From: Promineifilum sp.
GTDB taxonomy: Bacteria > Chloroflexota > Anaerolineae > Promineifilales > Promineifilaceae
Length of the DNA: 34,355 bases
Reading direction: 5' to 3'
Assembly (NCBI GenBank): GCA_019454405.1
Contig: JACFOH010000018.1
Coordinates: 8,732 to 43,086, forward strand
In this document: in pieces, positions 1 through 34,355 of the stretch
How positions within the stretch are numbered: position 1 is the first letter of the stretch
How the letters are laid out: each line of letters starts with the position of its first letter
Position numbers and translations under genes: made by a program
Notes under the pieces: model-generated
Seen by the model: the letters and a program-made list of their open reading frames with translations, nothing else
Told to the model about the DNA's origin: nothing
Databases searched by the model: none

Positions 1-282
1 TCGGTTCGCGATGATCACCAGCATCAAGGTATCGGAACGAACCTTATGCGCTTACTTATTCAGTACGCCGAAGATGACGGATACGAGCAGCTCGTTGGTA
101 CGGTTCAAAACAACAACTCGGCGATGTGGGCCATGTTGAGGAAGCTGAACTATCGCCTGGAGCGGCAGCCCGAGGGTAACTACTCTTTGGTCACCATCCA
201 TATCCGTGAGCCCAAGAGCCGCACAGACGATTGGTTGGATACGGCCGCGGATTTCTCACCTGAACCGCAGATCATATGGTAA
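1..282 (+). CDS. GNAT family N-acetyltransferase, C-terminal part (5' end outside window)
   Basis: The reading frame is open from the first base, so the start lies to the left of the window. The visible 93 residues begin with V-R-D-D-H-Q-H-Q-G-I-G-T, the acetyl-CoA pyrophosphate-binding motif A (Q/R-x-x-G-x-G/A) of GNAT enzymes. This is followed by an alpha helix (LMRLLIQYAEDDG), a beta strand (QLVGTV) and the motif B segment N-N-S-A-M-W-A-M-L-R-K-L-N-Y, in which an Asn precedes a helix ending in L-x-Y. The spacing resembles the GNAT domains attached to protein acetyltransferases and ADP-forming acetyl-CoA synthetases, but the missing N-terminus prevents a choice. The last 27 bp overlap the tail of the convergent sppA gene. 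The substrate is unknown. Confidence 0.85.
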   Translation, partial: SVRDDHQHQGIGTNLMRLLIQYAEDDGYEQLVGTVQNNNSAMWAMLRKLNYRLERQPEGNYSLVTIHIREPKSRTDDWLDTAADFSPEPQIIW

Positions 283-2115
283 AAGCAACAAAGGCTGGCC
301 CCCAAGCGCCTTGAGTTCTTCGCCGGCGAGCAGACGAGTTAGCTCTTCAATAACCTGAGCGGAGTTGGTAACCGGCAGAGTATAAGCCGAACTTCGCGAA
401 AACAGATTCGCTACCGGAATCGCATAAATATCATCGGTGGGTAAGGCGGCCAATTCGGCCGCCTTTTTGATCGCGTCCAGAAAATCGCCATGACTGTCCA
501 CTAATCGGTGTGTCAGAGCTTGCCGTCCCGTCCAGACTCGACCCAGGCCGATTTCGTCTACTTCCTCTGGCGTCAACTTGCGATTCCTGGCGACAATGTT
601 CCTGAACTGCCCGTATATATCGATGATGGACTGATGGAAAATTTCGCGCTCGGTTTCGGTCCAGGGTTCGGAATCGCGGTATAGTCCGGCGTGCTCGCCG
701 CGTTTCAATGTAACTCGATTGATTGAGAGTTGATTATATAGCCCTGTGGAATTGAGCCTGCCCGTGATAACCCCAATGGAACCGGTAAGTGTGGCTTGTT
801 GGCTCATAATATGTTGAGCCGGTGCGGACACGTAGTAGCCCCCTGAGGCCGCGATATTGCCCATATAAACCACGACCGGTTTCTTGGTGGCCAGGAGCTC
901 GATCTGCCGGGCGATGAGATCGGACGCCAGCGCCGATCCGCCGCCGGAGTCTATGTGGAACACCAGCGCCGCCATTTCTTCGAGCTTTTCCGCGCGTCGT
1001 AGCAATCCGACCAGAGTCTGGTCGCCCGCGGCTTCGCCCCCGATAAAGGGGATGGGCAGATCGATGGGGGGCTTTCGACTGGTTCCCGTGACGATCATCC
1101 CCTCAAGAGATATCACCCCGACGAATTTACGCATTCTCCGGCGCGGCCGCTGAATGAGTATCCGGCGCGATTCTTTCCATGTTTTCAGCTTGGCCTGATG
1201 TTTCTGGGGCTGTGAATTTGGCTTGGTATCATCCTCCCCGGCCGCCTTTGCGGCCGAGCGCTCCTCTTTGGCCGGCATCAGCATTCGACCCAACCAGCCG
1301 GATAGTTGATCGTCATAGGCGACATGGTCTATGAGTCTTAAGTCACGGGCTTTTTCGACAGGATAAGGGGCCTGGTCGATGAGCTTGCGCATTTCGGTCT
1401 GTGATATGCCGCGCCCGGCGGCCATGTCGGTGGTGAGCATGTCGTATTCATCGTCCAGTAGCCAGTCCAGTTGTTCGCGGTTCTCGGGGGTGATATCCGT
1501 TTGGCTGAAACGATCGAGAGCCGTCTTATAAGGCGAGATCTGAACGACGTCTACTTCCAGACCTGCTCGGGTCATCGCATCTTTCAGGAAAGTCACTTCA
1601 GTGTAGAGTCCCAGTACTTCAAACTGGGCGCTGGGCGGAGCTACGATGTATTTGGCGGCCGTAGCGGCATAGTAATGAGCCAGGTCGAGATAGGGCGTGT
1701 AGACGATCGCTTCTTTGCCCGCCGCTCGCAGCCGCGCAACGGCTGCACGGAAATTTTGCAAGGTCGCCAGCCTGGCGCTGAAGCCGGTGAAGACGAAAAC
1801 GACGCCGCGCACGTTATCCGCGTCGATGACCGCACGCAGGCGATCGTTCAACTGCTGCATGCTCAACGGCTGGGCAGGGAAGGGTAACCGTCTCCCCAGG
1901 AACCCCCGTGGCATTCCATCACGTTCCGGCAGCGAGCCTCCGACAGATAGCACGACGTAGTCGAGGCGTGCCTTCCGCATCCGTTTTAGCCCGTTACGAA
2001 TATCGATGGTAATGGCCTTCCAGCCATAGGTTACGGAGTTTTGAATCTCGGCCAGCTCGCGGCGAAGTCGCAATGCTGAACTCTTTTTCTGCTCTTTATC
2101 GGTTTCGTCACTCAT
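256..2115 (-). CDS. sppA: Signal peptide peptidase SppA, two-domain (67K) type
   Basis: This 619-residue serine protease of the SppA/ClpP-fold S49 family is thought to degrade leftover signal peptides and other membrane-associated peptides. It has two tandem S49 domains as in the long E. coli type. The catalytic lysine is probably K197 in S-P-Y-K-T-A-L-D-R-F of the first domain. The nucleophile is S424 in G-N-I-A-A-S-G-G-Y-Y of the second, followed by T-G-S-I-G-V-I. The domains are joined by a polar Lys/Glu-rich linker at about residues 280-325. Unlike E. coli SppA, the first 60 residues are strongly charged and show no membrane anchor, so the protein may be cytosolic or peripheral. The start is the first ATG; no good Shine-Dalgarno sequence is seen. 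It is convergent with the GNAT gene and divergent from thiN. Confidence 0.93.
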   Translation of the reverse strand: MSDETDKEQKKSSALRLRRELAEIQNSVTYGWKAITIDIRNGLKRMRKARLDYVVLSVGGSLPERDGMPRGFLGRRLPFPAQPLSMQQLNDRLRAVIDADNVRGVVFVFTGFSARLATLQNFRAAVARLRAAGKEAIVYTPYLDLAHYYAATAAKYIVAPPSAQFEVLGLYTEVTFLKDAMTRAGLEVDVVQISPYKTALDRFSQTDITPENREQLDWLLDDEYDMLTTDMAAGRGISQTEMRKLIDQAPYPVEKARDLRLIDHVAYDDQLSGWLGRMLMPAKEERSAAKAAGEDDTKPNSQPQKHQAKLKTWKESRRILIQRPRRRMRKFVGVISLEGMIVTGTSRKPPIDLPIPFIGGEAAGDQTLVGLLRRAEKLEEMAALVFHIDSGGGSALASDLIARQIELLATKKPVVVYMGNIAASGGYYVSAPAQHIMSQQATLTGSIGVITGRLNSTGLYNQLSINRVTLKRGEHAGLYRDSEPWTETEREIFHQSIIDIYGQFRNIVARNRKLTPEEVDEIGLGRVWTGRQALTHRLVDSHGDFLDAIKKAAELAALPTDDIYAIPVANLFSRSSAYTLPVTNSAQVIEELTRLLAGEELKALGGQPLLLLPYDLRFR

Positions 2116-2300
2116 AGGTTATCGCTCGTATCTACCGGATGAGGCGAGTTTAGCCCTTTAGGCGCGATGAGGTCAAATAGCGAAGCCGTGATATTCGATG
2201 CCGTAGAGACCCTGATTCGGCAGAGGGACAAACAACTGTGGCGCGGGCCGCCTTGAAACGTTACCATACCTTCTCCTGATATTCAGAGACAGTTGTCATC

Positions 2301-2960
2301 ATGGAAATTCCTGCTGATTTTGTTCTCGTCTTTGCCAACGGTGTCATTGAAAACATCGCCTGGATTGAGCCATACCTGAGCCGTGCTCAAGCTGTCATCG
2401 CTGCCGATGGCGGGATTCGCTACCCTCTCGCGCTGGGCCAGATCCCCGACACACTCATAGGCGACCTTGATTCATTGCCGGAGGGTATCGATGAACAACT
2501 TGCCGATTGGGATATGGAGCTGATCCGCTATCCCTCGGCCAAGGAAGAGACCGATCTGGAATTGGCCCTCCTGCACGCCAGGCGGCGCTTCCCCGACGCC
2601 GAGTTGCTGGTTTTGGGTGGCTTCGGCGGCCGTCTCGATCAGACCCTCGGTAATATCACTCTGCTGGCTCACCCTGAACTGATCGGCCATTCGGTGACTC
2701 TGATCGATGAGTACGAGACGGCTCGGTTGATTACTGCTGAGGCTACGATCACGGGGCGGGCCGGCGATGTCGTCTCGCTCATTCCGCTAGGTGGTCCCGT
2801 CAGAGTGCGCGAGACAATCGGCCTTCGTTGGCCCTTGCAGGACGAGATTCTGGATTTCGGCCCAACTCGAGGCATCAGCAACGAGATGACGGGTGAGCGC
2901 GCGACGGTGCGATTATCCGATGGCATGTTGCTATGCACTCATGCAACGACTCCCCCTTAA
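2301..2960 (+). CDS. thiN: Thiamine pyrophosphokinase
   Basis: This 219-residue cytosolic enzyme transfers pyrophosphate from ATP to thiamine, giving thiamine diphosphate. Family motifs occur in order: A-A-D-G-G (34-38), P-D-T-L-I-G-D-L-D-S (49-58), the metal/nucleotide site K-E-E-T-D-L-E (81-87), and G-G-R-L-D-Q-T-L-G-N (109-118), where the usual DH is DQ. A C-terminal beta-sandwich thiamine-binding part follows, including the P-T-R-G-I-S-N-E (868-like) segment near residues 193-200. The length is typical. A TTGAAA about 18 bp before a weak TGATAT at 2257-2286 might be its promoter, but this is uncertain. Stop and start of the next gene are 103 bp apart, and that gap has its own promoter-like box. 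Confidence 0.92.
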   Translation: MEIPADFVLVFANGVIENIAWIEPYLSRAQAVIAADGGIRYPLALGQIPDTLIGDLDSLPEGIDEQLADWDMELIRYPSAKEETDLELALLHARRRFPDAELLVLGGFGGRLDQTLGNITLLAHPELIGHSVTLIDEYETARLITAEATITGRAGDVVSLIPLGGPVRVRETIGLRWPLQDEILDFGPTRGISNEMTGERATVRLSDGMLLCTHATTPP

Positions 2961-2970
2961 GTCTGATTTC

Positions 2971-2980
2971 CTGCTATACT
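2971..2980 (+). promoter_or_regulatory. Extended -10 promoter for the queuosine-precursor transporter gene
   Basis: TG-C-TATACT ends at 2980, a one-mismatch extended -10 box. Transcription would begin near 2987 and leave a leader of about 77 nt before the GTG at 3064. No clear -35 box is seen. The leader holds GGTGG/CCACC and GGCGG/CCGCC complementary segments that could form alternative hairpins. Confidence 0.5.
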
Positions 2981-3063
2981 TTTCCCCCGTCGGTGGCAGA
3001 GTACCCGGCTTAACAAAACTGCGGCGGTCAATCCACCCGCCTGAACAACACAAGGAGAATATA

Positions 3064-3768
3064 GTGACTCAATTGGAATCTTCGGTCGCTGCCCCACGGA
3101 CGGCGGCCATTACTTTTAGCCGGACGGCCGTTATCGTTGTGTCTGCATATGCCGGCGCGCAGATGCTGTCTGACGTCGCCAGTCTTAAGATCGGCATCGT
3201 GCTGGGGTTGGCCGTGGACATGGGGACGTTCATTTACCCCATCACGTTCACCTTGCGGGATGTCGCCCACAAGATCCTGGGCAAGCGTCATGTACGGACG
3301 CTCATCATCATGGCGGCCATCATTAACCTGGTGATGGCCGGCTATCTGGCCTGGGTAGCGGGTGTGCCCAGCGATCCGGCATGGGGGCTGGGCGATTCTT
3401 TCTCCGCGATCCTCGGCCCCGTCTGGCGCATTGTCATTGCCTCGATCATCGCTGAAGTGGTCAGCGAATTACTTGATACCGAGGTCTATCACTGGTTCGT
3501 GACAAAGGTGACGACTCGTTACCAATGGGCCAGGGTTCTCGTCAGCAATGCCGTCAGCGTTCCGATCGATTCGTTCATCTTTGCTGTCGGCGCGTTCGGC
3601 CCTCTGCCGGGTTTGGCAAATAGCCCACTCAGTTTGCCCTGGCCGGTGGTCTGGCAGATCTTTTTGTTTAATTTAGCGGTGAAGTTTGCGGTGACGCTGG
3701 TCAGTCTGCCATTGATCTACACGGCGCCTGACCCCGACTGGAATCAGCGCGAGGAAGCCGACCGCTAG
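3064..3768 (+). CDS. yhhQ: YhhQ/VUT family queuosine precursor transporter
   Basis: This 234-residue inner-membrane protein has about six hydrophobic segments and is predicted to import queuosine precursors (preQ0/preQ1 type) used for tRNA modification. Family signatures seen are D-M-G-T-F-I-Y-P-I-T-F-T-L-R-D near the second helix, A-E-V-V-S-E-L-L-D-T-E-V-Y-H, and the S-N-A-V-S-V-P-I-D-S-F-I-F-A segment. The frame stays open upstream to 2893. I chose GTG 3064 because AAGGAGA lies at 3052-3058 with good spacing, and the earlier part overlaps thiN and looks non-membrane and atypical. No queuosine biosynthesis gene is visible nearby. It ends 20 bp from the convergent rlmN stop. Confidence 0.88.
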   Translation: MTQLESSVAAPRTAAITFSRTAVIVVSAYAGAQMLSDVASLKIGIVLGLAVDMGTFIYPITFTLRDVAHKILGKRHVRTLIIMAAIINLVMAGYLAWVAGVPSDPAWGLGDSFSAILGPVWRIVIASIIAEVVSELLDTEVYHWFVTKVTTRYQWARVLVSNAVSVPIDSFIFAVGAFGPLPGLANSPLSLPWPVVWQIFLFNLAVKFAVTLVSLPLIYTAPDPDWNQREEADR

Positions 3769-3788
3769 AAATCCCTGGTCTCCCTTCA

Positions 3789-4838
3789 TTAGCGAGTCGT
3801 CGCCAACTGGCCGCATCCGGCCGCCACGTCGATCCCCCGGCGTTGCCGGACAGTGCTGGGCAGGCCATATTCTGCCAGCACGTGCTGGAACGCCCTTATA
3901 GCGACTGCGCTGGTCGGTTGGCCGTCATAACCGATGGTAGGGTTAAGAGGAATCAGGTTGACGTGGGCGTTCAGCCCGTGTAGCAGGTGGCCTAGTGCGT
4001 GAGCTTGTTCGGGCGTGTCGTTTTGCCCTTCGATGAGCGTCCATTCGAAGAAGACTCGCCGCCCCAGCCTCTCGCTATAATCGCGGCAGGCGTCGATTAG
4101 CTCAGATAGAGACCAGCGGCGAGCGATTGGCACGAGCTTCATGCGTTCCTCGTTCGTCGCCCCATGCAAGCTTACTGCCAGGCGGAACGGTCGCGCTTCT
4201 TCAGTTAACCGCCGGATGCCGGGCACTACGCCGACGGTGCTGAGGGTGATAAATCGGGGCGCGATCGCCAGCCCGCGATGGTCCGTCACTGTTTCCAGGG
4301 CGGCCATCGTTGCGTCGTAGTTATGGAGCGGTTCGCCCATGCCCATCAGGACGATATTGCGCAACGTTTCTCCTCGCTCGCGCAACCCCTGGGCGACATG
4401 GACGATTTGGGCAACGATTTCACCCGATGTCAGATGACGCCGGAAACCCATCTGGCCTGTGGCGCAAAAGACGCAACCCATGGCACAACCTACCTGCGTA
4501 CTGACGCAGGCGGTGGCTCGGCCACGGAAGTACATCAGCACCGTCTCGATGGCTTGCCCGTCGGCCAGCTCCAGCAAGAACTTGTGCGTGTGACCATCGG
4601 CGCTGGCGACGGACATTTGTTGTGGCAATCTGCCGATCGTCGTTTCGGCCGATAGCTGTCGGGATAGATCGGGTCGCAAGCCGGTTATCGTGTCTGTCTC
4701 TGTCGCTAAGTCGCGGTAGAGGCCCGACCAGACCAACCCGGCATAATAATCACTGTAGCCCCACTCGGCCAACAAGTCATGCAAGGCGGAGCGGCTCAGG
4801 TCGTAAAGATTGGTAAGGGGATCAATCGGGCGTCTCAT
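3789..4838 (-). CDS. rlmN: 23S rRNA (adenine-2503-C2)/tRNA methyltransferase RlmN
   Basis: This 349-residue radical-SAM enzyme methylates C2 of A2503 in 23S rRNA and A37 in some tRNAs. The iron-sulfur ligands are C118, C122 and C125 (C-A-M-G-C-V-F-C). The two cysteines of the ping-pong methyl transfer correspond to C111 (A-C-V-S-T-Q-V-G) and C342 in A-A-G-C-G-Q-L near the C-terminus. Other signatures are G-M-G-E-P-L-H-N-Y and S-T-V-G-V-V-P-G. The frame is open further upstream to 4988, but that extension would run into the divergent xth promoter and gene, so ATG 4838 is preferred. There is no Shine-Dalgarno; a -10 box lies 7 nt upstream, suggesting a leaderless mRNA. Confidence 0.95.
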   Translation of the reverse strand: MRRPIDPLTNLYDLSRSALHDLLAEWGYSDYYAGLVWSGLYRDLATETDTITGLRPDLSRQLSAETTIGRLPQQMSVASADGHTHKFLLELADGQAIETVLMYFRGRATACVSTQVGCAMGCVFCATGQMGFRRHLTSGEIVAQIVHVAQGLRERGETLRNIVLMGMGEPLHNYDATMAALETVTDHRGLAIAPRFITLSTVGVVPGIRRLTEEARPFRLAVSLHGATNEERMKLVPIARRWSLSELIDACRDYSERLGRRVFFEWTLIEGQNDTPEQAHALGHLLHGLNAHVNLIPLNPTIGYDGQPTSAVAIRAFQHVLAEYGLPSTVRQRRGIDVAAGCGQLATTR

Positions 4839-4845
4839 CAAAATG

Positions 4846-4874
4846 ATTGTAACTCGCGCATCATCGCGGTTCAA
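4846..4874 (-). promoter_or_regulatory. rlmN promoter (leaderless)
   Basis: On the minus strand TTGAAC (4874-4869), a 17-bp spacer and TACAAT (4851-4846) form a good sigma-70 promoter. Only 7 nt separate the -10 box from the rlmN ATG at 4838, so transcription should start at or next to the start codon. Confidence 0.7.
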
Positions 4875-4924
4875 TAAGAGCGCTCGAGTCACCGATTTAA
4901 AAGAGCCGGCCATAGCTGCGTTCG

Positions 4925-4933
4925 TGTTACAAT
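4925..4933 (+). promoter_or_regulatory. xth promoter, extended -10 (leaderless)
   Basis: TG-T-TACAAT at 4925-4933 is an extended -10 box; the ATG of xth is 7 nt downstream at 4941. No -35 match is seen at the expected distance. It is divergent from the rlmN promoter about 75 bp away. Confidence 0.65.
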
Positions 4934-4940
4934 CGTGGTC

Positions 4941-5729
4941 ATGCTTCGTCTCTATAGTTGGAATGTTAACGGGTTGCGCGCCGTGCACCGCAAGGGAGCC
5001 TTTCTCGAGTTGCTAGAGCAGGCGAGACCCGACATCCTCGGCATTCAGGAGATCAAATGCCGGCCCGACCAGTTGCCCGATGAATTGATTAGCCCGCCCG
5101 GGTATCATACTTATTGGGCACCGGCCGAACGGCCTGGTTATAGCGGTGTCGCGTTGTATAGTCGTCGTGAGCCCGATTCGATTCACCTGGGCCTGGGGGT
5201 CGATGAGTACGATCGTGAAGGTCGCACCATCGTAGCCGACTATGGCGACTTTCTTTTCATCACTGCCTATTTCCCTAACGGCAGCCGCGACCATACTCGC
5301 GTTCCTTTCAAGATGCGCTATAACGCTGATTTTCTAACCTACATTGAGTATCAGCGGATGCAAGGGCGCTCGATCGTCTTTTGCGGTGATGTCAATACGG
5401 CCCACCGGGAAATTGATCTGGCGCGCCCGCGCCAGAACCAGAATACAACCGGTTTCTTGCCCATCGAACGCGAATGGCTGGATCGCGTCGTCGAGCATAG
5501 CTATCTCGACACCTATCGAATGCATTATCCCGATCAGGCTGGGGCTTATACATGGTGGTCGCAGATAGGCTCCGCGCGTATAAAGAATATCGGCTGGCGA
5601 ATCGATTACTTTTTCGTCTCACCCAATCTGACGTCGCGCGTGCTCGATGCCGCCATCCATCCCGATGTAACAGGCTCCGACCATTGCCCCGTTAGCCTGA
5701 CGCTTGATTTTGATTGGAATGATGGCTGA
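4941..5729 (+). CDS. xth: Exodeoxyribonuclease III (AP endonuclease)
   Basis: This 262-residue enzyme of the EEP (exonuclease-endonuclease-phosphatase) fold cleaves DNA 5' of abasic sites and trims 3' ends in base-excision repair. Motifs are Y-S-W-N-V-N-G-L-R-A at the N-terminus (Asn metal ligand), I-Q-E-I-K with the metal Glu near residue 34, G-Y-S-G-V-A-L, C-G-D-V-N-T-A-H-R-E-I-D (catalytic Asp/Asn), and W-R-I-D-Y-F-F-V-S then G-S-D-H-C-P-V at the C-terminus (catalytic Asp-His). The length is typical. I chose ATG 4941 rather than the in-frame GTG 4935 because of alignment with the family start. The last 11 bp overlap the next gene, which implies translational coupling. Confidence 0.94.
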   Translation: MLRLYSWNVNGLRAVHRKGAFLELLEQARPDILGIQEIKCRPDQLPDELISPPGYHTYWAPAERPGYSGVALYSRREPDSIHLGLGVDEYDREGRTIVADYGDFLFITAYFPNGSRDHTRVPFKMRYNADFLTYIEYQRMQGRSIVFCGDVNTAHREIDLARPRQNQNTTGFLPIEREWLDRVVEHSYLDTYRMHYPDQAGAYTWWSQIGSARIKNIGWRIDYFFVSPNLTSRVLDAAIHPDVTGSDHCPVSLTLDFDWNDG

Positions 5730-7686
5730 ATCACACGTGGCTGGATTAACCGGGGAATCGCGAAGCAGGTCGTGGGTTGGTGCGGCCACGTTCCTCGGCA
5801 TTTTGCTGCTGGCTGCTGCTGTTCGATTGGCTTTGCCCGGCCTGACGGAGTTCAAAGCTGACGAAGGCCGCTTGCTGACAGCTGCTTTGCGCATGAGTGA
5901 CGGGGAGTTCGCCTTTCGCGGCATCAGCAGTTCAGTTGGGTTCCCTAACGCGCCGATGAGCGTGTGGATCTATTCGATCCCGTTGCTTATCTGGCAGCAC
6001 CCTTATGCGGCGACGTTGTTTACCGGGCTTCTCAGCGTGATAGCCGTCGCCGGAATCTACTGGCTTGGCCGTCGCTATTGGGGCGTTTCCGCCGCCACCG
6101 TCGCCGCCCTTATGTTAGCTGTAAGCCCGTGGGCCATCCTGTTCTCGCGCAAGATATGGGCCCAGAATTTATTGCCCGTCTTTGGGGTTGGCTGGGCTAT
6201 CAGCGCCGTATTGACTTTTGTTGAGGGGCGTTCCCGGTATATCATTTTCCACCTTCTTTTTCTGGCCATCGCCGTTCAGATTCACCCGGCGGCCATCGGC
6301 CTTGCCCCGGCGACGCTGCTGTTTCTGGTGGTCTTTCACCGCCGGGTCGACTGGCGGTTTCTAATCATAGGCGGATTGTTATCCATGCTGACTGCCGCGC
6401 CGTTCCTCTGGTATCTGTGGGGGCGAATAGGCGCCGAAGGGGGGCTGCCGTTTACTACGGGCCAGACAGTGGCCGAGGTTTCGTTCGATGCGTTACGCCT
6501 CTCCTTTGAGATCGCTATCGGCCGGGGGATTCATGCCGTCGCGGCCCCGGATTACGCCGGCCTGCCGGGCGTGTTCGCTGGCCAACTGGTATGGTTGGCC
6601 ATTCTCCTCGCAGGGGTAGGGTGGTGTCTGTATTTAATCTCGCGTCGATGGAGCAACCCGGCGACCCAGGTCGCCTTCATTGGCTTGATGTGGTTTCTCG
6701 GCCCGATTATCGCGTTCACCTGGCACCGCACGCCCGTCTATATTCACTATTTCATCATCTCTCTGCCGGCGCTTTACTTGCTGGCGGGCGTGCTGATGGG
6801 CGAACTGATCGACCGGATGCAAGCGCGATGGCCGGCGTGGTTGGCGCTCGGCCTCATCGTCGCGCTGCAGCTGGCCGCCTGGGTGCATCTTATGGGCGCT
6901 ATCAGCAGGTCGCCGGGCATGGGTGGGTTCGGCATCCCTCTCGGGGTGAAGGTTGCCGTTGCCGATCGCGCTCGCGAGCTTATGGTCGAGACAGATGCGG
7001 CCGAAGTGTTGATCGTTGGAGACGGCTCCGATCCGGAACGCGAGGATTTCCCGGCCGAATTCCGCGCCTTGCTTCATGGTGTACCGGTGAGATATGTCGA
7101 TCTCAATGCCGAGGCTGTCTTTCCTGCATCGCCATCGGTCGCGCTGTTAGATACGCCGGCGGCCGACGAGCGCACGTCTACTCGGAATCTTTTCGAAGCT
7201 GCTTCAGCAGAGGCAACGGCCATCGATGTAGATGTAAATGAAGGCATTGCCTATACCCTTTACGTCTTGCCGCCGTCGGCCGCTCCTGAGATGAGCGTCA
7301 CATGGCCCTCGCCGGTTTTGCTTGCCAATTTCGTCCATCTGATCGGCTATGATGGGCCACACACTGAATCCGGAGGCGCTCTCTGGGATGTTCGCTGGAG
7401 GCCGGCCGACAACCCTGATCCGGCCGATTACCACCTTTTCAATCATCTATTGGATGGAGCCGGGGTGAGGGTTTCTCAGGCCGATGGAGCAGCTTTCGCG
7501 GGTTCGCAATGGAGGCAGGGGGATGTGATCATCAGCCGGTTCTGGCTGCCCCTCTCGTCCAGGCCTCAACCGCCGTTGATCATGCGCGTCGGTATGTACC
7601 GCTACCCTTCGTTGGAGGGCGTTCCTCTACTGGACGAAGCTGCCAACCCCGTCTCAGACGCGCTGGATATTTCGCTTAGCAAGTAG
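5719..7686 (+). CDS. Membrane glycosyltransferase, GT39/PMT (ArnT-like) family
   Basis: This protein of about 655 residues has roughly ten or more hydrophobic segments in its first 420 residues. It resembles dolichyl-/undecaprenyl-phosphate-sugar glycosyltransferases of the GT-C fold, which move a sugar from a lipid carrier to an extracytoplasmic acceptor. The acidic pair in the first external loop is visible (F-K-A-D-E-G-R-L-L), as is R-K-I-W-A-Q-N-L-L-P-V-F in the later loop. The last 230 residues are mostly soluble and probably extracytoplasmic. The start is ATG 5719 or the adjacent ATG 5722, both inside the end of xth. No Shine-Dalgarno is seen, which fits coupling to xth. The acceptor and sugar cannot be told. 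Its 3' end overlaps folK by 11 bp. Confidence 0.82.
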   Translation: MMAESHVAGLTGESRSRSWVGAATFLGILLLAAAVRLALPGLTEFKADEGRLLTAALRMSDGEFAFRGISSSVGFPNAPMSVWIYSIPLLIWQHPYAATLFTGLLSVIAVAGIYWLGRRYWGVSAATVAALMLAVSPWAILFSRKIWAQNLLPVFGVGWAISAVLTFVEGRSRYIIFHLLFLAIAVQIHPAAIGLAPATLLFLVVFHRRVDWRFLIIGGLLSMLTAAPFLWYLWGRIGAEGGLPFTTGQTVAEVSFDALRLSFEIAIGRGIHAVAAPDYAGLPGVFAGQLVWLAILLAGVGWCLYLISRRWSNPATQVAFIGLMWFLGPIIAFTWHRTPVYIHYFIISLPALYLLAGVLMGELIDRMQARWPAWLALGLIVALQLAAWVHLMGAISRSPGMGGFGIPLGVKVAVADRARELMVETDAAEVLIVGDGSDPEREDFPAEFRALLHGVPVRYVDLNAEAVFPASPSVALLDTPAADERTSTRNLFEAASAEATAIDVDVNEGIAYTLYVLPPSAAPEMSVTWPSPVLLANFVHLIGYDGPHTESGGALWDVRWRPADNPDPADYHLFNHLLDGAGVRVSQADGAAFAGSQWRQGDVIISRFWLPLSSRPQPPLIMRVGMYRYPSLEGVPLLDEAANPVSDALDISLSK

Positions 7687-8236
7687 AACTGGGCGCTTCT
7701 ATCTGCGGGCGCAGATCAAAATCCTCGCGCTTCCACACAGTGGGGACAACCCTGGACGCCTCTTCGCGAGCGATGCGTTTGGCGATTATTCGCATAGTTT
7801 CACCTGTCTCGGGATGGCTCATGGTCGGCAGAAGATCGGCCACCGGGTAAGCGCAATAGGCATATTGCAGCAGGTTAGGCTCGGGAATGTGGCGGGCGTG
7901 CCCATCGGCTGGCGTGTAATCAAAGGCCAAATCATCGAAGAGGATGATGTCGAGATCGATGGTGCGCGGCGCGTTCTTGTCGGCCGTCCGCTGCCGGCCT
8001 AACTGTTGTTCGATGTTCGTCAGCGTGTCGTCTTTCAGGGCAGTGGCTGTCTTATTTGTCCGGATTAAAACGGCGGCATTGAAGAAGTTCGGGTGCTTGT
8101 ATGATTCCACCGCCACCGCTTCATAGACGGGTGAGATCGCCAGCAGCTCCACTTCTTCTGCCAGAAGGCGAACGGCCGCCGGCAGCATCTTCTCCTTATC
8201 GATGTTGGATCCCAACAGTAGAACGACGCTGTGCAT
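7676..8236 (-). CDS. folK: 6-hydroxymethyl-7,8-dihydropterin pyrophosphokinase
   Basis: This 186-residue cytosolic enzyme of folate synthesis transfers pyrophosphate from ATP to 6-hydroxymethyl-dihydropterin. Signatures are L-L-L-G-S-N-I at the N-terminus, S-P-V-Y-E, N-F-F-N-A-A-V, and the metal-binding R-T-I-D-L-D-I-I-L-F. The tail of about 15 residues extends past the usual end. It lies 33 bp downstream of folB, the preceding pathway enzyme, so the two form an operon. Its stop overlaps the convergent glycosyltransferase gene by 11 bp. Confidence 0.95.
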   Translation of the reverse strand: MHSVVLLLGSNIDKEKMLPAAVRLLAEEVELLAISPVYEAVAVESYKHPNFFNAAVLIRTNKTATALKDDTLTNIEQQLGRQRTADKNAPRTIDLDIILFDDLAFDYTPADGHARHIPEPNLLQYAYCAYPVADLLPTMSHPETGETMRIIAKRIAREEASRVVPTVWKREDFDLRPQIEAPSSTC

Positions 8237-8269
8237 TCTCCGTATTAGAACTCCTGCCGCGGCTTTGAT

Positions 8270-8635
8270 CTATAGCCCGAAATCTTCGCGCTGACGATCG
8301 ATCTCGATACCGACCGACTTGGCGAAACGCAACGCGCCGGGTTTCTCTACTCGAACTTGCACGCGTTCGATAGAAAATTCAGTCAAGATGAGCCGGGCTA
8401 TCTCTGTCACTAGCCGTTCGACCAGCAAGAAAGAAGAGTCCTCGACAAACTCGATGACACGCTTGCTGATCAATTTGTAGTTGGCCGCATCCTTGATGTC
8501 GTCGCTCTGGGCTGCGGCGCGAATGTCATGATACATGACGATGTTCAGTAGAATATCCTGCTTTTTGACCCGCTCATCCGGGTTAATTCCGATGATTCCA
8601 CGAAGCAATAAATCTTTGATGATGATCCGGTCCAT
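8270..8635 (-). CDS. folB: Dihydroneopterin aldolase
   Basis: This 121-residue enzyme cleaves dihydroneopterin to 6-hydroxymethyl-dihydropterin and glycolaldehyde, the step before FolK. Family features are the N-terminal strand D-R-I-I-I-K-D-L-L-L-R-G-I-I-G, the segment A-N-Y-K-L-I-S-K-R-V (the usual D-Y/N-Y site), S-F-L-L-V-E-R-L (Glu of the active site, normally L-I-E), and V-R-V-E-K-P-G-A-L (the K-P signature). The length is normal for this octamer-forming family. It lies 65 bp after the stop of the upstream lipoprotein gene on the same strand, so it may be cotranscribed with it or have its own weak promoter; no clear box is seen. Confidence 0.95.
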   Translation of the reverse strand: MDRIIIKDLLLRGIIGINPDERVKKQDILLNIVMYHDIRAAAQSDDIKDAANYKLISKRVIEFVEDSSFLLVERLVTEIARLILTEFSIERVQVRVEKPGALRFAKSVGIEIDRQREDFGL

Positions 8636-8700
8636 GAATGTCCTGTCCGATAGGAATAATATAAGTAACTGTAGCTCAAGCGTGGCCCATAAACAACCGG

Positions 8701-9810
8701 CTAGCCATCAGATGGCGGCTTTCCGTGGAGCGTGCCTTCCATATCCAGCATATAGCCAAATTCGGTGATGCTGGTGGTATTACGAATACGCACCCGGCGC
8801 CATTCAAATCGATCGTCAAAGCCGTGCCAGGTTCCGTTCATAGTGGTTACTGCGCCCCAATAGTCCAGCTCTTTCAGAATGGCGATGGTCTCATCGTTAT
8901 AGCGGCCGGCCGGATAGCAGAGATAACGCGGCCGGTAGCCGGTATGGGCGGCGAGGGTCTCTAGTGAGCCGAGGAGTTCATAAATGATCGAGTCGCGACT
9001 TTGCAATGTCAGGTCGGGGTGTGTTTTTGAGTGCGACTCAATTCGTTGGCCGGCCCGAGACATTTCCTCAATCATCTCCCAGCTCATATACCCTTCGCTC
9101 TTCAGATCGATTAACTCGGTGATGATGAAGAATGTGCCCTCGAAGCCGTACTCCTGGAGGATCGGGAACGCATTCTCGTAAGCATCGAGATACCCGTCAT
9201 CGAAGGTGATAATGACCGGCTTTTCAGGCAATGTAGCCCGGTTGACGATGGCTAACGACAAGGTGTTCAGATCGACCGGGGTGTAGCCATTCTCGCTCAG
9301 GAACGCCATCTGCTGCCGAAAATCGTCGGGCGACACGGAGAGGTCTACTCGATAAATGTCTGAGCCGGGCGGCGGCTCGCTAATATAATGGTACATTAAT
9401 ATGGGCACTTTTAGCGTCCAGCTATAGATGTCCATCGGCGTCGGCAGTGGCTCGCTCGTGGCCGTTTCAGATGGGATTAACTCGACCGTAGATTGTTCCT
9501 CTCCGACGATGAGGGGCGTTGGCGGGAAGGCCGCGGCCGTCTGCGTGGCTTGTACTGCGACTGTCAGGTCAATGGTCGCCGTCGGCGGAGGAGTGGGCGA
9601 GGCGGGCTGAACGGGTGTATCAGCCGGCGTCGGCAACGCTTTTGAGGTGGAGGGTGTGGCCGGTAGCGACACAGTAGGTACGGCCTCCACTTCCTGGACA
9701 GGGGGAGCGGCCACCGACTCGGGGGTGTGTTGCCCGCCACATGCGGTCAACACCGTGCCCGTGGCGAAGATAATACTTAATAGAACGCCGATACCGGATA
9801 AAGCTCTCAT
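8701..9810 (-). CDS. Polysaccharide deacetylase (NodB/CE4) lipoprotein
   Basis: This 369-residue exported lipoprotein has a signal peptide with lipobox L-T-A-C (lipidated C24). A low-complexity Pro/Thr/Ala linker of about 100 residues follows, then a CE4 deacetylase domain from about residue 135. The domain shows the metal triad D205 (T-F-D-D-G-Y), H260 and H264 (S-H-S-K-T-H), then R-Y-L-C-Y-P-A-G-R-Y-N. It is expected to remove acetyl groups from a cell-surface glycan. The frame is open up to 9891, but ATG 9810 directly begins the signal peptide and has AAAGGTG upstream. A TTGACG-17-TATTCT promoter precedes it by about 46 nt. The true substrate is unknown. Confidence 0.9.
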   Translation of the reverse strand: MRALSGIGVLLSIIFATGTVLTACGGQHTPESVAAPPVQEVEAVPTVSLPATPSTSKALPTPADTPVQPASPTPPPTATIDLTVAVQATQTAAAFPPTPLIVGEEQSTVELIPSETATSEPLPTPMDIYSWTLKVPILMYHYISEPPPGSDIYRVDLSVSPDDFRQQMAFLSENGYTPVDLNTLSLAIVNRATLPEKPVIITFDDGYLDAYENAFPILQEYGFEGTFFIITELIDLKSEGYMSWEMIEEMSRAGQRIESHSKTHPDLTLQSRDSIIYELLGSLETLAAHTGYRPRYLCYPAGRYNDETIAILKELDYWGAVTTMNGTWHGFDDRFEWRRVRIRNTTSITEFGYMLDMEGTLHGKPPSDG

Positions 9811-9862
9811 CGACACCTTTGTTGCCCGGAGAACCCAAGCAGTAAAATACATAACGCCTGCC

Positions 9863-9891
9863 AGAATAGCCAAGCCCCCGGTCTCCGTCAA
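9863..9891 (-). promoter_or_regulatory. Promoter of the polysaccharide deacetylase gene
   Basis: The minus strand reads TTGACG (9891-9886), a 17-bp spacer and TATTCT (9868-9863). The expected start near 9856 gives a leader of about 46 nt to ATG 9810. It is divergent from the erpA promoter. Confidence 0.6.
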
Positions 9892-9981
9892 GGAAATATC
9901 ACCGGGCTGTTACGATGACCGGGCGGATCGGAGGAATCGCCTGCGGTGACTCGATGATTATGATGAAATTCTTGATAAGAA

Positions 9982-10010
9982 TTGACATCTATTGGTCACG
10001 TTGCTAGAAT
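9982..10010 (+). promoter_or_regulatory. erpA promoter, near-consensus with extended -10
   Basis: TTGACA (9982-9987), a 17-bp spacer and TAGAAT (10005-10010), with TG-C directly before the -10 box. The expected start is near 10017, giving a leader of about 46 nt. This is one of the strongest promoters in the window. Confidence 0.85.
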
Positions 10011-10062
10011 CCCCCCGAAATCATTCAAAGGCGGTCGTTGTCTTTGAGAAGAGGGTTGAAAC

Positions 10063-10476
10063 ATGACGGATATCCAGGAACTAGAGCAGATTCAAACAGA
10101 GACCGTTTATTTGACTGACGCGGCCGCGAATACCGTCCGTGAACTTCTGATCCAGAAGAATGTGCCCGACTATGGCCTGCGCGTCTTCGTGGCCGGCGGC
10201 GGGTGCTCCGGCATGCAATATGGCATGGCTCTGGAGGCCGAAGCCCGTAGTTATGACCATGTTATTGAATATGGTGATGTCAAGATCTTTGTTGACCCCA
10301 CCAGCATGATGTACCTCGACCGGGCGACGATTGACTATGTTGACAGCATCATGGGAGGCGGTTTCAAGATCGAGAACCCCAATGCGGTGACCTCCTGTGG
10401 CTGTGGCACGTCCTTTAAGACGGAAGATGGCGGTGGTTATTCCGAGGCGGGCGGCTGCGGTTGCGGCGGCCACTGA
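10063..10476 (+). CDS. erpA: Iron-sulfur cluster insertion protein, A-type carrier (ErpA/IscA)
   Basis: This 137-residue A-type carrier receives Fe-S clusters from a scaffold and delivers them to target enzymes. The three ligand cysteines are C48 (G-G-G-C-S-G-M-Q-Y) and C112 and C114 (S-C-G-C-G-T-S-F). The domain starts at about residue 15 with V-Y-L-T-D-A-A-A. After the usual end it has a Gly-rich tail with a second Cys pair, C132 and C134, in G-G-C-G-C-G-G-H at the C-terminus. The start is supported by an AGAGGG Shine-Dalgarno. It is a single-gene unit bounded by a strong promoter and a hairpin terminator. The exact subfamily (ErpA, IscA, SufA) cannot be settled by eye. Confidence 0.93.
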   Translation: MTDIQELEQIQTETVYLTDAAANTVRELLIQKNVPDYGLRVFVAGGGCSGMQYGMALEAEARSYDHVIEYGDVKIFVDPTSMMYLDRATIDYVDSIMGGGFKIENPNAVTSCGCGTSFKTEDGGGYSEAGGCGCGGH

Positions 10477-10501
10477 TAAACCTGGCCAATTTGACAGTAT
10501 G

Positions 10502-10540
10502 AAGGGCGCGAGTCGAAAGGCTGTCGCCCTTTTTTGTTTT
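10502..10540 (+). terminator. Intrinsic terminator after erpA
   Basis: The 7-bp arms AAGGGCG (10502-10508) and CGCCCTT (10525-10531) enclose a second small stem AGTC/GGCT closed by a GAAA tetraloop. A T-rich run continues to 10540. This is a classic rho-independent terminator. Confidence 0.9.
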
Positions 10541-10567
10541 ATTTAATACAAGCGGGATGAAATAGAG

Positions 10568-10948
10568 ATGACCATGCGATATTTCACCGTCGAGGAAGCT
10601 AACGCGGCTCTTCCTGAGTTGGAGCCGATCGTCGGCCGTATGCTTGAGCTACGTCGCCGCATTAGCCATCAAAGTCAAAGCGCCAAGGGCTTGTTATCCA
10701 GCCTTCAGAGCGACTTCGGCGGCCCTGAAGTATCCCAATTGGTCGTTGATTTTGAAGAGATCGATTTGCTGGTCAAGCGTCTCAGCTCTTATGGTTGCGT
10801 TCTGAAGAGTATAGATTCCGGCCTGGTCGACTTCCTCTGCGAGCGTGACGGACGCGACGTTTATCTTTGCTGGCGGCTGGGGGAGCCTTCGGTTCAATAT
10901 TACCATGAGATCCATACCGGGTATCAGGATCGGATGGCGATCGAGTAG
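10568..10948 (+). CDS. DUF2203 family protein
   Basis: This small cytosolic protein of 126 residues matches the DUF2203 pattern. It has an N-terminal Y-F-T-V-E-E-A-N-A-A-L-P-E-L, a central helical segment, then G-L-V-D-F, a short R-D-G-R-D-V-Y-L-C-W-R-L-G-E-P signature, and an ending Y-Y-H-E-I-H-T-G-Y. The biochemical role of the family is not established. It follows the erpA terminator by 28 bp, so it probably has its own promoter, but none stands out in the short AT-rich gap. The start may be ATG 10568 or ATG 10574; the difference is two residues. Confidence 0.85.
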   Translation: MTMRYFTVEEANAALPELEPIVGRMLELRRRISHQSQSAKGLLSSLQSDFGGPEVSQLVVDFEEIDLLVKRLSSYGCVLKSIDSGLVDFLCERDGRDVYLCWRLGEPSVQYYHEIHTGYQDRMAIE

Positions 10949-11005
10949 TCTTGCATCCTGCACTCGGGGACGGGATTGTCTACTGACGGGAGGCACTTTT
11001 CAACC

Positions 11006-12487
11006 CTATCGGCCGGCGTGTCGTTGAATAAAGACTGCGGCTTCGTCGCGCGTGCTTACTTCCCCGGCGGCTTGGGCCTCTTCCAGGAGGCGCAGCAGGC
11101 GGCCGACCTCGTGCCCCGGCGGTATATTCGCCAGCTCCATCACCGCCTGACCGTCCAGCAGCCGCGGCGGGGCGATGGTCTGCTCATAATCCTCAAAGTA
11201 CGTTCCGAATAGTACTCTAATGGTAGCTAGCAGCGCTTTCCAGTCCTGTTCGCCGCCGATACCGTCATATGTTGCCAGATGGTCGGCCAGCGCCAGTAGC
11301 CCGACGTCCTGACCTGCCTCGTGTAGAGTCTTGTAATAACGGTAGGCGGCCCGCCGGCTGGGCAGCCGGCCATCCTGAGTCAGGTAAAGCGGCCGCATAT
11401 GCCCACCGACGATATGTCGTACTCTACGGACAGCTTCGTTGCTAAAGCCGAACGATGACAACCTCTCGCCGGCGATATCCGCGCCTGCCTCATCATGGCC
11501 TGTAAAACGGATACGGCCATCGGGATCGATTGTTTGGGTGGCCGCCTTGCCGGCGTCGTGGAATAGACCGCCCCATCGCAGGAGCAATCGCCCTTTGAAT
11601 CCGCCGTCCACGGACTTGTCTAAATGTTCGCATAATTCGGTTCGATAAGGCTTTATGAGCTGTTCGACCTCTTCGCTCCACGTGACCGTCACGGGCCTCC
11701 CATCGACCAGCCGCTCTATTTGCGCCAGATAGCGCAAAACAGTCAGGGTATGCTGGAGGGCACCCTCATGGTGTGGGGAGGATTGAGCTATGCCATCAAG
11801 TGCGGCGATCTCGGGTAGTGCTGGCGCGAGCAGGCCCAATTCATGCAACAAGGCAATTCCCGCGTGCGGCTCATCAACTGATAACAGTTGCGAGAGTTCA
11901 TCGCGAATCCTCTCGGCGGATGTTCGTTCGGGCAAGGTAGGCGCGATGGCCTGAGCCGCAGCGCGCGTCTCCGCTGTTAACCTAAAACCCAATTGGACAG
12001 AAAACCTGGCTGCCCGCAGCGCTCGCACTGGATCGTCAGCGATTGTGTGCTCATGAACAACGCGAATATCCTTCGTCGCCAAGTCATCCAGCCCTTTATG
12101 GAGATCGATGATGTCTTCGATCGAGTGGCCATCGGCTGGCATCGCCAGGGCGTTGATCGTGAAGTCGCGGCCGAGCAGATCGTCTTCGAGAGTCGAGCCA
12201 CGAAAACGTGCGATATCGAGCGTTGTCCCTTCCTCCAATACGAGGATGCGGCCGACATCTCGTTTGACGTCCATCGCGTAGGCGGGATAACCGAGCGCGT
12301 TGGCCAGCCGGAAGGTCAAAGCGATGGCTCCCGAAGGCACGGCTAGATCGATGTCGTGGTTGGCTCTCCCCAGGACCGCGTCACGTACCGCTCCCCCGAC
12401 GACATAGACTGGCGTCTCCTCCGCTGCAAGGAGCGGGCGAAGTCGATCCATCAAGGGTGTCAGCGATAAGCCTTCTATTTCGGTCAC
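11006..12487 (-). CDS. cca: CCA-adding / poly(A) polymerase family nucleotidyltransferase with HD domain
   Basis: This protein of about 493 residues is a class II nucleotidyltransferase, probably adding or repairing the CCA end of tRNA. The head domain shows V-G-G-A-V-R-D (30-36) and the catalytic D-I-D (45-47). These are followed by R-F-R-G, G-R-D-F-T-I-N-A-L-A and the R-A-x-R-F helix of the neck (D-D-P-V-R-A-L-R-A-A-R-F). A C-terminal HD phosphohydrolase-like domain contains L-F-H-D-A-G-K with HD at 310-311. I chose GTG 12487; a TTG at 12520 in the same frame would overlap the hpt stop by 8 bp. It is the last gene of the tdk-hpt-cca unit. CCA-adding versus poly(A) activity cannot be told by eye. 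Confidence 0.88.
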   Translation of the reverse strand: MTEIEGLSLTPLMDRLRPLLAAEETPVYVVGGAVRDAVLGRANHDIDLAVPSGAIALTFRLANALGYPAYAMDVKRDVGRILVLEEGTTLDIARFRGSTLEDDLLGRDFTINALAMPADGHSIEDIIDLHKGLDDLATKDIRVVHEHTIADDPVRALRAARFSVQLGFRLTAETRAAAQAIAPTLPERTSAERIRDELSQLLSVDEPHAGIALLHELGLLAPALPEIAALDGIAQSSPHHEGALQHTLTVLRYLAQIERLVDGRPVTVTWSEEVEQLIKPYRTELCEHLDKSVDGGFKGRLLLRWGGLFHDAGKAATQTIDPDGRIRFTGHDEAGADIAGERLSSFGFSNEAVRRVRHIVGGHMRPLYLTQDGRLPSRRAAYRYYKTLHEAGQDVGLLALADHLATYDGIGGEQDWKALLATIRVLFGTYFEDYEQTIAPPRLLDGQAVMELANIPPGHEVGRLLRLLEEAQAAGEVSTRDEAAVFIQRHAGR

Positions 12488-12512
12488 ATTATTCCGGCCG
12501 CCAAGGCCGAGT

Positions 12513-13073
12513 CTATGCAAACAAGTGGGCGAATACTGCTGGTTTCAGGATAGCGATGAACGGCAGATTGCGATAGATCTCATCAAAGTCCAGTCCGTAG
12601 CCGACGACGAACTCGTCGGGGATATCGAAACCGATGTAATCTACCTCTACGTCGATCTCACGGCGAGCGGGCTTGTTCAGTAAGGTGCAGATTCGTAACG
12701 ACGCAGGCGACCGTGCCATAAGATTTCGGCGCATATAGTTGAGCGTCTGGCCGCTGTCGATGATATCTTCGATGATAAGGACGTTTCGATTTTCGATGGG
12801 CGCCTTCAAGTCCATGATGATCTGCACCGCGCCCATGCTGGTCGTGCCCTTGCCATAGCTGGAAATGCCCATGAAATCGATGCTATGAGGGCGCTTCAAT
12901 GAGCGGGAAATGTCGGATAGAAAGATATACGCTCCCTTCAGGACGCAAATCAGCAGTAGATCGTCCTGGTCGGCGTAATCAGACTCGATTTGAGCAGCCA
13001 GCGCCTTGACCCTGGCCTGCAGCGTTGCCTCGTCGATGAGTATGTTATCAATATCAGCCCAGATATCACGCAT
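12513..13073 (-). CDS. hpt: Hypoxanthine phosphoribosyltransferase
   Basis: This 186-residue purine salvage enzyme forms IMP (and often GMP) from hypoxanthine or guanine and PRPP. The PRPP-binding loop [13 protein letters not shown] lies at 98-110. V-L-K-G-A-Y-I-F near residue 45 and [17 protein letters not shown] (the family C-terminal signature) are also present. ATG 13073 is chosen because it gives the normal N-terminus and is preceded by GGGGAGGAG; the open frame reaching 13190 lies inside tdk. Its start overlaps the tdk stop by 8 bp, so the two salvage genes are translationally coupled. Confidence 0.95.
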
Positions 13074-13698
13074 GGCTCTGCTCCTCCCCTTCCGCGATGG
13101 CGGATTCTGAAGCGGGTAAAACTTGATGGCATTGGCGACAGCGCGCTTCGTACACTTCGGCCGCGCCGACCAGTACGATCGGATCATCAAATGCCGCCGG
13201 CCTGCCTTCGATCAAGCGTTGGGTGCGGCTGGCGTCTTCGCCACAAATGACACAGATGGCGTGTAATTTGTGAACGTCCTCAGCCCGAGCCAGAAGGGCG
13301 GGCATCGGGCCAAACGGAAGCCCTCGAAAATCCATATCCAGACCGGCACAAATCACTCTCTTGCCGTCTTCCGCCAGCCTTTCACATACCTCGACGATGC
13401 CCTCATCGAAGAATTGTATCTCATCGATCCCGACTACGTCGGTTTCAGGGTCCAGCAGATCGAAAATATCACTCGATAATTCTACGGGCTGGGCTTCGAA
13501 ATACAGGCCGTTATGAGACGTCACCTTTTCGAGGTTGTAACGGGAATCGACGGCCGGCTTGAAAGCTTGCACCTGCTGGCGAGCGATGACGGCCCTTCGC
13601 AGCCGGCGGATCATCTCTTCTGTCTTGCCGCTGAACATACTTCCACAAATGAGTTCGATCCGGCCACGTGGGTGAGTAACGTGCGATGGCGGGGTCAT
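13066..13698 (-). CDS. tdk: Thymidine kinase
   Basis: This type II thymidine kinase of 210 residues phosphorylates thymidine to dTMP for salvage. It shows the P-loop G-S-M-F-S-G-K-T (19-26), the Walker B-like [11 protein letters not shown], the lasso region [11 protein letters not shown], and a zinc site made of C-V-I-C and C-R-Q-C-H. ATG 13698 is preferred over ATG 13704 because the AGGAG sequence lies 6 nt before it. The gene starts only a few bases after the T tract of the hairpin that ends the ribosomal protein unit, so it may depend partly on read-through. It is followed by hpt. Confidence 0.95.
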
Positions 13699-13710
13699 GG
13701 GCATCTCCTG

Positions 13711-13750
13711 AATAATAAAAGGGCTGACACGTATTAAAACGTATCAGCCC
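13711..13750 (-). terminator. Intrinsic terminator after the rplU-rpmA-rpmE unit
   Basis: On the minus strand GGGCTGA and ACGT arms pair with ACGT and TCAGCCC (13750-13744/13742-13739 with 13732-13729/13727-13721) around a 6-nt loop. The tract TTTTATTATT (13720-13711) follows. It ends about 6 nt before the tdk Shine-Dalgarno and could also tune tdk expression. Confidence 0.88.
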
Positions 13751-13814
13751 TATTATCCTCTCAATCGAGTTTTCTTACAAAACCGGATCGCGCCATTTGG
13801 CGGCCGGATGACGA

Positions 13815-14261
13815 TTAGTCGATCAATTCTTCGTCACGCATGTAGCGCTTGATCTTGATGAGCGCTGTTTGGCCGATGCCCTGGAGCGCCAGGATCTCAT
13901 CGTCCCCTTGCTTCAAGAGCTTCAAGACGTCGCCCACAGTGGTCAGCCCCGCCTGTGTTAACGCGTTGTTGGCGCGCGTGCCGAGCTCCATCTCTTCAAT
14001 GCTGAAGTTTTCCGGATTTCGGCGCTGTTTCACAGTTTCGGTATGGGTCTGGATTTCTTCCCGTTTCTGCAGACGTCGCATGAAGCGATCGACCTGTCCC
14101 TCGGTGTCCATCAGACGCTGCGTACCGGTGTAGAAAGGATGAGTGCCCGACCAGACTTCGACCGAGATCTCCGGCTTGGTTGAGCCGACGGTCATGACGA
14201 CCTCACCTTCGACGATGACCTTGGCGTTAGGGTACCATTTTGGATGAATGGATTCCTTCAT
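13815..14261 (-). CDS. rpmE: Ribosomal protein bL31 fused to an alpha-CTD-like helix-hairpin-helix domain
   Basis: This protein of 148 residues is twice the usual bL31 length. Residues 1-65 are bL31: M-K-E-S-I-H-P-K-W-Y, V-E-V-W-S-G-T-H-P-F-Y-T-G, then D-T-E-G-Q-V-D-R-F-M-R-R. All four zinc cysteines of the C+ type are absent (W and T replace the pair in V-E-V-C-S-x-C-H-P-F), so it is a zinc-free form. After a charged linker (66-85), residues 86-143 read F-S-I-E-E-M-E-L-G-T-R-A-N-N-A-L, then L-T-T-V-G-D-V-L and L-Q-G-I-G-Q-T-A-L-I-K-I-K. This closely matches the RNA polymerase alpha C-terminal domain pattern (I-x-x-L-x-L-S-x-R-x-x-N-x-L, then T-V-x-D-L, then G-x-x-S-L-x-E-I). It is the third gene of the rplU-rpmA-rpmE unit and starts 6 bp after rpmA. 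The function of the added domain is unknown. Confidence 0.9.
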   Translation of the reverse strand: MKESIHPKWYPNAKVIVEGEVVMTVGSTKPEISVEVWSGTHPFYTGTQRLMDTEGQVDRFMRRLQKREEIQTHTETVKQRRNPENFSIEEMELGTRANNALTQAGLTTVGDVLKLLKQGDDEILALQGIGQTALIKIKRYMRDEELID

Positions 14262-14267
14262 GGCGGC

Positions 14268-14540
14268 TTACTCTCCCGCGGCTTCCAGTTGTGCCGGATA
14301 AACGCTGACGACCTTACGGCCGAAACGATGTTCAAATGTTACCTGTCCGTCGATCAGGGAGTAGATGGTATAGTCGCTACCCACACCGACGTTATTTCCA
14401 GGGCGATATTTCGTTCCCTTCTGGCGGACGATAATGGTACCGGGGCCGACATACTCGCCACCGTAGCGCTTGATGCCCAGGCGCTTGGCGTTGCTGTCGC
14501 GACCGTTACGGGTTGATCCGCCACCTTTCTTGTGTGCCAT
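14268..14540 (-). CDS. rpmA: Ribosomal protein bL27
   Basis: This 90-residue protein of the large ribosomal subunit has an N-terminal tail that reaches towards the peptidyl transferase centre. It starts [16 protein letters not shown], followed by the signature [11 protein letters not shown] and [12 protein letters not shown]. The N-terminus lacks the Firmicutes-type extension that is removed by a protease. It sits 32 bp downstream of rplU and 6 bp before rpmE. AGGAG precedes the start. Confidence 0.98.
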
Positions 14541-14572
14541 GTTATAACTCTCCTAAGCTTTTCCCGTTTGGA

Positions 14573-14887
14573 TTACCCGGCGACGATCTCGTCAATGCGC
14601 AGGCGCGTATAATCCTGCCGATGACCACGACGTCTGCGATAGCGGTGCTTTGAGCGGTATTTCCAGACGAAAATCTTCTTGCCCCGATATTGTTCGACAA
14701 CAGTCGCTTTAACAGTGGCTCCGGATACGGTCGGCCGACCCACCTGCACGGAATCCCCGTTGGCGATCAGCAACACGTCATTCAGTTCCACCTGGTCACC
14801 GACTTCATAAGGCAACTTCTCTACGGAGAAGGTGTTGCCTTCTTCGGCGCGGTATTGCCGGCCACCACTCTCTACAATAGCGTACAC
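14573..14887 (-). CDS. rplU: Ribosomal protein bL21
   Basis: This 104-residue large-subunit protein starts with the family sequence (V)Y-A-I-V-E-S-G-G-R-Q-Y and ends with K-K-I-F-V-W-K-Y-R-S-K-H-R-Y-R-R-R-R-G-H-R-Q. The start codon is GTG 14887, preceded by GGAGGT at ideal spacing; the frame is open to 14938, but that part lacks family similarity. It is the first gene of a unit driven by a perfect consensus promoter, and its leader is unusually long and structured. Confidence 0.97.
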   Translation of the reverse strand: MYAIVESGGRQYRAEEGNTFSVEKLPYEVGDQVELNDVLLIANGDSVQVGRPTVSGATVKATVVEQYRGKKIFVWKYRSKHRYRRRRGHRQDYTRLRIDEIVAG

Positions 14888-14996
14888 GTTAACCTCCAAA
14901 AAGAACCGGCAACCTTGTCCGGCGCCGGTGTTCGTCAATATGACTTGTTGTTCATGACGCGCGATGCAGGCGTGGTTGGTGAACCCACATCACGCG
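14888..14996 (-). promoter_or_regulatory. Structured leader of rplU with a terminator-like hairpin (possible L21-type leader)
   Basis: The predicted mRNA leader is about 110 nt. At its 5' end GCGTGATG (14995-14988) pairs with CATCGCGC (14966-14959), an 8-bp stem with one G-U pair and an inner GGTT/AACC. Near its 3' end ACCGGC (14929-14924) pairs with GCCGGT (14910-14905) and is followed by TCTTTTT and then GGAGGT, so the stem and T run sit just before the Shine-Dalgarno. This layout suggests attenuation or autogenous control. An L21 leader is known in Bacillus; similarity to it was not tested. Confidence 0.55.
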
Positions 14997-15003
14997 AACT
15001 CGA

Positions 15004-15032
15004 ATTATAGAATGGAATCGGCGCCTTGTCAA
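15004..15032 (-). promoter_or_regulatory. Consensus sigma-70 promoter of rplU-rpmA-rpmE
   Basis: The minus strand reads TTGACA (15032-15027), a spacer of exactly 17 bp and TATAAT (15009-15004): a perfect match to the housekeeping consensus. Start is expected near 14997. It is the strongest promoter in the window, as expected for ribosomal protein genes. Confidence 0.93.
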
Positions 15033-15124
15033 AACTTTTTTGGTTGTTGGTCGCCTGGCTAACGATTATGCTTTGCCGGCACGGGGCGCCCAGGCCTGCC
15101 CGGTTCGTCATCCACCGGCGCTTT

Positions 15125-15133
15125 TGTTATACT
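15125..15133 (+). promoter_or_regulatory. Promoter of the ECF sigma factor gene
   Basis: TG-T-TATACT is an extended -10 box with one mismatch. A weak TTCGTC-like -35 lies at about the right distance. The start should fall near 15140, a few nucleotides before ATG 15147. Confidence 0.5.
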
Positions 15134-15146
15134 GCCCGCTATTCCG

Positions 15147-15830
15147 ATGGCTTTGCCGAGAGAGGCTCAAGAGGTTGGCGACGTAAGTATGGCAGATAAA
15201 CCAGTCGATTCAAATAATGATGAGTCGGCTTTGATCGAGCATGCCAAGTCCGATCAAGACGCTTTCGGCCAACTTTATGAGCGCTATTCACAGCGGATCT
15301 ACCAATATATCTATTATCGTACCAGTAGTGACGCCGACGCGGAGGATTTGACGGCCAAGGTTTTCATGCGAGCCTGGCAGCACATGCCTAATTATGATGA
15401 TCGCGGCGTTCCGTTCTCTGCCTGGCTCTATCGCATTGCCCACAATCTTGTCGCTAATTGGCACCGGGATCGCAGCCGTCGCAAGATTATCTCTCTCGAC
15501 GATCTAAGTCGCTGGCAGGTGAACGAAAACGGACCTGAAGCGGCCATGTTGCTGGCCGAAGATCGGGCGGCATTGTTGCGCGTCGTTCGTCGCCTGCCGT
15601 CTGACCGTCAGGAGTTGCTTGCATTAAAATTCGTAGAGCACCTGTCCAATGCTGAGATAGGCGCCGTTATGGGGCGTAGCGAAGGGGCGATTAAGTCTCT
15701 CTATCATCGTACCTTGCTGGCCTTACGTGAAGAACTGCAACAGGAGATGCCCACCGCTCCCAAGGGATCGCCCATCCGTCGTTTACTAGGGCGGCTGGGC
15801 GAGCGCGGGAGTGCACGCGAATCTGATTGA
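15147..15830 (+). CDS. ECF-type RNA polymerase sigma factor (sigma-70 family)
   Basis: This group IV sigma factor of up to 227 residues binds core RNA polymerase and redirects it to special promoters. Region 2 is seen as A-F-G-Q-L-Y-E-R-Y-S-Q-R-I-Y-Q-Y-I, D-A-E-D-L-T-A-K-V-F and F-S-A-W-L-Y-R-I-A-H-N-L. Region 4 shows L-P-S-D-R-Q-E-L-L-A-L-K-F and a helix-turn-helix A-E-I-G-A-V-M-G-R-S-E-G-A-I-K-S-L. There is no SnoaL or other C-terminal addition. The start may be ATG 15147 (almost leaderless) or ATG 15189 (M-A-D-K-P-V), which gives 213 residues. No anti-sigma factor with a zinc-finger domain follows; the next gene encodes a membrane protein. The regulon is unknown; the downstream oxidase cluster is a possible target by position only. 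Confidence 0.9.
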   Translation: MALPREAQEVGDVSMADKPVDSNNDESALIEHAKSDQDAFGQLYERYSQRIYQYIYYRTSSDADAEDLTAKVFMRAWQHMPNYDDRGVPFSAWLYRIAHNLVANWHRDRSRRKIISLDDLSRWQVNENGPEAAMLLAEDRAALLRVVRRLPSDRQELLALKFVEHLSNAEIGAVMGRSEGAIKSLYHRTLLALREELQQEMPTAPKGSPIRRLLGRLGERGSARESD

Positions 15831-15941
15831 TGATCGACTTTTATACTCCTATTGCTAAAGAAATATTTGTGATAGTATATGGTCGCTCTGAGCGATAGCG
15901 CTTGATATAAGGCATGCCATAAACTTTTGGGAGATGGTCTC

Positions 15942-16679
15942 TTGAAGAACAAGAATTCATTGATTACGTGGGGAATAATCTTTATTATACTCGTCGGGAG
16001 CGGCCTCCTGACGATCTTGTTGCCGGCCTTTTTCAATAGTGGTGCCACAACACCGTTGCCCTCAGAGACCACCACAGTCACGATCCCGTTGCCAATGCCG
16101 GTCGGCGGCCGCTCCGAGGTGACGTTGCCGAGCTGGCAGTTGATGCTGGGGTTGGCGGCTCTTATCTTCGGACTCGTCATTGGCGCGGGGCTGGTCCTTG
16201 CCCTCATCTATACCCTCCTTTCTCGCCAGGTCGCGCGAAACACAGAGAATCCTGACTTCCAGCAGCAGGCGGCTGCCCTGCAGAAACGCTATGACACTCA
16301 GGTCGCCGAAATGCGTCAGACGCGGCCGACTAGCGTCGCTCCGGAGTCAACCTGGCAGCGATGGGGTGTCTTCACGACAGCTATTACGATTCTGATGTTT
16401 GTCGCCTTTGGCACGTTCCTCTTCGCCAGTATGCTCTTTCCTGATAGGTTGGTCATCCGGGACTCATCGATCATCAATATGACCTTGGCCCTCGTCATGA
16501 CCGCTATGATCATTGCTCTCACCGCCATGGGATTGTGGCTGCGTTCCGGACGATTGGCGGCCTTCAATCGTACGGAATCGATGCCCATCCCTTGGGATCT
16601 TATCGCCGTCGTCATAACCGGTTTACTCGTCGTTGGATTAGGCATTGGCGTTATTGCTATTTTGAATGCCCCAAAGTAG
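15942..16679 (+). CDS. Unknown membrane protein at the head of the cytochrome oxidase cluster
   Basis: This protein of 245 residues starts at TTG 15942, chosen because GGGAG lies 8 nt upstream and an N-terminal K-N-K-N then leads into a membrane helix. I see about five hydrophobic segments: near residues 7-28, 63-88, 132-155, 168-188 and 211-235. A short extracytoplasmic Thr/Pro-rich loop follows the first, and a charged Gln-rich stretch with coiled-coil character lies between the second and third. No known motif, metal ligand set or catalytic pattern is visible. It lies between an ECF sigma factor and coxB, all on the same strand. It could be an oxidase accessory protein or a membrane regulator of the sigma factor; neither is proven. 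Confidence 0.75.
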   Translation: MKNKNSLITWGIIFIILVGSGLLTILLPAFFNSGATTPLPSETTTVTIPLPMPVGGRSEVTLPSWQLMLGLAALIFGLVIGAGLVLALIYTLLSRQVARNTENPDFQQQAAALQKRYDTQVAEMRQTRPTSVAPESTWQRWGVFTTAITILMFVAFGTFLFASMLFPDRLVIRDSSIINMTLALVMTAMIIALTAMGLWLRSGRLAAFNRTESMPIPWDLIAVVITGLLVVGLGIGVIAILNAPK

Positions 16680-16777
16680 AATATCCGGCGCTTGAGGCGG
16701 GTACGTGGCAAGGCGCTGCGCCTGCCGGGCAAGGAGCCGGTTTTGTCCGGCCCTTTGCGTGTATGCTAGCCGCGTCG

Positions 16778-16806
16778 ACTAACGTCATCGAATGACGTTA
16801 GTTTTG
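16778..16806 (+). terminator. Perfect 11-bp hairpin before coxB (terminator or attenuator)
   Basis: ACTAACGTCAT (16778-16788) and ATGACGTTAGT (16792-16802) pair perfectly around CGA and are followed by TTTTG. It lies 98 bp after the unknown membrane protein gene and 86 bp before coxB. A second hairpin with an almost complete 11-bp stem (CAAGGAGCCGG with CCGGCCCTTTG) lies just upstream at about 16730-16757. It may end upstream transcription or regulate coxB; the T run is short. Confidence 0.6.
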
Positions 16807-16892
16807 TGTGGAGTTGTAGGGGGTCGATGTTCGGCCGAGGTAATTGAGTGGATTCGATTCGGGTCTGCCTTAAGTAGGGATTTGAAGAAAGA

Positions 16893-17963
16893 ATGGGACG
16901 ATTTAGACATTTTATCAACATCATCATACTGGTGATTCTATCGACAGTTGCCTTGCGCCTGTTGTTTGATGTCATCCTGGCGTTGCCGATGGCTGCTAGC
17001 GCTGAGGCCAGGCCGATCGATCATCTATTTAACGGCCATTTCTGGATGATCTCTTTTCTCTTTTCACTCATCATGGTGATGATGATCTATTCGATATTTG
17101 TCTTTCGCCGGGCCGACGGCGATGAGACTGACGGGCCACACATTCACGGCAACTCCAAGCTTGAGATCACCTGGACCGTTATACCTTTAATGGTCGTGCT
17201 TGGTTTTGGTGTATGGGGCGCGTTTACTCTTAATGAAATCACTCGGCCCAAAGATGGCGAGATGACGGTTAACGTCACTGGCCGGCAATGGAGCTGGAGT
17301 TTCAAATACCCTGAGCAGGGTGACGCCGCCGCGGCCGAACTGGTACTGCCCGTAAATCGTACGATTGTTCTTAAAATGAACGCTGAAGATGTCATTCACT
17401 CGTTCTGGGTCCCGGAATTCCGCGTCAAACAAGACCTCGTCCCCGGCCGTGAGACGACGCTGCGTATTACCCCCACCGAGATTGGCAACTACCGGCTACG
17501 TTGTGCTGAGATATGCGGCCAGAACCATACTACCATGGAAGCGGATGTGAAAGTGGTCAGCGCTGAGGATTTTCAGGCCTGGATAGAACAAAAATCAGCG
17601 GGTCCATCTTTTGCTGATATGACGCCTGAAGAACGTGGCGCTTATTGGGCCAGCACAGAAGGGTTCGCTTGTGTCGCCTGTCATACAACCGACGGCACTC
17701 CCAGCGCGGGCCCGACATGGCAGGGCTTATATATGCACAATGTGAAGCTGGCAGATGGCTCGACAACAGAAGCTAACGACGAATATCTGCACAATTCCAT
17801 TATTGATCCCAACTTGCAGATCGTGGACGGGTTTCTACCCAATGTCATGCCCGGTAATTTCGGCGATAGATTCGCAGAACGAGAGCAAGAAGTCGGGGCG
17901 GCCGAGGGTATCGATCTTGATATCTCCGCCGACCTTATCGCCTACATCAAATCACTGCAATAG
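16893..17963 (+). CDS. coxB: Cytochrome c oxidase subunit II with fused cytochrome c domain (caa3 type)
   Basis: This 356-residue subunit takes electrons from cytochrome c into the oxidase. It has an N-terminal hydrophobic segment, two transmembrane hairpin helices (about 47-71 and 95-115), then a periplasmic cupredoxin domain. CuA ligands are H169, C204, E206, C208, H212 and M215 (R-C-A-E-I-C-G-Q-N-H-T-T-M). A C-terminal c-type heme domain carries C-V-A-C-H (260-264), with M319 in N-V-M-P-G-N-F as the likely sixth ligand. The fusion defines a caa3-type oxidase, so no separate cytochrome c is needed for docking. ATG 16893 follows a GAAGAAAG sequence. coxA starts 28 bp after its stop. Confidence 0.96.
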   Translation: MGRFRHFINIIILVILSTVALRLLFDVILALPMAASAEARPIDHLFNGHFWMISFLFSLIMVMMIYSIFVFRRADGDETDGPHIHGNSKLEITWTVIPLMVVLGFGVWGAFTLNEITRPKDGEMTVNVTGRQWSWSFKYPEQGDAAAAELVLPVNRTIVLKMNAEDVIHSFWVPEFRVKQDLVPGRETTLRITPTEIGNYRLRCAEICGQNHTTMEADVKVVSAEDFQAWIEQKSAGPSFADMTPEERGAYWASTEGFACVACHTTDGTPSAGPTWQGLYMHNVKLADGSTTEANDEYLHNSIIDPNLQIVDGFLPNVMPGNFGDRFAEREQEVGAAEGIDLDISADLIAYIKSLQ

Positions 17964-17990
17964 GGTTTGAGCGAACTAGAGAATAGAGAG

Positions 17991-19862
17991 ATGAGAACAT
18001 TAAAGATTCTATTAACCTCAGCTTTGGTCAAGGGGCTCGTCGGCCAGGCCGTCGGTTGGGCCTTGGGCTATAGCTTTGTCGCCTTGTTGCGTGCTTTGCG
18101 TGGTTTGCCCACCCCATGGCTTTACGAACCTGCGGTCGCCTTCGGAGCGATCATCAGCCTCCTCGGTTTTCTGGTCGCTGCCGGCGTGTTGGCCGACTGG
18201 CTTCGCTGGATAGTCGGCAAGAAGACCGAGCTGAAACATGGTGCGCCGGCGGGCCAGCCGGGATGGGCACGCTACATTAATGTCGACACCAATCACAAGG
18301 TGATCGGCGTCCAATACGCCATTACCAGTATCCTTCTTCTGCTGGTCGGTGGCTATTTCGCTATCGTGTTCCGTATCGAACTGGCGCAACCCGGGATGCA
18401 ATGGTTGACCAATGACGAATTCAACACCCTGTTCAGCGCCCATGGCATTGTCATGATCGCCGGCATCCTGTTGGGCGTTGGCGCGATGGTCAACTATCTG
18501 GTGCCATTGATGATTGGTGCGCCCGATATGGCTTTCCCTCGGCTGAATGCCTTCAGCTATTGGGTCACGATACCGTCGGCGGTTATCATCTTGATGGGGA
18601 TGGCCGTCGGCGGATGGGATACCGGTTGGGTTGGTTACGCGACGCTGAGCCTGAAAGCTCCGTTGGGCGTTGTCCTTTTCCTGCTCGGTTTTTGGATGAA
18701 CGGGTTCTCCTCCATTGCCAGCTCGCTCAACATGCTGGTTACAGTGACGACGATGCGCGCCAAGGGGATGACACTTTTCCGTATGCCGATCGTTGTCTGG
18801 GGTTCGATTGCCGCCTCGATCATCCAACTCACAGCGACTCAGACGGTCGGCGTCGCCCTGACGTTAACTGTTGCTGAACGAGTGTTAGGATTAAATTTCT
18901 TCGATCCTGTTGGCGGTGGCGATCCGATACTTTATCAGCACCTTTTCTGGTTCTATTCTCATCCGGTCGTCTACGTATTTGTGTTGCCGGGGCTGGGCGT
19001 CATTGCGGAACTTCTTCCCGTTTTCGCTCGCAAGCCGTTGTTTGGTTACCGTTGGGTAGCGTTGTCGAGTCTGGGTATCGCCCTCGTAGGCTTCCTGGTG
19101 TGGGCGCATCATATGTTTACATCAGGCATGGATGACGCGTTACGCGTGCCGTTTATGTTCTCGACAATGCTTGTGGCCGTCCCAACAGGCGTGAAATTCT
19201 TTAGTTGGGTTGCCACCATGTGGGAAGGCAAGCTGCCCAAGAATCCGCCAACGCCTCTCTTGTTCGTCTTTGGCGCTATCTCGATCTTCCTGATCGGGGG
19301 TGTTACCGGCCCGATTCTGGGGACTATCCCGACTGACTTGCACCTGCACGACAGCTACTGGATCGTCGGCCATTTCCACGCCACGATGTTTGGAGGCTAT
19401 ATCTTCCCGTTCTTTGCTGCACTTTATTACTGGTACCCGAAAGTTACGGGGCGCATGTATAAGGAATCACTGGGCAAGCTACACTTCTGGCTCATGCTGC
19501 CTGCCTTCTGGGTGATGAGCATCGGTCAGATGAGCGTCGGCTTGCTGGGTATGCGCCGTCGTGTGGCCGACTATGACCCGGCCCTGGGAATTACCACCAC
19601 GCACATTCTCATCACATTGGCTGCGCTGGTCATTGGCTGGTCGGTTCTGATTATGATCTATAACTTTATCGCCAGCGCACGTACTGAACCCGCTGCCGAC
19701 ACTAACCCGTGGGGTTCACGCTCGCCTGAATGGCAGATCCCTTCGCCGATACCGGAGTTTAACTATGTTACTCCGATCGAAGTGGTTGGCGAGCCTTATG
19801 ATTACGGTTTAGCCGGATCCGTCTACACTCGAACTATCGCTCCCGCGCCATCGGGTGACTAA
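17991..19862 (+). CDS. coxA: Cytochrome c oxidase subunit I, type A2 heme-copper oxidase
   Basis: This 623-residue catalytic subunit reduces oxygen to water and pumps protons. Metal ligands are visible: H151 (low-spin heme), H324 and Y328 of Y-S-H-P-V-V-Y (Cu-B and crosslinked Tyr), H373 and H374 (A-H-H-M-F), and H461 and H463 of V-G-H-F-H. The Y-S dipeptide in place of the D-channel glutamate identifies the A2 subtype seen in caa3 oxidases. The first 80 residues are an extension with two predicted membrane helices before the normal start of the domain (G-W-A-R-Y-I-N-V-D-T-N-H-K-V). ATG 17991 is preferred over TTG 17967. coxD follows 21 bp later. There is no COX3 fusion; subunit III is separate. 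Confidence 0.96.
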   Translation: MRTLKILLTSALVKGLVGQAVGWALGYSFVALLRALRGLPTPWLYEPAVAFGAIISLLGFLVAAGVLADWLRWIVGKKTELKHGAPAGQPGWARYINVDTNHKVIGVQYAITSILLLLVGGYFAIVFRIELAQPGMQWLTNDEFNTLFSAHGIVMIAGILLGVGAMVNYLVPLMIGAPDMAFPRLNAFSYWVTIPSAVIILMGMAVGGWDTGWVGYATLSLKAPLGVVLFLLGFWMNGFSSIASSLNMLVTVTTMRAKGMTLFRMPIVVWGSIAASIIQLTATQTVGVALTLTVAERVLGLNFFDPVGGGDPILYQHLFWFYSHPVVYVFVLPGLGVIAELLPVFARKPLFGYRWVALSSLGIALVGFLVWAHHMFTSGMDDALRVPFMFSTMLVAVPTGVKFFSWVATMWEGKLPKNPPTPLLFVFGAISIFLIGGVTGPILGTIPTDLHLHDSYWIVGHFHATMFGGYIFPFFAALYYWYPKVTGRMYKESLGKLHFWLMLPAFWVMSIGQMSVGLLGMRRRVADYDPALGITTTHILITLAALVIGWSVLIMIYNFIASARTEPAADTNPWGSRSPEWQIPSPIPEFNYVTPIEVVGEPYDYGLAGSVYTRTIAPAPSGD

Positions 19863-19883
19863 GCCAGGAGGAGTATCTAAACG

Positions 19884-20084
19884 ATGAACGACAAAAAAGC
19901 GGCCGCCTACCGTCTGGGCTTGATCACGTTGATCATCCTGGCCGTTCTAACGGCGGTCGAATTTGGGGTAGCTATCTATCTAGAATCATTGGTGCTGCTT
20001 TTCATCATTGCCCTGGTGAAAGCGGCTGTGATCATCCAGAACTTTATGCATATTGCGCGGTTATGGCAGGAGGAGAGCCACTAA
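19884..20084 (+). CDS. coxD: Cytochrome c oxidase subunit IV (prokaryotic, CoxD/CtaF-like)
   Basis: This 66-residue membrane protein has two hydrophobic helices and carries the subunit IV pattern, including a conserved A-L-V-K-A-A-V-I-I-Q-N-F-M-H segment in the second helix. It is shorter than many homologs. AGGAGG lies 12 nt upstream of the ATG. Its stop codon is directly followed by the ATG of subunit III, with no gap, so the two are coupled. Subunit IV has no cofactor and probably aids assembly or stability of the complex. Confidence 0.88.
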   Translation: MNDKKAAAYRLGLITLIILAVLTAVEFGVAIYLESLVLLFIIALVKAAVIIQNFMHIARLWQEESH

Positions 20085-20723
20085 ATGAGCACCATTACGG
20101 CTAAGACGTCCCACGATGACGTGCATGCTCCTGAGATTCCCTACGCAACCCAACTCCGGTCCAACCGGTTGGGCTTGTGGCTTTTTCTGTTCTCTGAACT
20201 GTTCCTGTTCGGCGCGCTCTTCACGACACGATTTGTGCTGTGGGGGAACACCCGGCCTCCGCTGAGCCAGGAGATTGGTTTGCTGGCAACGGTCATTCTG
20301 TTGTTCAGCAGCTTCTTCATGTATCGTAGCGAGACGGCCATCGCCTATGGCGATCAGCCCAAGTTCCTTAACAACGCTTTGTTAGCGGCACTGATGGGGG
20401 CGATCTTCTTTGTTATGGTCGTCGTCATGGAGTGGAACGTCTTCAGGCTGAGCGGCGAACTGTTCGGCATCGAACTCTTCGGCCACCTGAAGCCAGGCGA
20501 TGGCGTCTACGGTGGTGTGTTTTATGCCATGACAGGCATGCATGCTCTCCACGTGCTGAGCGGTATCGTATTCATCCTCATCATCTGGTGGAACGGCCGA
20601 CGCGGCGCCTTCACACCTGAGCGGCACTGGGGAGTCGAAGCTATTGCCATTTATTGGCACTACGTCGATGTTGTTTGGGTATTCTTCTACCCCGCTCTCT
20701 ATCTGATGGGAAAAGTAGTCTGA
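20085..20723 (+). CDS. coxC: Cytochrome c oxidase subunit III
   Basis: This 212-residue membrane subunit has five predicted helices, the usual short bacterial form. Family signatures are the N-terminal N-R-L-G-L-W-L-F-L-F-S-E-L-F-L-F, the segment G-M-H-A-L-H-V-L-S-G-I, and Y-W-H-Y-V-D-V-V-W-V-F-F-Y near the C-terminus. Subunit III stabilises the catalytic core and helps proton uptake. GGAGGAGAG precedes the ATG inside the end of coxD. The cox operon appears to end here, as a perfect hairpin follows 14 bp later. Confidence 0.95.
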   Translation: MSTITAKTSHDDVHAPEIPYATQLRSNRLGLWLFLFSELFLFGALFTTRFVLWGNTRPPLSQEIGLLATVILLFSSFFMYRSETAIAYGDQPKFLNNALLAALMGAIFFVMVVVMEWNVFRLSGELFGIELFGHLKPGDGVYGGVFYAMTGMHALHVLSGIVFILIIWWNGRRGAFTPERHWGVEAIAIYWHYVDVVWVFFYPALYLMGKVV

Positions 20724-20736
20724 TTATTGAACCATT

Positions 20737-20770
20737 GGGGTACGGCTAAACGTTGGTTAAGCCGTACCCC
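20737..20770 (+). terminator. Hairpin after coxC (candidate terminator)
   Basis: GGGGTACGGC (20737-20746) and GCCGTACCCC (20761-20770) form a perfect 10-bp stem with a 14-nt loop. A CTTTTT run follows only after 10 more bases, so termination strength is uncertain. It separates the cox subunits from ctaG. Confidence 0.65.
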
Positions 20771-20800
20771 GCATCGATCCCTTTTTCACGCGGCTCCCGC

Positions 20801-20806
20801 TACAAT
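20801..20806 (+). promoter_or_regulatory. ctaG -10 box (leaderless)
   Basis: TACAAT lies 6 nt before the ATG at 20813, so the mRNA should begin at the start codon. The -35 region is poor. This gives ctaG and the following assembly genes a promoter apart from the cox subunits. Confidence 0.5.
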
Positions 20807-20812
20807 TGTATT

Positions 20813-21745
20813 ATGAATCCTGTTGCTCGGGCGGCACTCTCTTCGTGGGATTGGCGCCCTGAAGTTATTATTGTCCTGCTCATTTTCGGGCCGCTATTTA
20901 TCCTTGGCTGGCGAAGGCTGCGTGCTATAAGTGGCCCGGCCAAGAATTGGCGATCGTTGGGGGCACGATGGCGGCCGGTTTTATACATCTCCGGTCTATT
21001 AGTCATCGGCATTGCCCTTATGTCGCCGATCGAGGTTCTGGTGCAGCAGCTTTTCTTCGTGCACATGATTCAGCATTTATTGTTGATCATGGTTGCCCCT
21101 ATTTTATTGTTGTTGCCCAACCCGATGCCGTTTGTATTATGGGGCCTGCCGACATCGGCGCGTTTGACAGTGGGAGGGTGGCTGAATAGCATCCTTAATA
21201 AAGGGTCGGCTACCGGCCGAATATTGCGCAAATTGACCAACCCGTTGGCGGTGTGGTTCATCATGATCACTTTCATTATTGGCTGGCATGATCCGAACAT
21301 GTATAACGCTGCGTTGCGCAATGACCTGGTCCACGATATTGAGCATGTGTCGATGTTTATCGCCGGCATGCTGTTTTGGTGGACAGTAACCGGGGCCGGG
21401 CCTCGATTGCATAAAAACCTCAGCCGGCCGGCCAAGATCGCTTTTGTCCTGGCGGCCATCCCTCCCAATATGGCGCTTGGTGTGGTGCTCTCCTTTGCCC
21501 AACAGCCGATCTATAGTTATTACAGCGATATGCCCCGGTTGTGGGGAATATCCGTTATGAATGATCAACGTATCAGCGGGATCGTCATGTGGATCCCCGG
21601 CAGCATGATGTATTTCATGGCCGCTCTGGTTCTCATTGCCCAGATTCTGTCTGGTGAGGGCAAGAAACCTACGCTGGAAGATCCGCCCTGGTTGTCGGGC
21701 GAAGCTCTGGCCGCGCCCGGGATCATCACCGGCAAAGGAAACTGA
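20813..21745 (+). CDS. ctaG: CtaG, caa3-type cytochrome oxidase assembly factor
   Basis: This 310-residue membrane protein has about seven helices and belongs to the CtaG_2 (caa3_CtaG) family needed for assembly of caa3 oxidase, probably at the copper site. Seen are M-S-P-I-E-V-L, F-F-V-H-M-I-Q-H-L-L-L-I-M-V-A-P, G-W-H-D-P-N-M-Y-N-A-A and D-I-E-H-V-S-M-F-I-A-G-M-L-F-W-W, with His residues typical of a metal path. Although the frame is open from 20753, ATG 20813 is chosen for the normal family start and the -10 box right before it. SURF1 follows 2 bp after its stop. Confidence 0.92.
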   Translation: MNPVARAALSSWDWRPEVIIVLLIFGPLFILGWRRLRAISGPAKNWRSLGARWRPVLYISGLLVIGIALMSPIEVLVQQLFFVHMIQHLLLIMVAPILLLLPNPMPFVLWGLPTSARLTVGGWLNSILNKGSATGRILRKLTNPLAVWFIMITFIIGWHDPNMYNAALRNDLVHDIEHVSMFIAGMLFWWTVTGAGPRLHKNLSRPAKIAFVLAAIPPNMALGVVLSFAQQPIYSYYSDMPRLWGISVMNDQRISGIVMWIPGSMMYFMAALVLIAQILSGEGKKPTLEDPPWLSGEALAAPGIITGKGN

Positions 21746-21747
21746 CA

Positions 21748-22560
21748 ATGCCTTCCATAGGGGATGTGGCGCGGACGTTATTCAGCCGTAAATGGTGGTG
21801 GGTTACACTCCTGGTCATAGTCCTTATGGCTGTGATGGCCCGCCTTGGCATCTGGCAGCTTGACCGATTACAGGAGCGTCGCGCAGCCAACGCCCAACTT
21901 CTGGCCGCCATTGAATCGGCCCCTATTGATTTAAACGATGACGTGGATGGTTACACGTCTCTCCACCCTGGCGAAGTGTCGTCGGATTTGGCCAATCGCA
22001 ATGTCATCATGGCAGGTAAATTCGATTTCGCCAATCAGCGTATTCTGAAGCTGCAAAACTTATCCGGACGCGCAGGGGTTCACCTGATTACTCCCTTCGT
22101 GCTGGATGGCACGGATGTAGCTGTGCTGGTCGATCGCGGCTGGATTCCCGATGCCGAATACGAAGCGGGAAACGCCTTTGCCGAACCTGCGGGAAACCAG
22201 ACCGTCGACGGTTATATCGCCTTGACGGAGATCATTAGCCGGCGAACCTCCGATTCGGATGTATCCACCGGCTCCGGTATTGAGCTTTTTCGGATTGACA
22301 TCGCTGCTATCCAAAAAGGAATGCCCCACACACTTCTCCCCTTCTACGTGAAAGTCGCCCCCCCCGAGGGTGGAATCACGAGCCTGCCAATCCCGACGGC
22401 TAAGGAAATAGATCTTTCTGAAGGCCCGCACCTCGATTACGCTTTTCAATGGTTTATCTTTTCGATTGGCTTAGGGATTGCTTACGTTGTTTATATTATT
22501 CGGTGGCTCAAGATGAGGAACGTTTCACCGTCACAGACGATATCCGGAACATCGGTATAA
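21748..22560 (+). CDS. SURF1 family cytochrome oxidase assembly protein
   Basis: This 270-residue protein has one membrane helix near each end (about 17-35 and 230-248) enclosing a periplasmic domain, the standard SURF1 layout. Signatures include the N-terminal L-G-I-W-Q-L-D-R-L-Q-E-R, G-R-A-G-V-H-L-I-T-P-F-V and V-L-V-D-R-G-W-I-P. At the end there is the L-D-Y-A-F-Q-W-F motif, just before the last helix. SURF1 helps place heme a in subunit I. The start is 2 bp after the ctaG stop, so both are translated from one message. Confidence 0.94.
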   Translation: MPSIGDVARTLFSRKWWWVTLLVIVLMAVMARLGIWQLDRLQERRAANAQLLAAIESAPIDLNDDVDGYTSLHPGEVSSDLANRNVIMAGKFDFANQRILKLQNLSGRAGVHLITPFVLDGTDVAVLVDRGWIPDAEYEAGNAFAEPAGNQTVDGYIALTEIISRRTSDSDVSTGSGIELFRIDIAAIQKGMPHTLLPFYVKVAPPEGGITSLPIPTAKEIDLSEGPHLDYAFQWFIFSIGLGIAYVVYIIRWLKMRNVSPSQTISGTSV

Positions 22561-22589
22561 GTTTATTCCCATAGCGTCTCTGGAACCCT

Positions 22590-22601
22590 CCGAGGCCTCG
22601 G
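22590..22601. promoter_or_regulatory. 12-bp perfect palindrome between SURF1 and transglutaminase genes
   Basis: CCGAGGCCTCGG is a perfect palindrome in the 74-bp gap upstream of ATG 22635. It could be an operator for a dimeric regulator or a short hairpin. A single copy is seen, so the call is weak. Confidence 0.3.
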
Positions 22602-22634
22602 CATGGCATTGAATAACATCTAGAGAACTGGTTT

Positions 22635-24905
22635 ATGGAAACCTCAGGACGATTACGCCAGGATTTCCTGCATCTTGTTTTAATATGGTCCATGCTGATT
22701 ATCGCCAGCATGGCTGTGCTTCAGGCCGATTTTACGGACGGATTGCATATCCTGCCTTTTGCAGCCACTATCGCCCTGGTACTCGGATGGTTACTGGCCA
22801 GGAGTACGTTTACCGACCGAACAGTCCATACCTATGCCTTCATTTATGGGCTGTTCTTTGTTTTCTTCCTTGTTGGGACTACCTTGCCTTATGAAGGTCT
22901 ATGGCAGAGCCGCGTGCTGGATTTGCTCGGCCGGCAGTTTGATTGGTTAAGGAAGGCTGTTGGCGGGGGTATCAGTCGCGACAGCATCATATTCGTCATC
23001 CAGACAACGGCCGTGTTCTGGTTGCTGGGCCATTTATCAGCCTGGTATACGTTCCGCAAGCCATATGTATGGCGGGTCGTTATTCCAACCGGCATGGTTC
23101 TTCTCAGTGTGGTCTATTATTACAACGGCCCGCGCCCGCTTCTTCTCTATATGGCTATTTACGCCGTCCTTGCCCTGATTTTTGTGGCGGTTACTTACTT
23201 AACGGCTGAAGAGAAGGACTGGCAAGCTGATTCTGTGAGGTATGACCGTGCGATTCAGTTTGATTTCGTTCGTGCCGGGTTATTGGCGGCGCTCCTGATC
23301 CTGTTTGTGGCGTGGAGTTTGCCCGCTCTGCCGGCCAGCGCGTCCTTCAACGAAGTGTTTGCCGGCACGAACACACCATGGCGCTCCTTCCAGGATACCT
23401 GGACGCGTCTGTTCTCTTCACTGCGCTCTTATGAAGTGGGCGCCGATGACCCATATCTGGATACGCTCGTTCTCGGCGGGCCGCGCACCGTAGGGAACAC
23501 TTTGGTGATGGACATTCAGGTGGATAAAGAACCGCCCTATGGAGCCTACTGGCAAGCTGTCGTTTACGATACTTATGTGGATGGCGGATGGTATGTTACT
23601 GAAAGTGATTCTGATGAGATGATTCATTATCCCGAAGATGGATCGTTGAATCTGCCGTTCGTCGCTTCGCGAACGGTTATTACTCAGACGGTTACGAATT
23701 ACCTACCCAATTCCAGCTTCATTTATGCGGCCCCTGAGGTGTTGACGGTCGATCGGCCTGTCATGGTGAACGCTACTTTCGATCCGAGCGGCCGGATGCT
23801 CATCACGTCTCTTCGCTCTCGATATATCTTGCGCCAAGGCGATCGATACCAGGTCATGTCACGCGTCTCATTGGCCGACGCCACTGATTTGCGGCAAGCC
23901 GGCACCGACTATCCCGATTGGATCAGAAGACGTTATTTGCAGTTGCCCAGTACCATCACCCCACGGACGATTGAATTAGCCAAAGAATTAACTATTGAAC
24001 ATTCGAATCCCTATGACAAAGCAATTGCTGTTCGGGATTACCTCAGGACAAATATCAACTATAACGATCAGATTAAGGCGGCTCCCGATGGGGCGGAGCC
24101 GGTCGATTATGTCGTTTTCGATCTGAAGGAAGGCTATTGTACTTACTACGCTTCAGCCATGGCCGTCATGTTGCGCTCTCAAGGTATCCCGGCGCGGTTG
24201 GTCAGCGGTTACGCACTCGGTGAACATGATAAGCCATCGATGACCTATCGCGTCCGCGCCGCCAATGCACATACATGGGTCGAGGTTTACTTTCCGGAAT
24301 ACGGCTGGATTCATTTCGAGCCAACGCAGTCTGTCCCGATTGTGGAACGGCCGACGCCGGGCGCGAATGGGCAGGCGATTGGGGAGCCTGCGCCGATCAT
24401 CCCTGGTGCGAGTCCTTTTCTCCTCGACGATGGAGGCCTTGATGACTTCGAACGTGGAGACAGCTTGCTAGGGGACATGTCCCCCGACGCTGGATCTGGC
24501 CAGGGGCTATGGGGAGGGCGTGTATCATGGCTGCAGATCGTCATTGGTATGGTGTTGCTCGTCCTGACCGGTGTTGTGATGTACGCCGGCCATAGATACA
24601 ACTATCGTATCGAGGGTGATATCGATCGTAGTTATTTGCGGCTGGGCGATTGGTCGCGGTGGTTGGGCGCCCCCTGGCGCGCGACGCAGACGCCTTATGA
24701 GCAGGCCGACACGCTGATAGCCAAAGCTCCCGATGGACAGGCGCCCGTGCACAATTTGACGCGGCAATATGTCCTGCAGCAATTCAGTATGTCAAAAACT
24801 ACCGACGATGACTTTGATCCTCACCAGGAGTGGCGAGCCTTACGGCCGATACTGCTCAAGCATCGAATCCTAAAGGCCTTCGACCGATTCAAGAATCGCC
24901 GATAA
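22635..24905 (+). CDS. Membrane protein with transglutaminase-like domain (TgpA/DUF3488-DUF4129 type)
   Basis: This 756-residue protein has about six membrane helices in the first 230 residues, a large extracytoplasmic region, one more helix near residue 640 and a cytoplasmic tail like DUF4129. The extracytoplasmic part contains a transglutaminase-like fold with C502 (G-Y-C-T-Y-Y-A-S-A), H546 (A-N-A-H-T-W-V-E-V) and an acidic third position E562 (H-F-E-P-T-Q). Family members are linked to cell-surface protein or peptide processing; the substrate is unknown. It is 74 bp after SURF1 on the same strand, but a role in oxidase assembly is not known for this family. The ATG start has only a weak Shine-Dalgarno sequence. 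Confidence 0.88.
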   Translation: METSGRLRQDFLHLVLIWSMLIIASMAVLQADFTDGLHILPFAATIALVLGWLLARSTFTDRTVHTYAFIYGLFFVFFLVGTTLPYEGLWQSRVLDLLGRQFDWLRKAVGGGISRDSIIFVIQTTAVFWLLGHLSAWYTFRKPYVWRVVIPTGMVLLSVVYYYNGPRPLLLYMAIYAVLALIFVAVTYLTAEEKDWQADSVRYDRAIQFDFVRAGLLAALLILFVAWSLPALPASASFNEVFAGTNTPWRSFQDTWTRLFSSLRSYEVGADDPYLDTLVLGGPRTVGNTLVMDIQVDKEPPYGAYWQAVVYDTYVDGGWYVTESDSDEMIHYPEDGSLNLPFVASRTVITQTVTNYLPNSSFIYAAPEVLTVDRPVMVNATFDPSGRMLITSLRSRYILRQGDRYQVMSRVSLADATDLRQAGTDYPDWIRRRYLQLPSTITPRTIELAKELTIEHSNPYDKAIAVRDYLRTNINYNDQIKAAPDGAEPVDYVVFDLKEGYCTYYASAMAVMLRSQGIPARLVSGYALGEHDKPSMTYRVRAANAHTWVEVYFPEYGWIHFEPTQSVPIVERPTPGANGQAIGEPAPIIPGASPFLLDDGGLDDFERGDSLLGDMSPDAGSGQGLWGGRVSWLQIVIGMVLLVLTGVVMYAGHRYNYRIEGDIDRSYLRLGDWSRWLGAPWRATQTPYEQADTLIAKAPDGQAPVHNLTRQYVLQQFSMSKTTDDDFDPHQEWRALRPILLKHRILKAFDRFKNRR

Positions 24906-24925
24906 TTCGGTTCTGTTCGACGCTC

Positions 24926-24934
24926 TGCTATAAT
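24926..24934 (+). promoter_or_regulatory. Extended -10 promoter of the cyclase gene
   Basis: TG-C-TATAAT is a perfect extended -10 box, with a weak TTCGGT 17 bp upstream. The start near 24941 gives a leader of about 84 nt to ATG 25025. Confidence 0.7.
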
Positions 24935-24951
24935 TCCTCTGTTCATTACCT

Positions 24952-24978
24952 GAGTGTAAATCACTACTCGAGTGTAAA
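24952..24978 (+). repeat. Direct repeat GAGTGTAAA x2 in the cyclase leader
   Basis: GAGTGTAAA occurs at 24952-24960 and 24970-24978, 18 bp apart start to start, just downstream of the predicted transcription start. Two spaced identical 9-mers could bind a regulator or RNA-binding protein. Chance is also possible. Confidence 0.35.
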
Positions 24979-25024
24979 GTCGCTTTCTGTTTTTGGATAT
25001 CGGCCCGAGTGGGTGGCGTTTCGG

Positions 25025-26764
25025 ATGGCCAACGTGGATGACAACCAGCAAACGATCTCAACCAGCGGTCCCGCCAGTTTGATTCAGCAGATCCAGGAGT
25101 GTCAGGATGTCCTGGCTGAACAGCAACGGGCGCTTCTGCGTACCCCCGATGAATTAACGCGGGCGACGGCGCTTCGAAATGCCGGTCATATGGCGCGTTG
25201 GCTTGAGATCCTGCGAGCACAGGTCGAAGATCTGAACCGTGAATTCCACCATCGGGCTGCTGAACAGGAACGGCAGCGTGCGCTCCAGGAAGTCGGCGCC
25301 GCCATTAACTCCTCGCTTGATCTGAATATTGTCTTGCAACAGGTCATGGATGCTATCGTGCGTCTGACCAAGGCCGAACGAGCTATGCTGTTACTGGATG
25401 ACGATGGTGAGCTGGAAGTCAAGATCGCACGTAACCTGTCGCAGGAAACTCTGAACAATGACACTTCGCTGGAGATCAGTCGCGGTATTGTGCGACAAGT
25501 GGCTGAAACCGGCGTGCCGGTGGTGACGCTCAATGCCCAGGAAGATGCTCGCTTCTCGGCCCAACACAGCGTCGTTAGTTACAAGTTGCGTTCTATCCTC
25601 TGCGTTCCACTTAAATTGAGAGGCGAGACGATCGGGGTCATCTACGCCGATAACCGCGTCGCCAGTGGAATATTTAGTGATAGCGATCGCGATTTATTGG
25701 CTGCCTTTGCTGATCAGGCGGCTGTGGCTGTCGATAACGCCAGACTCTTCTATGAGGTAGCCGAGATGAAGCAACTGATGGATAACGTGTTTGCTTCTAT
25801 CTCCAGCGGGGTTATTACAATGGATGAGCATGGCCATGTCACTCTCTATAATCGGGCGGCCGAGCGCATCCTGGGAGAGACGTCCAGCGCGATCCTTGCT
25901 GGGACTGAGCAGGCGCTGCTGGAGGCGCTTGGTATACCCGGCAAGGATCTCATTCAGCGAGTGAGAACCAATGGCCAGACGCATAATACGGAGATTGATC
26001 TGGATATCGCCGGCCTGCCGGACAACCCAACGACAATAAACCTGACCCTTTCGCCGTTACATACCGTGAACGACGAACGTTTGGGGGGAGTCGCCCTTGT
26101 TCTGAATGATGTCTCAGAACAGAAGCGTGTGGAGAGCCTGCGTCGTTATTTGCCACCGGCGTTGGTTGACCAGGTGCGAGACCTGGACAGCGCCCAACGC
26201 CCCCAACGTCGAGCTATTACGGTCTTGTTTGCTGACGTCCGGGACTTCAGTCGACTTGGAGAAAAGTTTGAGCCAGAAGATCTGATCGATCTGGTCAATG
26301 GAGCTTTCTCTGAGGCGGTCGCGGCTATCAGTGAGAATCATGGTCTCATCGATAAATTCATGGGCGATGCGATCATGGCTCTCTTCAATACACCTCTTAA
26401 CCCTCAGAGCGATCACGTAGAGCGGGCTGTCCATGCCGCTCTGGCCATCCAGTCCCGCTTGGCGGCCTATCGTCATACTCTTCCGTCGGAAAAGGCGCTA
26501 CATTTTGGCATCGGTATTCATACCGGCGAAGCCGTCGTCGGCAATGTCGGCAGCGAACAACGCAAAGATTATTCGGCCGTTGGCGATGTCGTTAATTTAT
26601 GCAAGCGGTTGCAAGAACTGGCTGGCGCTGATCAGATCCTCATCAGCCGGAACGTCTACGATAATATTCGTGAGGAAGTCCGGGTTGAATCACTCCCGCC
26701 GGTTCACGTGAAGGGACGTCAGGCGCAAGAAGAAGTCTTTCACTTGTTGGGCGAGCTGAACTAA
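25025..26764 (+). CDS. GAF-PAS-class III nucleotidyl cyclase (probable adenylate cyclase)
   Basis: This 579-residue signalling enzyme has no membrane helix. An N-terminal coiled coil (about 18-90) leads to a GAF domain (about 95-240), a PAS domain (about 250-365) and a class III cyclase domain (about 395-577). Metal aspartates are D404 (F-A-D-V-R-D-F) and D448 (K-F-M-G-D-A). The purine-specifying residues K444 and D515 (K-D-Y-S-A-V-G-D) are those of adenylate cyclases. The transition-state residues N524 and R528 are also present, so it should be active. The start is ATG 25025; the frame is open to 24830, but that overlaps the previous gene and the promoter. Its 3' end overlaps the convergent permease gene by 75 bp. 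The signals sensed by GAF and PAS are unknown. Confidence 0.92.
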   Translation: MANVDDNQQTISTSGPASLIQQIQECQDVLAEQQRALLRTPDELTRATALRNAGHMARWLEILRAQVEDLNREFHHRAAEQERQRALQEVGAAINSSLDLNIVLQQVMDAIVRLTKAERAMLLLDDDGELEVKIARNLSQETLNNDTSLEISRGIVRQVAETGVPVVTLNAQEDARFSAQHSVVSYKLRSILCVPLKLRGETIGVIYADNRVASGIFSDSDRDLLAAFADQAAVAVDNARLFYEVAEMKQLMDNVFASISSGVITMDEHGHVTLYNRAAERILGETSSAILAGTEQALLEALGIPGKDLIQRVRTNGQTHNTEIDLDIAGLPDNPTTINLTLSPLHTVNDERLGGVALVLNDVSEQKRVESLRRYLPPALVDQVRDLDSAQRPQRRAITVLFADVRDFSRLGEKFEPEDLIDLVNGAFSEAVAAISENHGLIDKFMGDAIMALFNTPLNPQSDHVERAVHAALAIQSRLAAYRHTLPSEKALHFGIGIHTGEAVVGNVGSEQRKDYSAVGDVVNLCKRLQELAGADQILISRNVYDNIREEVRVESLPPVHVKGRQAQEEVFHLLGELN

Positions 26765-27958
26765 TCCCTTTGACTTGCTTGACGCCCCTTCGTCTGGCGG
26801 GGGAATATCGGGAAACGGCGGTAGATCGAATAACTTCCGCCAGGTATATAGCCCGAATAGCTTGAGAGAGGCGACGATCGGTGCGGCCAATACCGCTCCT
26901 AGAATCCCCGCTAGTGAAGCGCCCATGAAAACGCTGACGATGACGACGATGGGATGCAGGTCCAGCGCCCCACCGACGATCCGGGGTACCAGGAAATTAT
27001 TCTCAAGCTGTTGAATGATGATCATCAAGCCGAGTACGAGCAGGGCGAATTGCCACGAACTTATTCCCCAGTAGTTGTCCGGCTGGAAAAAAGCCACAAG
27101 GATGGCGACAGTGGCGCTGATGATCGGCCCGAGATTCGGGATGAATTCCAGGAAACCGCCTAACAGTCCCAAGGCCAGCGAATTGTTCACCCCCAAGGCG
27201 GTTAGCCCCAACCAGACGGCCAGGAAGATGACGATCCCCAGGATGATTTGACCGCGCAGGTAGGCTCGCCAGATCCGGCTTAGAGCTGGAAGCAGACGTT
27301 CTGCGTCGGCGCGATAGCCCGGCACCTGAGCTAGTTCTTTCACATAGTTGCCGAAATTGGGCAAATCTACTGACAGATAGATCGAGATAATGAAAATGAA
27401 TATGATGTTGAATATTACTCGGACAGTCGATGTGGCGAACCGGCTGATGAATGTCGTGCTCCGGCTGAACATCGGATCCAACATGCTGAGTAACTGATCA
27501 GATATTCGTTCCCAGGGTATCTGGATAGGGCTGATGTTTATAGGGCCGAGCGAGAACGGTTCGGTGCGCGTAGTGAAATTGCCGATGTATTCACCGATAT
27601 CTTCGATCAGAAATGGCGTCAGGTTAATCAGGTTGCTAATCTGCTGATAAGAGGCGAAACCAAGGGCTGAGAATATGCCGATAATAATTGCGGCGATGGT
27701 GATGTACGATACGGCGATTATCAATCCTCTATGGACCGTCGTGCGTTTATCGAGCAGCGAAATAAGCGGCTCCATCAGGTAAGCCAGAATCGCTGACATG
27801 GTCAGCATGCCTATCAGAGACTGGAAGCGGTAAATCAGCAGCATCGCCACCAGGAGCGCAAAAATCACCACGATCACCTTGGTAACTCTGCTCCACGGGG
27901 GCGAACTGTTATTTATGGGTGGTTCGGCCGGTACAAGGTTCAGGTCATCTGTGTTCAT
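26690..27958 (-). CDS. AI-2E family transporter (PerM-like permease)
   Basis: This 422-residue membrane protein has about eight helices and belongs to the AI-2E transporter family (TqsA/PerM-like). Typical segments are the early Y-L-M-E-P-L-I-S-L-L-D, G-F-L-E-F-I-P-N-L-G-P-I-I, the long hydrophobic block with N-N-F-L-V-P-R-I-V-G, and L-H-P-I-V-V-I-V-S-V. Despite the name, few members export autoinducer-2; the real substrate is often unknown. The C-terminal 45 residues form a polar tail. AGGA lies 6 nt before the ATG. The last 75 bp lie inside the cyclase gene on the other strand. Confidence 0.9.
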   Translation of the reverse strand: MNTDDLNLVPAEPPINNSSPPWSRVTKVIVVIFALLVAMLLIYRFQSLIGMLTMSAILAYLMEPLISLLDKRTTVHRGLIIAVSYITIAAIIIGIFSALGFASYQQISNLINLTPFLIEDIGEYIGNFTTRTEPFSLGPINISPIQIPWERISDQLLSMLDPMFSRSTTFISRFATSTVRVIFNIIFIFIISIYLSVDLPNFGNYVKELAQVPGYRADAERLLPALSRIWRAYLRGQIILGIVIFLAVWLGLTALGVNNSLALGLLGGFLEFIPNLGPIISATVAILVAFFQPDNYWGISSWQFALLVLGLMIIIQQLENNFLVPRIVGGALDLHPIVVIVSVFMGASLAGILGAVLAAPIVASLKLFGLYTWRKLFDLPPFPDIPPPDEGASSKSKGLVQLAQQVKDFFLRLTSLHVNRRE

Positions 27959-28026
27959 TTTTGATCCTGTGTCCAGCAGCCATCAAGCATAAGTGCGTTT
28001 GTTGCGGATCATGCAACCGTCTATGA

Positions 28027-29253
28027 TTATTCTCGTTCAGCTTCGTCGCGCATAGCCCGAAGTCGGTCGTAAACAGGAGGCTCAATAGTTTGCCTTGGCC
28101 GCTCGCCCCGCCGCAATGCCTCAAATAGCCGCACATATTCGGCCGCTGTCTGCGAGGGGGCGAAGCTCTCAGCGATCAATTCCGGCGATCGTATATAGCG
28201 CTCTCGTTGATCTAATATACGTATGATCGCCTCGGAAAGCGCGTCCGGATCGCCTATTTCAGTCACTTCGCCCATGCCGGTCATTGTCACGGGTTGCCGC
28301 ACGCCGGGCAGACTGCAGGCCGCCACGGGCACGCTGTTACGCATCGCCTCTATTTGGACCAGCCCGAAGCTCTCGGTGCTGTTGAGACTGCAGATACACA
28401 GCACGTCCAGGACGCGATAGAAAGCAGACAGCTCCTCTCCAAGGAGCGTGCCCAGCAAATGATAGTGACCCTTGTATCGCTCGAATAGCGGCGCGAGGCG
28501 GGCTGCGTATGCTTCTTCGCCGATGACGTCCTTGTACTGCCCGGCATGAAGCACCAGCGCATCAGGATACGCCTCTAAAATACGCGGGAGCGCCCGAAGC
28601 AGCACTTCAACCCCTTTTTCAGTTGCCAGCCGAGCCGAGATACCGATGACGGGCCGGTCGCCGACGCCGTATTTGTCGCGGAATTGGTCGACGGCCGCAT
28701 CTGAAACGGGATCGAGCGTGATCGGGGGCGGGATGATGGCCAGTTTTTTATCGACGAACTTGGCCAGGTACGGTGAATTGACGGCGTAGTCTCGCGTATA
28801 CGTGACCACGACGTCCGACAACTTGCCGGCCCAGTTGTTCTGAAAATCGACGACCCGGTCCACGACCCGGTTAAACAGACCCGAGGGGAGTTGCAGATCG
28901 CAATGGTAGGTTAGCACGACGGGCTTGCGTAGCAGGCGACCGCGCATCGCCAAACCTGGCGCATCGAACTGGGGCAGGTGGAGGTGTAGCACGTCGGTCT
29001 GTGTGGCCAGCTTCCAGGCCATCGGCCCGAAGTCGGGCATAATGACCCCTTTGCTGATACGCACGGCTACAGGGCTGCGCACAATTTTTACGCCGTGCAT
29101 GACGTCATAGCGAGGCAGGTTCCGGTCATATTGTGACGTTAAAATCGTGACGTCGTGACCTTGCTCAACTAATGCTCGGCTTAACCGCTCCACATAAATC
29201 GTCAAACCGCTGACCCACGGTCGATAATAAGTCAATACTTCAAGAATCTTCAT
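28027..29253 (-). CDS. GT4 family glycosyltransferase
   Basis: This 408-residue GT-B enzyme is predicted to transfer a sugar from a nucleotide or lipid donor to a glycan or glycolipid. The N-terminal domain begins M-K-I-L-E-V-L-T-Y-Y-R-P-W-V-S-G-L, the usual acceptor-side loop with Gly. The C-terminal domain has S-A-R-L-A-T-E-K-G-V and the retaining E-x7-E motif (E-S-F-G-L-V-Q-I-E). The start lacks a Shine-Dalgarno sequence. Its neighbour on the right, a flippase-like protein, has its own promoter but the same direction; together they suggest envelope glycan or glycolipid synthesis. The product is not known. Confidence 0.9.
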   Translation of the reverse strand: MKILEVLTYYRPWVSGLTIYVERLSRALVEQGHDVTILTSQYDRNLPRYDVMHGVKIVRSPVAVRISKGVIMPDFGPMAWKLATQTDVLHLHLPQFDAPGLAMRGRLLRKPVVLTYHCDLQLPSGLFNRVVDRVVDFQNNWAGKLSDVVVTYTRDYAVNSPYLAKFVDKKLAIIPPPITLDPVSDAAVDQFRDKYGVGDRPVIGISARLATEKGVEVLLRALPRILEAYPDALVLHAGQYKDVIGEEAYAARLAPLFERYKGHYHLLGTLLGEELSAFYRVLDVLCICSLNSTESFGLVQIEAMRNSVPVAACSLPGVRQPVTMTGMGEVTEIGDPDALSEAIIRILDQRERYIRSPELIAESFAPSQTAAEYVRLFEALRRGERPRQTIEPPVYDRLRAMRDEAERE

Positions 29254-29273
29254 AAGGAATAACTTCAGAATGA

Positions 29274-29331
29274 GACACAGACGCGCCGTATTTCGAACAG
29301 ACCTGATTATACGTGAGGTAACGTCTGTGTC
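29274..29331. repeat. Perfect 10-bp inverted repeat around the GT4 promoter
   Basis: GACACAGACG (29274-29283) and CGTCTGTGTC (29322-29331) are exact reverse complements, 38 bp apart. The -10 box of the GT4 gene lies between them and the -35 box overlaps the right copy. Such an arrangement suggests two operator half-sites for a looping or dimeric repressor. Confidence 0.55.
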
Positions 29332-29333
29332 AC
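29306..29333 (-). promoter_or_regulatory. Promoter of the GT4 glycosyltransferase gene
   Basis: The minus strand reads GTGACA (29333-29328), a 16-bp spacer and TATAAT (29311-29306). The start near 29299 gives a leader of about 46 nt to ATG 29253. Confidence 0.65.
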
Positions 29334-29358
29334 TTATATGGCTGCCTGGAGCGCCTTA

Positions 29359-30387
29359 TCACGGCTGATTTGTGCCTTGGCGGGAGGCGAAGGATTGTGC
29401 CGATCTGATCACATTACCGAAGGTAACGCCCGTGCTGAAGACGCCTATTGTTCCCATTATCACCATAACCAGCAATGCGCCGATGTGGTAGAGGAAAGCG
29501 AAACTGGCTGATTCGGCCGCCGGCTGGCCATAGAGTTGCAGAGCGGTAATGACGGCGAAATGGAACGGTCCGGCTTGGCCGGGGGTGGAGGGAATGGCGA
29601 CGCTCAGCGCGGCCGCGCATACGACAAATGCGGCCATGATCCACGTAGGTTCCAGGTTAACGGCCAGCATAGTGAAATAGTAGGCGATGATGATAGGTAT
29701 CCATACCAGGATTGTGAGGATTGTAAGGATGAGGCCGTCGCGTATGCTGGTCAAACTCTTTAGCCCGACCAGGAGGTTGTCGAAGCGCCGTACCCATGAA
29801 TCCCGATCCAGGAACGGCAAGAAACGCCCTATCAAGCCACCGACCATTCGCGATGCCCGTTCGCGCTGATTCGCGGCGATGACCAGGATGATGATACCGG
29901 CGATAGCGATGAAGCCGGATAGCTGGGCGAAAGAGCGCATCCATTCCGGCAGATCGGCGATTCCAGATACGGTGAATGGCAGGAGGACGACAATGAGCAG
30001 TAGGTCCAGCAGTCTTTCGATGACCAGCGTTGATAAACCTTGAGCCATGGTTACTGGAGGGACATTGCCGATGAGGACCACGCGCGCCACATCGCCCAAT
30101 CGCAGCGGCAGCAATTGCGATAACATATAGCCGATGTTCTGAATGTGAAAGACCTTGCTATACGGAATCGCATAGTCCAGCATAAAGAGCAAGCGGACCG
30201 CGCGGATGACCAGGAAGCCCACGACGGCCAGCCCCCCGATAAGAAGATAGCCGGGATGCACGTGTCGCAGGCTCTCGATGATTTCACTGGGACGAGCGTA
30301 CAGGGTGAATACGGCCGCCAGACAAGCCACCCCAATTAATATTCCAAGCCAGATTTGCCACCGACCTTTGTGGGAGTTTTGCTCCAT
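29359..30387 (-). CDS. Flippase-like membrane protein (LPG synthase TM region, UPF0104/YbhN type)
   Basis: This 342-residue protein has about eight hydrophobic segments and belongs to the family of the membrane half of lysyl-phosphatidylglycerol synthase. Seen are a mid-protein L-P-L-R-L-G-D-V-A-R-V-V, an A-Q-G-L-S-T-L-V-I-E-R-L-L-D segment, and I-P-S-T-P-G-Q-A-G-P-F-H-F near the C-terminus, all typical. No aminoacyl transferase domain is attached, so it probably moves a lipid or lipid-linked sugar. ATG 30387 was chosen because of the -10 box 9 nt upstream; the frame is open to 30426. The substrate is unknown; the neighbouring GT4 enzyme hints at a glycolipid. Confidence 0.88.
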   Translation of the reverse strand: MEQNSHKGRWQIWLGILIGVACLAAVFTLYARPSEIIESLRHVHPGYLLIGGLAVVGFLVIRAVRLLFMLDYAIPYSKVFHIQNIGYMLSQLLPLRLGDVARVVLIGNVPPVTMAQGLSTLVIERLLDLLLIVVLLPFTVSGIADLPEWMRSFAQLSGFIAIAGIIILVIAANQRERASRMVGGLIGRFLPFLDRDSWVRRFDNLLVGLKSLTSIRDGLILTILTILVWIPIIIAYYFTMLAVNLEPTWIMAAFVVCAAALSVAIPSTPGQAGPFHFAVITALQLYGQPAAESASFAFLYHIGALLVMVIMGTIGVFSTGVTFGNVIRSAQSFASRQGTNQP

Positions 30388-30396
30388 AGGAGGTGC

Positions 30397-30405
30397 ATTA
30401 TAGCA
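30397..30405 (-). promoter_or_regulatory. Extended -10 promoter of the flippase gene (leaderless or nearly so)
   Basis: The minus strand reads TG-C-TATAAT (30405-30397), a perfect extended -10 box, 9 nt before ATG 30387. The -35 region is weak. Confidence 0.7.
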
Positions 30406-30435
30406 GCATCCACCACCTGCGCGCACTGTTGAGCG

Positions 30436-31317
30436 TTAGTTATTATCTATCGGCGGGTAGGACAAGAGCGCGTCGGTGAAGCGAAACGAGGCTATGACCT
30501 GCCGCAGTGTCTCGCGTATCGCGTTGATTTCCGCCTCACTTAAATCCTGCTGAGCACTTCCAGGCGTGCCCTTCATGGAAATTCCGATGTCGATCCTCAA
30601 GTTATTGTCGAGATGGAGTAGTAGATAATATTCATGCTCTAACTGATCGGTCTGCCATTTGTATAATCTCGCAGCGCTGGCTGTGTACGACCGGCCATCG
30701 ATTATGAAGGCCTCTTCCCAGCTCTCGATCGTGTAGTCGCCAACGCCGGTGATGCCGCATGGCCCGCTGTATCGACCGCCCGCTTCATCTTCCAGCATCA
30801 CGACTACGAAACCCGTTTTGTAGCGCATATCTGTGCATAGATCGCCACGGTAGATCGATTGTAGATAGGCGAAATATTCATCGTCACTCATGTCTTCCGG
30901 CCGTTCCTCGGTGGGAAAACCGGTCACACCCAGCGTTCTTATCCTCGCTTCCGGGGGATAGCTGAAGCGATAGCCCAGGAACTCGTTTTCGTAAGTGAGC
31001 CAGCCGTCCACTTCAGTTGACGTGACCTTGGGCGTGATAGTTGGCGCAGGCACGGTGGGAACCGGCAGCGCGTTTGTAGCTGTCGCCGTAGGTTCGGGCT
31101 GAAGTGGTGAGTTTGAAGCGCTCTCATCTGCGGGCGGCGGAGTGGCTTGCGGGGATGTTTCGGCCGTTGATATGCTGGTGCCGGTTTGAGCGGCGGGCGC
31201 TGTTGCCGACTTAGATGTGGATCGCTCCTGTGCCGCGCAACCGACATGAGCTGCCACGGCGATCAATAACAGGATAAGCGACCAAGACCACGAGAATCCA
31301 GTTTTTCTGTGCGTCAT
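30436..31317 (-). CDS. Putative lipoprotein of unknown function with Pro/Thr linker
   Basis: This 293-residue exported protein has a Lys/Arg start and a hydrophobic stretch ending in V-A-A-H-V-G-C-A-A-Q. The Cys is probably lipidated, although H at -3 makes the lipobox non-ideal. A Thr/Pro/Ala-rich linker covers residues of about 30-100, then a soluble domain begins at about 104 with D-G-W-L-T-Y-E-N-E-F-L-G-Y-R-F-S-Y-P. That pattern is common in unrelated surface lipoproteins and gives no function. AAGGAGA lies 7 nt before ATG 31317. A CRP-like palindrome lies 73 bp upstream. I do not recognise the family. Confidence 0.82.
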   Translation of the reverse strand: MTHRKTGFSWSWSLILLLIAVAAHVGCAAQERSTSKSATAPAAQTGTSISTAETSPQATPPPADESASNSPLQPEPTATATNALPVPTVPAPTITPKVTSTEVDGWLTYENEFLGYRFSYPPEARIRTLGVTGFPTEERPEDMSDDEYFAYLQSIYRGDLCTDMRYKTGFVVVMLEDEAGGRYSGPCGITGVGDYTIESWEEAFIIDGRSYTASAARLYKWQTDQLEHEYYLLLHLDNNLRIDIGISMKGTPGSAQQDLSEAEINAIRETLRQVIASFRFTDALLSYPPIDNN

Positions 31318-31389
31318 CAGAGGTCTCCTTGATGCTCCCACGGGGGGGCCTTCAATCAACAAGGTAACATATGTCTCCAGTTTTGTGAA

Positions 31390-31403
31390 GTGATATTTGT
31401 CAC
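31390..31403. promoter_or_regulatory. CRP/FNR-like palindrome GTGA-N6-TCAC
   Basis: GTGATATTTGTCAC at 31390-31403 has the 4-6-4 layout of cAMP receptor protein sites (TGTGA-N6-TCACA). It is upstream of the lipoprotein gene and abuts the T tract of the rny terminator. A single short palindrome can arise by chance. Confidence 0.4.
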
Positions 31404-31446
31404 GAAATAAAAACACCCTCCGTCAGTCTATTCTGACGGAGGGTGT
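31404..31446 (-). terminator. Strong intrinsic terminator after rny
   Basis: ACACCCTCCGTCAG (31413-31426) pairs perfectly over 14 bp with CTGACGGAGGGTGT (31433-31446) around a 6-nt loop. On the minus strand a TTTTATTTC tract follows directly. It ends the recX-rny unit. Confidence 0.95.
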
Positions 31447-31470
31447 ATTCTCTGTGGTGTCAGCGCGTGG

Positions 31471-33003
31471 CTATTTGGCGAAGCCGACCGCCCGGGTCTC
31501 GCGAATGACTGTGACCTGGATCTGCCCGGGGTACTGCATCGAGTCCTCGATATTTTTGGAAATCTCTTTTGACAGTCGGACTGCGGCCAGATCGTCGATC
31601 TGGTTGGGCTTCACCAGGACGCGGATCTCGCGCCCAGCCTGGAGCGCGTAGGCGCTCTCGACACCCTGGAAGGATGTCGCGATCTCTTCCAGCGTGCGCA
31701 CCCGTTTGATGTAATTTTCCAGATTTTCGCGACGGGCGCCTGGTCGCGCGCCTGAGATGGCATCGGCCGCTTCCACGATAATGGCCTCGATACTCTCTTG
31801 TTCCACCTCGTGATGATGGGAGGCGATGGCGTTGACGACGATCGGCGGGACCTTGAATCGTTTGGCGAACTCGGCGCCGATCATGGCGTGCGTCCCTTCA
31901 TGATCGTGGTCCATCGCCTTGCCCAGATCGTGAAGTAGCGCTCCCATCTTGGCGGTCTCGATGTTGGCCCCTAACTCGGAGGCCAGCATCGCCGCGATAT
32001 GAGAGGCCTCAACGGCGTGTTGAAGCTGATTTTGTCCGTATGAAGTACGGTACTTCAGTTGACCTAACGTCTTGAGAATCTCGGGATGCAGACCATGGAC
32101 ATTTGCCTCATAAGCCGCCTGCTCGCCTGCTTCCTTGATGTCTTTCTCGACGTCTTCCTGGGCGTCGCTGATCAGCTTCTCAATCCGTGCGGGATGGATG
32201 CGGCCGTCGGTGATGAGCTTGGCCAATGCCCGACGAGCAACCTCGCGACGTACGGGATCGAAACTGCTGACCGTTACCGCCTCAGGGGTATCATCGACGA
32301 TAATGTCGACCCCCGCGGCCTGCTCGAAGGCGCGAATGTTGCGACCACTGCGGCCGATGATTCGCCCCTTCATTTCATCACTCGGCAAGGGGACAACCGA
32401 GACGACCATGTCCGACACCTGATCGCTGGCCAAACGTTGAATGGCCAGCGCGATGATCTTGCGTGCCTGATCCTCCGCGGTCTCCTTAGCCCGATTGTCG
32501 ATCTCGCGCATGATTCGGGCGAGATCTTGCTGGGCTTCCTTTTCTACCTGTTGGATAAGCACCTGGCGCGCTTCGTCGGTAGTCATTGCCGAAATCTCTT
32601 CCAGTTTCTGACGGTGTTCTTGTTCCAGGTTGCTTAATTCATTCTGACGTTTATCAAGACGGCTTTGCCGCTTGTTTAACATTTGCTCGCGCTGTTCCAG
32701 ATTCTTGGCTTGATTGTCCTGATTAGCGCTGCGCCGATCGACACGTTCCTCTGCTCGCGCCAAATCCTGATAGCGACGCTCGATCGCCTTCTCAGCCTCC
32801 AGCCGGATCTCCTGAGCCTCCTCGCGTGAGACCCGCAGGACATTTTCGCACTCGCGTTCGGTCGCGATTCGCTTTTCAGCGATCTCGGCCTCGGCTGCGG
32901 CGACTGTCTCGGCTATCTTGGGCTGCATGTAGGCGCGGGTGATCAGGACGGCGATCACCGCCCCTACTACGACGCCTATCAGCAGGCCTATCCATAATTC
33001 CAT
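31471..33003 (-). CDS. rny: Ribonuclease Y
   Basis: This 510-residue membrane-bound endoribonuclease starts mRNA decay in many bacteria. One N-terminal helix (4-24) anchors it. A long coiled coil (about 28-190) follows, then a KH domain with G-R-I-I-G-R-S-G-R-N-I-R (213-224), and a HD domain with L-L-H-D-L-G-K (H358, D359). The C-terminal Y-P-G-Q-I-Q-V-T-V-I-R-E-T-R motif is typical. The length is normal. AAGGAGA precedes the ATG. It lies 18 bp after recX and ends in a strong terminator. Confidence 0.97.
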   Translation of the reverse strand: MELWIGLLIGVVVGAVIAVLITRAYMQPKIAETVAAAEAEIAEKRIATERECENVLRVSREEAQEIRLEAEKAIERRYQDLARAEERVDRRSANQDNQAKNLEQREQMLNKRQSRLDKRQNELSNLEQEHRQKLEEISAMTTDEARQVLIQQVEKEAQQDLARIMREIDNRAKETAEDQARKIIALAIQRLASDQVSDMVVSVVPLPSDEMKGRIIGRSGRNIRAFEQAAGVDIIVDDTPEAVTVSSFDPVRREVARRALAKLITDGRIHPARIEKLISDAQEDVEKDIKEAGEQAAYEANVHGLHPEILKTLGQLKYRTSYGQNQLQHAVEASHIAAMLASELGANIETAKMGALLHDLGKAMDHDHEGTHAMIGAEFAKRFKVPPIVVNAIASHHHEVEQESIEAIIVEAADAISGARPGARRENLENYIKRVRTLEEIATSFQGVESAYALQAGREIRVLVKPNQIDDLAAVRLSKEISKNIEDSMQYPGQIQVTVIRETRAVGFAK

Positions 33004-33021
33004 GATAATGTCTCCTTGTTT

Positions 33022-33648
33022 CTATTCGTCAATTTCAAGTGCAAGCCAGAGCTCGGTGACGATCTCTTTAACCAGATCGTAGGGGTAACCGTGGCGCAGG
33101 AGATATTGTGTTATCTTGGTGCGCCATTCAGTTTCCGGTAACCCGTGCCATCTTCCGGCTTGCTTTCGGGCGACCCGCCGTGCGGCCTCAGCCTCATCCA
33201 GTTCGGATAGCGCTTCGTTGACGATGTCGCGTTCAATTCCCTTCTGGCTAAGTTCCTGGCGCAAAGCCAAAAGGCTGCGCGGCCTGAAGGTTTCGCGCTG
33301 TTCCACCCAGTAGGCGGCAAAGGCGTCGTCATCGATCAGCTTCGCATCGGTCAGATCATCTATGATGTTTTGAATCATATCGTCGCCATATTGATGGCGA
33401 CGGAGATATCGCGAGATCTCGGCCGAACTGTACGGCCGCCGGGCTAACAAGCGCAAAACGCGCTCGCGGCCGCGGTGGATCTCGTCGCGTACATCCAATT
33501 GTTCCAGTTCAGCTTGGGTAATTTGCTGGCCAACCCGCAAGGTAGCCGCGACTTCTAACGCCAGCCCGAGAGCGAAGTCGCCATCGACGAAGACGCTAAC
33601 CCGATTAGGGTTCCGCACCTGTGTGGTCAGAGCTGTGATCGTACCCAT
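33022..33648 (-). CDS. recX: Regulatory protein RecX
   Basis: This 208-residue protein modulates RecA by binding within the RecA filament. Features are the N-terminal strand I-T-A-L-T-T-Q-V-R-N-P-N-R-V-S-V-F-V-D-G (a common N-terminal extension) and the helical tandem repeats with R-P-Y-S-S-A-E-I, I-I-D-D-L-T-D-A-K-L-I-D-D and F-R-P-R-S-L-L-A-L-R-Q-E-L-S-Q-K-G-I. The ATG follows the hairpin terminator by about 10 nt and has no Shine-Dalgarno, so it is probably expressed by read-through from recA or another weak signal. rny follows 18 bp later. Confidence 0.93.
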   Translation of the reverse strand: MGTITALTTQVRNPNRVSVFVDGDFALGLALEVAATLRVGQQITQAELEQLDVRDEIHRGRERVLRLLARRPYSSAEISRYLRRHQYGDDMIQNIIDDLTDAKLIDDDAFAAYWVEQRETFRPRSLLALRQELSQKGIERDIVNEALSELDEAEAARRVARKQAGRWHGLPETEWRTKITQYLLRHGYPYDLVKEIVTELWLALEIDE

Positions 33649-33653
33649 GCTAT

Positions 33654-33686
33654 AAACGTAAAAAGCCGTGGCATCAGGCCACGGCT
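33654..33686 (-). terminator. Hairpin terminator before recX (recA terminator)
   Basis: AGCCGTGGC (33664-33672) pairs over 9 bp with GCCACGGCT (33678-33686) around ATCAG. On the minus strand TTTTTACG follows. It lies a few bases before the recX start. In E. coli read-through of a recA terminator feeds recX; the same logic is plausible here. Confidence 0.88.
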
Positions 33687-34110
33687 AGTCATTAGGCGTC
33701 TCAGGTCTTTCGATCTGTTGTCAATAAAGCCCCGTCCATTTCAGGACGGAGACCCTATCTAGCTGGATACGGATAAGCACAGCGACAGTTAACGTTGCAA
33801 TAAATAGAAGCTATTGACAATTGATGGTACACCTATGCATATCGAGCCTTCAGGCTGTAACATCAAATGATTATTTCTTCCTGGCGCTAATCATGCTTCC
33901 TTGATCGTGAAGCGTTCGATTTGACTCAGGTTTATCTATCCAAAACAACAACCGTCCTGCACGCAATTTCAATTTAAAACGCGACCAGCTACTTAGGTTG
34001 TTCCTTATCGACTGTTATGCCGTCGGCATCCAATCTTCGTGCCAACTCTAGCAATGGCAAAAAGCCGTTTCCTGTGCAATCAGTTTTAAGATCCTAGTTC
34101 CAGACCCGTG
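33687..34110. other. AT-rich gap of 0.4 kb between recA and recX with no clear gene
   Basis: No convincing ORF or RNA gene is seen in this 424-bp stretch. Hand-counted GC of 33781-34020 is 41 % (98 of 240), well below the neighbouring genes. On the minus strand a short open stretch near 34075-33990 reads D-L-K-T-D-C-T-G-N-G-F-L-P-L-L-E-L-A-R-R and ends in TAG after about 34 codons; it could be a gene remnant or chance. A 6-bp hairpin lies at 33732-33749. Confidence 0.5.
33732..33749. repeat. CCGTCC-N6-GGACGG hairpin, IS200/IS605-end-like
   Basis: CCGTCC and GGACGG form a 6-bp stem around ATTTCA, with TTGTCAATAAAG just before and a C-rich flank. CCCCGTCC...GGACGGGG hairpins are typical of IS200/IS605-type element ends. 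No transposase is present; this may be a remnant or a lone transcription signal. Confidence 0.35.
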
Positions 34111-34355
34111 CTATTGAGTCTGAATGGCCGGCAAGCCGGCTGACTGGCGAATCTGGCTTTCCAGATCCAGCAGCATGTCGGGATTCTGCGCCAGATAACT
34201 CTTCGCATTCTCCCGTCCTTGTCCTAGAAGTGTATCTCTATATCGAATGAAAGCCCCGCGTTTGTCAAGCAAGTTGTTCTCAATAGCCAGGTCAAGGACG
34301 TCTCCAGTCCTGGAGATCCCCTCGTTGTACATGATGTCGAACTCGCACTCGGTGA
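34111..34355 (-). CDS. recA: RecA recombinase, C-terminal part (5' end outside window)
   Basis: The frame continues past the right edge; the visible part is the final 80 or so residues. It begins with T-E-C-E-F-D-I-M-Y-N-E-G-I-S-R-T-G-D-V-L-D-L-A, the conserved RecA segment before the C-terminal domain, and contains L-G-Q-G-R-E-N-A-K-S-Y-L. The end is short and ends in P-A-I-Q-T-Q, lacking the long acidic tail of E. coli RecA. It lies on the same strand as recX, 462 bp upstream of it. Confidence 0.96.
   Translation of the reverse strand, partial: TECEFDIMYNEGISRTGDVLDLAIENNLLDKRGAFIRYRDTLLGQGRENAKSYLAQNPDMLLDLESQIRQSAGLPAIQTQ

Follow-up and report, generated by a model that had tools for sequence, protein, structure and literature searches.

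A ribosomal protein bL31 with a C-terminal RNA polymerase alpha-CTD-type domain in Anaerolineae-type Chloroflexota, and its possible link to the transcription machinery

Introduction

Why should a ribosomal protein end in a domain of the kind that ends the alpha subunit of RNA polymerase, and what may such a domain do there? This question is raised by the rpmE gene in a stretch of 34,355 nucleotides from Promineifilum sp. (hereafter the window, meaning the whole stretch analysed). How RNA polymerase contacts the ribosome is understood in just a few model organisms, where the contact depends on NusG and NusA. Fused proteins of this type are already entered in databases, under the name 50S ribosomal protein L31 and with both Pfam domains, and a literature search, judged from titles and abstract openings, found no description of the bL31 fusion. 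In the present study, we examined the identity, spread, history and possible role of the added domain.

Results

The rpmE gene lies on the minus strand at 13815..14261 and forms one intact whole-gene ORF of 148 amino acids. A sequence-only reading had taken residues 1-65 for a zinc-free bL31 and the C-terminal part for an alpha-CTD or helix-hairpin-helix (HhH) domain, and both assignments were borne out. The bL31 part (14067..14261, minus strand) gave 79.2 bits with Pfam PF01197 over the whole domain (cut-off 27) and 92.6 bits with the NCBIfam L31 model PRK00528 (cut-off 70), and no L21 match was found in the protein at E <= 10 with the Pfam and NCBIfam profiles. The RNA polymerase alpha-CTD-type (HhH)2 domain was placed at residues 82-148 (13818..14018, minus strand); PF03118 matched residues 80-141 with 33.6 bits (cut-off 23.8), and the fold agreed with alpha-CTD too. 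The linker, residues 66-81 (14019..14066, minus strand), was delimited from AlphaFold models and dN/dS. It was modelled as the continuation of one helix over residues 56-81, with lower confidence at 71-80, and the alpha-CTD-type domain is predicted to stand on a helical stalk.

The gene closes a minus-strand row in which it is preceded by rplU (bL21, 14573..14938; PF00829 129.6 bits), unfused in the window, and rpmA (bL27, 14268..14540; PF01016 122.2 bits), whose stop is 6 bp ahead of the rpmE start. Because a promoter-like site (TTGACA-17-TATAAT at 15004..15032, minus strand, 12 of 12 consensus matches) stands upstream of rplU and a terminator-like hairpin of 13 pairs (13720..13751, minus strand) follows rpmE, the row rplU-rpmA-rpmE is probably one transcription unit. 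The promoter-like sites are consensus matches and not proof, 6 being found in 12400-15400 vs 2.0 expected, and the hairpin is weak evidence, with one terminator-like site found vs 3.0 expected in shuffles. No Rfam family reached its gathering threshold in the window.

In the window's own genome (71% complete) there was a single L31 match, the fused bL31, and three alpha-CTD matches, namely RpoA, the fused bL31 and a protein starting with alpha-CTD-like repeats. RpoA is encoded separately (L002) and has an alpha-CTD of its own, and the fused bL31 is not the polymerase alpha subunit. The idea that the bL31 domain compensates for a lost RpoA alpha-CTD was rejected, as RpoA of this genome retains its domain. 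A PF03118 match in an RpoA-sized frame (322-396 aa) was present in all of the 40 genomes given.

The bL31 fusion was found in at least 95 of 298 genomes of the window's class, one per genome, and in at least 19 of 59 sampled families; this count takes the genomes whose bL31 match reaches query position 134 or more among the best 150-odd matches. None of 34 further class genomes below or near those best matches was fused (30 read, 4 judged by coordinates), and in the rest of the phylum none of the 30 bL31 loci read, from 30 of 301 genomes, had the domain. A protein search returned 2031 relatives at E <= 1e-3, and 119 of the best 120 were 148 aa long. Searching with residues 80-148, which reaches only near relatives with words in common with the window, returned 111 proteins, of which 106 have 148 aa, one has 123 and four have 88. 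The four 88-aa proteins (P0121, P0122, P0125 and P0129) are the domain part alone; they are either a gene-call artefact or products of an internal start, because a start at M61 of the fused bL31 would give this length.

A scan of GTDB contigs gave 73 loci, in which every fusion read (L035-L073 and L107) belonged to a record labelled as Chloroflexi, Chloroflexota or one of their subgroups. The domain was absent from the Thermoflexales, Roseilinea, Prochlorococcus, planctomycete and Patescibacteria-type matches read, and from the other Anaerolineae-labelled scan loci read; locus L075 ends at a contig edge. The zinc-type bL31 at L074:2959-3429 is matched by tblastn up to residue 142, and its frame is interrupted after about 62 residues in the assembly. 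Among named species, Anaerolinea thermolimosa (P0136, by UniRef cluster name) carries both domains above cut-off in a bL31 of 158 aa. Since the fusion is full length in at least 95 of the 298 class genomes and in A. thermolimosa, and since its domain is under constraint, we conclude that it is no artefact; a frameshift or mis-assembly joining two genes, the error that the sequence-only reading had allowed for, is ruled out by so many independent genomes and the named species. Six of 8 further fused bL31 proteins scored above the PF03118 cut-off and two below. The domain has drifted in some fused bL31 (e.g. L071 and L107), and for some copies, such as that of L071, the generic HHH_5 model is a better fit than the alpha-CTD one.

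Most fused bL31 proteins have a zinc-type core (76 of 94). Each of the 15 complete proteins from the window's family has a zinc-free core, as do 3 of 9 in family f117. Because the zinc-type core predominates and the zinc-free one is confined to few families, zinc loss and fusion are taken as separate events. In some f117 proteins (L084-L086, L135 and L147) the zinc-free core comes close to that of Prochlorococcus bL31, which may point to convergent change or to recombination in the core alone.

The linker is the fastest evolving part and the domain evolves under constraint, as the median dN/dS was 0.056 in the bL31 core, 0.275 in the linker (residues 66-84) and 0.115 in the domain; these values come from 21 non-independent pairs among 29 equal-length fused genes like that of the window, after a pS filter. 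This bears on the view that the tail is tolerated baggage, spread by recombination and functionless. The module is promiscuous in the class and has drifted at the two loci named above, as such a view would have it. The low dN/dS of the domain, its presence in at least 19 families and more than one gain speak against it, and we give this view hardly any credence.

The residues of the domain were compared with the alpha-CTD DNA-contact set, R265, N268, N294, G296, K298, S299 and E302 of Escherichia coli. By alignment, R96, N99, G128, G130, T132, A133 and K136 of the window protein stand at these places in the same order. The full set is absent from the window domain, which retains R265, N268 and G296 only, with T, A and K in place of K298, S299 and E302, and it is only partly retained across the bL31 family. 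One could suppose that the domain binds DNA as the RpoA alpha-CTD does on UP elements, either tying the ribosome to the nucleoid or placing free bL31 at promoters, that of its own operon included. The equivalents of R265 and G296 are indeed kept in 83 and 82 of 94 bL31 domains, and, depending on the family, the module is carried by the gene that opens or the gene that closes the rplU-rpmA-rpmE row. However, N268 is kept in 27, S299 in 30 and N294 in none of the 94, vs 31 of 31 for each in RpoA of the class, and the bS16 fusion described below is not on the contig of bL31 in the 3 genomes read. Since residues invariant in the class RpoA are only partly kept in bL31, the pattern speaks against RpoA-like promoter DNA binding, which we regard as very unlikely.

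HhH domains often bind nucleic acid, and the main rival to the reading preferred below is an rRNA anchor, in which the HhH domain binds ribosomal RNA (e.g. helix 41 of the 30S head) and strengthens the intersubunit bridge of bL31. In line with this, a GhG hairpin is present in nearly all bL31 copies, with G at the N294 position in 92 of 94 (and in 13 of 14 NusA copies), and the tails of unfused relatives start basic, with a mean of +2.0 over 35 residues in 9 tails. bS16 and bL21, which carry the module too, are rRNA-binding proteins. Furthermore, excerpts of one report place the C-terminus of E. coli bL31 at h41 and its last residues as aiding subunit association (PMC9966373). Against an rRNA anchor, the K298 equivalent is kept in just 61 of 94 domains, the likely donor in genome G373 (see below) is a transcription factor, NusA, and the domain charge is near neutral to slightly acidic, with a mean net charge of -0.4 (n=74, the fused proteins in which a motif located the core end) or -1.7 (n=94, other boundaries); for comparison, RpoA had -0.9 and NusA -4.5. 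We read this charge as unlike that of a basic rRNA-binding tail, and we consider the anchor somewhat unlikely.

In a NusA-core tree of 64 genomes, the fused genomes fell in separate clades: a 24-genome group including the window's family (99/99), f9+f125+f122 (99/87), f93+f113+f117 (100/99), and f101 (100/99), in which G373 is fused and its sister G347 is unfused. The genomes with fused bS16 or bL21 formed a group of their own (100/98). NusA was extracted from 64 of 68 loci (missing L260, L354, L371 and L375); several NusA reads stop at the edge of the locus sequence, past the place of the domain, and that of G371 is cut inside it. The root and deep order of the tree are unsure, because four rows from other classes fall inside the class on long branches, and losses between the 24-genome group and the f9+f125+f122 group are possible. 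In a domain tree of 95 rows and 72 columns, which took 40 of the 95 fused bL31 rows and has many unresolved forks, the bL31 domains lay in three groups, and its well-supported (starred) branches force at least two changes, not three. A single origin of the bL31 fusion was disfavoured (one-clade p-AU 0.0205, on 72 columns and including the evident recent copy in G373). From these trees, bL31 apparently gained the domain more than once.

The clearest history was read in G373 (assembly 92% complete, 6% contamination). Here nusA, encoding two tandem alpha-CTD domains (L324:1116-3137, minus strand), is divergent from the rplU-rpmA-rpmE row alongside, whose last gene (L324:4002-4493, plus strand) encodes a bL31 with a near copy of a NusA repeat. 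The bL31 domain agrees with repeat 2 of its own NusA in 49 of 60 residues and in 162 of 192 bases over 64 codons, with repeat 1 in 47 of 60 and with RpoA in 35 of 60; the domain tree joins it to repeat 1. The sister genus G347 has a NusA with the domain and a bL31 tail without it, its bL31 core and linker being identical to those of G373 at 76 of 88 positions. Because the match between bL31 and NusA exceeds that between NusA repeat 2 and the NusA of G347 (43 of 60), the bL31 of G347 is unfused and nusA adjoins, the G373 bL31 domain is most likely a recent copy from NusA made after the two genera diverged. In the other clades either NusA or RpoA may have been the donor: 66 of 94 bL31 domains score closer to NusA and 28 to RpoA, with mean identities of 0.31 and 0.35, respectively. 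A 3-residue insertion common to the bL31 and NusA domains was dropped as proof of descent from NusA, as RpoA of the class has it too.

The same module was found on other proteins. A full-length bS16 with a C-terminal alpha-CTD-type domain occurs in at least 9 of 298 class genomes, in families f86, f112 and f116 (L318:612-1199, minus strand; L319:344-841 and L320:267-791, plus strand; L329-L337). The module was read in G304, G360 and G331, and in 3 genomes read the bS16 fusion and bL31 are on different contigs. A bL21 with such a domain occurs in at least 4 of 298, in f86 and f116 (L306:2005-2589, minus strand; L296:696-1235, plus strand; L341; L342). In G304 and G360, bL21 was matched by a search with the bL31 alignment, and their own bL31 is short. 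The fused bL21 is the first gene of the rplU-rpmA-rpmE row, and the fused bL31 elsewhere is the last. Both counts are of best-ranked matches, with the fused ones at the top, so that a very diverged one lower down could escape. Six further bL21 with long frames were read and none had an alpha-CTD-type domain. By eye, bL21 of G096 (f2, with fused bL31; L384, minus strand) has another HhH-like tail, of the kind seen in alphaproteobacterial bL21.

In class genomes the module also ends NusA, twice in G373, and PF03118 matches lie in NusA frames of other genomes as well. In G326, the beta' subunit (L327:1704-5501, minus strand) has an internal alpha-CTD-type domain at residues 517-573 (27.6 bits vs 23.8). 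PF03118 was above cut-off in one bS16, G373 NusA, the beta' case and both bL21 cases. Some further proteins were noted: matches in G312, G314 and G322 lie in frames of similar length to the G326 beta'; a 1228-aa frame (L325) has six alpha-CTD-like repeats, one of them weak; and the module also terminates a membrane-type protein of G168 (L321, minus strand, frame residues 338-411). The loci L325, L326 and L003 include proteins with up to six alpha-CTD-like repeats and proteins in which such repeats are combined with parts that by eye look sigma-region-4-like and HARE-HTH-like; one of the latter is in the window's own genome at G000:C29.

With respect to NusA, its domain reached at least 20 bits in 22 of 33 bL31-fused and 3 of 3 bS16/bL21-fused genomes, vs 7 of 24 class genomes lacking a fusion and 0 of 4 from outside the class. 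These counts are raw and follow phylogeny, and NusA copies were among the sequences behind the domain HMM, so that they are suggestive only of the bL31 fusion and the NusA domain going together. In the bL31-fused genomes, 11 of 33 scored below 20 bits and 6 of 33 below 7, and in f93, f113 and f117 bL31 is fused and NusA lacks the domain in all four read. For NusA of the window's own genome, no KH_5 match was obtained in the 71% complete assembly, and relatives were used.

Discussion

The explanation that we prefer, held tentatively and at somewhat less than even confidence, is that the bL31 domain docks the ribosome, or unassembled bL31, onto the transcription machinery, probably onto NusA or RNA polymerase alpha. 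Docking is preferred because the carriers of the module include RpoA, NusA and beta', one donor was very likely NusA, and three ribosomal proteins gained and kept it; as far as the comparisons of genes can tell, its presence on bS16 and bL21 and the G373 copy from NusA favour a link to this machinery. The fused bL31 would sit in the ribosome as in E. coli, its C-terminus reaching uS14 and helix 41. Excerpts of the structural reports describe the E. coli bL31 C-terminus as crossing the 30S head to S14 and helix 41 (PMC9966373) and a bL31 bridge to uS13 (PMC10931766). The domain would then bind NusA, as the E. coli alpha-CTD does, or a partner alpha-CTD-type domain, and from the 30S head it could reach polymerase-bound NusA or alpha-CTD. 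In E. coli, according to parts of two studies, alpha-CTD binds NusA-NTD and NusA-AR2 (PMC7171158; PMC12297416). Such binding in E. coli is reported to be in the micromolar range. The outcome may be transcription-translation coupling, the role that the sequence-only reading had suggested, or the delivery of ribosomal proteins to nascent rRNA.

The three carriers bS16, bL21 and bL31 are at different places on the ribosome, and for this reason no single fixed coupling geometry would serve all of them. This would be explained by an off-ribosome role, in which the domain brings free bL31, bS16 or bL21 to the polymerase transcribing rRNA and accelerates assembly during transcription, while translating ribosomes stay uncoupled. 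As a protein that joins the ribosome late and binds it loosely, bL31 would be an odd choice for this task. Part of one study sets E. coli NusA-AR2 in ribosomal antitermination via SuhB (PMC7171158), which fits such a role. On balance, we judge a purely off-ribosome role to be quite unlikely. Returning to docking, its wider form is a modular ribosome-polymerase tether in Anaerolineae-type Chloroflexota, in which domains grafted on bL31, bS16 and bL21 meet homologous domains of RpoA, beta' and NusA and couple translation or assembly to transcription beyond NusG alone; this is conceivable and rather more doubtful than not.

Within one bacterial class, three ribosomal proteins have acquired a polymerase-type domain, bL31 apparently in more than one event, and this recurrent grafting pattern is more surprising than a single fusion. 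If the domain binds the transcription machinery, the pattern would amount to an experiment of nature, run repeatedly, in making a coupling device; should the domain bind rRNA, a transcription domain would have been recruited as a ribosomal part. Since a named species, A. thermolimosa, carries the fusion, direct testing is possible.

Compared with known systems, the window protein has the same whole core as ordinary bacterial bL31 (PF01197; PRK00528), and it is likewise the sole copy found in its genome and stands beside rplU and rpmA. The ordinary protein stops on the 30S head after about 65-70 aa, whereas the window bL31 adds a stalk and a domain of about 80 residues together. In contrast to the RNA polymerase alpha-CTD (PF03118), its domain stands on a ribosomal protein and has N294 changed to G and K298, S299 and E302 to T, A and K. 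Many NusA proteins of the class have a PF03118-type C-terminal domain, where the E. coli protein has the acidic repeats AR1 and AR2; NusA is a transcription factor, unlike bL31, and the likeness is drawn with NusA of the class alone. The addition of a C-terminal domain to a ribosomal protein has precedents, as in the PRK12278 models for bL21 (NF008915/NF008916), which also describe a ribosomal protein with a C-terminal extension, one of HhH-like type. The alpha-CTD-type bL21 fusions of the class reach about 103 bits on these models vs a cut-off of 193, and the window protein is not a bL21.
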